64,000 bases of DNA from the NCBI GenBank assembly GCA_026392115.1, contig JAPLCQ010000028.1, positions 21,382 through 85,381 on the forward strand, written 5' to 3'. Below, piece by piece: positions 1-64,000 of the stretch. This DNA is from Armatimonadota bacterium. Its GTDB lineage: Bacteria; Armatimonadota; Chthonomonadetes; Chthonomonadales; CAJBBX01. Under the pieces are notes generated by a model. That model worked only from the letters and a program-made list of their open reading frames with translations, made no database searches and had not been told where the DNA came from. The stretch's first letter is position 1, and each line of letters starts with the position of its first letter. Both the position numbers and the translations under genes were made by a program.

Positions 1-2
1 AG

Positions 3-1340
3 GACTTCGTCTACCGCATCAGCCTGGGCGCGCTGCCATACGTCACGCGGCTGGAGCCCATGGGCGCGAGCCGGGGCCCGGCCACGCCCGTGCGCCTCGA
101 CGGCTGGAACCTCCCCGAGGCGCCCGTTGTCGTCGATACGTCCAGGATGGAGCCGGGGGTCGTTCGCCTGCCCGCCGAGGGCGCGGCGCTGAACCAGCTC
201 CCGTTCATGGTCGAGGCCCTGCCCACCGTTCGCGAGAAGGAGCCCAACGACGCCGCAGGCAAGCCGCAACCCGTGGCGCCGGAGGCCGTCGTCGAGGGGC
301 GCATGGACCGGCCGGGCGACATCGACCGGTTCCGGGTGCGGGCTCCGGCGGGGACGCCGCTGGTGGTGGAGGTGACCGCGCGGCGGCTGGGATCGCGCCT
401 CGATCCGTCGCTCCGCGTCAGCGATCCGACCGGCGCCACGCTGGCCTTCTGCGATGACTGGGTCGACAAGGCCTCCGGCGATGCGACGCACCATGCCGAC
501 GCCCGCGTGGAGCTGAAGGCGCCGCCCGGCGGCGTCTGCCTCGTCGCCGTGCGGGACAGCCGAGGAGAAGGCGGGCCGGACTACGCGTATCGCCTCCGCA
601 TCAGCCGTCCGAAGCCCGACTTCGCACTGCGTGTGACGCCCGCGGGTCTGGGCGTCCGCGCGGGCATGAACGTCCCGTTCACCGTCTTCGCGGTCCGCAA
701 GGACGGCTTCGACGGCGATATCACGCTCCGGCTGACCGGCTCGCTGCGCCGCTACACGCTCTCCGGCGCCCGCATCCCGGCGGGCCAGGAGAAGGCGCAG
801 CTCACGCTGGGAGCGCCGACCGGACGCCCCGGCCTGCCCGAGGCGCTGACGCTGGAGGGGACCGCCACCATCGGCGGCGTGCAGGTGCGCAGGGCCGCCA
901 CGCCCGCCGAGGACCGGATGCAGGCCTTCGCCTACCGCCACCTGACGCCCGCGCAGGAGTGGCTAGTGGCCACCGGCATCGCGCCCGCCACGGTGCCCGC
1001 CATCCGCCTGGCCGAGCCCGGTCCGCTGGCGTTGCGGGTGGGCGCGTCGGCCAAGGTGAAGGTGACGGCCCCGGCCTGGTTGCTGAACGACACGCTGAAG
1101 TTCGGGCTGTACGACCCGCCGGCCGGGATCGAGATCGCAGGGACCGAGGTCTCCGGCGGCGCGCTGTTGGTCGAGGTTCGAGCCGTGGCAGGCAAGGCCA
1201 AGCCCGGCGACCGCGGCAACCTGGTGCTGGAGGCCTTCCGCGAGACCGTCCCGGTCGGGTCCAGGCCACGCTCCGCAGCCGTGCGGAGGCTGCCGCTGGG
1301 AGTACTGCCGGCGTTCGGGTACGAGGTGGCGCCTCGTTGA
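3..1340 (+). CDS. PPC-domain secreted protein, 3' part (partial)
   Basis: The reading frame is already open at the window edge (first codons DFVYRISLGALPYVTRLEP), so the true start lies outside; an internal ATG at 60 is probably not the start. Residues after about 90 form a bacterial pre-peptidase C-terminal (PPC) beta-sandwich: an EKEPNDA opening, then GDIDRFRVRAPAG and a VRDSRGEGGPDYAYRLRI closing strand. A second Ig-like stretch follows. PPC domains occur in large secreted or surface proteins of Planctomycetes-like bacteria and carry no catalysis themselves. No catalytic motif is visible in this part, so the full protein's function cannot be stated. It ends with TGA at 1338-1340, directly before a repeat-bearing spacer. 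Confidence 0.8.
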   Translation, partial: DFVYRISLGALPYVTRLEPMGASRGPATPVRLDGWNLPEAPVVVDTSRMEPGVVRLPAEGAALNQLPFMVEALPTVREKEPNDAAGKPQPVAPEAVVEGRMDRPGDIDRFRVRAPAGTPLVVEVTARRLGSRLDPSLRVSDPTGATLAFCDDWVDKASGDATHHADARVELKAPPGGVCLVAVRDSRGEGGPDYAYRLRISRPKPDFALRVTPAGLGVRAGMNVPFTVFAVRKDGFDGDITLRLTGSLRRYTLSGARIPAGQEKAQLTLGAPTGRPGLPEALTLEGTATIGGVQVRRAATPAEDRMQAFAYRHLTPAQEWLVATGIAPATVPAIRLAEPGPLALRVGASAKVKVTAPAWLLNDTLKFGLYDPPAGIEIAGTEVSGGALLVEVRAVAGKAKPGDRGNLVLEAFRETVPVGSRPRSAAVRRLPLGVLPAFGYEVAPR

Positions 1341-1637
1341 CGGCGGCCACGGCCTGACCGTGCTGACCGCGTTGACCGGACTGACGACCCCTGCCGTCGC
1401 CCTGAACGAAGTGAAGGGCCCCGACTCCGGCGCTGCGGTGGCTTGCCCGGTGGCCTGCGCTTCGCTCGGCACGACCGTCAATGGCACAGGCGGCAGGGGC
1501 TTGGCCGTGTTCACCGTGTTGACCGGACTGACGGCGGCACGGGCGCGCCCGGTTGACAAGGCCGGCCCCGGCGGCGCATCATGCTGCATGGCTCACTGGA
1601 CCGAGACGCAGCCCACTCTTGTGCGAGATCGCCTGCC
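1341..1637. repeat. Intergenic spacer with nonamer repeats and a CCCTGA-type inverted repeat
   Basis: No convincing gene lies here. From 1354 there are about four units of a 9-bp repeat of the form yTGACCGnn (1354-1389). A diverged second copy with the same final units lies at 1511-1536. Between them, at 1400-1418, is the short inverted repeat CCCTGAACGAAGTGAAGGG. It resembles the dispersed CCCTGAGCGAAG...AGGG elements found in many environmental genomes. Whether these repeats recur elsewhere in the genome cannot be seen from this window. Confidence 0.6.
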
Positions 1638-2795
1638 GTGAGGCGCCTGGCGTTGCTGGCCGCGCTGCTCGCGGCGGCGGCCTCGTGCGCGGCGGCGCCA
1701 GGCGGGGCGCGGTGGCGCGGGGTCCACTTCAACCCGCAGGTGCGGGCCGATCCCAACTTTCCCTGGATGCTCCACTACGCAACCTGCCGCCCCGCCGTCC
1801 GCGCCGCCCTTCGCGAGCTTCGTACGGAGACGGGCGCCAACCTGGTGGACCTCTTCGTGATGATCCCCAACTCCCTGCGCACGCCCGCACGGGGCAACCG
1901 CGCCGGCGAGCCGCTGGAGGCCTGGGCCAACCTCGGCTTCCTCGACAACGTGGCGCTCTTCGTGGATGATTGCCACGAGGCGGGCCTCTCGGCCGAGCTG
2001 GACCTGGTTGACAACCGATGGATACCCTACAGCGTCGACCCGGCCGGGCACGTCGGCAGGCCCGACAGCCCCTGGTGGCCCACCGCCGACGAGACGCCAT
2101 GGGACGAGGCCGCCGCCTGGTACGCACAGGTGATCACGGCCGTCGAGGCCCGGGCCCGCCACCCCGAGGCCATCGCCTTCTGGTGCATGATGGGCAACTA
2201 CCACTGGGGAGCCGCCGAGCCCGTGCTATGGAACGACGAGGGCCGGCCCGAGATTCTGCGGTGGACCGAGCGGTTCGTCAAACGCGTCTGGCCCGCCTTC
2301 CGCGCCGCCGGCAGGAGGCCCAAGGCCGCGCCCATCCTCCTGCCGATCCTCGCCGAGGGCGGCTACTGGGAGAAGCGGACGCCCGCCGAGCGCCTGAGCG
2401 GCTTCGCGAACCTGAAGCGCTGGCTCGTGGACGACCTGAAGCGCCCGCCGGACCTCTGGGTGATGAGCACCTATCCCTATTGCGACCCGGCGCCGGACGG
2501 CTTCAGCTACCTGCGCGAGATCGTGCGCATCCTGGGCAAGGGGAGCGCCCGGCGGCTTGTCAGCACGGACCTGAAGGCCGTCGGGCACGAGGATGAGCTG
2601 ACCGGGACGATCCTGCGCCCCGCGAGCCGCACAGGAAGGGACGCGCTGGCGTGGCACCTGGCGAAGGTGCGCGAGTACGGCATGGCCGGCTGGTGGATAT
2701 GGGCCTACCAGGACACGCCCGCCTCGGCCAGCGGCGTTCGGCGGCTGGACGGCGCATGGAAGCGCGAGATCGTGGAGCTGATGCAGGCCCGATGA
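1638..2795 (+). CDS. Secreted TIM-barrel (clan GH-A-like) protein, function unknown
   Basis: I chose the GTG at 1638 because the residues that follow (VRRLALLAALLAAAASCAAA) make a clean signal peptide; the in-frame ATG at 1581 would add a polar, arginine-rich extension. The 385-residue product has alternating hydrophobic strands and helices with features of clan GH-A glycosidases: NLVDLFVMIPN, IAFWCMMGNYHWG around residue 190, and DLWVMSTYPY near 275. I cannot assign a glycoside hydrolase family or name catalytic acids with certainty. Its stop overlaps an ATG of the downstream DUF4838-like gene (ATGA at 2792), which suggests one transcript and a shared role in glycan breakdown. Known: GH-A proteins cleave glycosidic bonds by paired glutamates. 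Inferred: a similar role here. Confidence 0.65.
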   Translation: MRRLALLAALLAAAASCAAAPGGARWRGVHFNPQVRADPNFPWMLHYATCRPAVRAALRELRTETGANLVDLFVMIPNSLRTPARGNRAGEPLEAWANLGFLDNVALFVDDCHEAGLSAELDLVDNRWIPYSVDPAGHVGRPDSPWWPTADETPWDEAAAWYAQVITAVEARARHPEAIAFWCMMGNYHWGAAEPVLWNDEGRPEILRWTERFVKRVWPAFRAAGRRPKAAPILLPILAEGGYWEKRTPAERLSGFANLKRWLVDDLKRPPDLWVMSTYPYCDPAPDGFSYLREIVRILGKGSARRLVSTDLKAVGHEDELTGTILRPASRTGRDALAWHLAKVREYGMAGWWIWAYQDTPASASGVRRLDGAWKREIVELMQAR

Positions 2796-2818
2796 CGGAG
2801 GGGCAGGGGGAGGTGGAG

Positions 2819-5449
2819 ATGGGCCTGGGCGCGCTATGGGCCGCCGGCGCGGTCGCCGCGCTGAACGCCTCGGTGGGGCAGGGCGCGGAGTTCCGCTCGG
2901 TCCGCATCGTCATCGGCTCGGCGGCCTGCGCCGTGGAGCGCAACGCGGCCGCGCTGCTGGCCCAGCGGCTGGCCGAGCCCGCGGGCCTGCCCGTGCGAGT
3001 GGCCGCCGAGCCGCCGGCGCCGCCGCCCGCGCCCGGCGAGTTCGCCATCCTGCTCGGCATCCCGGCCAACCATGGCGGCGTGCGGCGCCTCATGGCCGAC
3101 CTGGGGCTCGCGCCGCTCACCGGCCTGGCGCCCGGTCCCGAGGGCTTCCTCCTCCGCACCGCTCTGGTCGACGGCGCGCCGGGGCTTCTGGCGGCCGCCG
3201 TGGACGAGCGCGGCGCCGTCTACGCCGCCGGCGAGATACTGCGGCGGGCTCACTTCACGGCGGGCGGGATCCGCTTCCCGGCGCACCTGAGCCTCCGCAC
3301 GGCGCCCGCGTTCGAGCTGCGCGGCACGCAGTTCGGCCAGAGCGGCGTGGCCCTGCAGAAGGCCGGTGCGCGCCCCTGGACGCAGGCCGAGACGGAGCAC
3401 AAGATCGCCGACTTCGCCCTGGCCGGAGCCAACACCCTGCAGGCGCCGATCACCAGCGCCGAGGGCGACCCGACCTACCGTTACATCAAGGGGCTGGGCC
3501 TCAAGACCATCGTCCACATATCGGCCAACGCCGGTTCGGGTCCGCCCGAGTGGCGCGCCGCCGAGTCGATCGGTCGCGATGGCTACCTCTGCCCCTCGGT
3601 GCCCGAAGCCCGGGCGGAGCTGCTCCGGGCCATGGAGGCGAGTTTCCGCAACGCGCCGCACTTCGACTATGTCAGCTTCGCCGGCGGCGACGGAGGCGGC
3701 TGCGAGTGCGACCGCTGCAAGCCCTACGGCCTCGCCTTCATCCGGCTCTGCGAGGACTACGCGGCCATCGTCCACCGCTACCACCCCGACGCGCAGGTGA
3801 TGGTCACGAACCAGAAGTTCAGCAACGAGGACGACCTGGCCATCTTCCGCTACCTGCGCGAACACCCCGGCACGTGGCTCCGGGCCTTCGTCTGCGGGCC
3901 GGGCTCCGACGCCATGTCCTGGCAGCCGGGCCACCGCCAGAACCACCGCATGGACCTCTTTCGCTACCCCGGCTTCGCGCCGCCGGGCCGCTACCTGCAG
4001 GAGATCCTCCACGAGTTGCCGCCGCAGCAGGACCTCGCCCTCTACACCGAGCTGACCCACTGGCGCTACTCGCAGAACGGCTTCGCGCAGGCCTACCCGC
4101 GGCCCGACAAGGAGGGCGCCCAGCCGCCGCACTGGGGCCACGGCGTCTACGAGCGGATGCCCGACCCCTACCTGACGCAGGTCTACGACCGCCTCACCTT
4201 CTTCGCCTGCCCGCGCTGGGTGCATCGGGCGTTCGGCGAGACGATGCGCTACTCCATCGGCGATTGCACCCACTCCAGCGGCACGCACGACCACGCGAAC
4301 CAGTGGATATGGCAGCGGCTCCTCTGGAACCCGCAGATGACGGTGCGGCAGGCCGTCGACGAGTACGCCCGCGCCTGGTTCGGTCCCGAGGCCGCGCCGC
4401 AGATGGCCCTGGCCCTCTTCGCGATGGAGGAGTACCTGCGGTGGGACCCGGCCACGCCGCTCCCGCGCAAGGCCTCGCTGCGGCGCTACCGCGACGCGGT
4501 GCGGGCCGCCGGGCGCGCCATGCCGGGCTTCCTGCGCGACAAGAGCTGGCTCTGGCGCGAGTACGCCCAGAAGGCGGCCATCGACCGCCGCACCCAGCTC
4601 GCCGTGGCGCAGCAGATGGCGCTGCAGGCGGGCATCGAGCAGGCGTGCGCCCGGGCGCTCAAGGGCGGAGACCCGAACCAGGCGATCCGCCTCTGCCTTG
4701 CGCGTCTGGCCGCCCGGCGCGAGACCGCCGCCATGCGCCGCCTGCGCGAGGAGGCCCAGCGCCTGGGCGAAGAGAGCAACGCCCTCTACGGCGTCCGCTC
4801 CGAGGGGCTGCGGTCGTTGGACCACGACTTCGTGGGCCTGGGCTGGCTGAAGCGACAGCTCCAGCGCGCCCTTGCCGCCGCTCCCGACGCCAGGCGGGAG
4901 TTGCTCGCCCAGATCGCCGACTACGAGGACGCCGGCCCCGGCGGCTTCTATGACAACCTGGGCAGCTATGAGGCCGCTCCGCACCTGGTCAACGGCGCCC
5001 CCTACGACCACGGCCAGCCCTACGTCTCCGAAATGCTCTCTGAGGGCAACCGCCTGAGCCAGCGCACCATGTGCGGCACGCAGGACGAGGCGTGCGGCCT
5101 GGAGCTGCGCTACGAGGGCCTCGACCCGGCTGCGCGGTACCGCGTGCGCGTTACGCTGGTGCGCCCCTGGTTCCAGCCCCGCTACGTCCAGCGCATGAAC
5201 CAGAAGTCCGAGAGCCTCTACGCCGACGGCCTGCCGCTGGCCCTGGATCTGGAGCTGCCCGAGAAGATGAGCGACCAGTTCACCTTCGACATCCCGCCCC
5301 AGGCCACCGCCGACGGCGCCCTCGCCCTGAGCTTCCGAAAGAGCCCCGACGCGGCCGCCGGCGACCGCGTGAGCGTGGAGCAGTGGCGCAACACGGGCGG
5401 CTGGGGAACCCTCTGCAGCGAGGTCTGGCTGACGAAGGCGGGTCGGTGA
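2819..5449 (+). CDS. Secreted DUF4838 / alpha-glucuronidase-like glycosidase
   Basis: A strong ribosome binding site, GGGGGAGG at 2806-2813, sits 5 bases before the ATG at 2819, which opens with a signal-peptide-like run (MGLGALWAAGAVAALN). The upstream ATG at 2792, overlapping the previous stop, is the alternative. The 876-residue protein has an N-terminal domain of the type preceding GH20/GH67 barrels, then a TIM-barrel part containing the cysteine cluster CECDRCKPYG at about residue 300. That cluster is typical of the DUF4838 family (glycosidase-like proteins of Bacteroidetes and Planctomycetes). The C-terminal roughly 150 residues look like a beta-sandwich. The substrate is unknown; the neighbouring TIM-barrel protein suggests joint action on a polysaccharide. 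Confidence 0.75.
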   Translation: MGLGALWAAGAVAALNASVGQGAEFRSVRIVIGSAACAVERNAAALLAQRLAEPAGLPVRVAAEPPAPPPAPGEFAILLGIPANHGGVRRLMADLGLAPLTGLAPGPEGFLLRTALVDGAPGLLAAAVDERGAVYAAGEILRRAHFTAGGIRFPAHLSLRTAPAFELRGTQFGQSGVALQKAGARPWTQAETEHKIADFALAGANTLQAPITSAEGDPTYRYIKGLGLKTIVHISANAGSGPPEWRAAESIGRDGYLCPSVPEARAELLRAMEASFRNAPHFDYVSFAGGDGGGCECDRCKPYGLAFIRLCEDYAAIVHRYHPDAQVMVTNQKFSNEDDLAIFRYLREHPGTWLRAFVCGPGSDAMSWQPGHRQNHRMDLFRYPGFAPPGRYLQEILHELPPQQDLALYTELTHWRYSQNGFAQAYPRPDKEGAQPPHWGHGVYERMPDPYLTQVYDRLTFFACPRWVHRAFGETMRYSIGDCTHSSGTHDHANQWIWQRLLWNPQMTVRQAVDEYARAWFGPEAAPQMALALFAMEEYLRWDPATPLPRKASLRRYRDAVRAAGRAMPGFLRDKSWLWREYAQKAAIDRRTQLAVAQQMALQAGIEQACARALKGGDPNQAIRLCLARLAARRETAAMRRLREEAQRLGEESNALYGVRSEGLRSLDHDFVGLGWLKRQLQRALAAAPDARRELLAQIADYEDAGPGGFYDNLGSYEAAPHLVNGAPYDHGQPYVSEMLSEGNRLSQRTMCGTQDEACGLELRYEGLDPAARYRVRVTLVRPWFQPRYVQRMNQKSESLYADGLPLALDLELPEKMSDQFTFDIPPQATADGALALSFRKSPDAAAGDRVSVEQWRNTGGWGTLCSEVWLTKAGR

Positions 5450-5643
5450 GGCGCCGCCGCACCGCACTCGGTGGCTCCGGCCTCCGCGCCCGAGTCCTGC
5501 GCACCGCCACCGCGCCGCCATAGATCGCCACCACTTACACAACATGACACCACCCAAGCTCGGCGCATCCTGTCCTAGTCCATTCTCGCGGAACGGCCCC
5601 AGAGATTGCCGGTTATGCTGCAACATAGCGCGCGATCGCTGCG

Positions 5644-5656
5644 TCTATAGTATAGA
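5644..5656. promoter_or_regulatory. 13-bp palindrome upstream of the WD40/Ig-like gene
   Basis: TCTATAGTATAGA is a perfect palindrome (6+1+6) in an AT-rich patch 72 bases before the next start. It contains TATAGT, one mismatch from a sigma-70 -10 box, but no good -35 lies 16-18 bases upstream. It could be an operator or a promoter core. The rest of the 5450-5727 spacer shows nothing else clear. Confidence 0.35.
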
Positions 5657-5727
5657 TGGCGCAGGCGAGCCGGGCTGTCAATGGCGCGGCCGTGGCTTCA
5701 GTCCTGCCCCGTGCAGGAGGCATCCCG

Positions 5728-7779
5728 ATGACGGAACTACAGAGGTTACTGCAGGGTGTGATGGACGCCGCGGGCAGCGCAGCAATGATCTGTCGCGCCT
5801 TTCCGCGGCTCCTGCGCCCCCTGCTACTGGCCCTTGTCGTGGCGGTCGCATCGTCGGCCCTCGCGCAGAGCCGGCCCGACACCGTCTGGAAGGTGGCTCT
5901 GGCCGCCCAGCCTACTGCTTACGCGGTTTCGCCGGACGGCACACTCCTCGCCTGCGGCTACGAGAACAGCCTGGTCACCGTCCACCGCACCGAAGACGGC
6001 GCCATGGTGCATACCCTTACGGCACCAAGTGCGGTGAAGGAGGTGTTGGCACTGGCCTTTGCCGGCGGTGGGCAGTACCTGATGGTCAGTCGTCGCATGA
6101 ATACCGCCAGTAACAGGTTTGTCGGCTACTACCGGATGTCTGACGGGCAGGTCGAGGAGACTTTCCACACGCAGATCCCTGCAGGAGAAGCATGGTCGTT
6201 GGCCACAAGCCCGGACGGTCGCTACATAGCATGGGGGGCAACACCAGTTAAGGTGAATCCAACACCCAACGGATGGGATTACCGCACGATCGGCATCTAC
6301 GACACAACGAACAAGGTTATGGATCGGTATTTCGAGCGTAACGGGTCCGCCGAGTCCATCACCTACTCAAACTCCGGTGCTCTGCTGGCTGTCGGCAACT
6401 ACGGAGCCCTCACGCTCTGTCGGTTGGCAGACAACACGCTGATACCGATACCGAACGCCTCCGGCTATGAGCAACACACCAAGGCCGTCCTTTTCTCACC
6501 CGATGACACTCTCCTGGCCACCGGGGCCGGCCTGTATGCCTCTGGCCTGTCAAGCAGACCTTATGTGCGCCTGTGGAGCGTGGCGGAAGGCACGGTGGTT
6601 CGGACCCTTGCGGGCACCACGCTGGCGGCCAACAGCCTGGCGTTCATGACCGACGGGACCGTGCTGATGGCGGGCGGAGGCAGCTACAGCACCAATGCGG
6701 CCAGCAATAGTGCCACGGGCGGCGTCCTCTTCTGGCGGGTCTCAGACGGCGAGCTGCTGCGCGTGTGGGAGGACCCGTCCGACGTCAACCACTGCGTGCT
6801 CGACGCCAAGTTCTCGCCCGATCAGTCGATGATCAGCTATGTAACGCGCGGCGCCGAGCCCGCCCTGGTGCTGGCGCGCAATCCCTATGGCCCGACGGCG
6901 CCCACGTCCATCGACCTGCCCACCGTCAACGGCAGGATCGGCGAAAACGTCACCATTGCGGCCAACCTCTGGAACTCAGGGCGGCCCGTGGCCGACCGAG
7001 CGCTCACGGTGAGCATCGACGGGGTGGCGCTGGGCTCCGCAACCACCGACGCCGCCGGCCACATCGCCCTGCCGTACACGGTGCCCGAGGGCGCGGGCGC
7101 CGGAACGCGGGAGATTGCCGCCGAGTTCGCCGGTGACGCCACCTACAGCGCGACGCGCGCCACCGCCGGCCTCATCGTGGCGCAGGCCGCTTGCGGGCTG
7201 TTCCTGCCAGATCGAACCGCGCGGATCGAGACGGAGTGCCTTCTCAAGGCCTATCTCTACCGCCGCCACGACCATGGCCGGCCCGCGGGACGGACCATCA
7301 CCTTCGCCGTGGACGGCGCGGCCGTGGGCTCCGCCGACACCGATGCAGGCGGCCAGGCGGTCCTGCCCTACATCCTCCCGGAGGGCTCGGGGCCCGGAGC
7401 CCGCACTCTCACCTCGGCCTGGGCGGGCGACACGGCCTACGGTTCAGCCGGCGCCTCCTCTACCCTCACGGTCACGCCGGGGACGATCTACCTCTGGCTG
7501 CTGGAGCCGCGCTCCGTCACGAGGGGCGGCGCCGTCTACCTCCGCGCCTATGCCCGGTCCCTGCCCTACTACAACTGGAAGGCGGGCCTGGCCATCGGCT
7601 ATGCGGTGGACGGCACCGACGTGGGCATGGCCAAGACCAACGCCGACGGCCGCGCGGACTGGTACTACGTGGCGCCGCTGAACTCAACCGTGGGCGACCA
7701 CACGTTCACCTGCACCTTCTACGGCAATGCGCTCTACGGCCCAACCGAGCGCTCCGGGACGCTTACCGTTACGCCGTAA
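5728..7779 (+). CDS. Secreted WD40-repeat protein with three Ig-like domains
   Basis: The ATG at 5728 is preceded by GCAGGAGG at 5713-5720 with 7 bases of spacing; an earlier in-frame ATG at 5656 has no such site. The product (683 residues) starts with a polar stretch, then a hydrophobic signal (LLRPLLLALVVAVASSALAQ). Residues of about 60-390 contain WD40-type blades with repeated SPDGTLLA, SPDGRYIA and SPDDTLLA motifs, likely one beta-propeller. The C-terminal third is three tandem Ig-like repeats of about 95 residues, each with the pattern vDG.avGsa.TdaaG.a.lpY and a closing LTVTP-type strand. Such proteins are surface or extracellular binding scaffolds; no enzyme motif is visible. The gene has its own terminator and stands alone. 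Confidence 0.8.
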   Translation: MTELQRLLQGVMDAAGSAAMICRAFPRLLRPLLLALVVAVASSALAQSRPDTVWKVALAAQPTAYAVSPDGTLLACGYENSLVTVHRTEDGAMVHTLTAPSAVKEVLALAFAGGGQYLMVSRRMNTASNRFVGYYRMSDGQVEETFHTQIPAGEAWSLATSPDGRYIAWGATPVKVNPTPNGWDYRTIGIYDTTNKVMDRYFERNGSAESITYSNSGALLAVGNYGALTLCRLADNTLIPIPNASGYEQHTKAVLFSPDDTLLATGAGLYASGLSSRPYVRLWSVAEGTVVRTLAGTTLAANSLAFMTDGTVLMAGGGSYSTNAASNSATGGVLFWRVSDGELLRVWEDPSDVNHCVLDAKFSPDQSMISYVTRGAEPALVLARNPYGPTAPTSIDLPTVNGRIGENVTIAANLWNSGRPVADRALTVSIDGVALGSATTDAAGHIALPYTVPEGAGAGTREIAAEFAGDATYSATRATAGLIVAQAACGLFLPDRTARIETECLLKAYLYRRHDHGRPAGRTITFAVDGAAVGSADTDAGGQAVLPYILPEGSGPGARTLTSAWAGDTAYGSAGASSTLTVTPGTIYLWLLEPRSVTRGGAVYLRAYARSLPYYNWKAGLAIGYAVDGTDVGMAKTNADGRADWYYVAPLNSTVGDHTFTCTFYGNALYGPTERSGTLTVTP

Positions 7780-7794
7780 CCGTATGCCGTCGGC

Positions 7795-7827
7795 GTAGGG
7801 GGCGGCCCTCTTGCGGCCGCCCCCTAC
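7795..7827 (+). terminator. Strong hairpin terminator
   Basis: A 13-bp perfect stem (GTAGGGGGCGGCC paired with GGCCGCCCCCTAC) closes a 7-base loop 16 bases after the stop of the WD40/Ig gene. Only a short T-run (TTT at 7830-7832) follows, so it is a GC-rich terminator and could work in both directions. Confidence 0.7.
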
Positions 7828-7917
7828 CGTTTGGGCCGGTCGGCGAGGCGGCACGCGGGTCCCCGGCGCGACCGCACACATCGATGTGCGGTACTATGTG
7901 TAGCACGGAGGCGCCCT

Positions 7918-8118
7918 ATGGCTACCAACCTGATGCTCGACGACGACCTCATCGCGCAGGCGATGGAGGCCGGGCATCACCGGACCAAGCGCGAGACCGT
8001 GAACGAGGCGTTGCGGTCCTACGTGGCCTTGCTGCGGCAGCAGCGCATTTTGGACCTGTTCGGCCAGATGGACTTCGACCCCGAGTACAACTACAAGGCT
8101 GAGCGCAGCCGTCCGTGA
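7918..8118 (+). CDS. vapB: VapB-family type II antitoxin
   Basis: This 66-residue protein starts at an ATG preceded by CGGAGG at 7906-7911. It reads MATNLMLDDDLIAQAMEAGH, followed by TKRETVNEALRSYV and a C-terminal FDPEYNYKAERSR tail. That pattern matches the VapB (DUF2191-type) antitoxins: an N-terminal ribbon-helix-helix-like DNA-binding part and a C-terminal strand that wraps the toxin's active site. Its stop overlaps the toxin's GTG by four bases, so the pair is translationally coupled. By analogy the complex represses its own promoter upstream of 7900. Recognition is confident. Confidence 0.9.
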   Translation: MATNLMLDDDLIAQAMEAGHHRTKRETVNEALRSYVALLRQQRILDLFGQMDFDPEYNYKAERSRP

Positions 8119-8522
8119 GGGTGATCGTCGATACCTGCGTCTGGTCGTTGGCCCTACGGCGGTGCGCGGTGGAGCCGGGACCCGAGGTGACGGCCCTCAG
8201 GGACCTCGTCAGGGAGCGGCGGGTCGAGATTCTAGGCCCCATACGCCAGGAGTTGCTGTCGGGCATCCGCGACGAGCAGCGCTTTGAGCGCTTGCGTACG
8301 CATCTGGCCGCATTCCCGGACATCCCACTGGAACCAAGCGACTACGTCGAAGCGGCCCGATGCTCCAACCGATGCCGCTCGGCGGGCATCCAGGGCTCAG
8401 CTACGGACTTCGTGATCTGTGCCGCCGCCCTGCGCCGCGACCTGGCCATCTTCACCACCGACGCCGACTTCGATCACTACGCGCGGGTGCTCGGCGTGGC
8501 GCTCCACCGCGTGATAGGCTGA
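8115..8522 (+). CDS. vapC: VapC-family PIN-domain toxin (ribonuclease)
   Basis: This 135-residue PIN protein begins at a GTG overlapping the vapB stop. The acidic metal-binding residues of the fold are present: D6 in VIVDTCVW, E46 in IRQELLSG, D98 in ATDFVICAAAL, and D116/D118 in FTTDADFDHYA. PIN toxins cut RNA using Mg2+ and are held inactive by the cognate VapB. The length is normal and the catalytic set is complete, so the module is probably functional. Confidence 0.9.
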   Translation: MRVIVDTCVWSLALRRCAVEPGPEVTALRDLVRERRVEILGPIRQELLSGIRDEQRFERLRTHLAAFPDIPLEPSDYVEAARCSNRCRSAGIQGSATDFVICAAALRRDLAIFTTDADFDHYARVLGVALHRVIG

Positions 8523-8857
8523 ACCCCGGCCATTCGGCGGCTCGGGCGCCCTCGGCGGCGAGCCCTCGCCCGTCCAAGCGCCCAGGTCGCCCCTCCCACC
8601 CCGCCGTTTGTGGCACAATGCTCACCTGACGCGCCCGACCGGTCCGTGCCGGGACCGCGGGCGATGCGGGGGACACCAACGCGTGGCGATCGTCTGCGAC
8701 CCCCGGTATGCCGATGACGCGCACTTCTGGGAGACGGTGGCCGTGAACCGCGGCCTCACCGTCCGGATGTTCCCACTGGAAGAGGCGGCCCGGGCGTGGC
8801 TGGCGCAGGCATGAGGCGCGTCGCGCTCGCCGAATCGCCGCGATGGGAGGTTGCCGA
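8523..8857. other. Spacer between vapC and the MttB-like gene
   Basis: Just after vapC there is a weak stem (GGCTCG at 8539-8544 with CGAGCC at 8559-8564). The second half carries a short STAS-like coding remnant (listed separately). I see no clear promoter in the last 40 bases before the MttB-like gene. Confidence 0.4.
8608..8814 (+). pseudogene. Tail of a STAS/SpoIIAA-like small protein (5' truncated)
   Basis: An open frame from an ATG at 8608 gives 68 residues. Only its last roughly 43 look like protein: VAIVCDPRYADDAHFWETVA, then NRGLTVRMFPLEEAARAWL. This matches the C-terminal half of short STAS/SpoIIAA-like proteins, which usually end with ...AIV....gm.rmfe..a..rg..vrvF...eeA..WL and are about 120-130 residues long. 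The N-terminal half is missing and the first 25 residues are low in hydrophobic content. It is either a truncated remnant or a short protein starting at a GTG near 8683. It sits directly before the MttB-like gene but need not be functionally linked. Confidence 0.5.
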
Positions 8858-10291
8858 GTGATCACGTCCGTTCTCACCGATGCCCAGATCGCCAGGGTGA
8901 ATGACGCCTCGCTGACGATCCTCCAGCGCGTGGGCGTTCACCTGCCCCATCCCGAGGCCCTGCGGCTCTTCGAGGAGGCCGGCGCGACGGCGGATCGCGA
9001 CGCCCAGCGCGTCCGCATCCCCGCCGACCTGGTGCGCCGGTGCGTGGAGCAGGCGGGCAAGGAGTTCACCCTCTACGGCCGCGACGAGGGCCGCACGGCC
9101 CGCTTCGGGCAGCGATGCCGCAACTACAACTCCATCGCGGGCGAGGCGCTCTGGGTGGACGAGCTGGGCGCGCCGCGCCGCTACTGCCGTCTGGAGGACG
9201 TGGCCGCCGCCGCCCGGCTGGGCGACGCGCTGGCGCCGATCAACGTCGTGGGCGCCATGGCCGATCCGCGGGAGCTGCCGCCCGCCGCCCGCTGCGTGGC
9301 CGTGGTGGCCGAACTGCTGCGGAACACAACCAAGCCCATCACCTTCTGGTACCACGACCGGGCGTCGGCTCGCTTCGTCAACGAGATCATGGTGGCCGTG
9401 CGCGGCTCCGAGGCGGCCGCACGGGCAATGCCCCTGGCCTACCCCTTCCTCGAGCCGATCAGCCCGCTCCGCTTCCCGCACAACGGCGTGGACCTGCTCT
9501 TCGAGACCGGCAAGCTGGGCCTCCCCGTGCCCGTGGGCCCCATGGCGCAGATGGGCCTCTCGGCGCCGGGCACAGTGGCCGGGACGCTGGCCCAAGAGAA
9601 CGCCGAGATACTGGCCGGCATCTGCGTGGTCCAGCTCATCTCGCCCGGCGTCCCCGTGGTCTACGGCGGCATCTGCCACGCCTTCGACATGCGGACGACG
9701 CAGCTCATCTTCAGCGGCCCCGAGCAGGCGCTCTTCGGAGTGGCGCTGACGCAGATCGGCAAGAGCTGGGGCCTGCCCGTCTACATCAACGTGGGCCTCA
9801 CCGATTCGAAGGTCGCCGACGCGCAGGCGGGCCTCGAGGCGGGCGTGACGCTGGCCTACGGCGCCGCTGCCGGGGCGGACATCTTCGGGCACCTGGGCAT
9901 CAGCGGCGTGGACCAGGCCGCATCGCTGGACATGCTGGTGCTGCAGGCCGAGATCGTCCGCTACGTGGAGAGCACGCTGCGCGAGATCGACTTCAGCGAC
10001 GCGGCGTTCGGCCTCGACGTCATCGAGGAGGTCGGCCCCGGAGGCCGCTTCCTGGACCAGATGCACACGGCTCGCCGTTTCCGCAAGGAGCTCTGGTTCC
10101 CGGAGCTGCTGGACCGCTACTTCTACGACCAGTGGCTCGTCTACGGCGCCACCACGCTGGAGCAGCGCTGCCGCATGCGCCGCGAGGAGCTGCTGGCGAC
10201 CCACACGCCGGAGCCGCTGCCCGACGACCTGGAGCGCGAGGTCGCCCGCATCGTCGCCGCCGCCCAGCGACACCTTGGAGGGGAAGCATGA
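8858..10291 (+). CDS. MttB-superfamily (trimethylamine methyltransferase-like) protein, non-pyrrolysine
   Basis: GTG at 8858 is chosen because GGGAGG (8845-8850) lies 7 bases upstream; the in-frame ATG at 8843 would contain that site. The 477-residue product matches the MttB superfamily: an opening LTDAQIARVNDASLTILQRV, a middle region PFLEPISPLRF and the C-terminal half of a TIM barrel (GISGVDQAASLDMLVLQAEI). True TMA methyltransferases contain an in-frame UAG read as pyrrolysine. This gene is uninterrupted, so it belongs to the non-pyrrolysine branch, one member of which is known to demethylate glycine betaine onto a corrinoid protein. No corrinoid protein gene is visible here. It overlaps the next gene by four bases (ATGA), so it probably acts with that dehydrogenase. 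Confidence 0.85.
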   Translation: MITSVLTDAQIARVNDASLTILQRVGVHLPHPEALRLFEEAGATADRDAQRVRIPADLVRRCVEQAGKEFTLYGRDEGRTARFGQRCRNYNSIAGEALWVDELGAPRRYCRLEDVAAAARLGDALAPINVVGAMADPRELPPAARCVAVVAELLRNTTKPITFWYHDRASARFVNEIMVAVRGSEAAARAMPLAYPFLEPISPLRFPHNGVDLLFETGKLGLPVPVGPMAQMGLSAPGTVAGTLAQENAEILAGICVVQLISPGVPVVYGGICHAFDMRTTQLIFSGPEQALFGVALTQIGKSWGLPVYINVGLTDSKVADAQAGLEAGVTLAYGAAAGADIFGHLGISGVDQAASLDMLVLQAEIVRYVESTLREIDFSDAAFGLDVIEEVGPGGRFLDQMHTARRFRKELWFPELLDRYFYDQWLVYGATTLEQRCRMRREELLATHTPEPLPDDLEREVARIVAAAQRHLGGEA

Positions 10292-11316
10292 AGGCTGCAG
10301 TCGTCGTTGAGCCGGGACGGTTGGAGGTGCGCGAGCTGCCGCCGCCGGCGCTCGGCCCCTACGATGCGCTCTGCGAGATGCTCTGGGGGGCCACCTGCAC
10401 GGGCACCGACGGCCACCTGATCCATGGCCGCTTCCCGTGGCCCGTGCGCTACCCGACCGTGATCGGCCACGAGAGCGTCGGCCGTGTCGTACGGGTGGGC
10501 GCCGAGGTGCGCCGCCTTCGCGTCGGCGACCTGGTCTCCCGCGTGGGCCTGCCCGCCGCTCCCGACGGCTCCTTCGACGTGAACTGGGGCGGCTTCAGCG
10601 AACAGGGCGTCGCCCGCGACTGGATGGCCATGCGCGACGACGGCCTGCCCGAGGCCCAGTGGCGCGGCCACTCCATCAACCAAGCGATCCCGCCGGACAT
10701 CGACCCGGCGTCGGCCACCATGGTGGTCACGTGGCGCGAGACGCTGAGCGCCATCACCCGCATGGGCCTGGGCCGCGGCGCGTCGGCGCTGGTCATCGGC
10801 TCCGGGGGCAACGGCCTGGCCTTCGCGGCGCATGCCCGGCACATGGGCGCCGAGAGCGTGGCCATGGTGGGCGGCGCCGGCCGGTTGGAGACCTGCCGGG
10901 CGGCGGGCGCCGACCTTGCTCTGGCCTACTCCGCCTCTGATACGCACGACCGGCTCCGCGATGCCCGGCCCGGCGGGTTCGACTTCGTCATCGACGCCGT
11001 GGGCAAGTCCGGCGTGGCGGACGCCTACCTGCCGCACGTGGCCGCCGGCGGCATGCTCACCATCTACGGCGTCGATGACTTCGGCAAGTGCATGCTCAAC
11101 CCGACGCGGGCCCGGGGAACGTTCACCCTCTACCAGGGCGGTTACGAGGAGGCCGAGGCCCATCACCGCGTCATTGACCTGATGCGGTCCGGCGACCTGG
11201 ACGCCTCGGTCTGGCTCAACCTGGCGCACCCCTACCCGCTGTCCGAGATCAGCCGCGCCTTCGACGACCTGGCGGCGCGGAAGCATGTGAAAGCCCTCAT
11301 CCGGCTGGGAGCGTAG
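10288..11316 (+). CDS. Zn-type medium-chain dehydrogenase coupled to the MttB-like gene
   Basis: The ATG at 10288 overlaps the previous stop and has GGAGGGG just upstream. The 342-residue product is a medium-chain dehydrogenase/reductase: GATCTGTDGH carries the catalytic-zinc Cys, VIGHESVGRVV the His-Glu pair, and VIGSGGNGLAFAA the NAD(P)-binding turn (near residue 175). The usual four-cysteine structural-zinc lobe is absent; the region instead reads LPAAPDGSFDVNWGGFSEQG. It should oxidise an alcohol or reduce the matching carbonyl compound. Tight coupling to an MttB-like protein suggests a joint pathway for a methylated or quaternary amine or polyol, but the substrate is not readable from sequence. 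Confidence 0.85.
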   Translation: MKAAVVVEPGRLEVRELPPPALGPYDALCEMLWGATCTGTDGHLIHGRFPWPVRYPTVIGHESVGRVVRVGAEVRRLRVGDLVSRVGLPAAPDGSFDVNWGGFSEQGVARDWMAMRDDGLPEAQWRGHSINQAIPPDIDPASATMVVTWRETLSAITRMGLGRGASALVIGSGGNGLAFAAHARHMGAESVAMVGGAGRLETCRAAGADLALAYSASDTHDRLRDARPGGFDFVIDAVGKSGVADAYLPHVAAGGMLTIYGVDDFGKCMLNPTRARGTFTLYQGGYEEAEAHHRVIDLMRSGDLDASVWLNLAHPYPLSEISRAFDDLAARKHVKALIRLGA

Positions 11317-11321
11317 GCGCC

Positions 11322-14300
11322 ATGGCGGCACGGCGGCTCATGGTCTACGCCGTCGCGCTGGCCTGCGCCGCGTGGAGCCTCGCGGGGGCGAGGGCGGGGC
11401 CGTCCCTAGTTGAGACCGTGGGGCGCGGCGTCACCGTGGTGCGCGACGACAACGGCGCCTGGGCCGCCGACTGCAGCAAGGACATCACCCACCAGGTCGA
11501 GCCCGCCTACACGGCCCGCAAGACGCTGGACCTCTCCGCCGTGCCCGAGGCGCTCTGGGCGCGCGTCCGGGCGGTCCGCATCTCGGCCCTGTTCATGGTG
11601 CGCGACTACTCACGCGTCGCCGGAGGCACGGTTGACGGGCTCGACGAGGCCTACCAGGTCATCGTCAACGGTCGCGTACATACCTACCCCACCAGCGGCG
11701 GCCCAACCCCCTTCGCTGAAGGCGCGCCGCAGGCGCCGGAGTGGTTCGACCACGACATCCCGCCGTCCGAACTACGCCGCGGCCCCAATGAGGTGCTCAT
11801 CCGCAAGGCGCCGGGCAGGGGCGGGTACGACGACTACCTCTATCTCTGCATCGACCTGACGGCCCATCGCGGCCACAGCGCCGTGGCCTTTGACGGTTCT
11901 TCGTGGCGCACGGACGCCCTCACCGTGCCCGGCGGCTCGGGCGAGTACATGGTGCGGGCCTACCTGGTGACCGAGAGCGGCACCGTCGCGGCCACATGGC
12001 GGCCCCATGCGGCGCCCGCGCTGGAAGACCCCGACGGCATCATCGGCTATGCGGGTCCGACCGTCGGCGCCGCCGCCGACGGTTCCGTGCGCCTGGAGTG
12101 GAACCCGGCTGCGCTGGACGCGCGGGAGCCGGTTGAAGTCTCGTTCGACGGCTCGGCCGACGCCGAGATGCTCTGGCTGGACGGCCAGGGCAACCCCACG
12201 GGCGAGGCCTCGCGCGGCGGACGGCTGGCGCTCCAGGCGGGCGGGGCGCCGCGACCGGGCGGTGTGCTGCTGCGCAGGCTTGGGCAGGCTGGCATCCGCT
12301 CCGTGACGCTGCGCGCCTGCCGCGCCCTGCGGCCGCCTCCGGCTCCCATCGACCCCTGCCCGCCCATGGCCGCGCCCTTCGCGATTCCCAAGCCGCGTCC
12401 GCCCTCGGCCGTCGTGGGCCGCTCCGGCGCGACGCTGTTGGGCAGCCGGCTGGATGCGCGCTTCGAGGCCGGCGGCAGGCTGCGGCTCGTTTCGCTGCGC
12501 AATCGGGTCACCGGCACGGAGATGCTCCGCGCCGGGGCGCCTCCGCTCTTCACGGTGATGGTCGACGGACGGCGTTACAGCGGGAGCGGTGACTTTCGCT
12601 TGCTTTCGATGTGCCTGGATGGAGCAGGGCTTCGCGCGGAACTGGCGCTGGCCGACCCGCCGCTGCGGGCCGAGCTCACGGCTCACATGGAGCCCGAGGG
12701 GCTGCGCCTGGGCCTGAACCTCCGGCCCGCCGGTTCGGCCGACGTGGCCGCATCGGTCGTCTTCCCGCACCTGGAGGGGCTGGCCGCATCGCCCGACCCG
12801 CGCGACGACCGCTACTTCTACCCGCTGGGTGGAGGCATCATGGCCGGGACGCCCTCGCTGGTGCGGGCGGTCTACGGCGACCATCAGGCCCTCTACCAGG
12901 TGATGGACCTCCACAGCCCCACCCGGGGCGGCGGCCTCTACCTGCGCGTGGACGACGCCCAGGGCATGCACAAGGCGCTGACCCTGCGCAAGGCCGTCGC
13001 CGGCCTGCCCGAGGTGAACTGCGACCGCGTGGCCACGCTCACCCGAGAGGAGTTTAGGGGCGCCAATCCGCTCTCGGGCGCGCCGGGAGTGGGCATGGCT
13101 GTGGAGTATTCCCTGCGGACCCGCGCTCCGGGAGCGGCGTTCCCCACGTCGCCCGCGCTGCTCGCCGCGCATCCCGGCGACTGGCACGAAGCCATGGAGG
13201 CCTACGCGGCCTGGGCGCACCGGGCCTGGCGCTTCCGACCCATGGGGTCGCGCCTCCGCTCGGTCCACACGATGACGCCGCGCGGTTGGTCCACCGACCA
13301 ACTCTTCAGGGACGGCGCCTACCGGTCCGACCTGGTCGACCCGGCCCTGCCCGGCGTGGGCCGCAGCATGACCGACTGCCTGGAGCTGATGTCCTGGTGG
13401 GACTGGTCGCCGCTGGGTCCGCTCGGAGCGCCCATGGACAACCTGGCCGCCAGGCTGACGCCGGAGCAGGTCCGCGCCTGCGAGCCCTACCTCGTGCGGG
13501 ACCCCGTCACCGGAGCCCGCATGTGGAACAACCAGCCCGGCGACTACGCAGGCTACAATGATCGCTTCGGCGGCCTGCCCGCCTTCCGCCGCGCCGTGGA
13601 GGGCTGGAAGCGGCAGGGCGCGTTGGTCACGCCCTACACCGATCCCTTCCGCTTCGACGAGTTCTGCCCGCTTGGTCGTCAGGTGGGCGACCGGTGGGGC
13701 GTGGTGGGCGTCGACGGCAAGGTGACCCACGTCTACGACGTTCTGAACCCCTGCCACTACGTGCCCGAGGTTCGCCGCTGGGTGGCCGACACCATGGAGC
13801 GCGTGCTCCGCGAGACCGGCGCCGACGGCCTCAGGCTGGACGAATATGGCCACATGGGTTGGGCCTGCTTCAGCCCCGCGCACCGGCACACCTGGGCCGA
13901 ACCGGGCGTCTCGCAGTGGAACAAGGCGGTGGCCGAGACGACCGCCGAGGTGCGCCGCCGCATGGACCGCATCCGGCCGGGCCTCGTTCTCACCACCGAG
14001 CATCCCGGCTACGACTACCTGATGCGGAGCATCGACGGCTGCATCACCTACGACCTGACGGTGCAGTCAACGCCCCTGCGCCCGCTGGAGTGCAACCTGC
14101 AGCGGTTCTACTTCCCCGAGTGCAAGGCCTATGAGCTGGACTACACCGGCCGCCCCGCATCCATGGCGAAGAAGCTCTGGAACGGCGTGGCCTCGTTCGC
14201 CACGGCGTGGGATCGGCGGCACATACTCTACCTGCGCCGCAACGAGGACGCTCTGAACTCGCGCGACTGCCGGGCGCTGATCACCGCGCCCAGCCGAGGG

Positions 14301-14738
14301 GTCGCCGTCAATCGCTTCTCCGCCGGGTCCAAGACGCTCTTCCACATCTACAACGCCACGGGCCATACCTTCGCCGGTCCCGCGTTGGACGCGCCCCTGG
14401 CCTCCGACAGGCATCTGGTGGACCTGCAGGCGCAGCGCGAGGTGCGGCCCGGCCCCGGCGGCGCGGTACATCTGGCGCTCCCGCGGGACGGCGTGGCCTG
14501 CCTTGCCCGTCTGCCCCGCATGCTCTCGGTTAGGCGAAGCGGCGACCGGCTGGTTGTCACCTCCGCGGGCGCTCGGAAGGGCGATCGCATCGCGCTGGCC
14601 GGGGCCGAGGGCGAGGAGCTGGCCGGCGCGGTCCTGGCGCGACCCTCCGGCGCGACGGAGTTCGCCGCGAACGGCTCCGCCCGCGCCGTGCTGCTGCTGC
14701 GCCGGGGGCTGCTGGTGGACCTGCTACCGTTGCCCTGA
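11322..14738 (+). CDS. Large secreted glycosidase-like protein (DUF6259-like)
   Basis: This 1138-residue protein begins 5 bases after the dehydrogenase stop, so it may share the transcript. It has a signal peptide (MVYAVALACAAWSLAGARA). The first roughly 330 residues are beta-rich and jelly-roll-like. From about residue 640 a TIM-barrel-like part carries WWDWSPLGPLG, DPVTGARMWNNQPGDYAGY, GADGLRLDEYGHMGWACFSP and LTTEHPGYDYLM. The D in GLRLDEYG sits where alpha-glycosidase nucleophiles often lie. The layout resembles DUF6259-type proteins, which are distantly related to alpha-amylase/GH36-like barrels. The substrate is unknown. It overlaps the convergent next gene by 15 bases at the 3' end. 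Confidence 0.7.
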   Translation: MAARRLMVYAVALACAAWSLAGARAGPSLVETVGRGVTVVRDDNGAWAADCSKDITHQVEPAYTARKTLDLSAVPEALWARVRAVRISALFMVRDYSRVAGGTVDGLDEAYQVIVNGRVHTYPTSGGPTPFAEGAPQAPEWFDHDIPPSELRRGPNEVLIRKAPGRGGYDDYLYLCIDLTAHRGHSAVAFDGSSWRTDALTVPGGSGEYMVRAYLVTESGTVAATWRPHAAPALEDPDGIIGYAGPTVGAAADGSVRLEWNPAALDAREPVEVSFDGSADAEMLWLDGQGNPTGEASRGGRLALQAGGAPRPGGVLLRRLGQAGIRSVTLRACRALRPPPAPIDPCPPMAAPFAIPKPRPPSAVVGRSGATLLGSRLDARFEAGGRLRLVSLRNRVTGTEMLRAGAPPLFTVMVDGRRYSGSGDFRLLSMCLDGAGLRAELALADPPLRAELTAHMEPEGLRLGLNLRPAGSADVAASVVFPHLEGLAASPDPRDDRYFYPLGGGIMAGTPSLVRAVYGDHQALYQVMDLHSPTRGGGLYLRVDDAQGMHKALTLRKAVAGLPEVNCDRVATLTREEFRGANPLSGAPGVGMAVEYSLRTRAPGAAFPTSPALLAAHPGDWHEAMEAYAAWAHRAWRFRPMGSRLRSVHTMTPRGWSTDQLFRDGAYRSDLVDPALPGVGRSMTDCLELMSWWDWSPLGPLGAPMDNLAARLTPEQVRACEPYLVRDPVTGARMWNNQPGDYAGYNDRFGGLPAFRRAVEGWKRQGALVTPYTDPFRFDEFCPLGRQVGDRWGVVGVDGKVTHVYDVLNPCHYVPEVRRWVADTMERVLRETGADGLRLDEYGHMGWACFSPAHRHTWAEPGVSQWNKAVAETTAEVRRRMDRIRPGLVLTTEHPGYDYLMRSIDGCITYDLTVQSTPLRPLECNLQRFYFPECKAYELDYTGRPASMAKKLWNGVASFATAWDRRHILYLRRNEDALNSRDCRALITAPSRGVAVNRFSAGSKTLFHIYNATGHTFAGPALDAPLASDRHLVDLQAQREVRPGPGGAVHLALPRDGVACLARLPRMLSVRRSGDRLVVTSAGARKGDRIALAGAEGEELAGAVLARPSGATEFAANGSARAVLLLRRGLLVDLLPLP

Positions 14739-15596
14739 CGCCGCGGTCTCATCCGCCCGGACCCTCGCGGCATCGAGGGCCGCCTGCGCCATCTGGCGTC
14801 GTCGTCCGGGCTCCGTCTTGCGGAGTAGCCGCTCCATGGCTGCGATAGACTCGCCGCGGCCCATGGCCCGCACCACCTGGACCAGGTCCCAGTCGCGCTT
14901 GTCGGCCGCTCGCTTGGCGAGGAGGGACATGACATGCGGGCCCACGCGGTCGTAGTCCTCCGGCCAGGCACCGGCGCCGGCGGCGCGGAGCAGCGCCCGA
15001 GCCGCCTTGCGGACCTCGCTCGACGAACTCCGGCTGAGGCACTGTATGGCGAGGGCCAGCCCCTCCGGCGCCTCCAGATCGGCGAGTGCGCCGAGGCAGG
15101 TCAGCTTGAGCCGCTGCCGATTCACCGGGAGTAGCCTGGCGACCACGTACCAGATCAGCGGGAACGCCGCGATGGCGATGTAGAACGGTAGTTCGGCCAT
15201 CTTCATCTCGCGTCCCATCTTGACGATGAACCGGATGAAGAGGCCCAGCCCCGTGGCGACGTAGACCGCGGGCGGTATGACCACCGCCGGGCGGCGGAAC
15301 CGTCGCCAGCAGGCTTCCACCAGGACGCGCCCCGCCTCCCGGGCCCGGTCCGGCGTGGTAACGGCGTAGGGCAGGCAGTTGGCCGCAAGGCAGACGTCCC
15401 ACATGGGCCGCACCTTGGGGCCGCGCAGGATGTGGATCAGCGGGCCGTAGGCATGGTCGGGCCTTCCCTCCAGCACGGCGTCCACGGCGGCAACCAGGCG
15501 CCGGCTGGTGGCGAACACCTGCGCGATCTCGGTCACCTGCGCCCGCATTTCCGGGTCCATCTTCAGCGGTTCGTACGTCGGGTCTGTCTGCTCCAC
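14724..15596 (-). CDS. Membrane protein with HEAT-like C-terminal repeats
   Basis: The 290-residue product has two predicted membrane segments in the middle: one in VVIPPAVYVATGLGLFIRFI and one in LPFYIAIAAFPLIWYVVARL. An alpha-helical N-terminal part and a C-terminal part with HEAT-like helices (LTCLGALADLEAPEGLALAI, KAARALLRAAGAGAW) flank them. HEAT repeats usually serve protein binding. No catalytic motif is seen and I do not recognise the family. Its last codons overlap the tail of the convergent large glycosidase-like gene. Confidence 0.65.
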   Translation of the reverse strand: MEQTDPTYEPLKMDPEMRAQVTEIAQVFATSRRLVAAVDAVLEGRPDHAYGPLIHILRGPKVRPMWDVCLAANCLPYAVTTPDRAREAGRVLVEACWRRFRRPAVVIPPAVYVATGLGLFIRFIVKMGREMKMAELPFYIAIAAFPLIWYVVARLLPVNRQRLKLTCLGALADLEAPEGLALAIQCLSRSSSSEVRKAARALLRAAGAGAWPEDYDRVGPHVMSLLAKRAADKRDWDLVQVVRAMGRGESIAAMERLLRKTEPGRRRQMAQAALDAARVRADETAASGQR

Positions 15597-15624
15597 GATC
15601 AGCGCTCCAGTGCGTAGCAGCGGC

Positions 15625-16464
15625 CTACTTGCTCGCGTTGGCTACCTTCCGGCCGGCAAGCCACCTGATACACGCCTCCTGCCAGGCGATCCACTCCGGG
15701 CCCTTGCCGCAGCCCAGGCCGTGGGCGCCCGTGGGCAACTCCAGGTACTCGGCCGGCACCTTGTGCCGCTGCAACGCGGCGTAGAAGCGGCGACTCTGCT
15801 CCACGGGTACGGTCTGGTCCTGCACCGAGTGGGTCAGGAAGGCCGGCGGCGTCTGCGCGGTCACGTTGCCCTCTGTCCGGGGCATCCCCGCGTAGTCGGT
15901 GGCCGGGTAGACCAGCACGAGGAAGTCGGGCCGGCAACTCAGGCGCTCCGCGGGATCGACCGCCTTGGGGTCGCCCTTGTCGAAGCTGGTGCCGACGTTG
16001 CATGCCAGGTGTCCGCCGGCGGAGAAGCCCATCATTCCGATCCGTTTGGGGTCGAGCCCCCACTCTTTCGCGCGCGAGCGGACCAGACGCACGGCACGGC
16101 GGCCGTCGGCGATGGAGACCGGCGCGGGGTAGGGCTGGATGCGGTACTTCAGCACGATGCCGGTCACGCCGTGCGCGTTGAGACAGGCGGCGATGTCGTG
16201 TCCCTCGTAGCTCATCATCAGCGCGCGGTAGCCGCCGCCGGGGCAGACGATGACGGCCGCGCCGGTGGCCGTTGCCCTGGGGGCGAGGTGGACGGTGATC
16301 TCCGGCCGGTCGGCATCGGTCGCGCCGCGGGCATCGGGCGCCGCGCCGGGCCAGAGCGGGCGGACGGGCGCGGGCTCGGCGCAGGCGCAACAGGCCAACA
16401 CCAGCGTCGCGCAGAGGAGCGGGAGGGCGGTCCCGAGGTGGCCCACGGCATCGGGCAGGTTCAT
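15625..16464 (-). CDS. Secreted alpha/beta-hydrolase, carbohydrate acetyl/xylan esterase-like
   Basis: The ATG at 16464 has AAGGAG six bases upstream; an earlier ATG at 16497 lacks a site. The 279-residue product has a signal peptide (LPLLCATLVLACCACAEPAP; a cysteine near residue 25-28 could make it a lipoprotein). An oxyanion motif PGGGYR lies near 75-80, the nucleophile elbow GFSAGG at S148, an acid in HSVQDQTVPVEQ, and the histidine in TGAHGLG. This is the layout of the esterase/lipase group that removes acetyl or feruloyl groups from xylan-type glycans. It likely removes side groups so that neighbouring glycosidases can act. Confidence 0.82.
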   Translation of the reverse strand: MNLPDAVGHLGTALPLLCATLVLACCACAEPAPVRPLWPGAAPDARGATDADRPEITVHLAPRATATGAAVIVCPGGGYRALMMSYEGHDIAACLNAHGVTGIVLKYRIQPYPAPVSIADGRRAVRLVRSRAKEWGLDPKRIGMMGFSAGGHLACNVGTSFDKGDPKAVDPAERLSCRPDFLVLVYPATDYAGMPRTEGNVTAQTPPAFLTHSVQDQTVPVEQSRRFYAALQRHKVPAEYLELPTGAHGLGCGKGPEWIAWQEACIRWLAGRKVANASK

Positions 16465-16588
16465 GCGGCACTCCTTGGCGGGCGTCGCGGGCGGCATCGC
16501 CCAAACGCTAACGGAACCCTAACATACCCTTCCGGCGCGCCGCATGGGTAGACTCCCGAGGGTGTCACAGAAAAAAGGGGGAGTGCGC

Positions 16589-18172
16589 TTGGCAAGTAGA
16601 GCTCTGGCGGCGGCGGGATCGGCGGCTCTCCTCGCCCTTGCGCTGGCGTTGGCCTTGGCGTTGCGGCTCCCGCACCTGGGCGCCCGGCCCATGCATGCCG
16701 ACGAGTCGGTCCATACCGTGAAGTTCGCCGAGCTATGGACCACGGGCCGCTACACCTACGACCCCAATGAGTTCCATGGCCCCACGCTCTACTACGCGAC
16801 GCTCCCTTCGGTCCTGGCCGCCCGCCGCGCTGACTTCGCGGGCACGCGGGAGCGCGACTTCCGGCTGCCGGTGGCGCTGGCCGGATCACTGTTGGTGCTG
16901 GCCTACCTGCTCTTCGCGCCGGGCCTCGGTCGTTCGGGCGCGGCGGCGGCGGCGCTGCTGGCGGCGGCCTCGCCCTCCATGGTCTACTACAGCCGGTACT
17001 ACATCCAGGAGACCTTCCTGGCCCTCTTCACCGTGGTGGCCGTGGGTTGCGGCTGGCGATGGCTGCAGACGCGCAGGACGGGCTGGCTCATGGCCGCCGC
17101 GGTCTTCGCCGGGCTGATGCAGGCCTCCAAGGAGACCGCCGTGGTAGCCGTGGCAGCCGCCGGAGCCTCGCTTGCGCTGGAGGCCGGCTTCCGGCGCCTC
17201 CGCCGCGACGGGCCTCCTTCGCCCTGGCCTCCGGCGTCGTGGCGCGTCTGGCTCGGCGCTCTGCTGCTGGGCCCCCTCACTGCCGTTGGGCTCCTGAGCT
17301 GCGGCTTCCGCAACCCGCAGGCGGCCGTCGACATCGTCCGCACCTACCTGCCCTGGCTGCAACGCGCGGGCGGCGCCACGGAGCACATCCACCCCTGGTG
17401 GACCTACCTGAGCCTCCTCTTCTGGGTCCGCAAGCCGGAGGGGCCGGCCTTCACCGAGGCGGCCATCGCCGGCACGGCGCTGCTGGGGCTGCTCTGGGCC
17501 TTCGCGGCCCGGCCCGCCACGCCGAAGGCCGCCGACCGGGCCTCCTTGGCGCGGCTCACGGGTGTGCAGGCGCTCCTGATGCTGTCGGCCTACTCGGTGA
17601 TCCCCTACAAGACGCCCTGGTGCGTCGTCTCGCTGGTCGCCCTGCTCTGTGTGCCCGCGGGAGCCGCCTTCTCCGCCCTCTGGGACCGCCTGCCGGCCCC
17701 GGCCCGCGTGGTCCCGCTGCTGGCGCTGCTCGCCGCCGTGGCGAACTTGACGGCGCAGGCCATGCATGCCTCCGGCCCGCTGGCGGCCGACCCCCGCTCT
17801 CCCTATGTCTACGCGCATACCGAGGCCGACATCCTGCGCCTCCAACGGCGCGTGCTGAAGATCGCCGACGCCAACGCGGCGGGCCACGCCATGGTCGTGA
17901 AGGTGATATGGACCGACCACTACTACTGGCCGCTGCCCTGGTACCTGCGCGGCATGGCCAATGTGGCCTACTACGACGCCGTGCCCGCCAGTCCCGACGC
18001 GCCGGTGGTGATCTCCCACAACGACCACGACGAGGCCCTTACCGCGAAGCTGAAAGACCACCTGATGACCGGCTTCTACAAGGTTCGGCCCGGCGTCTTC
18101 GCCCAGCTCTGGGTCCGCATGGACGCCTGGCAACGCTTCTTGGAGCGCCGCAAGCCGGGAGACGAGGAGTAA
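16589..18172 (+). CDS. Agl23/TIGR03663-type GT39-like membrane glycosyltransferase
   Basis: GGGGGAG at 16577-16583 lies 5 bases before a TTG at 16589, which I take as start; an ATG at 16544 in the same frame lacks a site and is the alternative. The product (527 residues) is polytopic, with about 9-12 hydrophobic segments. Its first loop contains HADESVHTVKFAELW and then TYDPNEFHGPTLYY. That acidic loop and the FHGPTLYY block are signatures of TIGR03663 proteins (named after archaeal Agl23), relatives of dolichyl-phosphate mannosyltransferases. Known: GT39-like enzymes use a lipid-linked sugar and act at the outer face of the inner membrane. The acceptor here is unknown. The gene lies four bases before the GH78-like gene. 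Confidence 0.8.
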   Translation: MASRALAAAGSAALLALALALALALRLPHLGARPMHADESVHTVKFAELWTTGRYTYDPNEFHGPTLYYATLPSVLAARRADFAGTRERDFRLPVALAGSLLVLAYLLFAPGLGRSGAAAAALLAAASPSMVYYSRYYIQETFLALFTVVAVGCGWRWLQTRRTGWLMAAAVFAGLMQASKETAVVAVAAAGASLALEAGFRRLRRDGPPSPWPPASWRVWLGALLLGPLTAVGLLSCGFRNPQAAVDIVRTYLPWLQRAGGATEHIHPWWTYLSLLFWVRKPEGPAFTEAAIAGTALLGLLWAFAARPATPKAADRASLARLTGVQALLMLSAYSVIPYKTPWCVVSLVALLCVPAGAAFSALWDRLPAPARVVPLLALLAAVANLTAQAMHASGPLAADPRSPYVYAHTEADILRLQRRVLKIADANAAGHAMVVKVIWTDHYYWPLPWYLRGMANVAYYDAVPASPDAPVVISHNDHDEALTAKLKDHLMTGFYKVRPGVFAQLWVRMDAWQRFLERRKPGDEE

Positions 18173-18176
18173 CGCC

Positions 18177-20576
18177 ATGTTCGCAGCCCTGCAGCAAGCC
18201 ATGATCTGGGACGCCGCCGATACCGCCACACCCACGGCCGTCGCCTTCCGCAAGACGATACACCTGCAGGGCAAGCCCGACAGCGCGGTGCTGCACGTCT
18301 TCGCCGACGCGCGGTACACGCTCTGGATCAACGGCGTCATGGTGGCGGGCGGCCCCAACCGGTTCGACCCCAAGCGCCCCGAGGTCGACACGCTTCCCGT
18401 CACCGAGTACCTGGCCCCCGGCCCGAACACGCTGGCTGTGCTGGTCTACGCGCGCCTCTCCAACTACCGGTTCATCCGCCACCAGCCGGGCCTCGGCTGC
18501 CTCCTCGAGGTTCGCACCGGCGACCGCACGGAGCGCCTGCTGACCGACGCCACATGGCGCACCAGCGCGGCCACGCGCTTCGGTCCGCCGGAGGTTCTGA
18601 TCAGCGGCCTGGCCGACCGCGTGGACGAGCGGCGCGAGGCGGGCGACTGGACCGCGCCCGGCTTCGACGATGCGGCCTGGCCCCACGCCGTGGCCGTGCC
18701 CGGCGACCGGTGGGGCGCCTTCCAGCCTCGGGCCATCCCGCTGTTGACGCAGGACCGCGTCACGGGCGGCCGCCTGGTGGCAGTCGTCCGCAAGGGCGGC
18801 TCCAAACCGCTCGATCAGCCCATCGATGCCGCCCTGCCGCTGGCGCTGGGCCCCGATGAAGCCGTCACGCTCGACCTCGGCAAGATGTGCCGGGCGTCGC
18901 TGGAGGCCTCCTTCGAGCCCCACGGCGAGGCCGAGGTCGAGCTGCTCCCGCGCCAGTGCGCCTCAGGCCGCGACGCCGCCTTCATGGGCAGTAGCCGCTA
19001 CGTCGCCGCCGACCGGCCGGGCCGCCGCCTCTACCGCACCACCGACGAGACCACCTGCCGGCTGGTCACCTTCCGGGTCCTGCGGGGGCGCGTCACGCTG
19101 CATGGCCTCGGCGCCGTGGAGCGCCGATACCCCTTCCGCCGGGCGGGCTCGTTCCACAGCGACGACGAGTTCCTCAACCGCCTCTGGGAGATGGCCGTCC
19201 GCACCGCCGAGGTGAACGCCGTGGACGGCTACATCGACGGCTCCGAGGGCGGCGAGTGGGTGACGGGGCACATCGACTACCCGGTGACCGAGGTCGCCTT
19301 CGCGGCCGAAGACGATGCGGGGAGGCCGCAGTACAGCGACATGCGGCTGCTGGCCAACCAGCTCTCGCGGATGTCCCTGAGCCAGGAGGGCGACCAGCTC
19401 CTCCGCGCTTGGCACCCCACGGACTGGAACCTGGGCCCGCGCGACATGGAGCGGGGCATCCACAACTTCATTGAGGACAGCTCCTGCTGCTGGGTCAGCC
19501 TCCTGCGCCGGGTCTACGAGGGCACGGGCGACCGCGCGCTGGTGGATCGCCTGTGGCCCGTGCTGGAGCGGCTGGTCGCCTGGTTCCTGGCTCGGCGCAC
19601 CGAGCGCGGGTTGGTCCGGGCGCGGGAGTTCTACCTCCACTTCGACAACCCCATCGCCTACCACGAGTGCGAGGGCGCCACGCTCAACGCCATGGCATAC
19701 GCCATGCTGCGCGATGCCGCCGGCCTGGCCGCGTCCGCCGGCAGGCGTTCGCAGGCGTCTCGCTGGAGCCGTGCGGCGCGCGACCTGGCGGCGGCGTTCA
19801 ACCGTCACCTCTGGGACCCCAAGGCCGGCGCCTACCTCGCCGGACTGAAGGAGGGCGAGAAGAAGCTCCTCACGCGCTGGCCCGACCCCAGCTTCGACCG
19901 CTACTACGCCGCCATCGACCAGTCGAGCCCGGCCTTCCCGCCCACGCCGCAGGCCGCCGTCATGGCCCTCGTCAGCGGGCTCGTCCCGCCGGACCGGCTG
20001 GCGACCGTGCGGCAAACACTGATGGAGCGCCACCCCGAGTTCATCAGCCCGGTCTCGTACCTCTTCGCCTTCGATGCCATGTACCAAATGGACACCGATG
20101 CGGCCGACCTGGAGGCGTTGCAGACCATGCGGCGGCGCTGGGCCACCATGGTGGGCAGATCGATGCCCGGCACCTTGGGCGAGCAGTTCGGCGACGAGAG
20201 CTACTACTGCCACGACTTCGGCCCCGTCCCGGCGGCGTTCCTCGCCACGCGCGTCCTCGGCGTTCGCCGCGTGGGTCCGACCGACCGCAAGCGCCTGCTC
20301 ATCGAGCCCCGGCTGGCCGATCTCCGACAGGCCGAGGGCGTCGTCTGCACCCGCCATGGACCCGTGGCGGTCTCGTGGGAGCGGACCCTCTCCGGCGGGC
20401 TGCGGTTCAGGGTCAACGTGCCCGAGGGCGTTACGGCCGAACTCGCCCTGCCCATGCCGACTGCGGGCGCCAGGTTGACCCTGGACGGCAAGCCGCGCCC
20501 GGCCGCTCGGCGGCGGGGCCGCTTCGCCACGGTGAACCTGCGCGGAGGAGACCACAGCGGCAGCGTGGAGCCGTGA
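18177..20576 (+). CDS. Alpha-L-rhamnosidase-like (GH78-type) glycosidase
   Basis: This 799-residue protein has an N-terminal jelly-roll of the rhamnosidase type (ADARYTLWINGVMVAGGPNRF; LAPGPNTLAVLVYAR). A second beta domain follows, then an (alpha/alpha)6 barrel from about residue 320 with SFHSDDEFLNRLWEMAVRT, VDGYIDGSEGGEWVTGH and GTLGEQFGDESYYCH. In GH78 enzymes the acidic pair lies in the region equivalent to the DGSEGGEW segment. A C-terminal beta domain ends the protein. No signal peptide is visible, so it is probably cytoplasmic or periplasmic by another route. The exact sugar is not certain because relatives outside GH78 (GH106, uncharacterised) share this architecture. Confidence 0.8.
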   Translation: MFAALQQAMIWDAADTATPTAVAFRKTIHLQGKPDSAVLHVFADARYTLWINGVMVAGGPNRFDPKRPEVDTLPVTEYLAPGPNTLAVLVYARLSNYRFIRHQPGLGCLLEVRTGDRTERLLTDATWRTSAATRFGPPEVLISGLADRVDERREAGDWTAPGFDDAAWPHAVAVPGDRWGAFQPRAIPLLTQDRVTGGRLVAVVRKGGSKPLDQPIDAALPLALGPDEAVTLDLGKMCRASLEASFEPHGEAEVELLPRQCASGRDAAFMGSSRYVAADRPGRRLYRTTDETTCRLVTFRVLRGRVTLHGLGAVERRYPFRRAGSFHSDDEFLNRLWEMAVRTAEVNAVDGYIDGSEGGEWVTGHIDYPVTEVAFAAEDDAGRPQYSDMRLLANQLSRMSLSQEGDQLLRAWHPTDWNLGPRDMERGIHNFIEDSSCCWVSLLRRVYEGTGDRALVDRLWPVLERLVAWFLARRTERGLVRAREFYLHFDNPIAYHECEGATLNAMAYAMLRDAAGLAASAGRRSQASRWSRAARDLAAAFNRHLWDPKAGAYLAGLKEGEKKLLTRWPDPSFDRYYAAIDQSSPAFPPTPQAAVMALVSGLVPPDRLATVRQTLMERHPEFISPVSYLFAFDAMYQMDTDAADLEALQTMRRRWATMVGRSMPGTLGEQFGDESYYCHDFGPVPAAFLATRVLGVRRVGPTDRKRLLIEPRLADLRQAEGVVCTRHGPVAVSWERTLSGGLRFRVNVPEGVTAELALPMPTAGARLTLDGKPRPAARRRGRFATVNLRGGDHSGSVEP

Positions 20577-20587
20577 TCGCTATCCCG

Positions 20588-22771
20588 TCACGCGCACTCC
20601 AGTTCCGTCCGCGCCATGACTTCTGCCTGCATCTGCGGTGAGAGGCCGACGAAGTAGTCGCTGTAGCCTGCAATGCGCACCACCAGGTCCCTGTGCCGCT
20701 CGGGGTCCGCCACGGCGTCGCGCAGGATGTCGGGGCTGACCACGTTCACCTGCGCCTCGAATCCGCCCATGGAGCAGAAGGCCCCGATCAGCGGCTTCAT
20801 GGCCGCCGCCAGTGCGTCCGGATCGCCGGTGCGCTGGAACCGCATGTTCACCGCGATGCCGCCCAGCATGTCGCAGTGGCTCCACGACGTGGATGAGCGC
20901 ACCATGGCCGTGGGCCCCGATCGCTCGCGGCCCTGCGCCGGACCGGAGCCGTCCGCGAACGGGAAGCCCGCAGGCCTCCCGTCGGCGGTGGCCCCGGTGT
21001 GGCGGCCCAGGTGCTCATGCATGATCCAGCAGAAGAACCCAGCGATGACTGGTCCGCCCCAGTAGGTGCGGTAGCGGCTGCAGACGTCGTGAAGGAAGCG
21101 CGTCAACTCGTCGGCGAGGCCATCGACCTCAGCCACGTCGTTGCCGTAGCGGGGCGCGGCGGCCAGCAGGGCGCGCACGCGGTCGTGGCCCTCGAAGTTG
21201 GCCGCAAGGGCGTCCCGTAGCTCGGCGAGCGTCACCGATCCGCGCTGGTAGACCACCTGGCGGATCGCCGCCAGCGCGTCGACCGTGTTGGCCAGCCCCA
21301 CGAAGGACGACTCCACCCAGTTGGCCCGCGCGCCGCCGTGGTCGATGTCCTTGCCCGTGAGGAGGCAGTCGTTCACGAAGCAGGACAGGAGCGGGTAGCC
21401 GCCGGAGAGGTGGCGGCTCATCATGGCCAGGTTCTGGTCGCGGACACCCACCTCCACCTCGGCGGCGACGGCCTCCTTGAGCCGCTCGAAGAGCTCCTCG
21501 AAGGAGGCGCAACGGCAGAGCGGAGCCTCCTCGCGGCCACCGCGGGGCACGCCCAGCGCGTCGTTCAGCGCCTGCCCCAGGTTGTAGTAGGGACTGGCCA
21601 CGTAGACATTGCTGATGGCCACGGGTGTGATCTCGACGCAGGTGCTGTGGACGTAGTGGCAGGCGTCGCGGTGCGGCAGGCCGGCCCGCAGCAACCCCTT
21701 CGTGATGGTTTCGTCGCCGAAGATGGCCGGATGCGAGCAGCCCCGAGCCAGCGCCCGGCAGGCCATCTCCATGAGGTCGTCGGGCGTCTCCGAGGTGCGG
21801 CAGATGCCGATGCCGGGGTAGGGGAGCCGGATGTGCCATGCGCACTGGACCATCATGTAGGTCAGGTCGTTGGTCGCGTCGGCGCCGGAGGAGTCCCGGC
21901 CGCCGCACATCCAGCCCACGGCCAGCCCGCGCGGCGTGTACTCGCTCAGGATGAGGCCAGCGCAGTCGAGCAGCTCCTGCGCCTCACCCGGGGTGATGCG
22001 ACCGTCGCGCAGGTCGCGCAGGTAGAAGGGGAGCAGGTAACGGTCGGGCCTGCCGAGCTGGAAGAGGAGCATGCGGTTGCCGGCGCACTGGCAGAACGTG
22101 ACGAAGCTGACCGCCTGCACGGCCTCTGCGAAGGTCCGTGCGGGCTCTGCCGGCACGCGCCGGCACCGTTCGGCGATCGACCGGAGCTCGGCTGCCCGCC
22201 GAGGATCGGCCGCGACCGCGGCCATGGCCTCTGCCCTTTCGGCATAGCGCCGGGACAGCTCCTCCATGCCAGCCAGCGCCTCCAGGGCTCCCCGGTAGAA
22301 GCAGTCCCGGGCCAGGTCCGACGGGTCCGTCAGTCGCAGGCCCCGCCGCTGCCGGGCGATGACCTCACGTACGCCGCCGATGCCCTCCTGCAGCACGCGC
22401 TCGTAGTCGATGGCCATGTGGGCTCGCTGGCCCAGAGCCTGCGGGACCGACTTGCGCCCCATGTCGCGCCACTGCGCCGTGAACGCCGCCTCCTCGGCGT
22501 CCAACTCGCGTCGGGCGTACTTGCCGACGACGAGCTCCCCGTCGCCGATGGCCGGCTCCAGCCGTCGCAGGATGCCGGCGGCCAGCATGCCCCGGCGCAC
22601 GATGTGGGAGGGCTCGCCGGCCGACGCGAGCCAGGCCCGCCCCTCGGCGAGGTCGACCTCGTCGCCGGACCAGGCGGAAGGGTCGTGGGCCGTGTGCAGC
22701 GCGTGTTCGCGAAGGAGTGCGACGCGATCCGTCGGGTCGGTCAGGTGGGAGAGGCGATGGGACGTACTCAC
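20588..22771 (-). CDS. Glycyl radical enzyme (pyruvate formate-lyase-like), subfamily unknown
   Basis: The 727-residue product carries both hallmarks of the family. The thiyl-radical cysteine lies in HSTCVEITP (C378, with E380). The glycyl-radical loop near the C-terminus reads RIAGYSDYFVGLSPQ, with G702 as the radical site. These enzymes work only without oxygen and need a radical-SAM activase; none lies in this window. Known subfamilies include pyruvate formate-lyase, glycerol/diol dehydratase and choline TMA-lyase. I cannot assign one, because the residues after the active cysteine (VEITPVAIS) fit none that I know well. The gene is divergent to a lone sugar permease. Confidence 0.88.
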   Translation of the reverse strand: MSTSHRLSHLTDPTDRVALLREHALHTAHDPSAWSGDEVDLAEGRAWLASAGEPSHIVRRGMLAAGILRRLEPAIGDGELVVGKYARRELDAEEAAFTAQWRDMGRKSVPQALGQRAHMAIDYERVLQEGIGGVREVIARQRRGLRLTDPSDLARDCFYRGALEALAGMEELSRRYAERAEAMAAVAADPRRAAELRSIAERCRRVPAEPARTFAEAVQAVSFVTFCQCAGNRMLLFQLGRPDRYLLPFYLRDLRDGRITPGEAQELLDCAGLILSEYTPRGLAVGWMCGGRDSSGADATNDLTYMMVQCAWHIRLPYPGIGICRTSETPDDLMEMACRALARGCSHPAIFGDETITKGLLRAGLPHRDACHYVHSTCVEITPVAISNVYVASPYYNLGQALNDALGVPRGGREEAPLCRCASFEELFERLKEAVAAEVEVGVRDQNLAMMSRHLSGGYPLLSCFVNDCLLTGKDIDHGGARANWVESSFVGLANTVDALAAIRQVVYQRGSVTLAELRDALAANFEGHDRVRALLAAAPRYGNDVAEVDGLADELTRFLHDVCSRYRTYWGGPVIAGFFCWIMHEHLGRHTGATADGRPAGFPFADGSGPAQGRERSGPTAMVRSSTSWSHCDMLGGIAVNMRFQRTGDPDALAAAMKPLIGAFCSMGGFEAQVNVVSPDILRDAVADPERHRDLVVRIAGYSDYFVGLSPQMQAEVMARTELECA

Positions 22772-22840
22772 CGGGCGTGCCTCCAGCGTTCAGCGCCGCA
22801 TCAAAGAGGAATCGCCGGACTGCCCGACGAACCTACTTCC

Positions 22841-23782
22841 ATGTCATCTCGATCCGCCAGCCGAATGGAGCGTCAGCACAACCTCAACGGCCTGCTCTTC
22901 ACGGCGCCGGCCATTGTCGGCCTCGTGGGGCTCACGCTCTACCCGCTGGCTGCGTCCCTTTACTATAGCTTCTGCACCTACTCGGCGCTCAAGCCGCCGC
23001 AGTGGGTCGGCTCGGGAAACTACCAGCTCATCTGGCGCGACCTGATGCACAAGGGCCTGCTCTACGAGGCCATCGGCAACACTCTCTACTACAGCGTCAT
23101 CGCCGTGCCGCTGGGCATCATCACCGCGTTCGGGCTGGCGCTCTTGCTGAACCAGAAGGTGAAGGGCCAGACCATCTTCCGCACCATCTTCTACGTTCCC
23201 TCGGTGGTGCCGGTGGTGGCCTCTTCGGTGCTATGGCTCTGGCTCCTCAACCCACAGCACGGCTTGGTGAACATGATGCTGCAGTGGTCGGGGCTCCAGA
23301 CGCTGATCGGGGGCCTGGGCATCAAGGTGCCCATAGGCTGGCTGGCCGACCCGGACTGGTCCAAGCCCGCCCTGATCCTCATGAGCGTCTGGGGCGTTGG
23401 CAACTCCATGGTGATCTTCCTGGCGGGCCTGCAAGGTGTGCCGGAGGAGCTCTACGAGGCTGCGGAGTTGGACGGCGCGGGCGGCTGGCAGAAGACGCGC
23501 CATGTGACGCTGCCCATGGTCAGCCCCTACTTCCTCTTCATGTTCGTCATGGGGCTCATCGGTTCGTTCCAGTACTTCACCCAGGCGTGGGTCATGACCA
23601 ACGGCACGGGCGGCCCGGCCAACTCCACCATGATGTACCCCATGTACCTCTTCCAGAATGCGTTCCAGTTCTTCAAGATGGGGTACGCGTGCGCCATGGC
23701 GTGGCTCATGTTCGTGGTGGTGGTGCTGGCGACGCTGGCGGTCTTCCGCTCGTCCGGCAAGTACGTCTACTACAGCTCGTAG
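22841..23782 (+). CDS. ABC transporter permease, sugar type (MalF/UgpA-like), orphan
   Basis: The 313-residue inner-membrane protein has six hydrophobic segments and the EAA loop EELYEAAELDGAGGWQKTRH, which docks the ATPase. It belongs to the binding-protein-dependent sugar permeases (MalF/UgpA side). A working importer needs a second permease, a binding protein and an ATPase; none lies within 10 kb on either side. An ATPase could be shared from elsewhere, as is common in this group. Start ATG 22841 is chosen over ATG 22865 because it gives the usual N-terminal extension, but there is no strong ribosome binding site for either. Divergent from the glycyl radical enzyme, with a 69-base gap. Confidence 0.85.
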   Translation: MSSRSASRMERQHNLNGLLFTAPAIVGLVGLTLYPLAASLYYSFCTYSALKPPQWVGSGNYQLIWRDLMHKGLLYEAIGNTLYYSVIAVPLGIITAFGLALLLNQKVKGQTIFRTIFYVPSVVPVVASSVLWLWLLNPQHGLVNMMLQWSGLQTLIGGLGIKVPIGWLADPDWSKPALILMSVWGVGNSMVIFLAGLQGVPEELYEAAELDGAGGWQKTRHVTLPMVSPYFLFMFVMGLIGSFQYFTQAWVMTNGTGGPANSTMMYPMYLFQNAFQFFKMGYACAMAWLMFVVVVLATLAVFRSSGKYVYYSS

Positions 23783-23788
23783 CGCGCT

Positions 23789-24280
23789 CTAGCCGTTGAT
23801 CAGGGGCTGTCCGTCGGCATCGTTCATAGCCCCGAGCAGGCATAGTACGCCCTCCACGAAGCCCCAGACCGCCGTGCCGACGGTCCCGCAGCCGGTGAGG
23901 CCGAGGACGAGCATGGCGGTGCCCACGCTGGTGTAGCCGAGGTAGAAGCGGTGGACGCCCCACGCGCCCAGGAAGACGCCCAGCAGGCCGGCGACGATCC
24001 GGTTGCGGCGGCGCAGGGTTGTGGGCGGCAGGATCGGCTCCACCATCACCGGCGGGGCGGCCCGGTACGACGGGCCCAGATCGGAGCGACCAGCGGCTAC
24101 GAGCGTCCCGTCGAAGATCGGTGCCAGCTCGGCCAGGTCGCACGCCAGGAACCGCCGGCCGGTGGCATGGTCCAGCACGGTGGTCTTGGCCACCACGCGG
24201 CCCTCGCGCGCCCACTGCACCAGCGTCGCGCTCTCAACCGGTCCGTAGTCCGCTCCGTCAGCGCCAACGATCGAGTACAC
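23789..24280 (-). CDS. GYF_2 plus TM2 domain membrane protein
   Basis: GTG at 24280 has GGCAGGAGG 6-7 bases upstream and starts VYSIVGADGADYGPVESATL, a GYF_2 (DUF4339) domain that goes to about residue 55. The second half is a TM2 domain: two hydrophobic helices with LGVFLGAWGVHRFYLGYTSVG and an acidic residue, and a glycine-rich turn in between. Such proteins are small membrane proteins with probable protein-binding roles; no function is known. The stop of the convergent ABC permease gene lies 6 bases away. Confidence 0.8.
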   Translation of the reverse strand: MYSIVGADGADYGPVESATLVQWAREGRVVAKTTVLDHATGRRFLACDLAELAPIFDGTLVAAGRSDLGPSYRAAPPVMVEPILPPTTLRRRNRIVAGLLGVFLGAWGVHRFYLGYTSVGTAMLVLGLTGCGTVGTAVWGFVEGVLCLLGAMNDADGQPLING

Positions 24281-24383
24281 AGATGCCTCCTGCCCACTTG
24301 CCGGCGAGCGCCAGCCGTGGGCGCCTCGCAAGGAACTACGCAGACGCCGCCGTTGCGGTTGCAGGCTGCGGGCAGGAGCCGAC

Positions 24384-25133
24384 CTAACCCCGCAACCGGG
24401 CCATCACGAAGCGCAGCGTCTCCTGCACATGGGTGTCCCAGTAGCCCCACTGGTGCGCACCGGAGAACTCGGCATACTCGTGCGGGTAGCCGATCGCATC
24501 AAGGTGCGCGTGAAACGTGCGGTTGTCCTCCAGCAGGAAGTCGTCCACGCCGCAGTCGATGCGCAGGGCGGGCTGCCGCTCCGGGGGCAGGGCCGCCGCC
24601 GCCGCGCACAGGTCGCTGGGCCCGCCGGCGGGCGACTCGCCCAGGATGCGAGCAAACTCTGGGTTGCCGGACTCCGGCCCGGGTAGCGCCCGATGCCCGA
24701 AGAGCAATGCTCCGGAGTGGCTCACGGCGGTGCAGAAGAGGTCGGGACGCCTCAGCGCGTAGCGGACCGCCCCGTAGCCGCCCATGGAGAGCCCGGCCAC
24801 CGCGCGGCCTTCCCGCACAGGCAGCGTCCTGAACGTGCCGTCGATGAGCTGCACCAGGTCGGTGGCGACGGCCGTCTCGTAGGCGAAGCCCTGCACGGCG
24901 TCGGCATAAAAACCCCGGCCGCCGTCCGGCATCACGACGATGAGCGGCAGGCCTGCCACGTAGCGCTCGATGCTGGTGCGGCGGTGCCAGATCGTATGGT
25001 CATCGCTGAGCCCGTGCAGCAGGTAGAGGACGGGGTAGGGGCCGGGGCCCGCCTCGGGGTCGGGCAGGATGACATTCGCGGCGGTCTGCTTCTGCAGCGC
25101 CGGGCTGAAGTAGCGCAGTTCGCAGAAGGCCAT
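24384..25133 (-). CDS. Esterase (EstA/tributyrin esterase-like alpha/beta-hydrolase)
   Basis: The 249-residue product resembles the COG0627 esterases (S-formylglutathione hydrolase/feruloyl esterase group). An opening with YLLHGLSDDHTIWHRRT is followed by the nucleophile S116 in GLSMGGYGAV, an acid in CGVDDFLLEDN and a histidine in FSGAHQWGYWD. There is no signal peptide, so it acts in the cytoplasm. Its ATG (25131-25133) lies two bases past the accA stop, and it reads as the last gene of an accD-accA-esterase transcript. That linkage is unusual; it may release an acyl group from a sugar or act as an acyl-CoA side enzyme, but this is inference. Confidence 0.85.
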   Translation of the reverse strand: MAFCELRYFSPALQKQTAANVILPDPEAGPGPYPVLYLLHGLSDDHTIWHRRTSIERYVAGLPLIVVMPDGGRGFYADAVQGFAYETAVATDLVQLIDGTFRTLPVREGRAVAGLSMGGYGAVRYALRRPDLFCTAVSHSGALLFGHRALPGPESGNPEFARILGESPAGGPSDLCAAAAALPPERQPALRIDCGVDDFLLEDNRTFHAHLDAIGYPHEYAEFSGAHQWGYWDTHVQETLRFVMARLRG

Positions 25134-25135
25134 GG

Positions 25136-26143
25136 CTACTCGCCTTCCGCCGGGGCTTCCGCGTCGGGCGCAACCGCGCCGAAGACGCCGAAGGAGCGGA
25201 GGCGCTTGTAGCGCCGGTCCAGAAGCTCCTGTCGGTCCATCGCGCCGATCTCGGCCAGGTGGCGCTCCAGCGCTTCCCGCACGGCTGCCGCGGCGGCCGC
25301 CGGGTCGCGGTGCGCGCCGCCCAGCGGCTCGGCGACCACCTCATCGATCAGGCCCAACTCCAGGGCGTTCTGCGCGGTCAGGCGCAGGGCGTCGGCCGCC
25401 TCAGCGGCCTTGGCCTTGTCATGCCAAAGGATGGCGGCGCACCCCTCGGGCGCGATGACGGAGTAGATGGCGTGCTCCAGCATAAGGACCCGGTCGGCCA
25501 CGCCCAGCGCGATGGCCCCGCCGCTTCCGCCCTCTCCTATGACCACGGCGACCGTGGGGACGGGGAGCACCGAGAAGGCCGCCAGGTTCCGCGCGATGGC
25601 CTCGCTGACGCCGTGCTGCTCGGCTCGAAGGTCGGCGGCCGCGCCGGCGGTATCGACGAACGAGACCACGGGCTTGCCGAACCGGGCCGCCAGTTGGGCC
25701 ACCCGGAGCGCCTTGCGGAAGCCCTCGGCGCGGGCGCTGCCAAAGTTGCGGCGCTGGCGCTCCTTCAGGTCCCGGCCCTTCTGCTGCCCGGTCACGGCCA
25801 GCGGCTTGCCCGCCAGGTGCGCGAAGCCCGCCACGATGGCCTCATCGTTGGCGCAGAGTCTGTCACCCGACATCTCCATGTAGTCGTCGAAGATCAGGCG
25901 GATCATGTCCAGGGAGTAGGGGCGGTCTTTGTGCCGCGCCATCAGCGTCTTTTCCCACGGCGTGAGGTGGCCGTAGACCTGCCGCATGGCTTGCCGCAAC
26001 TGACCCTCCAGTGTGGCGATGGCCTCGTCGAGGTCGATCCCCTGCGCTTCGGCCTCGGCGCGCTTCTCCGGGGCCTTGAGCGCGCTCAGGAGCTCCTCAA
26101 GCTCGGCGATGGGCTTTTCGAACTCGAATGCGCTAACGGCCAT
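25136..26143 (-). CDS. accA: Acetyl-CoA carboxylase carboxyltransferase, alpha subunit
   Basis: A 335-residue AccA with the expected N-terminal helix (FEFEKPIAELEELLSALKA), the central DRPYSLDMIRLIFDDYMEMSGDR, and the CoA/carboxybiotin-binding glycine-rich part GEGGSGGAIALGVADRV. The usual GHQKGR is here GQQKGRD. The alpha subunit joins AccD to transfer CO2 from biotin to acetyl-CoA, the first step of fatty acid synthesis. Its start overlaps the end of accD by 11 bases, so the two subunits are translated together, consistent with a fixed stoichiometry. No AccB or AccC genes are in the window. Confidence 0.95.
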   Translation of the reverse strand: MAVSAFEFEKPIAELEELLSALKAPEKRAEAEAQGIDLDEAIATLEGQLRQAMRQVYGHLTPWEKTLMARHKDRPYSLDMIRLIFDDYMEMSGDRLCANDEAIVAGFAHLAGKPLAVTGQQKGRDLKERQRRNFGSARAEGFRKALRVAQLAARFGKPVVSFVDTAGAAADLRAEQHGVSEAIARNLAAFSVLPVPTVAVVIGEGGSGGAIALGVADRVLMLEHAIYSVIAPEGCAAILWHDKAKAAEAADALRLTAQNALELGLIDEVVAEPLGGAHRDPAAAAAAVREALERHLAEIGAMDRQELLDRRYKRLRSFGVFGAVAPDAEAPAEGE

Positions 26144-26978
26144 GGGTCTCCTCCGGGCTGAGGAACGAGAGGAGGTACGCCAGCGTCGGGCGCATGTCCT
26201 TCCTGGGTACGATCCGGTCCACCATGCCATGGTCCAACTGGAACTCGCTGGTCTGGAAGTTGGCGGGTAGGTGGGTGCCCAGGTCCTGGTTGCCCACGCG
26301 CCTCCCGGCGAAGCCGACGATGGCCCCCGGCTCGGCCAGGATCAGGTCCCCCAGTGACGCGTAGCTCGCGAAGACGCCGCCCGTGGTGGGATCGGTCAGC
26401 ACGCTGATGAAGGGCAATCCAGCCGCCTGCAGCCTTGCCGCGGCGGCGGAGGTCTTGGCCATCTGCATCAGGGCGACCAGGCCCTCCTGCATTCGGGCGC
26501 CGCCCGAGGCGGAGAAGATCACGACCGGCAGGCGCTTCTCAATGCCGCGCTCCATGGCCCGCGCCACCTTCTCGCCGACGACGGATCCCATGGAGCCGCC
26601 CATGAAGGCGAAGTCGGCCGCGCCGATGCTGACGGGCGCGCCGTCGATGGTGGCCACTCCGGTCACCATGGCGTCGCGCAGGCCCGACTTGGCCTCGGCG
26701 GCGGACTGCTTGGCCACGTAGTCCGGGAAGGCGAGGGGATCGCTGGGCGCGAGGTCCCGGTCGTACTCGACCAGGCTCTCCTCGTCGACGGTGATGGCGA
26801 GCCGCGCCCGGGCGCTGAGGCGGTGGTGGTGCCCGCACTTCAGGCAGACCTGCATGTTCCGGTCCAGGTCTTTGGCGAACACGATCTCGCCGCAGCCGCC
26901 GCACTTGGTGGCGATGCCTTCCGGCACGCTCTCCATGGCCTTTGCTTTGGACCGACGGCCGAACCATCCTGCTGCCAT
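26133..26978 (-). CDS. accD: Acetyl-CoA carboxylase carboxyltransferase, beta subunit
   Basis: The ATG at 26978 has AAGGA seven bases upstream and starts MAAGWFGRRSKAKAMESVPE. The 281-residue product has the zinc ribbon of AccD, with cysteines at 26, 29, 45 and 48. The crotonase-like core follows (GGSMGSVVGEKVARAMERGI; SGGARMQEGLVALMQMAKT; GGVFASYASLGD). Together with AccA it forms the carboxyltransferase of acetyl-CoA carboxylase in the cytoplasm. Gene order accD-accA, followed by an esterase, suggests a single transcript. The divergent spacer toward pheA (26979-27185) holds no feature I can support. Confidence 0.95.
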   Translation of the reverse strand: MAAGWFGRRSKAKAMESVPEGIATKCGGCGEIVFAKDLDRNMQVCLKCGHHHRLSARARLAITVDEESLVEYDRDLAPSDPLAFPDYVAKQSAAEAKSGLRDAMVTGVATIDGAPVSIGAADFAFMGGSMGSVVGEKVARAMERGIEKRLPVVIFSASGGARMQEGLVALMQMAKTSAAAARLQAAGLPFISVLTDPTTGGVFASYASLGDLILAEPGAIVGFAGRRVGNQDLGTHLPANFQTSEFQLDHGMVDRIVPRKDMRPTLAYLLSFLSPEETHGR

Positions 26979-27185
26979 AACACCATCCTTGCGCCCGCCC
27001 GGCAATTGGGGCGATATCGAAACGGACCCATGCGCGGCGGACCTTGCCTGCGGGTAGAGTCGTTGCACGTCGAGTGAGGGGCCGCAACACGGCCGAACCG
27101 CGCCGGGCGCTGTGGTTGAGGCGTGCACCGCCGGCGCACAGCCCTCCCCGGGCCTCTCGGCGGACACCAGCGGCGCGAGGATGCC

Positions 27186-28177
27186 ATGACCCTGACGGAA
27201 CTCCGCAAGGATATCGACCGGATCGACGAGCAGATAATCGACTTGCTCGGCAAGCGCGCTGCGCTGGCCACTCAGGTTGGCCTGCACAAGACACATGCGC
27301 GATCACACTATTTTACCCCTGAACGTGAACAGGCGGTCTTCAAGCGCCTCCTGGCCGCCGACCGCGGCCCCCTCAGCGCCGACGCGGTCCGGGCGATCTA
27401 CCGCGAGATCATCTCGGCCAGCCGCGCGTTGGAGAAGCCGCTCTCCGTGGCCTACCTCGGGCCGCCCGGCACATCTTCACCCAGGTTGAGCGGGGCGCCT
27501 GCGACTACGGCGTCGTGCCCGTGGAGAACTCGCTGGCGGGCGTGGTGCCGGAGACGCTGGACACCTTCACTCGGACCAACCTGCGCATCGTCTCCGAGGT
27601 CTTCGTGCGGATCACCCACAACCTGGGCTCCCACTGCTCCACGCTGGAGGAGATCCAGAAGCTCTACGGCCACCCGCAGGCCCTGGCTCAGTGCCGCCAG
27701 TGGCTGCGGAACCACCTGCCCAACGTGGAGACCGTGGAGACCAGCAGCAACTCGCGGTCGGCGGAGATCGCCGCCGGCGAGCCGACCTCGGCCGCCCTTT
27801 GCCCGTTGCCGGCCGCCGAGGCCTACCAGTTGCCGGTCCTGGTCGAGCACACCGAGGACAACCCGAGCAACCGAACGCGCTTCCTCGTGCTCGGATACAA
27901 CCAGCCCGAGCCCGCGGGGCGGGACAAGACCTCGGTCATGTTCTCGGTGCACCACCGGTCCGGCGCGCTCTTCCGCGCTATCGCCGCGTTCGAGAAGTAC
28001 GACGTGAACCTGCTGATGATCGAGTCGCGGCCCGCCAAGGTCGCGGCGTGGGAGTACGTCTTCTTCGTGGATGTCCAGGGCCACACGCAGGACGTCAACG
28101 TCACCAAGGCGCTGGGGCTCCTGCGTGAGCAGGCGCTCTTCGTCACCGTGCTGGGTTCATACCCGGCCGCTGAATAG
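27186..28177 (+). pseudogene. pheA: Chorismate mutase-prephenate dehydratase (PheA), broken by deletion and frameshift
   Basis: Residues from ATG 27186 form a normal chorismate mutase domain (TELRKDIDRIDEQIIDLLGK ... IYREIISASRALEKPLSVAY), then the start of the dehydratase, YLGPPGT. At about 27470 the next expected segment (roughly 25 residues, usually FsHQAA...ADvF) is missing and the reading frame changes. The other frame resumes at IFTQVERGACDYGVVPVENS and runs on through the dehydratase and the ACT domain (SALFRAIAAFEKYDVNLLMI) to 28177. The frame change implies loss of 3n+1 bases. The intact enzyme would convert chorismate to phenylpyruvate. As it stands only the mutase part can be made in frame; the downstream part could start at ATG 27515. 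Natural damage or assembly error are both possible. Confidence 0.9.
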
Positions 28178-28194
28178 GCCGGCCGCCAAAGGCC

Positions 28195-28226
28195 GAGGCC
28201 CGCACCCCCAGATGAGAGCGGGCCTC
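28195..28226. terminator. Hairpin between convergent genes
   Basis: GAGGCCCGC (28195-28203) pairs perfectly with GCGGGCCTC (28218-28226) around a 14-base loop, between the end of pheA and the convergent zinc-ribbon gene. There is no T-run on either side, so it is a weak or Rho-assisted bidirectional terminator candidate. Confidence 0.5.
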
Positions 28227-28254
28227 GCGCATGTCCGGATTGCGGCTCGGGAGG

Positions 28255-29118
28255 CTACTTGCCCGGGATCATCTTCGCCGCGCTGGTGAGGGCCTTGGCG
28301 CCCTCGGCGTCGATCTTCCAGGCGAGGAAGCCGGCTTTCTTCAGCGGGATGCTCTGCGCGTTGGTGTTGCTGACCCCGAGCATGGGGATCGAAACGCTCA
28401 CATCGGCCTTGACCTTGGCGGTGTCGCCCTCGACGGTGGCCTCGCCGACGGTGAAGCCGGTGACGGTCGCGAGCTTGCCCATCTTCTCCATCTGGGCCAC
28501 GAACTTGTCCTTCGGCGTGTTGGCGCGGTCCGCGGCGGAGAACTCCACCATGTCGTAGACCTCGGCCCACTTCTGCGCCTTGATGCCCTCCAGGAAGGCC
28601 GTGGCGGTGTTCGCGGGCAACGCCGTGTTGCTGTACCACATGAGCCCGCCCATCGCGGCCACGGCCAGCACCAGAAGCGTGACGACGGCGCTGATGAGCC
28701 CCGCGTAGGACTTCTGCTCCGGCGCGCGCGCCGCCGCGAGGCGCTCATCGCGGGTCATGCCGATCCCGCCGGCCGCGCGAGGCGCCGGGCCGGCCGGCCC
28801 TCCCGAAGGCGGCCGGGGACCGCCGGCGGTGGGCGGACCCGCCGTCGGGCGGGTCTGGACGATGGGTACCTCTATCACCTCGCCCGAGAGCGAGACCCGG
28901 CGCTCGACGCCGGGCGTCGCGGCCGGCTGGGCCAGGCCCGGAACGCCGGAGACGGGCGCGATGGTGCCGGCTCCCGCGGGCGGGGCCGTCCTGGCTTCGG
29001 GAACCTTGAGTCCGATGGGGCCGCCCTGGTCCTTCACGGGGTCGATCGGGCCGGAGCAAATCTGGCAGGTCGTCCGTCCATCGGGAACGGTGGACCCACA
29101 CTTCGGGCAGACAATCAT
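28255..29118 (-). CDS. Zinc-ribbon, proline-rich, single-TM lipid-side protein
   Basis: ATG 29118 has AAGGA (AGAAGGACGAGCGC before it). The 287-residue protein starts with a zinc ribbon, MIVCPKCGSTVPDGRTTCQIC (cysteines 4, 7, 18, 21). A long Pro/Gly/Ala-rich linker (about 30-120), one membrane helix (about 139-161) and a C-terminal domain with alternating strands and helices follow (EGIKAQKWAEVYDMVEFSAA; DVSVSIPMLGVSN). This domain has the feel of NTF2-like/DUF4878 folds. Zinc ribbon in the cytoplasm, folded domain outside. It lies 26 bases after a similar small membrane protein, and both may be one operon. The function is unknown. Confidence 0.7.
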   Translation of the reverse strand: MIVCPKCGSTVPDGRTTCQICSGPIDPVKDQGGPIGLKVPEARTAPPAGAGTIAPVSGVPGLAQPAATPGVERRVSLSGEVIEVPIVQTRPTAGPPTAGGPRPPSGGPAGPAPRAAGGIGMTRDERLAAARAPEQKSYAGLISAVVTLLVLAVAAMGGLMWYSNTALPANTATAFLEGIKAQKWAEVYDMVEFSAADRANTPKDKFVAQMEKMGKLATVTGFTVGEATVEGDTAKVKADVSVSIPMLGVSNTNAQSIPLKKAGFLAWKIDAEGAKALTSAAKMIPGK

Positions 29119-29144
29119 GCGCTCGTCCTTCTGGCAGAGTAGTG

Positions 29145-29654
29145 TTACGGCTGTGTGCCGGCAGCCGCTAGCGATCGGACGGTGCTCTTCTCCAGCACCA
29201 CCCTCCAGCCGGAGGCCTCCTTGCGCATCACGTAGACATCCTTGAAACTGTCGGCAGCGGCCTGGTAGAGCTCCTGGCCCGGCTTCGTGACGCCCACGCT
29301 GACGGTGAGCTTGGCGTCGGAGCCCGTCTCGGTGATCGACGTGATGCTGTAGTCCGAAATCCTGCCGGCGAATCCGCGGGCGCCCTTCCATTCCTTCTCG
29401 AAGGCGGCTTGGGTCGGCAGTATGCCCTTGGTGCTGTTGGCCAGGTAGCCGTACTGCGCCTCGGGATTGCCGGCCTTGACGTAGCCCAGGTACTTGGAGA
29501 GGATGGTGCGAGGGCTGACAAGGTACACCGTGAAGTACCAGCGGGCCCCGTAGATGATGCCCGCAATGATGGCGATCCAGACGATGACCTCGGTGAGCCG
29601 CTCTCCGAGCCCCCGTCCTTCGCGAATCTGCTTCCTGCCGACGATACGTGCCAT
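29145..29654 (-). CDS. Small single-TM protein with NTF2-like outer domain
   Basis: The 169-residue protein (ATG 29654; ATG 29666 is an alternative, neither with a strong ribosome site) has one membrane helix (about 22-42: VIVWIAIIAGIIYGARWYF). The outer domain (ILSKYLGYVKAGNPEAQYGY; ASGWRVVLEKSTVRSLAAAG) resembles that of its downstream neighbour and NTF2/DUF4878 proteins. Since both have a membrane anchor and a similar fold, they may form a pair. No enzymatic residue is evident. The gene is divergent from the isomerase-like gene and shares a palindrome-bearing spacer with it. Confidence 0.6.
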   Translation of the reverse strand: MARIVGRKQIREGRGLGERLTEVIVWIAIIAGIIYGARWYFTVYLVSPRTILSKYLGYVKAGNPEAQYGYLANSTKGILPTQAAFEKEWKGARGFAGRISDYSITSITETGSDAKLTVSVGVTKPGQELYQAAADSFKDVYVMRKEASGWRVVLEKSTVRSLAAAGTQP

Positions 29655-29717
29655 TGGGTGCCCCATGGGAAAGGTCCGGCCCCGAAGGTCCGGTCGCCTT
29701 GCATGCCGTTGTTCCGC

Positions 29718-29734
29718 TGTGTTACTATAACACA
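29718..29734. promoter_or_regulatory. 17-bp perfect palindrome in a divergent promoter region
   Basis: TGTGTTACTATAACACA (7+3+7) sits between the divergent small membrane protein gene (start 29654) and the sugar-isomerase-like gene (start 29849). It contains TATAAC on the + strand and TATAGT on the - strand, each like a -10 box. A dimeric repressor bound here could control both genes. No regulator gene is adjacent. Confidence 0.5.
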
Positions 29735-29848
29735 ACGCCGCGCCGTCGACGTCTCGGCGGCGCAAGCAGAACCCTCCGCGGGCGTGTTCGGTTACGCGGC
29801 CGGAGGGACATGCCGGAGACATGCACTTCGCATAGGAGAAGATGGTCC

Positions 29849-30703
29849 ATGTATGTTGGAGTTCTCACCGCGCCGTTCGGGTCGGACCCGCTGGAGCACG
29901 TCGTCGCCTTCGCGGGCGAGTACGGCTTCGGCGGCCTCGAGATCATCGCAGGCCCGGGAAGCAAGCACATCGATCTAACCGACTTCACGCAGGCCGATGC
30001 CGACCGCATTCGCGAGTTGCTGGATCGCCGCGCGCTCACCATCTCTTCTGTGGCGGCCTACACCAACAACACCGACGCCGACCCCGAGCGGCGCAAGGCG
30101 GCCAACGACACCGTCCGCAAGGGCATCGACGCGGCCGTCCTTCTTGGCGCCAGCGTCGTCTGCACCCTGGCCGGCATGCCCGTCCCCGGCAAGTCCAAGA
30201 TGCAGACCATCGAAGAGGACTGCGCCGAGGCCTTCACCCCGCTGGCCGAGTACGCCGAGTCCAAGGGCGTGAAGCTCGCGCTGGAGAACTGGTACGCCAC
30301 CAACATCCAGCACATGGGTCACTGGGAGCGGCTCTTCCAGGTGGTGCCGAACAAGAGCTTCGGCCTGAACTTCGACCCGTCGCACCTGGCGTGGCAGGAG
30401 ATCGACTACATCGCCTCCGTCGACCGGTTTGCCGACCGCATCTTCCACACCCACGCCAAGGACACCGAGGTCAACACGGCCAAGCGCGTCTGGGTGGGCA
30501 ACCAGGACGGCGGCGGCTGGTGGCGGTATGTGATCCCGGGCCTGGGCATCGTCCGGTGGGGCGAGTACATCGCCGCCCTGCGCCGCAACGGGTACAACGG
30601 CGTCCTCTCCATCGAGCATGAGGACGGCGCCGTGGGCCGGGAAGAGGGCTTCCTCTCCGGCAAGAAGTACCTCGAGCAGTTCTTCGTCCCCAGCGTCGAG
30701 TAG
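29849..30703 (+). CDS. Sugar phosphate isomerase/epimerase-like TIM barrel
   Basis: ATG 29849 follows TAGGAGAAG at 29834-29842 by 6-7 bases. The 284-residue product belongs to the xylose isomerase-like (AP endonuclease 2) TIM barrels: EYGFGGLEIIAG, KLALENWYATN (metal-binding Glu), SFGLNFDPSHLAWQ (Asp-x-x-His), RIFHTHAKDTE and VLSIEHED (final Glu). The metal-binding set looks complete, so it should be an active isomerase or epimerase of a sugar or inositol derivative. The gene is followed by a good terminator, so it is probably monocistronic. Confidence 0.85.
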   Translation: MYVGVLTAPFGSDPLEHVVAFAGEYGFGGLEIIAGPGSKHIDLTDFTQADADRIRELLDRRALTISSVAAYTNNTDADPERRKAANDTVRKGIDAAVLLGASVVCTLAGMPVPGKSKMQTIEEDCAEAFTPLAEYAESKGVKLALENWYATNIQHMGHWERLFQVVPNKSFGLNFDPSHLAWQEIDYIASVDRFADRIFHTHAKDTEVNTAKRVWVGNQDGGGWWRYVIPGLGIVRWGEYIAALRRNGYNGVLSIEHEDGAVGREEGFLSGKKYLEQFFVPSVE

Positions 30704-30715
30704 CGGCAACCAACA

Positions 30716-30744
30716 GGGCCGGGCCTGCGGGCCTGGCCCGTTTT
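30716..30744 (+). terminator. Rho-independent terminator
   Basis: A 10-bp stem (GGGCCGGGCC with GGCCTGGCCC, one G-T pair) and a TGCG loop are followed by GTTTTC. It lies 12 bases after the stop of the isomerase-like gene, with the stem and T-run expected for intrinsic termination. Confidence 0.8.
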
Positions 30745-30786
30745 CACAGCAGAGCGTCAGACGAACAGCGTGTCAGGGGGAGTCGC

Positions 30787-31671
30787 ATGGCCGTTAAGAT
30801 CGAGAGCGCCTATCTGGATTCCGGATTCGAGTGGATGCGGGGCAACCTGCACGCGCATACGTCGGTCAGCGACGGCGCCCTGTCGCCGGAGAACGTCATA
30901 GCCGCCTACGAGAAGCTGGGGCACCAGTTCCTGGCCATCTCCGACCACGACAACCGGACCCCGTTGGACGCGCTGCAGCGCAAGACGGCGCTGACACTCA
31001 TCCACGCCAACGAGGTGAGCGCCCGCGGCCCGCATCTCCTGACGGTGAACGTGGCCTCAGCCATCGAGCCCAACCCCGATCGTCAGGTCGTCATCGACGC
31101 TGCGAACTCGCAAGGCGGCTTCACGGTCCTGAACCACCCGAATTGGGAGCCGAACTACGCCCACTATCCGCACGATCTGATGGAGCGGCTGACAGGCTAT
31201 ACGGGTATCGAGATCTACAACGGCGTCGTCGAGGAGCTGCCCGGCTCGCCCGTGGCCACCGATCGCTGGGACCGGCTACTGGCCTCCGGGCGGCGCATCT
31301 GGGGCTTCGCACATGATGACGCCCATTGGCCGGGGAACATCGGCCGAGCGTGGAACGTGGTCCAGGTCACCGGCAAGGGACCGCAGGCGGTGTGCGACGC
31401 CCTGAAGGCCGGCCGCTTCTATGCCAGTACCGGGGTCGAGATCAGCCGGCTCGTGGCTCGCAGCGGCATGCTCTTTGTCTACGCCCCGCGCGCCCAGTGT
31501 ATCCGCGTGCTGTCGGACTACGGCGCGGTGAAGTGCATGGTGGAAGACTCGGAGCTGGAGTATGAGGTCACCGGCGAAGAGGGAACCTACATCCGGGTCG
31601 AGTGCTACGGCCGCGGAACCCGTTGCGCTTGGACGCAGCCCTTCTTCATCGCCAAGCCGGCGGACGCCTGA
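30787..31671 (+). CDS. PHP-domain metal-dependent phosphoesterase
   Basis: CAGGGGGAG precedes the ATG by about 5-6 bases. The 294-residue protein has the PHP set: N20-LHAHT (H22, H24), ISDHDN (D53, H54), IHANEVSA, VLNHPNWE and GFAHDDAHW. These histidines and aspartates bind two or three metal ions in PHP phosphoesterases, which remove phosphate groups from small molecules or nucleic acids. The C-terminal 80 residues (FYASTGVEISRLVARSGMLF ... IRVECYGRG) are beta-rich and typical of the family. Its stop overlaps the start of the ornithine cyclodeaminase-like gene (TGATG), so they are co-translated. Confidence 0.85.
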   Translation: MAVKIESAYLDSGFEWMRGNLHAHTSVSDGALSPENVIAAYEKLGHQFLAISDHDNRTPLDALQRKTALTLIHANEVSARGPHLLTVNVASAIEPNPDRQVVIDAANSQGGFTVLNHPNWEPNYAHYPHDLMERLTGYTGIEIYNGVVEELPGSPVATDRWDRLLASGRRIWGFAHDDAHWPGNIGRAWNVVQVTGKGPQAVCDALKAGRFYASTGVEISRLVARSGMLFVYAPRAQCIRVLSDYGAVKCMVEDSELEYEVTGEEGTYIRVECYGRGTRCAWTQPFFIAKPADA

Positions 31672-32900
31672 TGGTATCCGAGACCGTCTCGCTCGACGGG
31701 CACATCATCGACTCCCTGACGCTCTCCCGCGTCATGGACAAGATCCTGCTCCTCGACGGCACCTATGAGATCGCCGACTTCCGGGTAGGCCGCACCAAGG
31801 GCGACCCGAGCCACGCCGAGATTCTCGTCCATGCCCAGTCCGACGACGCGCTGGAGCGCATCCTCCACGAGGTCGGCCAGATCGGAGCCGTGCGGCAGGC
31901 GAGGCAGGCCCGGGTGGAGCCGGCCCCGGCGGCGGGCGTCTTCCCCGAGGGCTTCTACTCCACCACGAACCTGGAGACCGCGGTCTACATCGACGGCAGG
32001 TGGTTGCCTGTGGCGGAGACTGAGATGGACTGCGCCATCGTGGTGACCGGATCGGGACCGGCGGCCACGTCCGCTTGCGTGCCCATCGGGCGGATTTGCG
32101 CGGGTGACCGCGTGGTGGTGGGCGATGTGGGCGTCCGCGTGAGCCCCACGGCCCGCGTGGAGCCCCGCAGCGCGTTCCACTTCATGGGGAGCGGGGTCTC
32201 GTCGGAGCGGCGCAAGGAGCTGGTCGTCAGCGCCGTGGCACGCTCCATGCGCGAGACGCGCGACGCCGGCAGGAGCATTTTGCTCGTGGGCGGACCGGCC
32301 ATCATCCATACGGGCGCGGGGCGCTACCTGGAAGGGCTGATCCGGAGCGGTTGGATCGATGTCCTCTTCGCCGGCAACGCGCTGGCCACGCACGACATCG
32401 AGAGCGCCCTCTACGGCACCTCGCTGGGCGTCGACTTCAAGTCCGGGCTTGCCGTGGCGCACGGCCACGAGCACCACTTGCGAGCCATCAACACCATCCG
32501 TCGCTGCGGCTCCATCCGGGGCGCCGTGGAGCAGGGCGTACTGACCACGGGGGTCATGCACGCCTGCATCAAGCACGGCGTGGACTTCGTGCTGGCTGGG
32601 AGCATCCGCGACGACGGCCCGTTGCCGGACGTGATTACCGACACCATGGTGGCCCAGGAGGCCATGCGCGAGCGCGTGCGCCGGGTGGGTATCGCCATCA
32701 TGGTCGCGACCACGCTCCACTCGGTGGCCACCGGCAACCTGCTGCCGGCCTCCGTGACGACGATCTGCGTCGATGCCGGCGCCGACACCGTCATCAAGCT
32801 GATGGACCGGGGCACGCACCAGGCCTTCGGGCTGGTGACGGATTGCGAGTTCTTCCTGAAGGAGCTGGGGGCGCAGCTGGGCGCCCATGCCGCCGACTGA
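31671..32900 (+). CDS. Archaeal-type ornithine cyclodeaminase (TIGR00300/LOR-SDH family)
   Basis: The 409-residue product begins with the LOR/SDH-type domain: SETVSLDGHIIDSLTLSRVM, then DFRVGRTKGDPSHAEILVHA. The catalytic and NAD-binding domain follows, with LLVGGPAIIHTGAGRYLEGL, FAGNALATHDIESALYGTSL, GRE-free glycine turns and a C-terminal KLMDRGTHQAFGLVTDCEFF. TIGR00300 includes archaeal proteins shown to convert ornithine to proline and ammonia; cyanobacterial relatives have the domain fused to an arginine dihydrolase. Unrelated to the bacterial mu-crystallin-type cyclodeaminase. Its 1-base overlap with the PHP gene is unusual. Confidence 0.85.
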   Translation: MVSETVSLDGHIIDSLTLSRVMDKILLLDGTYEIADFRVGRTKGDPSHAEILVHAQSDDALERILHEVGQIGAVRQARQARVEPAPAAGVFPEGFYSTTNLETAVYIDGRWLPVAETEMDCAIVVTGSGPAATSACVPIGRICAGDRVVVGDVGVRVSPTARVEPRSAFHFMGSGVSSERRKELVVSAVARSMRETRDAGRSILLVGGPAIIHTGAGRYLEGLIRSGWIDVLFAGNALATHDIESALYGTSLGVDFKSGLAVAHGHEHHLRAINTIRRCGSIRGAVEQGVLTTGVMHACIKHGVDFVLAGSIRDDGPLPDVITDTMVAQEAMRERVRRVGIAIMVATTLHSVATGNLLPASVTTICVDAGADTVIKLMDRGTHQAFGLVTDCEFFLKELGAQLGAHAAD

Positions 32901-32909
32901 GGGGCGGGG

Positions 32910-33857
32910 TCAGAACCCCGGCGGCGGCCCGCTCTGCGCCAGTAGTCGCCGGGCCTGGACCGTGTCTGCGCCGATCTGCTGTGCCAGCGCCTGCAGGTCG
33001 GCGAAGCGCCGCTGGTCTCGTAGCTTGGCAACAAATGCGAGACTGATGGCCTCGCCGTAGATTTCGCCGTCGAAGTCGAGCAGATGCGCCTCCACCAGCC
33101 GCCTGCTGGAGGCCAGGGTGGGTCGCACACCGATGCTGATGGCTGCCGGCGCTTGCCTGCCTCGTACCTGCGCCCAGCCCGCGTAGATGCCGTCGCCCGG
33201 CGTCAGGAGGTGTCTGGCGGGTCTGAGGTTGGCGGTGGGGAAGCCGAGGGTGCGCCCGATGCGGTCGCCCTCCTGCACCACGCCGTCCAGGACGTAACAG
33301 TGGCCCAGCAGCTCCGCCGCGCCGGCCACGTCGCCGTCCGACACCATGGCCCGGACCAGCGTGCTGGAGACGATCCGGCCCTGGAACCGGACGGGCGCGA
33401 CCACGATGAGCTCACAGCCCAGGCTTGCGCCCAGGTCCGCCAGCATGCCGGTGTCGCCCGAGCCGCCGCTGCCGAAGCGGAAGCCGTCGCCCACCACCAC
33501 GCACTTCGCGTTGAGGCCATCCACCAGCACACGTCGCACGAAGGTGAGCGGCTCCATGTCGCGGAGGGCGGCGTCGAAGGTGGCGGCGATGAGGTGGTCC
33601 ACGCCCAGAGCGCCGATGCACCGGGCGCGGCGGGCCGACGAGGTGATGTACCGCGGCGCGGCGGACGGTCGGAGGAGCTCCGCGGGGTGCCGATCGAAGG
33701 TGAACACGACGGACTGCACGCAGCGCCGGCGTCCGGCCTCGATCGTCTGTGCGATCAGCGACTGGTGGCCCAGGTGGACGCCGTCGAACGCGCCGATGGT
33801 CACGCAGGCGCCGGCGCGCGGGGCCGGAAACGCCTCCAGGCCGAACCAGCGCTTCAT
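32910..33857 (-). CDS. ribF: Bifunctional riboflavin kinase/FAD synthetase
   Basis: A 315-residue RibF. The N-terminal adenylyltransferase domain reads VTIGAFDGVHLGHQSLI with the HxGH motif. The riboflavin kinase domain has GRTLGFPTANLRP and IYAGWAQVRG, and a C-terminal FDGEIYGEAISLAFVAKLRD. It phosphorylates riboflavin to FMN and adds AMP to form FAD. The ATG at 33857 overlaps the truB stop by four bases (ATGA). As last gene of the infB operon it matches the common order truB-ribF; rpsO and pnp, which often follow, are not here, since the next gene is convergent. Confidence 0.95.
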   Translation of the reverse strand: MKRWFGLEAFPAPRAGACVTIGAFDGVHLGHQSLIAQTIEAGRRRCVQSVVFTFDRHPAELLRPSAAPRYITSSARRARCIGALGVDHLIAATFDAALRDMEPLTFVRRVLVDGLNAKCVVVGDGFRFGSGGSGDTGMLADLGASLGCELIVVAPVRFQGRIVSSTLVRAMVSDGDVAGAAELLGHCYVLDGVVQEGDRIGRTLGFPTANLRPARHLLTPGDGIYAGWAQVRGRQAPAAISIGVRPTLASSRRLVEAHLLDFDGEIYGEAISLAFVAKLRDQRRFADLQALAQQIGADTVQARRLLAQSGPPPGF

Positions 33858-34771
33858 GCCGCCTCGCCCTGTCCGATGGAGGCCAGTACTTTCCAGGGCT
33901 GCACGTGGCAGCCGACGGCCTTGCCCAGGCCCAGCAGCGCTTCGCCGTGCCAGACGCTGAGGATGGCCCCCTCGTCGGCGCTGCATTCACCCACGGCCTG
34001 GCCGTGCAGGAACGCCAGTGCGTCGTCGAGGTTCACCATAACCTGCGTATGCGAGCCCATGGCAGCGTGGAGCCGGGCCCGGGCGGCATTGGCGAGCGCC
34101 TCGGTCCGCTCCACGGAGTCTAGCGGCAGGGCATCGGACAGAGCGAAGGAGCCCGACCTCGTGCGCCGAAGCGCCGACATGGCGGCGCCGACGCCGACCG
34201 CTGCGCCCAGGTCGGCGGCCAGCGTGCGGATGTAGGTGCCCGCCGAGCACTCGATCTCCAGCACGGCCTCGGGAGCCGGGCCCGGAGTGAAGGCCGTCAA
34301 CTCGAGCCGGGAGATGGTGATGGGCCGCGCCTCGCGCTCCACTTCCACGCCCTCGCGAGCCAGGTCGTAGAGGCGGCGCCCCTGGTGGTGCCGGGCAGAG
34401 ACCATGGGCGGAACTTGCAGGACAACACCCCGGAACGCGGGTAGCCGCGCCTCCACCTGCTCCGCCGTCAGGCCCGACGCGTCTGCCTCGCCGGTCGTCA
34501 GCCCTGTGGTGTCCAGCGTGTCGGTGGTCAGCCCGAAGCGTACGCCGGCCACGTACTCCTTCGTCGAGGCCGAGAGGGTCTCCATGACCCGCGTGGCGGA
34601 GTCGATGCAGAGCGCCAGGACACCCGTGGCCATGGGGTCAAGGGTGCCGGCGTGGCCGATGCGCTTGGTGCCGAGGACGCGCCGGAGTCGGTCGACCACG
34701 TCATGCGACGTGATGCCCGCGGGTTTGTCGACGACCAGGACGCCGCCGGCGGCGGGGATGATGCGCTCCAC
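33854..34771 (-). CDS. truB: tRNA pseudouridine(55) synthase
   Basis: A 305-residue TruB with the core GVLVVDKPAGITSHDVVDRL, then the catalytic motif HAGTLDPMATGVL (D45 in my numbering) and the GTYIRTLAADLG block. It isomerises U55 in the T-loop of tRNAs. Start: GTG at 34771 (VERIIPAAGG); a TTG at 34780 overlapping the nrnA stop (TTGA) is equally possible. Neither has a strong ribosome site, consistent with translational coupling to nrnA. The PUA-like C-terminal region (SHTQVMVNLDDALAFLHGQA) is present. Confidence 0.93.
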   Translation of the reverse strand: MERIIPAAGGVLVVDKPAGITSHDVVDRLRRVLGTKRIGHAGTLDPMATGVLALCIDSATRVMETLSASTKEYVAGVRFGLTTDTLDTTGLTTGEADASGLTAEQVEARLPAFRGVVLQVPPMVSARHHQGRRLYDLAREGVEVEREARPITISRLELTAFTPGPAPEAVLEIECSAGTYIRTLAADLGAAVGVGAAMSALRRTRSGSFALSDALPLDSVERTEALANAARARLHAAMGSHTQVMVNLDDALAFLHGQAVGECSADEGAILSVWHGEALLGLGKAVGCHVQPWKVLASIGQGEAA

Positions 34772-34776
34772 GCTGC

Positions 34777-35742
34777 TCAACGGGAGAGCTGAGCCTCCAC
34801 GGCGGCAAGGACGGCGGCCTCGGCGGCCGCAAGGCCCATGTGCACCGTGCATCCCGCCGCCATGACGTGCCCGCCGCCGCCGAACCGCCGGGCCACGGCG
34901 GCCACGTCGACGCCGTCGCGCGACCTGAGGCTGACGCGGACGCCCCGCTCGCCGGCCTCCCGGAAGAGCATGCCCACCCGGACGCCCCGCATGGAGCGGG
35001 CGTGGTTCACCACGCCCTCGCTGTCGGCGTCGTCGGCCCCGGTCTCCGCGAAGTCGGCGGCCGTCAGACGGACCCAGGCCACCTGTTGCTCGTGGGCGAA
35101 CTGGAGCGAGGAGAGGGCGCGGGCAAGCAGGCGCACGCTGGCCGGCGACCGGCTCTCAAACACCAGTTCGCTGATATACGCGGGACAGGCGCCTCGCCGC
35201 ATGAGGTCTGCGGAGACCTGCAGCGTGGAAGGCGAGGTGTTCATGAAACGGAACGAGCCGGTGTCGGTCACAATGGCGCAGAGCAGGCACTCAGCCATAT
35301 CCCGCGTGATGGGGACGCCCAGCCGCCGGATCAGCTGGTACGCCATCTCACCGGTGGCCGCGGCCTTGGAGTTCACGCAGGCGATGTCGAACGGATCGCC
35401 CTGGTCGCCGTGATGGTCCAGGCGCATGCTCACGCGGGCCGAGCGCATGGGCTCCGCCGCCGCGCCGAGCCGAGCGTAGGCCGACGTATCGCAGACGATG
35501 GCGAGGTCGAAGCCGCGCTCATCGGTGGTGGGGCGGATATCCTCCTGCCCCGGCATCCAGCGGTAAATTTCGGGCACGCCGTCGGTTGAGAGCGGAACAG
35601 CGCGCTTACCCAGGGCCCGGATGGCTAACGTGAGCGCCAGCACGCACCCAAGGCTATCCCCATCTGCGTTCTCGTGTCCGGCCAGTACGACGCTGTCGGC
35701 GCTAAGGATCGCGTCCGTCGCCAGGCGGTACGGGACTCTCAT
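34777..35742 (-). CDS. nrnA: DHH-DHHA1 phosphoesterase (NrnA-like nanoRNase/pAp phosphatase)
   Basis: A 321-residue DHH-family enzyme. Its first motif is GHENADGDSLG (H23, D27, D29), its DHH motif LDHHGD (109-111), a third metal site in AIVTDTGSFRFMN, and the DHHA1 substrate-binding glycine motif RFGGGGHVMAAG at the end. NrnA degrades short RNA oligonucleotides and 3'-phosphoadenosine 5'-phosphate. The start ATG (35742) lies inside the 3' end of rbfA (41-base overlap), which couples translation. The order rbfA-nrnA-truB-ribF is standard. Confidence 0.93.
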   Translation of the reverse strand: MRVPYRLATDAILSADSVVLAGHENADGDSLGCVLALTLAIRALGKRAVPLSTDGVPEIYRWMPGQEDIRPTTDERGFDLAIVCDTSAYARLGAAAEPMRSARVSMRLDHHGDQGDPFDIACVNSKAAATGEMAYQLIRRLGVPITRDMAECLLCAIVTDTGSFRFMNTSPSTLQVSADLMRRGACPAYISELVFESRSPASVRLLARALSSLQFAHEQQVAWVRLTAADFAETGADDADSEGVVNHARSMRGVRVGMLFREAGERGVRVSLRSRDGVDVAAVARRFGGGGHVMAAGCTVHMGLAAAEAAVLAAVEAQLSR

Positions 35743-36094
35743 GTGTGGTTGGTTCCGTGGAAATGTTGTGGAGGAGCTCGAAGATGCGGGCGCCGCGGGG
35801 AATGCCCTCGTCCGCCCGGAAGTCGATCTCCGGTGCGACGCGCAGGTGGGCGCGCCGTGTGAACTCGCCGCGGATCCGGCCGGCCGCGCTCCGCAATGCC
35901 GCAAGGCCCTTCGCGCAGTCGTCCTCCGACCCCATGATGCTCACGAAGACCTTCGCATACCGGAGGTCCCGCGTGATCTCAGCGGCGGTGATGGTGATGA
36001 AGCCGAGGCGTGGGTCCTTCAGATCCTTGTACAGCATGTCGCTGATCTCCTGGATCATCAGGTTCTGCACCTGTACCTGGCGTACGGAAGGCAT
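35702..36094 (-). CDS. rbfA: 30S ribosome-binding factor A
   Basis: The 130-residue product shows the RbfA pattern: VQVQNLMIQEISDMLYKDLK, then DPRLGFITITAAEITRDLRY with AKVFVSIMG, and RIRGEFTRRAHLRVAPEIDF. It binds free 30S subunits and helps 16S rRNA maturation, mainly at low temperature. It follows the ylxP gene by 36 bases and overlaps nrnA. The KH-type core and length are normal. Confidence 0.95.
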   Translation of the reverse strand: MPSVRQVQVQNLMIQEISDMLYKDLKDPRLGFITITAAEITRDLRYAKVFVSIMGSEDDCAKGLAALRSAAGRIRGEFTRRAHLRVAPEIDFRADEGIPRGARIFELLHNISTEPTTHESPVPPGDGRDP

Positions 36095-36130
36095 CGGTCT
36101 GTCCTTACGGCCGGCGAGCGGCCCGTGCGT

Positions 36131-36412
36131 CTAGTCGATCTGCAGGTCCACGCCTTCGACGTCGACCTCGGGGTTGGCCTCGATATGGTCCAGCAGCGAG
36201 TCCAGCGCCCGGTTGGTATGCTGCCGCGAGTTGCTGACGGCGGCCACGGCGATCACGGAGTGCGTCCAGCAATCCAGATCGTCGATTTCGGCGATCGACA
36301 CGTTGAACTTCCGGCGCGCCCGATCGATCAGGCTGCGCAGGACGTGGCGCTTGTCCTTGAGCGATGCGGCGCCCGGGATGCCCAGCCCAATCGTCATGAT
36401 GCCGACGTGCAT
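36131..36412 (-). CDS. ylxP: YlxP/DUF503 family protein
   Basis: This 93-residue protein matches DUF503: MHVGIMTIGLGIPGAASLKD, KRHVLRSLIDRARRKFNVS, then an alternating SVIAVAAVSNSRQHTNRALD. YlxP proteins sit between infB and rbfA in many Firmicutes, Chloroflexi and related phyla and are thought to act in translation or ribosome assembly; the molecular role is unclear. The sequence just upstream holds a strong hairpin whose 3' arm supplies the only G-rich stretch before the ATG. Confidence 0.9.
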   Translation of the reverse strand: MHVGIMTIGLGIPGAASLKDKRHVLRSLIDRARRKFNVSIAEIDDLDCWTHSVIAVAAVSNSRQHTNRALDSLLDHIEANPEVDVEGVDLQID

Positions 36413-36423
36413 GGTGTTGGGTT

Positions 36424-36448
36424 CCCCCGGGGTGGTTGGCCCCGGGGG
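36424..36448 (-). promoter_or_regulatory. Intercistronic hairpin between infB and ylxP
   Basis: CCCCCGGGG (36424-36432) and CCCCGGGGG (36440-36448) pair perfectly (9 bp) around TGGTTGG. It lies 21 bases after the infB stop and 11 bases before the ylxP ATG. It could tune ylxP translation, protect the mRNA end, or act as a processing site. Confidence 0.6.
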
Positions 36449-36469
36449 CGTTGCGTTGCGGCGCGAGGG

Positions 36470-38401
36470 CTAGCGCTCGACCTCGCGCATCTGGTAGGCC
36501 TCGATGATATCGCCGGCCTGCACTTCCGTGTAGTCGCCGATGACCATGCCGCACTCGAAGCCCTGGGCCATCTCGCGGACGTCGTCCTTGATGTGCTTCA
36601 GGGAGTCGATACGGCTCTCGAGGATGATGTCGCGCCCGCGGCGGATGCGGACCTGGGCGTTGCGCAGGATTTTGCCCGACGTGACGTAGCAGCCTGCGAT
36701 GATGACGCCGCGCGGCGTCCGGAAGTGCGCCCGGACCTCGGCGGTACCCAGAGCGATCTCCTCGTAGATCGGAGCCAGCATGCCCTTCATGGCCCGCTCG
36801 ACGGACTCGGTGAGTTCGTAGATGATCTGGTACGTGCGGACGTCGACGTTCTCGCGCTGGGCGGCCATCTGGGCCTGCTGGTCGGCGCGAACGTTGAACC
36901 CGATGACCACGGCTTCCGCCGCCGAGGCGAGCATCACGTCGTTCTCGCCGATGTTGCCCACGCCGCTGTGCAGGATCCGCAGGCTGACTTCCTCCTGCGG
37001 GAGCTGCTGGAGCTGGCCAGCCACGGCCTCCACGGAGCCCTGCACGTCGCCCTTGAGGACGATGAGCAGCTCCTTGGCGGCGCCTTCCTGGATCCTGCGC
37101 CGGATGTCTTCCAGCGTGACGCGGGTGACCTTGGTCAGGCGGGCCGCACGCTGGTGCTCGGCGCGCTTCTCGGCCGTCTGCCGGGCCTCGCGCTCGTCCT
37201 TCACCACGATCATCTTGTCGCCGGCCATGGGGACCATGGAGAGGCCGAGGACCTCGACAGGCGTGGCCGGGGTGGCCTTGGTCAGGCGGTCGCCGCGCTC
37301 GTTCATCATGGCCCGGATGCGGCCATGGGCCAGACCGCAGACGATGCAGTCGCCCACGCGGAGCGTGCCTTCCTGCACCAGCACGGTGGCCACAGGGCCC
37401 TTTCCGGCCTCCTGCTGGGCCTCGACGATGACGCCGGAGGCCTTGCCGTGGGCGTCCGCCTTCAGCTCCATGACGTCGGCCTGGAAGGCGAGCAGCTCGA
37501 GCAGCTCTTCGATGCCCTGGCCTGTCTTGGCGCTCATGGGCAGGCACTCGATGTCGCCGCCGTACTCGCGCGGGACGAGGTTGTGCTCCATCAACTGGGT
37601 CTTGATGCGGTCCGGATTGGCGTCGGGGCGGTCCATCTTGTTGATGGCGATGATGACGGCCACCTCGGCCGCGCGCGCGTGGTCGATGGCCTCGACGGTC
37701 TGCGGCATGATGCCGTCGTCCGCCGCCACAACCAGCACCGCGATGTCGGTGACGCTGGCGCCTCGGGCTCGCATGGCGGTGAACGCCGCATGGCCGGGCG
37801 TGTCAAGGAACGTGACCTTGCGCTTCTCGCCTTCGTACTCGACCTCAACCTGGTAGGCGCCGATGTGCTGGGTGATGCCGCCGAACTCGCCGTCCACCAC
37901 CTTGGTGTTCCGGATGGCGTCGAGCAGGGTCGTCTTGCCGTGATCGACGTGGCCCATGATGGTCACCACCGGCGGGCGCACCGTGGGGCCGCCGCCGGGG
38001 CCTTTGTGCCTCTGCGGCGCGGCGGCTGCGGCCTTGATCTCCGGCGCCTTGACCTTCAGGGTGTAGCCGTAGGCTGCAGCAAGCTGCTTCGCGACGTCGG
38101 GGGCGAGACGCTGGGTGATGCCAGAGAGGATGCCCATGGCCATGAGCTTCTTCTGCAGGTCCGCCGCTGAGACGTTCAGGGCGGTGGCCAGGTCCTTCAC
38201 GGTGGCGGATGCGGCCACTTCGGCCACGCGGCCGCCGTCGGCCGGTTGGGCGTACATTTCGCGCACGGCCTGTGCGGTGTCGCCGTCGATGATGGCGGCT
38301 ATTCCAGGCACGGCTACGCCGAGGTCATTCAGGGTCGCTACAAGGTCGGCCGGGGCTATGCCCAGCTCCTTCGCAAGATCGCTGACACGAGATCCCGTCA
38401 T
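36470..38401 (-). CDS. infB: Translation initiation factor IF-2
   Basis: A 643-residue IF-2. Two IF2_N modules are at about 1-50 and 66-115. The GTPase has G1 GHVDHGKT (150-157), G3 DTPGHAAFT and G4 NKMDRPD. Domains II-IV follow ([52 protein letters not shown]). It brings fMet-tRNA to the 30S subunit and drives subunit joining. It is short relative to E. coli (about 890) because the N-terminal linker is reduced. The GAGGTGA site sits 7 bases before the ATG. nusA and rimP, normally just upstream, are not here: infB heads its operon behind a structured leader. Confidence 0.97.
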
Positions 38402-38732
38402 GGGTGGGTCACCTCATTCCATTGTGGTGTCTCCGAGCGCATAGGCCCCATCCGGGAGGCTGCGCACATGAGTGCTGGAGAGTTGGCGAATCGCACAGAG
38501 AGAGTGGGCTCCATGCCCACTCTCCCGATGCTTCAGTAACCATACAGTCTAGCACATCGACCGAGGCCCCATCCGGAGCGCCGAACGGACGCCCGCAGCG
38601 TGCGGCGATGCCGGGCGCTCCCGGCGGCGTGGAGCGCTGTTCGGTCAGTGCGGTTTCGCCGTCGGCACGACACCGGTACCGGCCGCCGATCGGGGTCGGA
38701 TCGGCATACCGGAGTACAGGTATGCTGCTTTG
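38402..38732 (-). promoter_or_regulatory. Structured leader and probable promoter of infB
   Basis: This 331-base stretch holds no gene. A TGCTAGACT box (extended -10-like) at 38546-38554 (- strand) would give a leader of about 135 bases. A perfect 10-bp hairpin (38500-38509 with 38515-38524, 5-base loop) lies in it. The segment 38515-38525 can instead pair with 38477-38487 (10 of 11 positions), so two folds exclude each other. A smaller stem (GCGCA 38437-38441 with TGCGC 38461-38465) lies closer to infB. The remainder up to the PIN gene shows nothing clear. Confidence 0.5.
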
Positions 38733-39077
38733 ATGAAAGCCACTGTCGAGTTCGACGACGCCCTCTATAGGCTGCTGAAGCAGGACATCCCGCCGCCGTT
38801 GGTATCGGACCTGGTGATGGCCGAGACGTTCTTCGCCCTGCGTCACCACTACCACGTGCCCGAGACCGAGGCCCTGCAGGCCCTGTCTCGTCTCGCCCAT
38901 GACGTCCGCCTTGCGGTCACGCCTGCCGCCAAGCGCGTCCTGTCTGAGCCGCGGACGACCGGCGCCGGCTTCATCGATCGGCTCATCCACGCTGAGTACG
39001 CCGACCTGGAGGCATGCCTCCTAACGTTCGACAAGGCTGCGGCGCGGCTCGAGGGAGCACGCCTCATCGTTGGATAG
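38733..39077 (+). CDS. PIN-domain toxin lacking its N-terminus, with an antitoxin-like start
   Basis: The ATG at 38733 starts MKATVEFDDALYRLLKQDIP. The first 15 residues resemble the opening of ribbon-helix-helix antitoxins (MKtTVEidDeLyr). From about residue 22 the rest reads as a PIN domain: LVSDLVMAETFFALRHHY, then VLSEPRTTGAGFIDRLIHAE and CLLTFDKAAARLEG. The normal PIN opening with the first catalytic Asp (VxxDTN) is absent. At 114 residues it is short for a VapC. Likely an in-frame deletion fused the start of a vapB-type gene to the middle of its vapC partner. It should be inactive as a nuclease; alone it might still bind a partner. It stands divergent to infB. Confidence 0.7.
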   Translation: MKATVEFDDALYRLLKQDIPPPLVSDLVMAETFFALRHHYHVPETEALQALSRLAHDVRLAVTPAAKRVLSEPRTTGAGFIDRLIHAEYADLEACLLTFDKAAARLEGARLIVG

Positions 39078-39168
39078 ACGCCGCGGACCTCTGACAGCAG
39101 TTGTCTGGTGTTTGTGCGGCGGCGGCGCTCGCAGCAGTTGGAGCCAGGTAAGGAGGCCCGCCCATACC

Positions 39169-39945
39169 ATGTCGATTCATCTCACCGACTACCCCATACT
39201 CGAATACGACCCCGCACCTGAAGCGCTGATCGAGCCATCGAGAGTGCTGCGGCCGGTGGCCGGCATGCCGGAGCGCTGCGTACTGCCGATGTACGACTCG
39301 GTGGTCCGCGACCTGCTGGATCGCGGGCTCTTGATGCATGTCACCGACATGGGCTCCTCGATGGGCGCGCTGCCGGTCTACCGGCTTGAGCACCGCGGCA
39401 TCCAGGTCGCTGTAGCCCATCCGGGCCTTGGGGCTCCGCTGGCCGCGGCAGTGATGGAGGAACTGATCGCGTTCGGATGCCGGACCTTTATCGCTTGCGG
39501 TGATGCAGGGGTGGTCGATGGGGGCTGGCCGAAGGGCGCGGTCGTGGTACCGAGTCGCGCCGTCCGAGATGAGGGCACGTCCTACCACTACGCGCCTCCG
39601 GCCAGAGAGATCGACGCCGACCCGGCAGTCGTCGCGGTGATCGAGGACGTGCTGCGCGAAGAGGGCGCCGCATACCGGGTCGGCAAGACGTGGACCACCG
39701 ACGCCATCTACCGCGAGACACGCGACCGGATCGCTCGCCGCGCCGCCGAGGGGTGCGTCACGGTCGAGATGGAGTGCGCCGCCCTCATCGCCGTCGCACG
39801 GTTTCGCGGCGTTCGCTTCGGGCAGCTCCTCGCGATCAGCGACGATGTGAGCGGCGAGGTCTGGGGACCAAAGCATGCGGACCACGTAGAGACCATGGCC
39901 GAGCGCCTCCTCTGGTGGTCCGTGGAGGCCTGCGTCAGGTTGTAG
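39169..39945 (+). CDS. Nucleoside phosphorylase family protein
   Basis: TAAGGAGG at 39149-39156 precedes the ATG by 12 bases. The 258-residue product has the purine/uridine phosphorylase fold: VTDMGSSMGALPVYRLEHRG, AHPGLGAPLAAAVMEELIAF, FIACGDAGVVDGGWPKG and the active-site ending VTVEMECAALIAVARFRGV, the E-M-E/E-C-A motif typical of the family. It splits a nucleoside with phosphate into base and sugar-1-phosphate; the base (uridine versus purine) is not clear. No operon partner: the next gene is convergent. Confidence 0.85.
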   Translation: MSIHLTDYPILEYDPAPEALIEPSRVLRPVAGMPERCVLPMYDSVVRDLLDRGLLMHVTDMGSSMGALPVYRLEHRGIQVAVAHPGLGAPLAAAVMEELIAFGCRTFIACGDAGVVDGGWPKGAVVVPSRAVRDEGTSYHYAPPAREIDADPAVVAVIEDVLREEGAAYRVGKTWTTDAIYRETRDRIARRAAEGCVTVEMECAALIAVARFRGVRFGQLLAISDDVSGEVWGPKHADHVETMAERLLWWSVEACVRL

Positions 39946-39951
39946 GTTGGG

Positions 39952-42267
39952 TCATGGTCGCCTGGCCTTGGTCGGATTGCGCACCTCGTTGGCGCGGTCG
40001 GCGGCCACGCGGAGCGCGCGCAACCGCAGCGCCTCAGGCGAGACCCCGCGGTCGTAGTCGCTCAGTATCGCTTGGAGTTCTCGCCTCTTGCCCTGCCGCT
40101 TCAGCAGCGTCAGCAGGCAGTAGTCCTGCCATCCCTGCCGAACGGCCTCCGACTGCCGGGTCGGGATGGGGCCGTGCGGGCCGGGGTAGACCATCAGGTA
40201 GTCGGGAAGGTCCTCGCCGGTCAGCCACTCGGCGTCCATGTCGTTCCACGGGTTGCCGCGCGGCGCATAGTATGAGTAGAAGCCCCAACCGTTCCATCCG
40301 CGCTTGAAGGCGTCCCACGCCTGCCGCGTGTACAAGTCAAGTTGCTCTGCTCTCTCGCTCTTGGCAGACTGCGTGCTCACGGTATAGAAGGCGCGCACCG
40401 ACCGAGGAGCGTCGAACAGCTCGAGGGCCCTGGGGCGGTCGCGGAGCAGCAGGTAGATCGGCGCCGAGATGTCGACGGCCTCCCGGTACCAGGGACGCAA
40501 TGCCGCGCTGACCACCGCATCGGGCTCGACGCCGGTACCGTTCCAGAAGCTGGGGTTGCAGTAGATGCGGACACGCGGATCGACCTTGCGTATGAGCCGG
40601 GCCAGTGCGCCGAACGCCCGAGAGTTGCTCTTGCCCGGTTCATCCGTGAGCTGCACGTACCAGTCGTCGTACCCGAGCCCAAGCGCCCTGGCCTGAGCCA
40701 CATGGCCCCGAATGAGGCTCGCTATCTTGGCCTCGTCCTCGCCTGTCAGCTTGTCGGCGTCGATCGCGCCGCCGTAGAGCCGGTGCCCGTAGTCGCCGAT
40801 GCCCCAGATGTCGTGTATCGTCGTGCCTTGCCTGTGGGCCAGTCCCGCCGGACTGCCCGGAAGCGGCCATCCAGTCCAGACCGTGACCCCCAGCGACTGC
40901 TTGTACTTGACTTCCTGCTCCGCTCGGTCTGCGTACACGAACGGGAACATCGTGGTGCCGTCGCTCCATGTCTGGAGCCAGACGCGCGGACGTGGGAGCG
41001 TAACGTCGAGGACCTCCACTCGGACCGTGAGCGGCGGTCCCGGTGTACACGTCACGTGGGCCTCGTAGACGCCCGGCTTCACTCCGGCCGATGTAACTGA
41101 GAGCCAGAAGACCGCTGAACCTGCCGGTGATAGCGTAACGCGCGGGAAGCCGGCTATTCCCGCGCCATTCGTCAGGTACCGCTGCATCAGGCTTGCGGGC
41201 AATACGTTGCCCGCGCCGAACAGCGGCCCGAGGTTGGCGCCGTAATAGCGCGACCCCATGGCGCCGGCAACGCGGATCTCACCGGTGAGGCCGGGAATGG
41301 CCGCAGAACCTCCCGGTCTGTGAAAGCGGCCCACGGCAAGTGTGAAGGTGGTCGGCTTCAGGCTCGTCGTGCTCGTAAGCGCGAGGGCCAGGTTGTCGGT
41401 CGCGTTGCGTGGGATGGTCCTCTGCACGACGCGGCAGATGCTACCGGCTACCGGAAGCAAGGGCGCATGGCTGATGCTGTCCCATGTGGCGGCGCGCGAC
41501 CATACTGCCGGCTGCTTGGACCATGCACCGAGGCGTGCCTGCCAATCCCAGAAGCGGGCATCGGAGAAGGCGGTCTTCTCAATGCCCGGGATCGAGCTGA
41601 ACGCGATCTCTGACGCGACCGGCGTGGGAACGGTTGGGCGGTAGGCTTCAGGTTGGGCCGCCGAAATCTGCGCGTCGCCCCACGCGATCACTTCGTCCAG
41701 GTACGTGATGCCCGTCGCCTCCACGCTGACGCGCAGATAGCGCCCTCGCGGCCTGGCGGGCAGTCTGAACCGATGGAAGGAAGCATCCGGCGACTCGGAG
41801 CGGCTGCGCTGAGTGATCGGCTGCCATGCGCCGGCCTCATCGCCCCGGACCTGCAGCAGAACCGCCGTCTGCCTGCTGCGCGTACAAAGGTCGACCTCGC
41901 TGAAGGTGCACTGCCGCTTGAAATCGAACACCACCACGAGGGGGCCGCGCGCCGTGCCTACCGGCACCCACCAGTTGCCTTCGGGGCGGCCGTCCAGCAG
42001 GCGGCGCCCGAAGCGTTTGGCATCTTCCCGGTAGACGTCGGCCGGGTTGTCCGGAGCGGTCTCATACGTGTAGTCCACCCCGGTCAACACGCAGTCGCCC
42101 CAGTACCCCTCATTGTCGCTGAGCAGCTTGCCGGGCGGACCGACAGCCGCATCGCGCGACCCGTCCCACCAGATCAGGTCGGCGTAGGCGGTCGGCGGCG
42201 CACAAACGAACAGCGCCGTCAGGGCGGCGAGCAGCCGAAGGCTGCGTCGAGCGACTCGATAGTGCAT
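39952..42267 (-). CDS. Secreted DUF4091/GH123-like glycoside hydrolase
   Basis: GGAGG nine bases before the ATG supports the start at 42267. The 771-residue product has a signal peptide (LRLLAALTALFVCAPPTAYA). An N-terminal discoidin-like part (about 50-190: PLVVVFDFKRQCTFSEVDLC) and middle beta domain precede the barrel. The barrel has YVQLTDEPGKSNSRAFG with the Asp-Glu pair D542-E543, as in GH123/DUF4091 enzymes (hexosaminidases acting by substrate-assisted catalysis), then RIYCNPSFWNG and GWNGWGFYSYYA. The substrate may be an N-acetylated sugar chain. It lies right after the sialidase-like tail remnant, in the same direction. Confidence 0.78.
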   Translation of the reverse strand: MHYRVARRSLRLLAALTALFVCAPPTAYADLIWWDGSRDAAVGPPGKLLSDNEGYWGDCVLTGVDYTYETAPDNPADVYREDAKRFGRRLLDGRPEGNWWVPVGTARGPLVVVFDFKRQCTFSEVDLCTRSRQTAVLLQVRGDEAGAWQPITQRSRSESPDASFHRFRLPARPRGRYLRVSVEATGITYLDEVIAWGDAQISAAQPEAYRPTVPTPVASEIAFSSIPGIEKTAFSDARFWDWQARLGAWSKQPAVWSRAATWDSISHAPLLPVAGSICRVVQRTIPRNATDNLALALTSTTSLKPTTFTLAVGRFHRPGGSAAIPGLTGEIRVAGAMGSRYYGANLGPLFGAGNVLPASLMQRYLTNGAGIAGFPRVTLSPAGSAVFWLSVTSAGVKPGVYEAHVTCTPGPPLTVRVEVLDVTLPRPRVWLQTWSDGTTMFPFVYADRAEQEVKYKQSLGVTVWTGWPLPGSPAGLAHRQGTTIHDIWGIGDYGHRLYGGAIDADKLTGEDEAKIASLIRGHVAQARALGLGYDDWYVQLTDEPGKSNSRAFGALARLIRKVDPRVRIYCNPSFWNGTGVEPDAVVSAALRPWYREAVDISAPIYLLLRDRPRALELFDAPRSVRAFYTVSTQSAKSERAEQLDLYTRQAWDAFKRGWNGWGFYSYYAPRGNPWNDMDAEWLTGEDLPDYLMVYPGPHGPIPTRQSEAVRQGWQDYCLLTLLKRQGKRRELQAILSDYDRGVSPEALRLRALRVAADRANEVRNPTKARRP

Positions 42268-42270
42268 CAG

Positions 42271-42478
42271 TCAGGCCTCCAGAAGCTGCGTCTCGGTAAA
42301 CAGGACGGCGATCACTTGCGGCTCGCCGGGCAGGTCGGTGGCGTCGAACCAGCGGGTGAGGCCGATGATGGTGCCATCGGGCAGCTGAGCGACGCTCCGA
42401 TGGCCGCCGTCACGGCTCAGCGGCGCAATCATTCTGCGCCCTGCGGTCAGCGTCCTGCACGGCTCACCGACCGGGTCG
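42271..42478 (-). pseudogene. C-terminal remnant of a sialidase/BNR-type protein
   Basis: The - strand frame ending with TGA at 42271-42273 is open back to about 42478. It reads CRTLTAGRRMIAPLSRDGGH, then RSVAQLPDGTIIGLTRWFDA and PQVIAVLFTETQLLEA. The SVAQLPDGTIIGL... and IAVLFTE blocks are typical of the last blade of exo-alpha-sialidase-like (BNR) beta-propellers. The rest of the propeller is missing: upstream the frame stops inside the 3' end of the frameshifted GH42-like gene, which it overlaps by about 30 bases. It could be expressed as a short peptide from ATG 42432, but is more likely a deletion scar. Confidence 0.55.
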
Positions 42479-45232
42479 GCTTAGCTGCCGCCAGCTCAAC
42501 CAATGACAGGTCGTCGAACCATGCCTCCACCGCCCCGCCCCTTGCGGTCCCGCTGACGGTGAGGTGCGTGGCGTTCGGGAACCTGTCGGGCTCGGAGATG
42601 GCCGCGCACGCCTGCCAGGTCCCGTCGGTGGTCACAGCGTTCGACTGAGTCATGCCCAGCCACTCGTTGCCCTGCCAGTAGGATATCTGCAGGAAGACAT
42701 CGCCCCGAGTTGCCCGTGCGGAGCCGCGCAGCAGGTAGGTCGCCCCGGCCCTAACGGGGACCCGCTGGCCCTCGCCGCAGGCCCAGTCCGATGCGCCGCG
42801 CATGGCCATGCAGGATGACCCCGCCACCGGCGCGTCGGTTGACGCTGTCATCTTCACGGTGCCCGCTGTCGGTTGCGCCAGATGCCAAGCGGTGAGACCG
42901 GCGCCGTCGCGGGCCTCGAAGGAGCCGTCGCGGAGCAGGTTCGCCGAGCCCGCCGGCGTGGCGCCCGGCGCGGGCCTAGCGGGCGCCTTCGGGATCGCGC
43001 TGCTTCGGCGCGCCTGCCAGGCCTTGCCGCCGCGCTCGGCCACAACCATGCAGTGGAGGTCCAGTCGCGGCACGGTCACGCGCCACCCGCCGGCGGTCCA
43101 GGCGGGCTCCAGGGCCTTGCCGGACGGCACGAGCCGGAAGCGGCCGAACGAGTGGTCGCGGAATGTGAGGCGGATGCCGTGGATGGGGATCACCTCGCGG
43201 CGGATGTACAGCGACTCGCCCGCCACGGTCTGCGAGCGGCCGGACGAGGAGATGTCGTTCAACAGGTGGACCACCAGCCGGTCGCCCTGCACCTGCGGCA
43301 TGGCCTCGACGATGGTCGGCGCCTCTACCTCGACCGGCGGCGGCGCGGAGGCAGCCGAGCGGATCGCCAGCTCGACGACGCGGCCGAGAAGCTCATGACC
43401 GTACCGGAAGTAGGACCAGGTGACGTCGTACGGGATGTAGATCACCTTCCCCTTGCCGTAGCTCGACTCGACGACGGCTACGGCGTTGGTCACGGACGCC
43501 GCCCCGGTTGCGGCGTCGCGTGCCGTCGCACGCAGCCGCAGGGGCGATGCCGTGCCGTTCGTGGGCGCGACCAGCAGCACGCCGGAGTGGAGCGGCACTG
43601 ACGGCGCTGGCTCGCTGACCGGAGCGCTGACGTCGCGCACATCCAGCGCCCGACGGATCACCGGATCGGCGCTCCACGCGTTGCCGGGCGGCATCACCAG
43701 ATCGACGCCGCCGGTCGCCCCGAAGGCGGCCATGGACCGGGTGTCGATGGACTTCAGCCGCCTGGAGTGGAACAGGTCCGCCAGCCCGAAGTCCTTGCGG
43801 GGCCTGCCGCGCTCATCGACCAGCGACGTCTCGTACGTGGCCACCAGCGAGCCGCCGTCGTGCACGTAGCGCCGCACGGTCTCCATCTCAGCGTCCGACA
43901 TGGCCGCGCAGTTGGGCATGAAGAGCACGCGGTACCGCTCCTTGAGGCCGGTCTCCAACTCCCGATCCGTCACCAGCGAGGCCGGCAGATGCCGCTCGAG
44001 CATCGCCTGGAAGGCGCCGTAGACGCCCTTCACGTAGCGGTTCTTCGGGTCGTCCCGCCCGTACCAGAGTTCGGTCTTCTCCGACACGACGAGGCCGCAC
44101 CAGGGGGCGATCTGCGCGTTGCGGGTGTAGGGTTCGCGGACGGCGATGTCCGCCAGGTACCGCGCCATGGCGTCGCGGCCCGGTACGGAGTGCGCCGGGA
44201 CGGCCCGTTGGTCAGCATGGTCATCACGCGGATCGCGGGCTCCTGGTAGCCCAGCGGCATCCAGCCCGGCACGCTGGGCGAGCCCCACATGAAGGCGCGC
44301 TTGCCCTTGCAGAGGCCCGCCAGGTGCCAGTTCATGAAGGCCATGTGGGCGGGCGACGCGAAGAAGGAGGGGTCCACGGTGTCGTACCAGCCGGTCTCCT
44401 CCAGCAGACCGTCGACGCACTCGGCCACGCGGATGGAGTTGCGCAGGTTGCCGGGGTTCCGGTAGACCCAGGCATTCCAGGAGTTCACCAGAAGGGCGGC
44501 GTCGGGGTTGGCGGCCTTGATGGCGCGGTTGTACTCCAGGAGCGCCGCCTCGTTTGATCGGAACCGGAACTCGACCCACTTCTGCCAGAGCGGGTTGTCG
44601 AACTCCTCGCGCACGGGTGGCTCCTGCCCGGTTTCGGCCCGGAACTTCGCCCTGCACGCGGCGCAGTAGCAGGCGTCGCCGACGACGTGGTACATATCGA
44701 AGAAGATGCCGTCCACGCCCACCTCGCGGACCAGCTCCACGATCCGGCTCTTGACCAGATCGCGGTACCCGGTGTTCCCGCAGAAGTATCCGTTTGGCAG
44801 GCCGGCGCTGTTGATGGCGCACCACTCCGGGTGCTCGACGCCCACGGAGGCGGCCTCGCGCTGCGCCCAGTAGTAGGCGATGTACCGGATGCCCCGCTTG
44901 TGGCAGAGCGCCACCACCTCGCGTGTCCCGTCGCGGCCCTGCATGGCCGGGTCCACAGGCCCGTAGGCGCTCTTCCATGCCAACCCGGGCGCCTCGCTAC
45001 CGTTGTGAACGCGCGAGAACATCATCTGCACCCCGGCCTTGCCGAAGTCCGCGATGACCTTCTCCGGCCAGTCGGCATAGCGCAGCGAGTCGGGCAGATC
45101 GGTGTACGCCACTCGGGTCACGCCATAGAGCCACTTCGGCGGCGGCGGCGAAAGCTGCGCGCTACCCGGCCCGGCCCACAGGGCCAATCCCAACGCACAG
45201 GCCAGGCCGCGAACGGCGACGGACAAAGGCAT
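42447..45232 (-). pseudogene. Secreted GH42-like glycosidase split by a one-base frameshift
   Basis: AAGGAG precedes the ATG at 45232, which starts a signal peptide (RGLACALGLALWAGPGSAQL). For about 343 residues the first frame encodes a TIM barrel (GIRYIAYYWAQREAASVGVE; VDGIFFDMYHVVGDACYCAA). At 44201-44204, in AACGGGCCGTCCC, the coding moves to another frame and continues with VPAHSVPGRDAMARYLADIA for some 584 residues. These hold a beta-galactosidase trimerisation-like domain (GAFQAMLERHLPASLVTDRE; SYGKGKVIYIPYDVTWSYFR) and a C-terminal carbohydrate-binding-like domain (NLLRDGSFEARDGAGLTAWH). Loss of one base explains the change. It may be a true mutation or a sequencing error; both halves otherwise look well preserved. 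Confidence 0.85.
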
Positions 45233-45276
45233 GGCGATCTCCTTGACGACACAGGCGCGGCCGGAGTCTGGTAAAC

Positions 45277-45316
45277 GTCCGTGTTGGTCCGTGGAGGTCC
45301 GTGGACGTCCGTGTGG
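45277..45316. repeat. Decamer tandem repeat
   Basis: Four tandem copies of a 10-base unit, GTCCGTG followed by TTG, GAG, GAC and TGG, lie between the frameshifted glycosidase and the GH36 gene. The purpose is unknown; such GC-rich tandem units can vary in copy number. Confidence 0.8.
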
Positions 45317-45353
45317 TCGTTCCAACGGCACGGCCCCCAGGCATCGCCCGCAG

Positions 45354-47678
45354 TCACTGCGGCATGCCATCGCTCCCGAACCCCACGCTCCACGCTACGG
45401 TCCGGCTCGTCCTCGACCGTATCGTGGCCCGCACCAGCCCCGGCTCCTGCCGCAGCTCGATGGTGACGCCTGCCCTAGCGTCGGCCGCCGATACGGTGGC
45501 CGTGGCGGCTTCGGTACCGCAGGCGATCCGCAGTTCGTAGGGGTCGCCGGCTACGACCTTGCTGCGCCCGCTGAGCGCGCCCGTGTCGGCGGACCACCTC
45601 TCCGAGAGCTGGTCGATGACGCCTTGGGTTACGTGGCGGCTGGTGCCGAGGACGAACGGGTGCGGCTGCAGCGGCCGCAGGGCCAGCGCCACGCAGGAGC
45701 GGCCCGGCAGCGTGAGGCGGATGCCGCCGCTCTGGTCCGGCAGGCGGCGGTTCGCCCAGTAGTCGAAGGCCGCGTATGCGGCGGCGGGGTCGAGCCCGAG
45801 CTGCTCCGGCGTCGCGCTGATCTCCGCGTCCTGGTCCGACCAGTTGAAGATGCCCGCCACGTGGCGCAGCGGCCGGCCCTTGCGGTCGTCGGTGAGTACC
45901 CAGATGCGCGGGATCGGCTGGTCGAACAGGTCGACCGGGCGCGCGTCCAGGCCGTGGTAGGGCATGATGCGCTTGAGGAGGTCGAGCCTGTCGGCGGGCA
46001 GGTCGGGGAGCGAGTCGCTGCAGACCGTGAGCTGGCCCGCGACGGCCGCCCAGGTGCAGAGGGCGCGGGCCTGCTCCAGGGGCACGCCGGGCCGCACGTA
46101 GACCGGATCGGGGTCGTTCCACCAGACGCGCCCGTTGAGGAAGTAGTGGCGCGAGCCGTACGCCGGACCGGTGAGCATCCCGCCCCAGTCCGGGCCGTTG
46201 TCCGGGCCGATCCGCATGGCGTCCACCAGCCCGAACGCCGCGCCGTACGAGCGCATGTTCTGCGGGATGCAGCATCCCAGGAAGAAGACCTCGGGCCCCG
46301 CCGCCTCGCGCACCAGCTTCAGGCCGCTCCGGTAGGCCTCCACGTTGGTCCTGCTCGGGTCGTGGAACGTCGCGTCGCCGATGCCGTCGGGGCGGTAGGC
46401 GTCGTTGACATACTGCTGCTTGGTGGCGGCGCCGGTCCAAAGGCCGTCCATCTTGAAGTAGCCGTAGCCCCACTCGCGGGCGGTGCGGGCGGCGTTGGCC
46501 TTCAGGTAGGCCCGCGCGTCGGGGTGGGTCATGTCGAGGCAGGTCCCGCCCCAGTCGGTCTCGTAGGGGCTGCCGTCGGCCTTCCGCACGAACCACTCCT
46601 GCTTGTCGGCAAAGAAGGGGTCGTAGTAGGTGCCCGCGAAGGGCATGAACCAGATGCCCGCCGTCAGGCCGAGGCCGCGCAGATGGTCGGCGGTCGCCTT
46701 CATGCCGCTCGGATAGGGGCCGTCGGGCCGGTGGCGGGCGAAGATGCGGTTCGGGCCGTTGCGCGAAACGCCGTCCTGCCAGCCGTCGTCGATCTGCGCG
46801 AAGGAGAAGCCGAACGGCCCCAGCTCCCGCGCCGCGAATTCGGACTGGACGGCAAGCTGCTTCTCGTTCGAGGCTCCGGCGTGGTACCAGGTGCAGTAGC
46901 CGGCGGGCTGCGGCGGCAGCTTCACCTTCTCCAACCGCGCCACCAGGCCGGCCCAGGCCTCGAGGCCCATGCGCGCGTCGGCGAAGCGGCAGATGGCGAA
47001 GGTCTCCAGCGCCTCGGTCGCGCCGGGCTCCAGCCGCAGCTTGCCGTAGTCGATCTGCGCGGTCAGCACCGGCCGGCCGGCCTCCACCGACGGCAGCACC
47101 ACGCCGCTCCCGCGGTGGTTCGTGAGCCAGCCGCATACCACGCCGGCCCGTGTCGCCGGGTCGGCCAGGGCCATCCAGACGTAGCTGCCCGGCGCCTCCG
47201 CCGCGGGACGAAGCCCGCCCGTGCCCAGCGCTGCCAGCGTGCCGATGGGCGCGCCGATGTCGATGAGCAGAGAGGCGGCGAGCAAATGCTCAATGGTCTG
47301 TGCAGATGCGCGGTCGTTGTGCAGCGTGGTCCGCAGCAGCGCGAAAGGCAGTGCAGGGAAGAGCAGCACCGTGTCCGTGCGGCCATCGGCGCGGGTAACG
47401 TCGACGGCCTTCCCGCGCCCGAGGATGGGATCCGCAGCCGCGCGCGACAGGACGGAGACCGCCTCGCCCGGTCCCATCCGTGCGCCCTGCACAAACGCGC
47501 GCCCTGTCGAGCATTCGATCAGAGAGAAGGAGCCCGTCGCCCGGTCGACTCGGGCCTCCACGGCGCGGTTACGAATCACGATCTCGGTCGGTGCGGGCAT
47601 GGCGCCCCCTTTCGCCGGGCATGTGCCGGCCAGTAGAGAGGCCGCGCACGCAGCCAACACGCCGGACCGTCCTGTCAC
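45354..47678 (-). CDS. Alpha-galactosidase-like GH36 enzyme, secreted
   Basis: GTG at 47678 is chosen because AAGGAG lies 7 bases upstream; ATGs further up (47705, 47744) have no site. A signal peptide follows (SGVLAACAASLLAGTC). The 774-residue protein has an N-terminal beta domain, then a GH36/31-type barrel: GYCTWYHAGASNEKQ, FSFAQIDDGWQDGV, AGIWFMPFAGTYYDP. The likely nucleophile is D411 in YGYFKMDGLW. A C-terminal beta domain follows. Enzymes of this type release alpha-galactose or related sugars from oligosaccharides. It differs in length and arrangement from the second GH36 gene at 57.7-59.7 kb, so they are not recent copies. Confidence 0.82.
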   Translation of the reverse strand: MTGRSGVLAACAASLLAGTCPAKGGAMPAPTEIVIRNRAVEARVDRATGSFSLIECSTGRAFVQGARMGPGEAVSVLSRAAADPILGRGKAVDVTRADGRTDTVLLFPALPFALLRTTLHNDRASAQTIEHLLAASLLIDIGAPIGTLAALGTGGLRPAAEAPGSYVWMALADPATRAGVVCGWLTNHRGSGVVLPSVEAGRPVLTAQIDYGKLRLEPGATEALETFAICRFADARMGLEAWAGLVARLEKVKLPPQPAGYCTWYHAGASNEKQLAVQSEFAARELGPFGFSFAQIDDGWQDGVSRNGPNRIFARHRPDGPYPSGMKATADHLRGLGLTAGIWFMPFAGTYYDPFFADKQEWFVRKADGSPYETDWGGTCLDMTHPDARAYLKANAARTAREWGYGYFKMDGLWTGAATKQQYVNDAYRPDGIGDATFHDPSRTNVEAYRSGLKLVREAAGPEVFFLGCCIPQNMRSYGAAFGLVDAMRIGPDNGPDWGGMLTGPAYGSRHYFLNGRVWWNDPDPVYVRPGVPLEQARALCTWAAVAGQLTVCSDSLPDLPADRLDLLKRIMPYHGLDARPVDLFDQPIPRIWVLTDDRKGRPLRHVAGIFNWSDQDAEISATPEQLGLDPAAAYAAFDYWANRRLPDQSGGIRLTLPGRSCVALALRPLQPHPFVLGTSRHVTQGVIDQLSERWSADTGALSGRSKVVAGDPYELRIACGTEAATATVSAADARAGVTIELRQEPGLVRATIRSRTSRTVAWSVGFGSDGMPQ

Positions 47679-47714
47679 GGGCTCTCTCCTTCGTCGGCTG
47701 AGCATACAGCACTC

Positions 47715-47752
47715 ATCGTAGCCCAGGAATCGTCTTGCTGGCATGCTACGAT
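47715..47752. promoter_or_regulatory. Inverted repeat in a divergent spacer
   Basis: ATCGTAGC (47715-47722) and GCTACGAT (47745-47752) are exact inverse copies 22 bases apart, between the GH36 gene (-) and the YciI-like gene (+). The spacing suits a dimeric regulator or a stem in the 5' leader. Confidence 0.45.
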
Positions 47753-47770
47753 ACTCCGAGGAGAGCCCAT

Positions 47771-47941
47771 ATGCCCGATCTGCAGGAGTTCATCTTCGTG
47801 ATCCGGCCCACGCGCGTCGGGATGCTGACGGAGGGGCCGACCGAGCGCGAGGCCGGCATCATGCTGAACGACCCGGCGGTGCGCCATGGCGTGATGTCGG
47901 CCAGGCTGTACCCGTTCAAGATTGTGCTACGGGGCACATGA
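47771..47941 (+). CDS. YciI-like protein with its middle deleted
   Basis: GAGGAG precedes the ATG at 47771. The 56-residue product begins like a YciI/YCII-family protein (EFIFVIRPTRVGMLTEGPTE, REA) and ends like one (LNDPAVRHGVMSARLYPFKI). Normal members are about 95-100 residues, and the roughly 43 residues in between (the His-containing core, ...ylk.l.e.G.vllaGrt...ssfgi.i...) are missing. The deletion is exactly in frame. YciI proteins are ferredoxin-like enzymes or binding proteins. It overlaps the next gene by four bases, so its translation may still serve coupling. Confidence 0.65.
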   Translation: MPDLQEFIFVIRPTRVGMLTEGPTEREAGIMLNDPAVRHGVMSARLYPFKIVLRGT

Positions 47942-49200
47942 TGGTGATGGCGACGGTCGGGCGGGGCCGGGCATGGCTACTCGCCGCGATGCTTCTGTGC
48001 GCAGCGCCCGGCGCCCTCGCGGCCGGCCCGCGCGACTTCCGCATCGGGGTCTATGTGAACGGCGACACGCACCCGCAGAACCTGCCGGCCTCGCGGATGA
48101 TGGCCGACATGGCGGCCCACGGCATCAGCCGCGCGGTGCTGCTGACCAAGCAGTACATGCAGCTCGCGCCGCAGGGCCTCCATTCGCTGGCGAAGCAGTG
48201 GGGCATCCAGCTCTACATCGGCAACATCCGCGCCGAAGCGGCGGCCGACGAAGGCAACATGCGCATGCTGATCGACCTCGTCAACAGCAGGCCCGACGCC
48301 GACGCCGTGGCCGGCTGGTACGCCGATGACGAGGTGGAGGGCGCACACGACCCGACGGCCGAGCCGGACTACGAGGCGCGGACCCGCCGGTTCGTGGCCA
48401 TGATCCGGCGCATGGACCCAAGGCGCCGGGTGATCGTGAACCACGACGCGCGCACGGAGAAGTGGGGCGGCAGGTTCGTTCGCGCCGGCGAGGACGAGTC
48501 CTGGTGCTCGGTCTTCTGGGCCAACCACTTCGCCGAGGAGCGCCTGCGGAAGGCCATGGCGGCGCATCGGGAGGCCTACGGCGCGCCTGCGAGGCCGCTC
48601 ACGTTCGTCTACGGCGCCCAGTCTACGAACAAGTTCGGAGGTGAGTCCGAACTGCCGACGGCTGGCCTGCAGGGAGCCACGCTTGCCGACCTGAAGGCCA
48701 TTAGCACCCGGTCGGACATCACGGACTACATCATGACCGCCTACCGGCTGGGCGCGTCGGGGGCCTCGTTCTTTGTCTACGACGGCTACTACGACTGGAC
48801 CTACTACACGCTGGTAGACGAGCGCGGCCGATCCGTGGAGGGCAAGATGGAGGGCGTCCGGGACGCGGCCGAGCGCATCGCCGCAGACCAGGGCCGTCCC
48901 ACGCTGGACCTGCAGGTGGCCTCGAGCAGTCCCGCGCTGGACATCGCGGTGGCCACGCGGCCCGGAGGAGCGCCGGTCCGCCGGACCAGCGTGCAGGTCA
49001 GCCACGACGGAGGCTACAGCTGGTCCAGCGTGTCCGGCTTCGGCGCCGGGGGCGGCAAGGTGCGCCTGCCGATCGCCCACCACCCCATCCAGCGGGGCTA
49101 CTGGGCCATGGTTCGCGCCCGGTGCTTCGACGGCAAGCGCACCTCGCTCTGGTCGGTCTGGAACGTCTACCCCGCCAGCGCTCCGAGGCCGTCGGAGTAG
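47938..49200 (+). CDS. Secreted protein of unknown function, probable TIM barrel
   Basis: ATG 47938 overlaps the stop of the small upstream gene (ATGA). A signal peptide (AWLLAAMLLCAAPGALAAGP) is followed by 390 residues of alternating strands and helices (GIQLYIGNIRAEAAADEGN; AVAGWYADDEVEGAHDPT; ITDYIMTAYRLGASGASFF). A Fn3-like C-terminal end follows (VSHDGGYSWSSVSGFGAG). The motif GWYADDEVEGAHDP holds acidic residues placed as in glycosidases, but no family is recognised. Since it sits between saccharolytic genes, a glycan-related role is a reasonable guess and no more. Confidence 0.6.
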   Translation: MMVMATVGRGRAWLLAAMLLCAAPGALAAGPRDFRIGVYVNGDTHPQNLPASRMMADMAAHGISRAVLLTKQYMQLAPQGLHSLAKQWGIQLYIGNIRAEAAADEGNMRMLIDLVNSRPDADAVAGWYADDEVEGAHDPTAEPDYEARTRRFVAMIRRMDPRRRVIVNHDARTEKWGGRFVRAGEDESWCSVFWANHFAEERLRKAMAAHREAYGAPARPLTFVYGAQSTNKFGGESELPTAGLQGATLADLKAISTRSDITDYIMTAYRLGASGASFFVYDGYYDWTYYTLVDERGRSVEGKMEGVRDAAERIAADQGRPTLDLQVASSSPALDIAVATRPGGAPVRRTSVQVSHDGGYSWSSVSGFGAGGGKVRLPIAHHPIQRGYWAMVRARCFDGKRTSLWSVWNVYPASAPRPSE

Positions 49201-49309
49201 GCAGGGAGCCGCCGGTTGCGGTGGGCGGGGTACCCTAACGCCGTCAGCGTCTGCGCGTCTCGGCTCGAACCTCCTGGGCTTCCGCGCCGCGCCCCGAACG
49301 GAGGGCCGC

Positions 49310-51073
49310 ATGCAACCCTTGCACTATGTCGAGATCGAGAACTTCAAGTGCTTCGGGGACCGACAGCGAATCGATCTTGACCATCCGGCGATGCTCATTG
49401 GGCCGAATAACTGCGGAAAGACGACCGCCATGCAGGCGCTCGCCCTCTGGTCGCATGCGGTACGGTCCTGGCACGCCAGGCGAGCGACCTCGCGCGCAAC
49501 CAGGCGGACCGCCGTCGCGGTGAACAGGCTGGCCGTCGTCTCCGTACCGGTGCAGACAGCCAGGCACTTTTGGCACGATATGGTGGTCCGGGAGAGGAAC
49601 ACGCCCGTCACCGTGGCCATCACGGTGGGCGTCCTGTGGCAGGGCGAGGTCAGGCCCGTCTGCATTCGGCTTCGCAGTCAGGGCGACGAGCTGCTGTACT
49701 GCGCCGTCGCCGAAGAGGCCGCCCGCAATGACGGCGTCGTGCGACACGCCGCAGCTATTGATGTGGCTCTGCTCTATCCAATGTCGGGTATTGAGACGGA
49801 GGAGCCGCTACTGCAGCCCGGTCGCGTGGATGTCCTGCTAGGGCAGGGGCAGAGCTCCCAGGTGCTGCGGAACCTCTGCCTGACTGTCTATCACCGTGAC
49901 CCGGCCGACTGGCAGGCGATCGTCGAGCGCATGGGTCGCCTGTTCGGCGTCTCACTCGGTACCCCGACTGAGACGGCCCGCGGCGCGGTCGAGCTAGTAT
50001 ACAAACAGGCGGGCGCCCATGCCGACCTCGATCTCTCACTAGCTGGCCGCGGCTGCCTACAGATGCTTCTCTTGCTGGCATACCTCTACGCACACAAGGG
50101 CAGCGTGCTGCTGATCGACGAGCCTGACGCGCACATGGAGATCCTGCGGCAGCGCCAGGTCTACGTCCTGCTGAGCAACGTGGCCGTCGAGCTTGGCGCC
50201 CAGGTCGTAATGGCGACGCACTCCGAGGTGCTGCTCGAGCAGGGCCTCCCTCGGAATGTAAGTCTGTTGCTTGCCGGCAGGGCAGAGCGGGTCCAGCAAG
50301 CCGGCACGGTTCAGTCCGCGCTCCGCCTATACGGTGCGGCACATTACCTCAAGGCGCGCGTGTGCGGGTACGTCCTCTACGTAGAGGGCTCCACGGATGT
50401 TGAGATGCTCGCCGCGCTCGCGGCGCGTATAGGGCACCGGGCGGCGCGGCTTCTGGAAGGGGCAGTCAACGTCTGCTATGTTCAGTGCTCAACGCCTGAT
50501 GTTACGGCGGATTCCGAACAGGACCGCGTCGAAGGGGGACCTGAGAAGCGGCCACGGGACCATTTCATGGCGTTGCGCAGGCTGATACCGGAGCTCAGGG
50601 GTCTCGCGGTGCTTGACGGGGACAACACGGAGCGGCGTGACGCAGACGGCGGCGGCCTGCGGACGTGCCACTGGCCGCGCTACGAGGCCGAGAACTACTT
50701 CGTATCGCCGGAAGTGCTGCTCATGTTCGTTGAGCGCGAGGCGCCCGATACGCTCGTGACGGCACGCAGTCTGCTCGCCGATCTCATCAGCGACCGCGTG
50801 TTCGGCGGCAACGCCGAGGACTTCGGCTCCTATGCATCGGCGCCGCCTGCGGCCGCTCGGCTCATCTGGGAGGGCAAGACGAACCACCTGAAGCTCAGCG
50901 CCTTCGCGGAGGAGTTCTTCCGGCGTCTGGGCGAGGCGACGCGGGCGCCGATGCTGCTGCGAAAGGGCAACCTCCACCGGTTGGTGGAGTTCGTCGAGCC
51001 ACGCCGCGTACCGCCCGAGGTGCGGGAGAGGCTCGACCTCATCGCCAGCTTGATCGAGCCACTCCCAGAGTAG
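49310..51073 (+). CDS. OLD-family AAA ATPase/TOPRIM nuclease
   Basis: CGGAGGGCCGC precedes the ATG. The 587-residue protein has an SMC-like ATPase: Walker A GPNNCGKTT (31-39), signature-like AGRGCLQM (about 245), Walker B VLLIDEPDAHME (about 266-275) and a MATHSEVLLEQ switch. The TOPRIM part has YVLYVEGSTDVEM (about 353) and GLAVLDGDN (about 433), whose acidic residues bind metal. OLD nucleases cut DNA and some act in phage defence (GajA is a relative that needs GajB). No helicase or other partner is adjacent here, so it is a stand-alone type. Base composition is somewhat less GC-biased than its neighbours. Confidence 0.85.
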   Translation: MQPLHYVEIENFKCFGDRQRIDLDHPAMLIGPNNCGKTTAMQALALWSHAVRSWHARRATSRATRRTAVAVNRLAVVSVPVQTARHFWHDMVVRERNTPVTVAITVGVLWQGEVRPVCIRLRSQGDELLYCAVAEEAARNDGVVRHAAAIDVALLYPMSGIETEEPLLQPGRVDVLLGQGQSSQVLRNLCLTVYHRDPADWQAIVERMGRLFGVSLGTPTETARGAVELVYKQAGAHADLDLSLAGRGCLQMLLLLAYLYAHKGSVLLIDEPDAHMEILRQRQVYVLLSNVAVELGAQVVMATHSEVLLEQGLPRNVSLLLAGRAERVQQAGTVQSALRLYGAAHYLKARVCGYVLYVEGSTDVEMLAALAARIGHRAARLLEGAVNVCYVQCSTPDVTADSEQDRVEGGPEKRPRDHFMALRRLIPELRGLAVLDGDNTERRDADGGGLRTCHWPRYEAENYFVSPEVLLMFVEREAPDTLVTARSLLADLISDRVFGGNAEDFGSYASAPPAAARLIWEGKTNHLKLSAFAEEFFRRLGEATRAPMLLRKGNLHRLVEFVEPRRVPPEVRERLDLIASLIEPLPE

Positions 51074-51096
51074 CCGACCGGGGTGCGAAGGCGCCG

Positions 51097-51158
51097 CGCG
51101 CCCCGGCTCCAGCGCCACCGTCCGTCGCCTACCGCACCAGGTCGCAGGCGTCGGCGGG
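51097..51158. repeat. Direct repeat, left copy (copy of a redoxin gene's 3' end)
   Basis: Matches 52257-52320: 17 identical bases, a variable middle, then 30 bases with one mismatch. Read on the - strand it encodes PADACDLVR-stop, the last residues of the redoxin at 52.3-52.9 kb. It lies 24 bases after the OLD nuclease gene. Confidence 0.75.
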
Positions 51159-51171
51159 AGGTCGCTATGGG

Positions 51172-52164
51172 TCAGGGCGATCCGAACAATTTGCTCGGTC
51201 CCGTCGCACGCACGCCTTGCGCGGGTGCGACCGACTTCTCCAGAAGCCACAGGCGCTGGGGTCCACTGACGCTGCAGAGCACGATCCGGGTTCCATCGGC
51301 GGAGAGCGTGACCCGCGGCGCCGGCACGCAGCAGCAATCGGGCGGGTGCAGCTTGGTCTGGAGCAGGCGGACGGACCGGCTGTTCCGCATGTCCACCAGC
51401 CATACGGTGTACGGTAGGGGCCGCTGCTGGTCGCCGGGCTCCTCACCGAACATGCCTAGCACCACAACATGGGCGCCGGCCGCGACGGCTGTACAGTAGT
51501 CATAGCCCCTCAAGGCCGATCCCGTAGGCCGCCGCCTGCCGTTCGGTAAGACGTGCTCGAACCTCGCCCACAAAGGCGTCTTGTACTCGGTCACGGCCTC
51601 GAGCGAGCCATACCCGGGCACCCTGGCATCGTAGTCCATCTGGCGCAGTCGGCTCACCTTGCCTGTTTGCGCGTCGATGTCCACCAGACGATGCTCGGGA
51701 CTTCCGGTGGACATGCCAAGCCGAAGCCTGATGGTCACGCGGCCCGGAGACCTCCAGCTCGCGAGGTCAGCCTCATCCAACGTGATCTTCCTGCGGGCCC
51801 ACTCAGCCGCCAGCCAAGGGCTCCACCGGAGCACGACGGGCCGCGTCCCGGCGCCGGTGACCGGCAGCAGGCAGAGCGCGTTGTCGCCGCCCCGGATGAA
51901 CGCGACACGGTCGCCGGATGGGGAAAACGCAGGGCTTCCGATCGCGTGCCGGTGCAGGCGGCTCGATGCCCCGGTCACTACGTTCCAGGTTCGCAACACG
52001 CCCGGCTCGCCGAGGGCGCCGTCGCGGAGGGCGACCGTCCGGCTGTCCGGGCCCCATGCAGCTTCCAGCGCCTTCGGACCGCGAATCCAGCGCCGGCCGG
52101 TCCCGGCCATCGACGGCGTCGAGCCGCCCAACGTAGCAATAAGTACCAGAGACGCAAGCCGCAT
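51172..52164 (-). CDS. Secreted TolB/WD40-like beta-propeller protein
   Basis: A 330-residue protein with a signal peptide (MRLASLVLIATLGGSTPSMA). Propeller motifs are ALEAAWGPDSRTVALRDG, GSPAFSPSGDRVAFIRGG and RVTLSADGTRIVLCSVSG, in the style of TolB/WD40-like domains, probably one propeller or part of one. The start ATG has GGGAGG nine bases upstream and a good sigma-70 promoter (listed). It lies alone between two copies of a redoxin 3' end, which suggests arrival as a small insertion or loss of a neighbouring copy. No function beyond binding can be proposed. Confidence 0.7.
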   Translation of the reverse strand: MRLASLVLIATLGGSTPSMAGTGRRWIRGPKALEAAWGPDSRTVALRDGALGEPGVLRTWNVVTGASSRLHRHAIGSPAFSPSGDRVAFIRGGDNALCLLPVTGAGTRPVVLRWSPWLAAEWARRKITLDEADLASWRSPGRVTIRLRLGMSTGSPEHRLVDIDAQTGKVSRLRQMDYDARVPGYGSLEAVTEYKTPLWARFEHVLPNGRRRPTGSALRGYDYCTAVAAGAHVVVLGMFGEEPGDQQRPLPYTVWLVDMRNSRSVRLLQTKLHPPDCCCVPAPRVTLSADGTRIVLCSVSGPQRLWLLEKSVAPAQGVRATGPSKLFGSP

Positions 52165-52186
52165 GGGACCAGTCCTCCCTGTGCCG

Positions 52187-52215
52187 ATTATACGGCCTGC
52201 CCGCCGAGGCGTCGA
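52187..52215 (-). promoter_or_regulatory. Sigma-70-type promoter of the TolB-like gene
   Basis: On the - strand TATAAT (52192-52187) lies exactly 17 bases after TCGACG (52215-52210; four of six match to TTGACA). The start codon is 22 bases downstream of the -10 box, leaving room for a short leader with the GGGAGG site. Confidence 0.65.
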
Positions 52216-52256
52216 CCAGCCACGGCGGCTTCGCCATCCGAAGCCTTGGGTGACGC

Positions 52257-52320
52257 CGCGCCCCGGCTCCAGCCCCCGCCCGCCCGCCGGCTACCGCACC
52301 AAGTCGCAGGCGTCGGCGGG
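52257..52320. repeat. Direct repeat, right copy (3' end of the redoxin gene)
   Basis: This copy spans the real end of the redoxin gene (stop at 52291-52293) and 34 bases beyond. Its partner lies at 51097-51158, with the TolB-like gene between the two. Confidence 0.75.
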
Positions 52321-52875
52321 CATCCAGTGGGCGTCCCGCCCCTCCCACTTCACGTTGCAGCCGATGGGGTTCGTGATCGCGGTGGCTACGGGGCGGCCCG
52401 CCACCATATCCTCCAGCGCGGCCTCCAGGTCGTTCACCGTGGCCTTCTCGGCCTCGCGGGGGTTGTCCAGCGCGCGGCCGGTGTAGGCGAGCTTGCGCTC
52501 CTGATCGAAGACGTAGAAGTGCGGGGTGCGCAGGGCGCCGTAGGCCAGGGCGGTGCGCTGGCTCTCGTCGCGCAGGTAGACCCACGCGAAGCGCTGCTCC
52601 TCCATGCGCTCGATCATATTGAGGAACGAGTCGCCGGCGTAGGTGAGCGCCGTGTTGGCGTTGATGCCCACGAAGCGGACGCCCCGGTCGGCGAACTTCA
52701 GGGCGGTGGCGCGGGTCGCCTCGTCGGAGCCCAGCACGTAGGGGCAGTGGTTGCAGGTGAAGAAGAGGACGAGGACGGGCGCGTCGGCGAAGTCGGCCAG
52801 CGTGTAGCAGCGGCCGTCCGTGGCGGGCAGAGCGAAGTCGGGCGCCGGGGCGCCGAGGGGCAGTGTGAAGCTCAT
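52291..52875 (-). CDS. Redoxin/AhpC-TSA family thioredoxin-fold protein
   Basis: GGGAGGAG precedes the ATG. The 194-residue product starts [20 protein letters not shown] and has the active motif CNHCPYV (C41, C44), then [20 protein letters not shown] and [20 protein letters not shown]. It belongs to the TlpA/redoxin side of the thioredoxin fold, with a CxxC pair, and would reduce disulfides or peroxides in the cytoplasm (no signal peptide). The C-terminal [13 protein letters not shown] tail is typical of a widespread redoxin subfamily. It stands divergent from the DUF5916 gene. Confidence 0.88.
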
Positions 52876-53018
52876 GCGGTCTCCTCCCGTGCCCAGGTCC
52901 CTGGGCGCGTCGTACCTTACAGGATACCGGTCCCGGAGCGGCCGGGCCGGCGGCGGTTGCGGGTAGGCTCTTTCGGGCAGTCTGAGCGCTGCACAGTTAG
53001 ATACGGAGTTCCGCCATC

Positions 53019-54989
53019 GTGAAATGCACCATCGCCGCCGCCCTCCTGGCGCTGCTCGTCCCCTCTGTCGCCCTGGCCGGCGACACCACCCGCCGAGAGG
53101 TCCGCGCCGTCAAGCTCTCCGCAGCGCCCGTCATCGACGGCAGGCTCGACGACCCGGTCTGGAAGGAGGCCGCCGAATGCACGGGCTTCCTGGACGAGAT
53201 GTGGGACACGCCCGTCGCCGAGCAGACGATCGTCCGCGTGGGTTACGACGACAAGTGCGTCTACGTCTCGTTCCACTGCCTCGACAGCCAGCCCAAGGCC
53301 ATCGTCGCCCGCGAGACGAAGCGGGGCGCCGACTTCTTCCAGGAGGACCGCGTCCGCCTGCGCCTCAACCCCTTCAACAGCAAGCGCGAGGAGGACGAGA
53401 GCGAGCTCCACCTGAACCCGCTGGGCACGCAGACGTCGGAACTGGCCGGCGGCAGGGCCAACAAGCAGGAGTGGGAGGGCGACTGGAAGGCCGCGGCGGC
53501 CATCGTGGAGGACGGCTGGGTGGCCGAGATGGCCGTGCCCTGGAGCGTCTTCGTGCGGCCGGCCGGAACCGGCAAGCCGACGACCATAGGCATCAACTTC
53601 GACCGCTACCAGGCCCGCACCCGGGTGAAGTCCTACTGGAGCAACCTGGGTCAGCAGGAGCGGCGCGAGCTGGGAGGGCAGTGGCTCGACGTCGTCATGC
53701 CGCAGGCCGCCAAGGCCGACAAGCTGTCGATGCTGGGCTACCTCTTCGGCGGGGCCGACGGCGGCGACGTGACCGGGCGGGCAGGGTTAGACGCCCGCTA
53801 CCAGTTCACGCCCCTGCTGACGGGCCTGGCCACGCTGAACCCGGACTTCTCCAACGTGGAGGGCGCCGTTACCAGCGTCGACTTCTCCTATGCCGAGCGC
53901 CTGCCCGAGGAGCGGCGGCCCTTCTTCAATGAGGGAGCCGAGTACTTCAGCTCGCCGCTTCACAGTGTCCGGCCCTTTGCCAGCGTCCGGCTGGGCGACC
54001 TGGACCTGGGCGGCAAGTTCTACGGCCGCGTACGCCAAGGCACCGACCTGGGGCTGCTCGCCGGCCGCGACGCCTACGGCCGCACCGACGCCGTCGTGAA
54101 CCTGGCGCACCAGTTTTCGCCCTACGACAGTGTCGTCTTCCAGGGCGTCAGCCGTACGGGGCAGGGCATCAGCAACCAGGTGGGCGTGGCCAAGGCCAAG
54201 CTCCGGCGCGGCGATTGGAACCTGAACGCGGCCTTCGGCAAGTCGGCGGACCATACCGGCCCAGGCGAGACCACGGACATCTCGGCCTGGTGGAGCGCCA
54301 AGGCCTGGTACGTCAGCGCCAACTACGAGCAGGTGAGCCGCAATATGCGCGCCCGCGACGGCTACGTCATGTTCCTCGACCAGAAGGGCATGACGGGCGA
54401 GGGCGGCTACTACTCCAACTGGCGCACCGGCCCCTTCCGGTCCGGTAGCTGGTGGTGGAACGCCAGCAAGTACAGCCACCTGGATGGGCGCCCCTTCCGC
54501 GACGGCATCGGCACCGGCGTCTCGTTTGACACGGCGAACCAGTGGAACCTGGACCTGAACCTGAACACCGGCACCTTCGAGGGCAACCGCGACCGCGTGG
54601 TTCGGCTGGGAGCCCGCTACCCGTCGCAGGACAAGTTCCGCTGGGGCGGCATTTCGGTGGCGACGGGCCAGCGGCGCGGCGCCAACTACAGCGCGTTGAG
54701 CCCGGCCCTCTCCTGGCGCTTCTTCAACCGCCTCTCCCTGGGCGCCTCGGCCGAGGTGATAAGCGCCGGAGGGGCCTACCGGCAGGACATCGTCACTCTC
54801 TCATACGACGTGTCCCGCGACCAGGCCGTCGGCGGCCGCCTGGTGCGGCGCGACGGCAAGACCAACGGCTACCTGAGCTACCGGAAGTCGGGCTACGGCG
54901 GCACCGAGACGTTCGTCATCCTGGGCGATCCCAACGCCGAAACCTACGCCGACCGCCTGGTCGTAAAGGTGGTAATGCCGCTGAAGTAG
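53019..54989 (+). CDS. CBM9-like domain plus DUF5916 outer-membrane barrel
   Basis: A GTG start at 53019 has CGGAG ten bases upstream; a signal peptide follows ([20 protein letters not shown]). Residues of about 35-200 are a family 9 carbohydrate-binding-like domain ([40 protein letters not shown]). From about 240 the protein shows DUF5916-type amphipathic strands ([34 protein letters not shown]) up to the C-terminal KVVMPLK, as in outer-membrane beta-barrels. The CBM9-DUF5916 pairing is known from Bacteroidetes and relatives. It implies an outer membrane and may bind or pass sugars; the exact role is unknown. Confidence 0.85.
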
Positions 54990-55118
54990 GCGGCGGGGGG
55001 CGGCGCTCAGTCCACGGCGTTGCCGTAGGGGATCATGTGCCTGCTCAAGGTCTGCGCCAGAATACGCACGGGCCTTGCGGACGGACTGGGAGACACCGCA
55101 ATGCACGGAGGTGTGGCG

Positions 55119-55325
55119 TTGGATATCATCGTGGAAACTGATCGCGAGGAGGACGGCCGCTGGATTGCAGAGGTGCCGTCGCTTCCCGGCGTGCTTGCCT
55201 ATGGGAACTCGCCGGACCATGCGGTGATGGTGGCGAAAGCGCTTGCATTGCGTGTGCTGGCCGACCGATTGGACCACGGTGAGGACGTCCCCGAGCTGAG
55301 CGGGCTCTTCGCCGTTGCGGCATGA
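55119..55325 (+). CDS. hicB: HicB-family antitoxin
   Basis: The GGAGGT site at 55107-55112 lies 6 bases before a TTG at 55119, which gives LDIIVETDREEDGRWIAEVP, the usual HicB start; the in-frame ATG at 55101 would contain that site. The 68-residue product follows the HicB pattern (IAEVPSLPGVLAYGNSPDHA, then VAKALALRVLADRL), a partial RNase H-like fold that blocks HicA. It has no clear C-terminal DNA-binding domain, so autoregulation is unclear. It overlaps hicA by four bases; hicB comes first, opposite to the commoner hicA-hicB order. Confidence 0.85.
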   Translation: MDIIVETDREEDGRWIAEVPSLPGVLAYGNSPDHAVMVAKALALRVLADRLDHGEDVPELSGLFAVAA

Positions 55326-55534
55326 CGATTTGGCCGACAGTCAAGGCCCGACGCCTTCTGACGGCCTTGCAGCGCATCGGTTGGTCGGAGGCTCGGCGCA
55401 CCGGCTCGCACCGGGTTCTGGTTCGCGATACTTGGCCTGACTTCGTCTTCGCCTTCCACGATGGCGAAGAGATAGGGCCCCGCATGCTCGCCCGGGTGGC
55501 GCGGCATACCGGCCTTAGGCCGGAGGACCTGTAG
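55322..55534 (+). CDS. hicA: HicA-family toxin (mRNA interferase)
   Basis: The 70-residue product has the double-stranded RNA-binding-like fold of HicA: ARRLLTALQRIGWSEARRTG with SHRVLVRDT, where the histidine of GSHR is catalytic, and an IGPRMLARVARHTGLRPEDL end. HicA cleaves mRNA and is neutralised by HicB. The ATG overlaps the hicB stop (ATGA). The catalytic histidine is present and the length normal, so the module is probably functional. A branched hairpin follows. Confidence 0.88.
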   Translation: MTIWPTVKARRLLTALQRIGWSEARRTGSHRVLVRDTWPDFVFAFHDGEEIGPRMLARVARHTGLRPEDL

Positions 55535-55560
55535 GGCCAAACCCCGCCCGTCGCCACCGG

Positions 55561-55617
55561 CAGCCAGGACACTGGTGTCAGTGCGGCCCGACATCACTGA
55601 CCGCACTGCCTGGGCTG
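55561..55617. terminator. Branched hairpin between hicA and the convergent Gfo/Idh gene
   Basis: CAGTGCGG (55579-55586) pairs with CCGCACTG (55601-55608) and, outside it, CAGCCAGG (55561-55568) pairs with CCTGGGCTG (55609-55617) with one bulged G. Between the two 5' arms, ACACTGGTGT forms its own small hairpin. The element could end transcription from both sides. Confidence 0.55.
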
Positions 55618-55641
55618 TCGATGGGGCCGTATGCACACTCT

Positions 55642-56883
55642 CTAGTTCACGGCGTTGCCGTGTTCGTCCCAGACCTCCCGTGCGTGGGCGATCGCCTCGG
55701 GGCTGGGCTCGATGAGGCCCCGGATAGAGGGTGGAGGCTGGCCCGGGCCGGCGTCCTCGGGGAAGGGCGACCAGTGGTCGTGTTCCACGGCCTTGCGGGC
55801 CTCCTCGTCCCGGAAGTCCGGCACGGTTTGCGGGGCGCCGTCGGCCAAGCAGGAGCGCCATGCCAGGATGCCCACCGCCGACATGGCGGCTCCCCGGTAG
55901 ACGTCCAGGTAGGGCTGCTCACCCGCGCGGATGGCGTTGGCGAAGTGGAAGCTGGTCCAGAAGTCGCCGCCGCCGTGGCCGGATGCGCGGGCCAGGTCGC
56001 CATGCTCGGGCCAGTCGGGCCGGTAGGTGATGTCGTTCGGGTCGCCGGACTTGCGCATCCACTCCTCGGTGTGGCGCCGCACGAATCCCCAATGGTCCGG
56101 TTCGGCCGTGGCGATCATGCCCCGCTCGCCGTGCAACTCGTAGCGAACGCGATGGATGGAGCCCATCATGAGGCCCCAGAGGCGGAATACCGCCCCGCCG
56201 CCCGTGCGGACCAGGATCACGCTGCCGGTGTCGGCTACCTTGACCGTGTTGGGCGACTGCGACGTCTCCTCGCTGACGGCCAGGGCGTTGACGCGCACCG
56301 GCGTCTCGTCGGTGATGCACATGAGCGGCGCCAGCGCGTGCGAGCAGTAGTACGTGGACGGCAACCAGTTCCGCCAGTGGTTCAGGCCGGGCGATATGGA
56401 GAGGCGCCAGCGCTCTTCGCCGGGGTGGTTGTACTCGACCTCGGCGTAGCGCACGGGGCCGATCTCGCCCGCCTGGTACAGCCTCCGGAGCTCCTGCGCG
56501 GCGACAGAGTAGGGGTAGTTCTCGGCGAACATGAACGTACGGCCGCTCCGCTCCACGGCCCGGCAGAGGGCGGCGCACTCGGAAAGCGTCTTGGCGGCGG
56601 TGGTCTCGCTCATCACGTGCTTGCCGGCGTCCAGGGCGCGGATGGCAAGGGGCGCGTGCTGGTGGAAGTAGTTGGCCAGCACCACGGCATCCATGTCGTG
56701 CTCAAGGAAGCGCTCGTAGTCGGTGTAGGTGGCCACGCCCCACTGCTTGCCCGCCTCGGCCAGCCGCGCCTCCGCCGTGTCGCAGAGCGCCACCAGCTTC
56801 ATGCCCACGGCCTCGGTGGCACCCGCCGCGAAGCTCTGTCCCCGGCCGACGCCGACGACCCCTACCCGGATCGGATGGCTCAT
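55642..56883 (-). CDS. Gfo/Idh/MocA family oxidoreductase
   Basis: AGGAGG precedes the ATG at 56883 by 9 bases. The 413-residue product starts SHPIRVGVVGVGRGQSFAAG, a Rossmann motif for NAD(P). It has DAGKHVMSETTAAKTLSECA with the usual lysine-glutamate-type region (here H-V-M-S-E) and a C-terminal domain with AEVEYNHPGEERWRL and LHGERGMIATAEPDHWGF. Family members oxidise or reduce sugars and inositols. It is the last gene on this strand before the SGNH hydrolase, with a 22-base gap, so they are likely co-transcribed. The substrate is not readable. Confidence 0.85.
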   Translation of the reverse strand: MSHPIRVGVVGVGRGQSFAAGATEAVGMKLVALCDTAEARLAEAGKQWGVATYTDYERFLEHDMDAVVLANYFHQHAPLAIRALDAGKHVMSETTAAKTLSECAALCRAVERSGRTFMFAENYPYSVAAQELRRLYQAGEIGPVRYAEVEYNHPGEERWRLSISPGLNHWRNWLPSTYYCSHALAPLMCITDETPVRVNALAVSEETSQSPNTVKVADTGSVILVRTGGGAVFRLWGLMMGSIHRVRYELHGERGMIATAEPDHWGFVRRHTEEWMRKSGDPNDITYRPDWPEHGDLARASGHGGGDFWTSFHFANAIRAGEQPYLDVYRGAAMSAVGILAWRSCLADGAPQTVPDFRDEEARKAVEHDHWSPFPEDAGPGQPPPSIRGLIEPSPEAIAHAREVWDEHGNAVN

Positions 56884-56905
56884 ATCACTTGTCCTCCTGT
56901 AGCCG

Positions 56906-57640
56906 TCAGTCCTTGACCGACGACCGCGCATCAATGGGCACGCCCAGGCCGCCCAACAAGACGTGGGCCATGAGGCTGTTGCCGGCGGCGTTCATGTGGA
57001 CGCCGTCGGTGGTGAGAAGGTTGTCGCGCGGGCCCGCCGCACGGAACGCATCGATGACCGTGCGGAAGGAGTTCTGGTAGTCCACGAAGCGGGCGCCGCA
57101 CTTCCGACTGATCTGTCGCAGGGCGGCGTTGTAGCCCGCGAGCTTGGCGTTCTCCGGTGTCTCCCGTGCCTCATTGATCACCGTTGTGGATAGGATTACG
57201 ACGCGCACCCCGGCCTTCATGGCTCGTGTCACCATCTCCTCGACATTGCGGCGGTAGTCGGCAAGTGGCACGCCGCGAGGACCGTCGCCCAGTGGGTGGT
57301 TATCGTAGAATCCGTGCCAGACGTCATTGACGCCCACGCTGATGGTTACCAGGTCGGGCTTCTTCGCCAGCACGTCGCGGTCAAAGCGGGCCAGCATATC
57401 GTTGGACTTGTGGCCGGAGATGCCGGCGTTGACGACCTCGATGCCCTGCTCGGGGTAGATGGCCTGCAGCGCGCGCCGGACGAGCCAGACGTAGCCGCCG
57501 GGAGCTTCGCCCTGCTGGGTGATGCTGTCGCCCAGGCAGACGATGGTCTTCACGCCGCGCAGGGCGGGCGGCACATCGGCGCGGGCGGTCGTTCCGGCAA
57601 GGGCCGCGGCCAGCAGGCTGGCGAGCATCAGACGTCTCAT
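56906..57640 (-). CDS. Secreted SGNH/GDSL hydrolase
   Basis: The 244-residue product has a signal peptide (MLASLLAAALAGTTARADVP) and the SGNH blocks: VCLGDSITQQG (S39), NAGISGHKSNDM (Gly, second block), SVGVNDVWHGF (Asn) and LTTDGVHMNAAGNSLMA (Asp and His). Such esterases remove acetyl or other acyl groups from sugars, in the periplasm or outside. It sits between a Gfo/Idh dehydrogenase and a GH36 enzyme on the same strand; all three may form one transcript for breaking down a decorated glycoside. Confidence 0.88.
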   Translation of the reverse strand: MRRLMLASLLAAALAGTTARADVPPALRGVKTIVCLGDSITQQGEAPGGYVWLVRRALQAIYPEQGIEVVNAGISGHKSNDMLARFDRDVLAKKPDLVTISVGVNDVWHGFYDNHPLGDGPRGVPLADYRRNVEEMVTRAMKAGVRVVILSTTVINEARETPENAKLAGYNAALRQISRKCGARFVDYQNSFRTVIDAFRAAGPRDNLLTTDGVHMNAAGNSLMAHVLLGGLGVPIDARSSVKD

Positions 57641-57668
57641 AGCATCTCCTCAGGCGGTAGGTTGCCCC

Positions 57669-59687
57669 TCAGTTTCGCCGCGCGGGGCGAGGTTCCTGCT
57701 TCAGGCGGTAGCGGAGCACGGCTGAACCGGGGGCTCGGTCCAGGCGTAGGGTGAGCCCCTCCCGCATCAGCGCCTTGCCGCTGAGGTGACGGGTCGGTGC
57801 GCCGTCCATGTCCTCGACGACGTAGGTGGCGCCTGACTTCAGCCCGCGGAGGCGCACGGTGAGCGCGTCGGTGGCGGATTCCGGCCGCCGGAAGGCCTGC
57901 ACGGCGCCCTCTCCGCTCTTGGGGTCGTGGTACTGCCACGCCATCCAATCGGTCCGTGCCAGGCTGTACGGGGTGAGCGGGTAGTAGTCCGCAAGCATGG
58001 CGGGTGCTATGGCCCGGCACTCGGCCACGGTCTTGCGCAGCAGGGTCGGGTCGCGCTGGGCGTTGGCGGCGTCCCAGCCCAGTCGGAAGGCGGGGCAGTA
58101 GGAGCTCCGCATGATGTACGGGTCGCCGCTGGGCGCGCCGGTGCCGTGGTAGGGAATCCAGAACGAGATGCCGTACGTCTGCGCCTGCTGGCCGATGGCG
58201 CCCGCTTCGTTGAAGGCCAGCACGGCCCAGTCGCTGCGAAGGAGCGGCACGGACCGGCGGAGCGTCTCCAGGTCGTTGCGGCGGCCTCCGCTGGCGCAGG
58301 TGTCGATATACAGGTCCGGCCGGCGGCGCAGCAGCTCATCCCAGAAGGCCAGGAATCCGGTAACGTAGGCGTTCTCGGCCCAGCCCACGCGGTCGGGCGC
58401 GTCGGCGGCCTGCCAGTAGGGCAGCGGGTCGATATTGTAGTCGCCCCGATAGACGTCGATGCCGCCCTCGCCCAGCAGCTTGTCGACCCGCTCGATGATC
58501 CACGCCCGGGCCTCCGGGTCGCCCATGTTGGTGAGCCCGCCGGCCTTGCCGCCCAGCACCCACTGCGGGCGGTTCTCGGCGAGCCAGGTGCCTGCCGCCA
58601 CCCGCTCCGGCTCGAACCAGACGATGAACTTGATCCCCCTGGCGTGCAGGTGGTCTGCCACCTCGCGCAGGCCCTTGGGGAAGCGCTCGGGGTCGGGCTC
58701 CCATGTGCCGACGTTGGGCCACGCGCCCCGGCAGGGGTACCAGCCCGCGTCGATGAACCAGTAGTCGGGCGTCACGCCGTCGTTGAGGTAGGCGTCGATC
58801 TGCCGGATCTCCTCTTCGGCGCGGGGCAGTGGATTGCCGAAGCAGCCGCCGTAGTGCGTGGGTACGGGCTTGCCGCCGGGCTGCGGCAGGTTGTGCGTGG
58901 TCATCCACCGGCGCCAGACGTTCTGGCCGTCGATCCAGTCGCCGCCCTGCCGGAACTGCAGGGCAACCAGCGGGGTGCGAATCTGCTCGCCGGGGTGCAG
59001 AACCAGGTGGGTCTTCTCCTGACCGGCTACCAGGCGGATGCGGCCGTCGGCCTCGCGCGCCAGCCGCGCGGCCCACTGCCCGGGCCAGCCCAGCGCGAGG
59101 ACGGCGCCGCCGGAGCGCCAGTCGAGCGCGAAGTAGCAGAGGTCGCTGCTCGTGGGACGCCCGCCCGCTGCGGTGACACGCCTCTCGGACCCAGGCGGAA
59201 GTTGCTCCTCGAGGGGCTGGTAGTCGTTCTCCTGACATGGGCTACCCACGAACCGGTGGAGGATCACGTCGGCGCCTTGCGGCGGGATCAGGCGGTCGTC
59301 CAGCGCCTGTAGGCCCTCGATCAGGGGCGAGTCGGTGGCGCCGCGGTTCCGTACGGTAACGGTCCACTCCACCGTGGGGAAGTCGTTGTACGCTACCGCC
59401 ACGCATCCGACTTCCAGACCCGTCCGGCCATCGGTCCAGGTCCGTGTCCGCCGTGTGCGACCGCCCGTGAGGCGCTCGCGCTTCTGGGCCAGTCGCCACG
59501 CGGGCGCCAGTTCAGCGAACTCCCGGCCGCCGTACCGGAACGAGAACGGCAGGGCCTCGCCCTGCAGGCGCTCGCGCATCCAGCCGTCGCGGGCGGCCAT
59601 GTCGGCGCGGCTCGGACCGGCGGCGGCCGCGCCCATTGGCGCGAGGCAAGCCAGGACAAGAAGCAGCAGGCCGAGGCTGGTGGCCAT
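57669..59687 (-). CDS. Alpha-galactosidase (GH36-type), secreted
   Basis: GGGGAGG precedes the ATG at 59687 by 6 bases (an ATG at 59702 lacks a site). The signal peptide is LGLLLLVLACLAPMGAAAAG. The 672-residue product shows the GH36/27 arrangement: an N-terminal beta-supersandwich, then YWFIDAGWYPCRGAWPN, IKFIVWFEPERVAAGTW, the nucleophile D416 in YRGDYNIDPL, the acid/base D462 in DTCASGGRRND, and a C-terminal beta domain (LRDNLLT-type absent). The match to GH36 is better than for the gene at 45-48 kb. It should release terminal alpha-galactose or a related sugar. Confidence 0.9.
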   Translation of the reverse strand: MATSLGLLLLVLACLAPMGAAAAGPSRADMAARDGWMRERLQGEALPFSFRYGGREFAELAPAWRLAQKRERLTGGRTRRTRTWTDGRTGLEVGCVAVAYNDFPTVEWTVTVRNRGATDSPLIEGLQALDDRLIPPQGADVILHRFVGSPCQENDYQPLEEQLPPGSERRVTAAGGRPTSSDLCYFALDWRSGGAVLALGWPGQWAARLAREADGRIRLVAGQEKTHLVLHPGEQIRTPLVALQFRQGGDWIDGQNVWRRWMTTHNLPQPGGKPVPTHYGGCFGNPLPRAEEEIRQIDAYLNDGVTPDYWFIDAGWYPCRGAWPNVGTWEPDPERFPKGLREVADHLHARGIKFIVWFEPERVAAGTWLAENRPQWVLGGKAGGLTNMGDPEARAWIIERVDKLLGEGGIDVYRGDYNIDPLPYWQAADAPDRVGWAENAYVTGFLAFWDELLRRRPDLYIDTCASGGRRNDLETLRRSVPLLRSDWAVLAFNEAGAIGQQAQTYGISFWIPYHGTGAPSGDPYIMRSSYCPAFRLGWDAANAQRDPTLLRKTVAECRAIAPAMLADYYPLTPYSLARTDWMAWQYHDPKSGEGAVQAFRRPESATDALTVRLRGLKSGATYVVEDMDGAPTRHLSGKALMREGLTLRLDRAPGSAVLRYRLKQEPRPARRN

Positions 59688-59753
59688 GGGCGTCCTCCCC
59701 ACCGACGGTGACGGACCGGAACGAGCGTGCGCAGTACGCGGGCGCGCCGCGCG

Positions 59754-60743
59754 CTACGGCACAAGCATGGCCTTGCCCGTGCGCCCCGCGGCGAACTCGG
59801 CGAACGCCTTGTCGGCCTCGTCCAGCGGGAAAGTGTGTGTCACGAGCCGGTCCACCGCCAGGCCCGCACGGTATGCGGCGGCCATGTCGGCGAACTCCCG
59901 GAAGTGGAAGAACCAGCTACCCATGAGCGTGATATCGCGGCGGATCAGCTCCTCGCTGATGTCCACCGGCGTGGCGGGCTGCTCGCCCACGGCCATCACG
60001 GTCCCGCCGAGGCCCACCAGCTTCAGGCAGAGGCGCAGCGTCTCGGGCTTGCCTACGGCTTCGATGCATGCGCGCACCTGCCGCCCGGCGGCGATGCGCG
60101 CCACGGCCTCGACGGCATCCTCCTGATCCGGGTTCACGGTGTGGGCGGCTCCCATCGCGCGGGCCAGTCCGAGGCGAGTGTCGGTCAGCTCGACGGCGAT
60201 CACCTCCGCGCCCGCATCGACCTGCACCAGCGTGTTGCCCAAGCCGATCGGCCCGCATCCGACAACCACGACGAGGTCTCCCGGTGCGGTCCTCAGTCGC
60301 GTCTGGACGTGCCAGGGAACGCCCAGTCCGTCGCCGGAGAGGAGCACGCCTACGGGGTCCGATATGTCGTCTGCCAGCGGGAGCAGCACATGCTCGGGCG
60401 CCGCCACGTACTCGGCGTGGAAGGGGCTCGGCCCGAGCTTTGCCTGGCACCACGTATACCGGCCCTGCGCGCACCAGTCGCACTCGCCGCATCCCCACAC
60501 GGCGTGGAGGCCCACGCGGTCGCCGGTCTTCAGGTGGGCGGTTCCGCGCGTCTCAACCACCACGCCCATGGCCTCGTGGCCGGCGTTGGCGGCCTGTGCG
60601 TGGTCGGCCCGGTAGCCGTGAAGCTCGCTGCCGCAGAGGCCCGACGCCTGGATGCGGACCAGGGCGCCGCCCGGCGCCGGCTCGGGATCGGGGAAGGTCT
60701 CGACGGCCACGCGGCCGCCGCCCAGCATACGCAGACCCTTCAT
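59754..60743 (-). CDS. Zn-dependent alcohol/polyol dehydrogenase
   Basis: The 329-residue product is a medium-chain dehydrogenase with both zinc sites: the catalytic one in ASGLCGSELHGY and AGHEAMGVV, the structural one in the cysteine-rich GCGECDWCAQGRYTWC. The NAD-binding turn is VVVGCGPIGLGNTLV. It is related to sorbitol/threonine dehydrogenases. The ATG overlaps the stop of the SRPBCC gene (ATGA). Known: these enzymes oxidise polyols or sugars with NAD. The link with the SRPBCC protein is not explained. Confidence 0.88.
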   Translation of the reverse strand: MKGLRMLGGGRVAVETFPDPEPAPGGALVRIQASGLCGSELHGYRADHAQAANAGHEAMGVVVETRGTAHLKTGDRVGLHAVWGCGECDWCAQGRYTWCQAKLGPSPFHAEYVAAPEHVLLPLADDISDPVGVLLSGDGLGVPWHVQTRLRTAPGDLVVVVGCGPIGLGNTLVQVDAGAEVIAVELTDTRLGLARAMGAAHTVNPDQEDAVEAVARIAAGRQVRACIEAVGKPETLRLCLKLVGLGGTVMAVGEQPATPVDISEELIRRDITLMGSWFFHFREFADMAAAYRAGLAVDRLVTHTFPLDEADKAFAEFAAGRTGKAMLVP

Positions 60744-61210
60744 GGCTTCTCCTTCGCCGCGGCAGCCCTGGCCAGGATGCGCTCCATGCGCTTGCACGAG
60801 GAGCGGAGGATCGTCCGCACGAGGCCGCGCCGCAGCAGCATCCTGAGGATCCATCCGCCGAGGCCCGGCTTGAACGAGTAGATGATCCGATGGTAGACGG
60901 TGACGCCGCCCGTCTTGCTCAGTGTGATACCGACATGCTGCTCGTAGCGCTTGAGCGGACCCCGGTACATGATGGCGGTATAGCCGTAGTCGGGGTCCAC
61001 CCCGACGTAGCGGACGGTGCACTTGAACGGGATCAGGCCCAGTCGGAAGCGGTAGTTGACCAGCACGCCCTTCAGGACGGGCTCGTCGCTGTTGCACCGG
61101 GCGGCCAGATACGACGGAGCCATCTCGGTCACGTTGGCGGTGCCGAAATGGATGTCCAGCACATCCTCAAGGGACGCTCGGGACGTGTACGTGTAGCGGA
61201 TCGTTGGCAT
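60740..61210 (-). CDS. SRPBCC/START-like lipid-binding family protein
   Basis: The 156-residue product reads as an SRPBCC (polyketide cyclase/dehydrase-type) fold: TIRYTYTSRASLEDVLDIHF, then LKGVLVNYRFRLGLIPFKCT and YGYTAIMYRGPLKRYEQHVG, with an amphipathic C-terminal helix (LLRRGLVRTILRSSCKRMER). The fold binds hydrophobic ligands. No catalytic residue is obvious. It starts near a palindrome-bearing divergent spacer and is co-translated with the dehydrogenase. Confidence 0.65.
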   Translation of the reverse strand: MPTIRYTYTSRASLEDVLDIHFGTANVTEMAPSYLAARCNSDEPVLKGVLVNYRFRLGLIPFKCTVRYVGVDPDYGYTAIMYRGPLKRYEQHVGITLSKTGGVTVYHRIIYSFKPGLGGWILRMLLRRGLVRTILRSSCKRMERILARAAAAKEKP

Positions 61211-61251
61211 GCGCCGGGCTCCAGGCTGCTTGCGCGCGGCATGGATTGGCC

Positions 61252-61267
61252 CCTCCACCGGTGGAGG
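61252..61267. promoter_or_regulatory. 16-bp perfect palindrome in a divergent spacer
   Basis: CCTCCACCGGTGGAGG lies between the SRPBCC gene (start 61210, -) and the MFS gene (start 61378, +). A nearby ATATATGATACACG patch (61284-61297) has -10-like boxes on both strands. A dimeric repressor here could control both units; no -35 fits well. Confidence 0.45.
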
Positions 61268-61377
61268 CGACCCGCCTGCGCCGATATATGATACACGCTG
61301 CGTGGCTTCGTAACGGCTACACTACAGGGCCTTGAGACAGGAGCGCCCGCCATGGCCCATCGAACCGACCCCACTCC

Positions 61378-62661
61378 ATGCCCAACGTGCTGAGGCCGTT
61401 CGACGGGTTCCGTGACTGGGGGCTGAGCGCCCGGCAACGCGGCAACGTGCTATGGCTGCTTGCCGCTACGCTCACCAACAGCGTCTTTTGCCGCCTCACC
61501 GTCTTCGGCTCGACCTTCGTCCTCTTCCTCGACCATCGCGGGCTCGACAAGGGCCGCATCGGCCTGCTGCTCGGCTTCATTCCCTTCGCGGGCCTGCTCT
61601 CCCTGGTCGCCGCCGGCTTCGTGGCGCGGGTCGGCTTCCGGCGCGCCTACATCGGCTTCTTCACGGTTCGCAAGGCGGCGATGGCCCTCGTCCTCCTGCT
61701 GCCGTGGGTCTCCGCCCGCTGGGGCGCCGGCGTCGGCCTGCTCTGGGTGGCGGGCGCGATCGTGGTCTTCTCGGTCTGCCGGGCAGTCGGCGAGGTCGGC
61801 GCCTACGCCCTCTTCCAGGAGCTGGTTCCCAACGCCATCCGGGGCAAGTTCAATGCCCTGGCTTACGCCATGATCACGGCGTCGGGCATCGTTGCCACGC
61901 TGATGGCCGGCTGGGCCCTGCGCGGTCACCCGGATACGGGGCGCTACCTGCTCGTCATCGGCGTGGGCGTGCTTCTCGGGGCGATCTCGGTGGTCTCGCT
62001 CCTGCCGCTGAAGGGCGGCGGCCCGGTGCGGCGCGGACCCGAGGGGCACAGCGCGCGGGCCGAGATGCTCCTCGCCATCCGCGACGCGAACTTCGTCCGC
62101 TACATCTCGGGTGTCGGGCTGGCCAACCTGGCCATCTCGCTCGGCGCGTTCGTCCCTCTCTATCTGAAGGAGAGCGTGGGCTTGGCTCCGGGCGTGGTGG
62201 TCTGGCTCGACGCCGCCGTCTCCGTGGGAGGCTTGGCAGCCGCCGGCTTCTGGGGCCGCCGCGCCGACCGCCGCGGCAGTAAGCCCGTGCTCATGGCCGG
62301 GCTGGCGCTTGCTGCCATGGCTCCCGCCGCCATGGCCCTGCCAGGACTGGTGACCCAGGGCTGGGTGGCCCTGCTGGTCATGCTCTGGATGGGCACCGCG
62401 CAGATCGGCTGGTACATCGGCTCGGAGCGCTACCTCTTTGTCAAGGGCATTCCGCCCGCCCACAAGACCGGCTACATCGCCGTCTACTACTCGCTGGCGG
62501 GACTGACGAACGGGTTGGGACCGCTCACCGCCGGCAGGCTGGTCGAGTTCGCACGCGCCGGCGGGGCGCCGCCCTACGCCCTGGTGTTCACCCTCTCGGC
62601 GCTGCTCGCACTGACCGCTGTCGCCCTCATGCGGCGGTTGCAGAGCGACGCCGACGCCTGA
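61378..62661 (+). CDS. Major facilitator superfamily transporter
   Basis: The 427-residue membrane protein has twelve hydrophobic segments in two halves. The first half has the loop FVARVGFRRAY (MFS motif A-like, G-x-x-x-D/R), and the second has GFWGRRADRRGSKPVLMAGL, the same motif in the second domain. The sequence GEVGAYALFQELVPNAIRGK is typical of sugar or drug exporters of this group. Direction and substrate are not clear; it may bring in a sugar released by the neighbouring glycosidases. It follows a short leader with the palindromic site. Confidence 0.82.
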   Translation: MPNVLRPFDGFRDWGLSARQRGNVLWLLAATLTNSVFCRLTVFGSTFVLFLDHRGLDKGRIGLLLGFIPFAGLLSLVAAGFVARVGFRRAYIGFFTVRKAAMALVLLLPWVSARWGAGVGLLWVAGAIVVFSVCRAVGEVGAYALFQELVPNAIRGKFNALAYAMITASGIVATLMAGWALRGHPDTGRYLLVIGVGVLLGAISVVSLLPLKGGGPVRRGPEGHSARAEMLLAIRDANFVRYISGVGLANLAISLGAFVPLYLKESVGLAPGVVVWLDAAVSVGGLAAAGFWGRRADRRGSKPVLMAGLALAAMAPAAMALPGLVTQGWVALLVMLWMGTAQIGWYIGSERYLFVKGIPPAHKTGYIAVYYSLAGLTNGLGPLTAGRLVEFARAGGAPPYALVFTLSALLALTAVALMRRLQSDADA

Positions 62662-62719
62662 CGGGCAGGAACCAGAGCCCTCCGCGGCCAACTAGCCTCT
62701 GAACGTGCCGTCAGCACCA

Positions 62720-64000
62720 ATGAGGTCCGCCAAGCTCGTCGCCCTCGCCCTCGCCTGCGCGCTGTTCCCCGTAGCTCTGGCCCGCCAGACGCCTGCAACC
62801 GGCGCCTTCAAGGCCGAGCTGGTCGGCGTTGAGGTGACCCCTCGCCGCGTCCGGCCCGGCGCGCCCTTCACGGTGACGCTCCGCTACCGCAACGCAGGCA
62901 CTGCCCCGGCCCCGCGAGACTACCACGCCTTCCTGCACATCGAGGGTCCTGAGCGCCTCTGCGCCAAGATGGCCGTGCATGGCGACCATCCGCTGGACGA
63001 GCCCACCTCGCTCTGGCAGCCCGGTGTGGAGGTTGTAGACGGTCCCGTGCTGCTCCGCGCGCCCGCGGCCCATCCCGACCATGCCTACCAGGTACACGTG
63101 GGCCTGTACGACCTGGGCGGCACCGGCGAGCGCATGCTCGACCAGTACGCCGACGCCACGCTGGAGGTCTCCGACGACGCCCCTGAGACCGCTGACGTCG
63201 GCCCGTGCGCCCTGAGCGCCGGTGCGCTGGCCGCCCGCCGCGTCGCAATCGCCGCCCGCATCCCCGCCGCGCGGCGGCTTAGCCTTCAGGCGCCCGCGTG
63301 GCGCTTCGACATCGACCGCCGGACCGGCGCCTGGCAACTCGCAGACCGCGTCGGAGGCGCGCTCTGGACCTCCAACCTGGGCGCCGACCGCTTCGGCCGG
63401 GTGACCCTGACCGACGGCACCCGGACCGTCGTCCGTCCCATTGACCGCATTGAGACCGCCGAGAAGCGGGGCGGGGCCCTGACTTTGACGGCGCGTCCCA
63501 CCATTGACGGGACCCCGTGCGGCGTCACGCTCACGCTCACCGCCCGGCCCCGCGTCGCCGCGCCGGGTGGGCCACAGGCGCTCTCGCTCGCCTTCGCTTC
63601 CCGGTCCGCCGGCTCCTGGCGCGTGGCCGACGTGCGCCTGCTGGACGACGCCCTGGCCGTCACCGACGCCGAGACGGGCCGCCTCTACGTGCCCGAGCGG
63701 CTGGGCATCGAGCTCGACCCGGCCACCGAGCTGCCCAGTTCGCGCGCGTGGCGCACCTATGACGGTATCACCATGGCCATGGCCGGCGCCGTGAAGCGCG
63801 GCTGCGCCCTGCTGGTCAACTGGCGCAGCGTGGACGCGACGCTGGGTTCCCGGGGTTCCTGGTCTGACCGCCGCGCGCCCGGCGCTCGCTGCCGCACCCT
63901 CTCGCTGGTCGTGGCGGGCTCGGCGGGGGAGTGCGAACTCCAGCCACTGGGCCGGGGCGGCTACGTCGAGATCGCCCGCGCCTATCGCGGCTGGGCTCGC
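62720..64000 (+). CDS. Large secreted protein, 5' part (partial at window edge)
   Basis: ATG 62720 (GTG 62705 is an alternative, neither with a strong ribosome site) opens a signal peptide: KLVALALACALFPVALARQ. The frame stays open to the last base, at least 427 residues, so the end lies beyond the window. The first roughly 130 residues are an Ig-like/CARDB-type domain (VEVTPRRVRPGAPFTVTLRY with RNAGTAPAP and DLGGTGERMLDQ). The rest is beta-rich (WRFDIDRRTGAWQLADRVGG; TDAETGRLYVPERLGIELDP), as in the N-terminal supersandwich of glycosidase-like proteins. Possibly a large glycosidase; the catalytic part is not in view. Confidence 0.75.
   Translation, partial: MRSAKLVALALACALFPVALARQTPATGAFKAELVGVEVTPRRVRPGAPFTVTLRYRNAGTAPAPRDYHAFLHIEGPERLCAKMAVHGDHPLDEPTSLWQPGVEVVDGPVLLRAPAAHPDHAYQVHVGLYDLGGTGERMLDQYADATLEVSDDAPETADVGPCALSAGALAARRVAIAARIPAARRLSLQAPAWRFDIDRRTGAWQLADRVGGALWTSNLGADRFGRVTLTDGTRTVVRPIDRIETAEKRGGALTLTARPTIDGTPCGVTLTLTARPRVAAPGGPQALSLAFASRSAGSWRVADVRLLDDALAVTDAETGRLYVPERLGIELDPATELPSSRAWRTYDGITMAMAGAVKRGCALLVNWRSVDATLGSRGSWSDRRAPGARCRTLSLVVAGSAGECELQPLGRGGYVEIARAYRGWAR

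Follow-up and report, generated by a model that had tools for sequence, protein, structure and literature searches.

A branch of non-pyrrolysine MttB-family proteins with genomic links to family 4 glycoside hydrolases, and the deletion that placed one member beside an unrelated dehydrogenase gene in an Armatimonadota bacterium

MtgB of Desulfitobacterium hafniense, a glycine betaine:corrinoid methyltransferase (2QNE, 9YCE), is the closest solved relative of the protein described here; the trimethylamine methyltransferase MttB of Methanosarcina barkeri (7XCL, 7XCN), with pyrrolysine at position 334, belongs to the same superfamily. For all the size of the MttB superfamily, which is very large, only about six of its substrates, nearly all of them betaines, have to our knowledge been established; we know of no MttB-family enzyme that cleaves a sugar methyl ether. 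All characterised members without pyrrolysine use quaternary amines (PMC12155760). Corrinoid proteins of MttB-family enzymes can be shared and encoded at a distance. MtpB, MtcB, and MtyB of Eubacterium limosum use a common corrinoid protein, MtqC, whose gene lies elsewhere (PMC12155760). Likewise, mtgBCD are dispersed in Ruegeria pomeroyi, with the corrinoid protein again encoded elsewhere (PMC12478193). Since such unlinked, shared corrinoid proteins are known, the lack of a corrinoid gene next to an MttB-family gene is not unusual.

The window analysed here is a 64,000-nucleotide stretch of an Armatimonadota genome (5.72 Mb, 98.6% complete) that holds an MttB-family gene and a medium-chain dehydrogenase/reductase gene (Table 1). 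In profile searches, residues 4-470 of the MttB-family protein matched PF06253 with 276 bits (cut-off 25), and the dehydrogenase matched ADH_N (37 bits) and ADH_zinc_N (50 bits), both above their cut-offs. An earlier note on this DNA had described an MttB gene without pyrrolysine that overlaps by four bases a dehydrogenase gene without the structural-zinc lobe, and each part of this description was borne out. The MttB-family reading frame contained no in-frame TAG, and Leu314 aligned with pyrrolysine 334 of MttB. Cysteines occur in the dehydrogenase at positions 29, 37, 203, and 268 only, so that the four-cysteine lobe, which is optional in the medium-chain dehydrogenase/reductase family, is absent; C37, H60, and E61 or E151 form a candidate catalytic-zinc set.

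Table 1. Positions in the window of the two genes, their overlap, and the deletion junction.
Feature	Position	Strand	Details
MttB-superfamily methyltransferase gene, non-pyrrolysine	8858..10291	+	GTG at 8858, TGA at 10289-10291, 477 aa
Medium-chain dehydrogenase/reductase gene	10288..11316	+	ATG at 10288, stop at 11314-11316, 342 aa
ATGA stop/start overlap of MttB-family gene and dehydrogenase gene, 4 bases	10288..10291	+	Seen in the window genome only
Deletion junction	10277..10283	.	Stretch of ~1.93 kb, present in the two same-genus genomes, is missing here; 7 bases match on either side of it

In its AlphaFold model (mean pLDDT 91.9), the MttB-family protein is predicted to have the TIM-barrel fold and C-terminal dimerisation segment of MttB and MtgB. 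The model matched MtgB (2qne/9yce) along the whole fold (471 residues; Z 52.5 with 2qne; rmsd 1.8 Å). With MttB as bound to MttC (7xcn), the match had a Z of 51.9 and an rmsd of 2.3 Å. As in MtgB, leucine occupies the pyrrolysine position, and MtgB His346 corresponds to H345 of the window protein, while Met229 occupies the alignment position of Met249, the mobile active-site methionine of MttB. Sequence identity to MtgB was, however, only 26-28% (218 bits), MttB Tyr364 was not conserved, and the trimethylamine methyltransferase equivalog model TIGR02369 scored 343 bits, below its cut-off of 525. In a quick tree, relatives of the window protein formed a single, well-separated branch (SH-aLRT 98) that excluded MtgB, MttB, and the second MttB copy carried by Lokiarchaeota. 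Within this branch, the window protein grouped with Armatimonadota members, including those of L046 and G008, which are linked to glycoside-hydrolase-family-4 (GH4) genes. The clade spans about ten phyla, among them Armatimonadota, the PVC group, and Lokiarchaeota, and is apparently an undescribed, non-pyrrolysine branch of the MttB superfamily.

Residues that are invariant or nearly so in the clade differ from their MtgB equivalents (in brackets) at nine aligned positions: W164 (S165), E199 (N200), Q231 (M232), H274 (A275), Q282 (S283), Y309 (R310), N311 (G312), D352 (F354), and Q353 (M355). The polar residues E199, Q231, H274, Q282, N311, D352, and Q353 thus stand for N, M, A, S, G, F, and M of MtgB, which is largely apolar or small at these places. 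For this comparison, the MtgB and MttB sequences were taken from search alignments, and Gly110/Thr111 of MttB were left out, their alignment being unstable between methods. In the model, most of these residues sit where a predicted barrel strand ends on its C-terminal side, or immediately beyond. Active sites of TIM barrels are found at these strand ends, and the residues may line the substrate pocket.

Comparison with two genomes of the same genus, L016 (MttB-family protein 96% identical) and L017 (93%), accounted for the contact between the two genes. In both, a gene of 593 or 636 codons on the opposite strand separates the MttB-family gene from the dehydrogenase gene; the L017 copy matches Asn_synthase (PF00733). 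By blastn, window positions 8680-10283 corresponded to L016 2228-3831 and positions 10277-14964 to L016 5761-10445. Relative to L016, approximately 1.93 kb is therefore missing from the window as a clean gap, with seven bases common at the junction. The ribosome-binding site of the dehydrogenase gene (GGAGGGG) is unchanged across the junction, and the tail of the MttB-family protein is slightly altered. Pairwise DNA identities (window-L016, 94.9%; window-L017, 91.0%; L016-L017, 91.1%) identify L016 as the sister and L017 as the outgroup. The middle gene was therefore present in the common ancestor and has been lost in the window lineage alone. Its presence in both same-genus genomes, together with the clean gap, identifies the four-base overlap as a deletion scar of this lineage.

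No homologue of the dehydrogenase was found within the flanks read in 68 further MttB loci (relatives 50-69% identical), and the two genes occur apart within the same family, the dehydrogenase without the MttB-family protein in G010 and the reverse in G007 and G008. The dehydrogenase is an unrelated gene that became adjacent by accident, and no conserved partner of the MttB-family protein. An error in the single metagenome-type assembly, which comprises 181 contigs, with a true arrangement as in the sister species, would be compatible with seven bases that align to both flanks; the intact MttB frame and the unchanged GGAGGGG at the junction make such an error quite improbable. The earlier note had suggested that both proteins may belong to one oxidation route. 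In favour of this proposal, an ATGA overlap permits translational coupling in the window species, and the family of the dehydrogenase includes polyol dehydrogenases. However, the opposite-strand gene in both sister genomes, the lack of a dehydrogenase homologue at the 68 further loci, and the separate occurrence of each gene in the family led to its rejection, and it is now considered extremely unlikely. The pair, whose conservation in other genomes the note had named as decisive, is not conserved. Of the methylated or quaternary amines or polyols that the note had named as possible substrates, the hint of a perhaps polyol-like one is upheld; the dehydrogenase is, on the evidence here, no functional partner.

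The surroundings of the pair showed further differences from L016. Upstream of the MttB-family gene, a gene remnant of approximately the last 45 codons (window 8684-8814, + strand) corresponds to an intact 122-aa protein in L016 (1994-2362), and some 225 bp of L016 (2003-2227) are missing from the window; together with the ~1.93-kb loss downstream, deletions therefore occurred on both sides of the gene. Just upstream (window 7831-8522, + strand) lie a VapB antitoxin-like gene (95 aa) and a PIN-domain gene (135 aa) that share a four-base overlap. Directly 3' of the dehydrogenase gene, window 11322-14738 (+ strand) encodes a 1138-aa protein with a DUF6259 match, which is kept in both same-genus genomes; this gene and the dehydrogenase gene may be the true pair of neighbours here.

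Genome searches showed where a corrinoid system is encoded. The earlier note had reported no corrinoid partner, which holds for the vicinity of the pair; a search of the genome, which the note had itself suggested, found a corrinoid protein, an activase, and UroD-family methyltransferases on other contigs, and a missing corrinoid system was thereby rejected. Contig C36 encodes a 210-aa corrinoid protein with a DxHxxG motif, for which the best NCBIfam model was MtgC (201 bits, below the MtgC cut-off), in a cluster that also holds a UroD protein and a homocysteine S-methyltransferase-like protein (S-methyl_trans gene). On contig C32, a RACo-type activase gene lies directly downstream of a gene for an MtaA/CmuA-like UroD methyltransferase. 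Proteins with PF02607, a domain found in MetH too, were present in 39 of 39 searched genomes that carry the MttB clade; the relevant ones are standalone forms of approximately 210-260 residues. In 66 of 70 MttB loci no corrinoid gene was adjacent, and in the remaining four, all Lokiarchaeal, one was present. MtrH-type second methyltransferases (PF02007) gave no match in the 21 bacterial genomes searched, the window genome included, and were detected only in the two Lokiarchaeal genomes that were searched.

The class to which the organism belongs was also surveyed for these systems. RACo was found in 18 of 31 genomes, and MtaB in 14 of these 18; the four with RACo and without MtaB comprise three genomes of the window genus, which carry the MttB clade, and G028, which carries a UroD cluster. 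Within the class the MttB clade was found only in RACo-bearing genomes, as scanned with a protein query (E 1e-40) instead of PF06253, a search beside which other MttB paralogues may exist in the class. A MtaB that shares the corrinoid protein was considered for the window genus and rejected, with no PF12176 match in G000, G002, and G003. Two other arrangements were recorded. In G024 (L132 5559-11531), genes for a corrinoid protein, MtaB, UroD, RACo, and a further UroD form a methanol-type system in Armatimonadota, whose corrinoid protein is 67% identical to that of the window genome. One cluster of G028 (L133 5048-12626) combines a corrinoid protein, a homocysteine S-methyltransferase-like protein, three UroD proteins, DUF1638, and RACo; neither MttB nor MtaB, of the types covered by the search, accompanies them.

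Compared with the described systems, this arrangement differs from the MtgBCA operon in that no corrinoid gene is linked to the MttB-family gene and an MtrH-type MtgA is absent from the bacterial genomes searched. It resembles that of E. limosum, in which several non-pyrrolysine MttB proteins are served by one corrinoid protein within the MtqC-MtqA system (PMC12155760), although the substrates there are carboxylate-bearing betaines, and the second methyltransferase of the window genome is probably of the UroD type. In R. pomeroyi (MtgBCDE), genes are scattered and the corrinoid protein is tied to a homocysteine methyltransferase (PMC12478193), much as the C36 cluster holds an S-methyl_trans gene; betaine catabolism is aerobic there, however, and involves the pterin protein MtgD, whereas the window genome has UroD proteins.

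A link to sugar metabolism emerged from the gene neighbourhoods of the clade. Of the 50 bacterial loci, 19, which represent eight phyla, had a GH4 gene within 3 kb of the MttB-family gene; in 18 of the 19 it was co-directional, in 15 it lay within 1 kb, and usually it was directly upstream. Close to MttB, at distances of up to 1 kb, GH4 density was 16 per 100 kb, whereas beyond 3 kb only 2 genes were counted in 394 kb (0.5 per 100 kb). Since the 39 clade-bearing genomes have only about 0-21 GH4 genes each, adjacency by chance should be rare. The linked GH4 proteins fall into several subgroups only ~30% identical to each other, which argues for repeated association with MttB. The best solved relative of the main group is the alpha-galacturonidase LplD (146 bits), and that of two other groups a phospho-glucosidase. 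In G008, from the same family as the window genome (MttB-family protein 63% identical), a GH4 gene lies 2.4 kb from MttB, and in some loci UroD genes are found directly upstream. Lokiarchaeal members of the clade occur near GPH-type sugar symporters and LmbE-type deacetylases, and in about nine of these loci a formylmethanofuran dehydrogenase operon is divergent from MttB. The GH4 linkage, the symporters, and the deacetylases point to a carbohydrate-related substrate, and the formylmethanofuran dehydrogenase points to methyl oxidation. Five Lokiarchaeal loci (L061, L067, L069, L073, and L075) show the divergent operon followed by MttB, an LmbE deacetylase, and a GPH symporter, a candidate compact methyl-oxidation locus. 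In the open-access papers searched, no report connected MttB with GH4 or with methylated sugars.

These observations are best explained, with about an even chance of being right, if the MttB-family protein is a corrinoid-dependent first methyltransferase (MT1) that takes methyl groups from a donor linked to, or resembling, a sugar and works via an unlinked corrinoid protein, its pairing with the dehydrogenase being a deletion accident. The substrate would bind at the barrel mouth and would most likely be a sugar or uronic acid that bears a methyl group, or else a sugar with a quaternary amine attached. Its methyl group would pass to Co(I) of the MtgC-like corrinoid protein, a shared protein whose gene is on another contig. 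The RACo-type activase would reduce this protein, thereby repairing oxidised cobalt; a UroD-family methyltransferase would probably hand the methyl group on, to tetrahydrofolate or a thiol. In relatives, the co-directional GH4, an NAD-dependent glycosidase, may release or process the sugar part. Several observations sit less easily with a sugar-linked donor. No GH4 gene lies beside MttB in the window species; of the seven GH4 genes in the genome, five were compared, and their identity to MttB-linked GH4s was only ~25-33%, the exception being a 78% match to a GH4 of L044 whose gene is 6 kb away from an MttB gene. At 31 of the 50 bacterial loci, some of them on short contigs, no GH4 gene was found within 3 kb. 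Moreover, the C36 corrinoid protein, in its UroD/homocysteine-S-methyltransferase cluster, may have a methyl donor of its own.

A serious rival, because every proven substrate of non-pyrrolysine members is a quaternary amine (PMC12155760), is an ordinary demethylase of glycine betaine or a similar compound that works through the unlinked MtgC-like protein, with GH4 as part of general glycan metabolism. The status of MtgB as closest solved relative and the proximity of the window-genome corrinoid protein to MtgC models agree with such an enzyme. The low identity to MtgB and the long separating branch, the nine differing positions, among them Y309 for R310, and the strong, repeated GH4 linkage speak against it, and it is regarded as possible but somewhat unlikely. 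An MttB fold that acts without a corrinoid, or is non-catalytic, having lost methyl transfer in favour of another action on sugar, would agree with the many loci that lack an adjacent corrinoid gene. This is judged very unlikely in view of the corrinoid protein in all 39 genomes, the adjacent one in the four Lokiarchaeal loci, the formylmethanofuran dehydrogenase operons, which fit methyl oxidation, and the confinement of the clade, within the class, to RACo-bearing genomes. The preferred reading of a sugar-linked donor can be narrowed to a corrinoid-dependent methyl-sugar demethylase, for example an enzyme for the anaerobic O-demethylation of 4-O-methylglucuronate, or of some other methyl uronate, that a GH4 uronidase would supply; in so specific a form it is a doubtful proposition.

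For the pathway once drawn from the two touching genes, the result is a caution that a four-base overlap in a single genome is no evidence for a pathway. For the family, the genomic context of GH4 and sugar-related genes is a lead for which no precedent was found in the open-access papers searched: a clade whose members range through Armatimonadota, the PVC group, and Lokiarchaeota, with its ties to GH4 and to sugar transporters, speaks for another class of substrate, with MttB-GH4 as a concrete gene pair. If the clade does consist of methyl-sugar demethylases, these would be the first MttB-family enzymes to act on a non-amine substrate. If the substrate is a methyl uronate such as 4-O-methylglucuronate, they would provide an oxygen-free route for a sugar that is among the commonest methylated ones of plant biomass. 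The clade may thus join glycan degradation with methyl-group metabolism in microbes of lakes, sediments, and the subsurface, including Asgard archaea.

Follow-up and report, generated by a model that had tools for sequence, protein, structure and literature searches.

A family of Armatimonadota carries homologues of the rimP-leader hairpin at two unlinked genes, infB and nusA

Comparative analysis identifies the hairpin in the infB leader of this Armatimonadota genome as a relocated copy of the rimP-leader, a known promoter-proximal attenuator, and a second copy is found before nusA. What is new is the split, two-site arrangement; the RNA itself is already known in kind. We think it likely that the copy at infB acts as a rimP-leader attenuator through NusA-responsive early termination, by which infB would be regulated in trans.

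The window, that is, the whole stretch of 64,000 nucleotides analyzed here, is part of genome G000 (5.7 Mb, 181 contigs; contig G000:C17). In it, infB is the first gene of the run infB - DUF503 - rbfA - DHH - truB, and the infB leader is the minus strand of 38402 to about 38540:

36470 to 38401, minus strand: infB (IF2, 643 aa; Pfam IF-2, IF2_N and GTP_EFTU)
36131 to 36412, minus strand: DUF503 (ylxP-type) gene
35702 to 36094, minus strand: rbfA
34777 to 35904, minus strand: DHH/DHHA1 phosphoesterase
33854 to 34852, minus strand: truB
38546 to 38554, minus strand: predicted extended -10 promoter TGcTAGACT (-10 hexamer TAGACT at 38546 to 38551; predicted 5' end near 38540)
38498 to 38526, minus strand: main hairpin GAGAGTGGGC-ATGGA-GCCCACTCTC, 12 bp including one G-U, 5-nt loop (10-bp core stem at 38500 to 38524)
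38516 to 38522 and 38502 to 38508, minus strand: core arms of the main hairpin, 5' GAGTGGG and 3' CCCACTC, respectively
38490 to 38501, minus strand: TCTCTGTGCGAT, following the core stem; U at 4 of its first 8 nt, without a run
38477 to 38487, minus strand: alternative partner GCCAACTCTCC, only in the genus
38437 to 38465, minus strand: further stem GCGCAGCCTC-CCGGAT-GGGGC-CTA-TGCGC, genus only
38409 to 38415, minus strand: Shine-Dalgarno GAGGTGA, inside the block GGAGA...RAATGAGGTGA that the alignment shows to be conserved in the family

Positions 38515 to 38524 form a perfect 10-bp stem with 38500 to 38509, with a 5-nt loop and a dG of about -24 kcal/mol, and counting the flanking G-U and G-C pairs brings the hairpin to 12 bp at 38498 to 38526. 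This confirms the 10-bp hairpin that an earlier, sequence-only reading of the same DNA had drawn between 38515-38525 and 38500-38509. The whole infB leader folds at z = -2.5; among 3000 dinucleotide-shuffled versions of it, 0.17% contain a perfect stem of at least 10 bp with a loop of 3 to 9 nt, and the main hairpin is unlikely to have arisen by chance.

The earlier reading had asked for a comparison of the leader in related genomes. In infB leaders taken from 30 relatives, the main hairpin precedes infB in all judgeable family genomes but one (10 of 11); the exception is G006, and G010, with too little upstream sequence, is left out of the count. In all judgeable genomes except G006, the infB leader reads GAGTGRG...CYCRCTC preceded by a TGnTATAAT-type box; in 8/10 of these leaders a TGnTATAAT-like box stands at the equivalent place, 22-27 nt before GAGTGGG, and the remaining two (L011 and L012) have GGTATAGTG-like boxes, seen by eye. 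In the leaders compared, the spacing from box to hairpin is mostly 22-35 nt, at which distance no other structure would form in the transcript ahead of the hairpin. No candidate passed a simple -35/-10 promoter scan of the infB leader, which is consistent with a promoter of the extended -10 type. Most sampled Armatimonadota carry the hairpin 20-230 nt upstream of nusA, the range for those outside the family being 24-230 nt. In other phyla, the sense-strand motif occurs in 31 of 79 infB contigs; among the Firmicutes and related contigs sampled, an ORF begins 6-163 nt after it, and this ORF encodes RimP in all 10 cases tested.

The stem also covaries. Among 38 distinct nusA and infB leader hairpins from the phylum, 8 of 12 pairs changed on both sides and 88.6% of cells pair; the covariation score is 0.273, whereas shuffled alignments give 0.171 (0/500) and slid controls 0.09-0.13, and RNAalifold recovers the main stem from this alignment unaided. 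A covariation check had been proposed by the sequence-only reading, and for the main stem its outcome is positive. The search pattern used to gather most of the 38 members holds five core pairs constant, so that their invariance is partly built in; four pattern-breaking members (L130, L141, L142, and L176) were added, two of which show a change from G-C to A-U at one of the five. Two further core pairs are left free on both sides by the pattern, and there 67 sequences hold only TA, TG, or CG and only GC, GT, or AT, and none of the 67 has CA or AC there, although the search pattern allowed them. That the structure is a plain constitutive hairpin or a product of chance, which a GC-rich genome in which some kind of hairpin is common might suggest, is hardly credible and is already refuted by comparative data, namely the cross-phylum sequence conservation, the fixed place, the covariation, and the two sites per genome.

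The sequence-only reading knew of no described RNA of this kind for infB, which has to be corrected, since the hairpin matches the rimP-leader of 2010, a terminator close to the promoter of rimP-nusA-infB whose stem has a conserved GGGc(...)gCCC motif (Naville & Gautheret 2010, PMC2965389). Like the rimP-leader, the window copy is a short promoter-proximal hairpin with a GGG...CCC core (GAGAGTGGGC...GCCCACTCTC) before a gene of what is usually the rimP-nusA-infB operon and with no conserved antiterminator, and its distance of 100 nt to the infB start falls within the 4-130 nt from terminator to gene start of the rimP-leader. The core is GAGTGGG/CCCACTC, as it also is in the Firmicutes rimP contigs examined. 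Unlike the rimP-leader, the window hairpin stands before a free-standing infB that is detached from nusA, the genome has a second copy in the classical place before its own nusA and no detectable RimP, and the window copy has a degenerate U-tract with no T-stretch directly behind the hairpin. On these comparisons, homology of the window hairpin to the rimP-leader is well supported. Rfam 15 gave no match in the window above the gathering threshold and only chance-level matches in the leader at E up to 10; this leaves room for homology, because the Firmicutes rimP leaders L034, L036, and L047 are equally unmatched.

A T-stretch follows the hairpin in most homologous infB and nusA leaders, in the family and in the phylum, and the infB copies of relatives have 4-7 U of 8 after the stem, with runs of up to 6. 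The window copy, which reads TCTCTGTG after the hairpin, has 4 T of 8 with a longest run of 1 and fails the terminator scan. Having no U-run, it may terminate only weakly or may have lost intrinsic termination, and we class it as a homologue whose tail is degenerate and as no more than a candidate terminator. The poor U-tract behind so stable a stem (-24 kcal/mol), and a core sequence conserved far beyond the needs of a terminator, could also point to a hairpin that is non-terminating at least in the genus and that either recruits a factor or stabilizes the 5' end of the mRNA (a pause or anti-termination site, or RNase protection). This is conceivable but rather unlikely, given that most homologues have U-rich tails and that early termination has been observed in Streptococcus agalactiae, where RNA-seq places it about 31 nt after the start of gbs0413-gbs0418, the rimP-nusA-infB-rbfA operon (PMC4448216). 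The S. agalactiae leader has a similar promoter-to-hairpin spacing, and its operon is intact, whereas that of the window's family is split.

In the sequence-only reading, the infB leader was a regulatory leader with competing stems; a structured, conserved regulatory leader with a covarying main stem stands, and the switch logic is not supported. The match of 38515-38525 to 38477-38487 at 10 of 11 positions is confirmed, and the leader element is identical in three members of the genus, among which as many as 17% of the fourfold sites of infB differ, as would suit a two-state attenuator or riboswitch in which 38515-38525 swaps between 38500-38509 and 38477-38487 upon a signal. We nevertheless regard such a switch as very improbable. 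The fold forced onto 38477-38487 reaches -46.6 kcal/mol versus -58.0 kcal/mol, which makes it 11.4 kcal/mol weaker, and mononucleotide shuffling gives the second pairing, judged for the 38477-38487 arm alone, only a marginal p of about 0.03. An equivalent is missing from 6 of the 7 other family leaders tested, with no comparable match in L006, L007, L009, L010, L011, and L012 (p 0.25-0.90) and a different, marginal match in L005 (p 0.04). The earlier reading had looked to covariation in the second stem as well, and there is none: the element is the same in 3/3 genus genomes, identical sequences allow no covariation, and 38477-38487 is therefore uninformative within the genus. Moreover, rimP-leaders generally lack an antiterminator; the exception is a tandem form of another kind, known from some Gammaproteobacteria (PMC2965389). 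Forced folding, shuffling, and a search in eight leaders of other genera or the same genus led us to reject the competing-stem switch. Judged as a riboswitch, T-box, or leader attenuator, in which both pairings would covary, the leader has covariation in the main stem only, and the weight placed on mutually exclusive stems as a hallmark of attenuators is unsupported.

Another stem had been noted before infB, and it is present at 38437-38465. In G002, the changes in this stem fall in the loop or turn one C-G into U-G, with pairing kept, which is weak evidence for upkeep of the pairing. Between G000 and G002, the leader has 4 differences in 139 positions compared with 62 in 364 infB fourfold sites, and because the whole leader is conserved in the genus, the mid-leader may have an additional genus-level function. 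A larger conserved aptamer between hairpin and start codon was considered and rejected, as nothing but the hairpin and the GGAGA...RAATGAGGTGA block stands out in the alignment of the family, and a mini-ORF ATGRAATGA over the Shine-Dalgarno was dropped, being absent in L006, L007, and L009. The block itself (window 38402-38435, minus strand) is found family-wide before infB and exceeds the length of a plain Shine-Dalgarno.

Some further observations concern the surroundings of the leader. A 12-bp direct repeat, CGGATGGGGCCT (minus strand), flanks the promoter-hairpin unit at 38443-38454 and 38564-38575; the repeat is absent upstream in G002, where the infB leader borders sequence unlike that beside the window's leader. 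Adjoining the infB promoter is a divergent ORF at 38730-39077 (plus strand, 114-115 aa), whose start resembles a VapB-type antitoxin (MKATVEFDDALYRLLK) and whose remainder has a weak PIN domain match (PF01850, E 0.014, below the cut-off); it may be what is left of a vapBC pair after fusion.

In G000, nusA lies on another contig, in the order rpsO-pnp-leader-nusA-ylxR. Its leader, TGTGCTATACTTTAGCCACGTTAGAGGGACCTTTTGAGAGCGGGGAGACCCGCTCTCTTGTCTTAT, has the same promoter type, spacing, and hairpin as the infB leader, and the hairpin, GAGAGCGGGGAGACCCGCTCTC (GAGCGGG...CCCGCTC), carries a compensatory change from T-A to C-G relative to the infB copy. A covariance-model search, one of the checks named by the sequence-only reading, found two sites in G000, at nusA (35.8 bits) and at infB (30.8 bits), a count that sets aside a reverse-strand match of the near-palindromic infB site. 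In 51 of 61 genomes, a match lies at most 300 nt upstream of one of the genes nusA, rimP, and infB. Among 181 phylum genomes, the hairpin adjoins infB only in family f1, the window's family, and in genomes outside f1 that have both on one contig it lies 1.4-3.5 kb upstream of infB; the counts over 61 and 181 genomes were read by eye from tables of matches versus nusA/rimP positions. As judged from this distribution, the split between ylxR and infB is a feature of family f1, in which the element reached infB by being carried along or duplicated.

The two-site pairing is not strict, since genus g8 lacks the nusA copy and G006 lacks both: in G009 and G011, which make up the g8 sample, the hairpin is found at infB alone, as a GAGTGAG/CTCACTC variant, and in G006 neither gene has it. 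The NusA proteins of these three genomes are each other's closest, and their state may reflect one loss event followed by a second loss. In the NusA sequences, nine columns differ between genomes with and without the nusA hairpin, but the three hairpin-less genomes seemingly form one lineage, and a NusA signature for the loss was therefore set aside as uninformative.

Two other features of these leaders deserve mention. In G005 (L189, G005:C29), the promoter and hairpin of the infB leader are duplicated, at 4896-4945 and 5928-5977 on the minus strand; the second copy is near-identical, lies about 1 kb upstream, and precedes a small ORF and a gene for an HNH endonuclease (PF01844, E 3e-11). The layout looks like the insertion of a cassette behind a leader that was duplicated in the process. 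The nusA leaders of the family have a second conserved hairpin just before nusA, GGCCGCC...GGGCGGC(C/T) with a T-rich tail (L114, about 5290-5345, minus strand; nusA leaders L175, L176, L178, L179, L180, L181, and L182), which is also present in genomes that have no GAGTGGG hairpin at nusA. The arrangement is possibly a tandem terminator.

The sensor of the rimP-leader has been named only as a proposal, RimP or NusA, with NusA proposed in PMC2965389. Pfam RimP_N found no match in G000 or in 57 of 61 phylum genomes, in a search for which 10 of 14 control genomes were positive, and RimP thus appears to be missing from most Armatimonadota. In three of the four RimP-bearing genomes (G038, G044, and G052), the hairpin stands before rimP. 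With RimP undetected in G000 and in 57 of 61 genomes, the hairpin of this phylum is unlikely to depend on it as sensor, and we rejected feedback by RimP on the same ground. The window's genome does have rbfA, while RimP is undetected in it.

The most likely trans-acting factor, and putative reader of the stem, is NusA. Transcription would start at the extended -10 promoter about 25 nt upstream of the hairpin, and the GAGUGGG/CCCACUC hairpin, as the first structure of the emerging transcript, would make RNA polymerase pause, so that a fraction of rounds terminates before infB. How often this happens would be set by the factor recognizing the conserved stem in the elongation complex, and plentiful NusA would then lower the transcription of infB as well as its own. 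In the window's family, the ancestral nusA-ylxR-infB operon has split after ylxR, and nusA and infB each have a predicted promoter and a hairpin; this would have turned a cis feedback loop into a two-site regulon, in which the NusA level acts as cis-linked feedback at nusA and in trans at infB.

Alternatively, the hairpin could serve feedback by IF2 or another factor, neither NusA nor RimP. This would suit genus g8, which keeps the hairpin at infB and has lost it at nusA; the loss counts against NusA, as an autoregulation site is expected to stay with nusA, and under NusA control g8 would have a regulator that no longer regulates itself. IF2 is, to our knowledge, not known as a transcription regulator. 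We consider such feedback improbable, since both genes keep the hairpin elsewhere in the family and published feedback evidence points to NusA (PMC2965389, PMC12288461, PMC4448216). According to PMC12288461, which cites Mondal et al. 2016, NusA of Bacillus subtilis autoregulates via NusA-stimulated intrinsic termination in the nusA-operon leader. As described there, B. subtilis resembles the present case in having a leader terminator upstream of the nusA operon with NusA as proposed effector, and differs in that regulation is in cis within one operon, whereas control of infB in the window's family would be in trans.

No transcription attenuator has been described as more ubiquitous than the rimP-leader, and yet the sources consulted give its sensor as a proposal only. 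That a phylum mostly without RimP has retained the hairpin speaks against a need for RimP as sensor. Unlinked nusA and infB genes, both with the hairpin, separate the candidate regulator from one of its targets, so that the factor that reads the stem, and the reason why IF2 and NusA are co-regulated, become directly testable.
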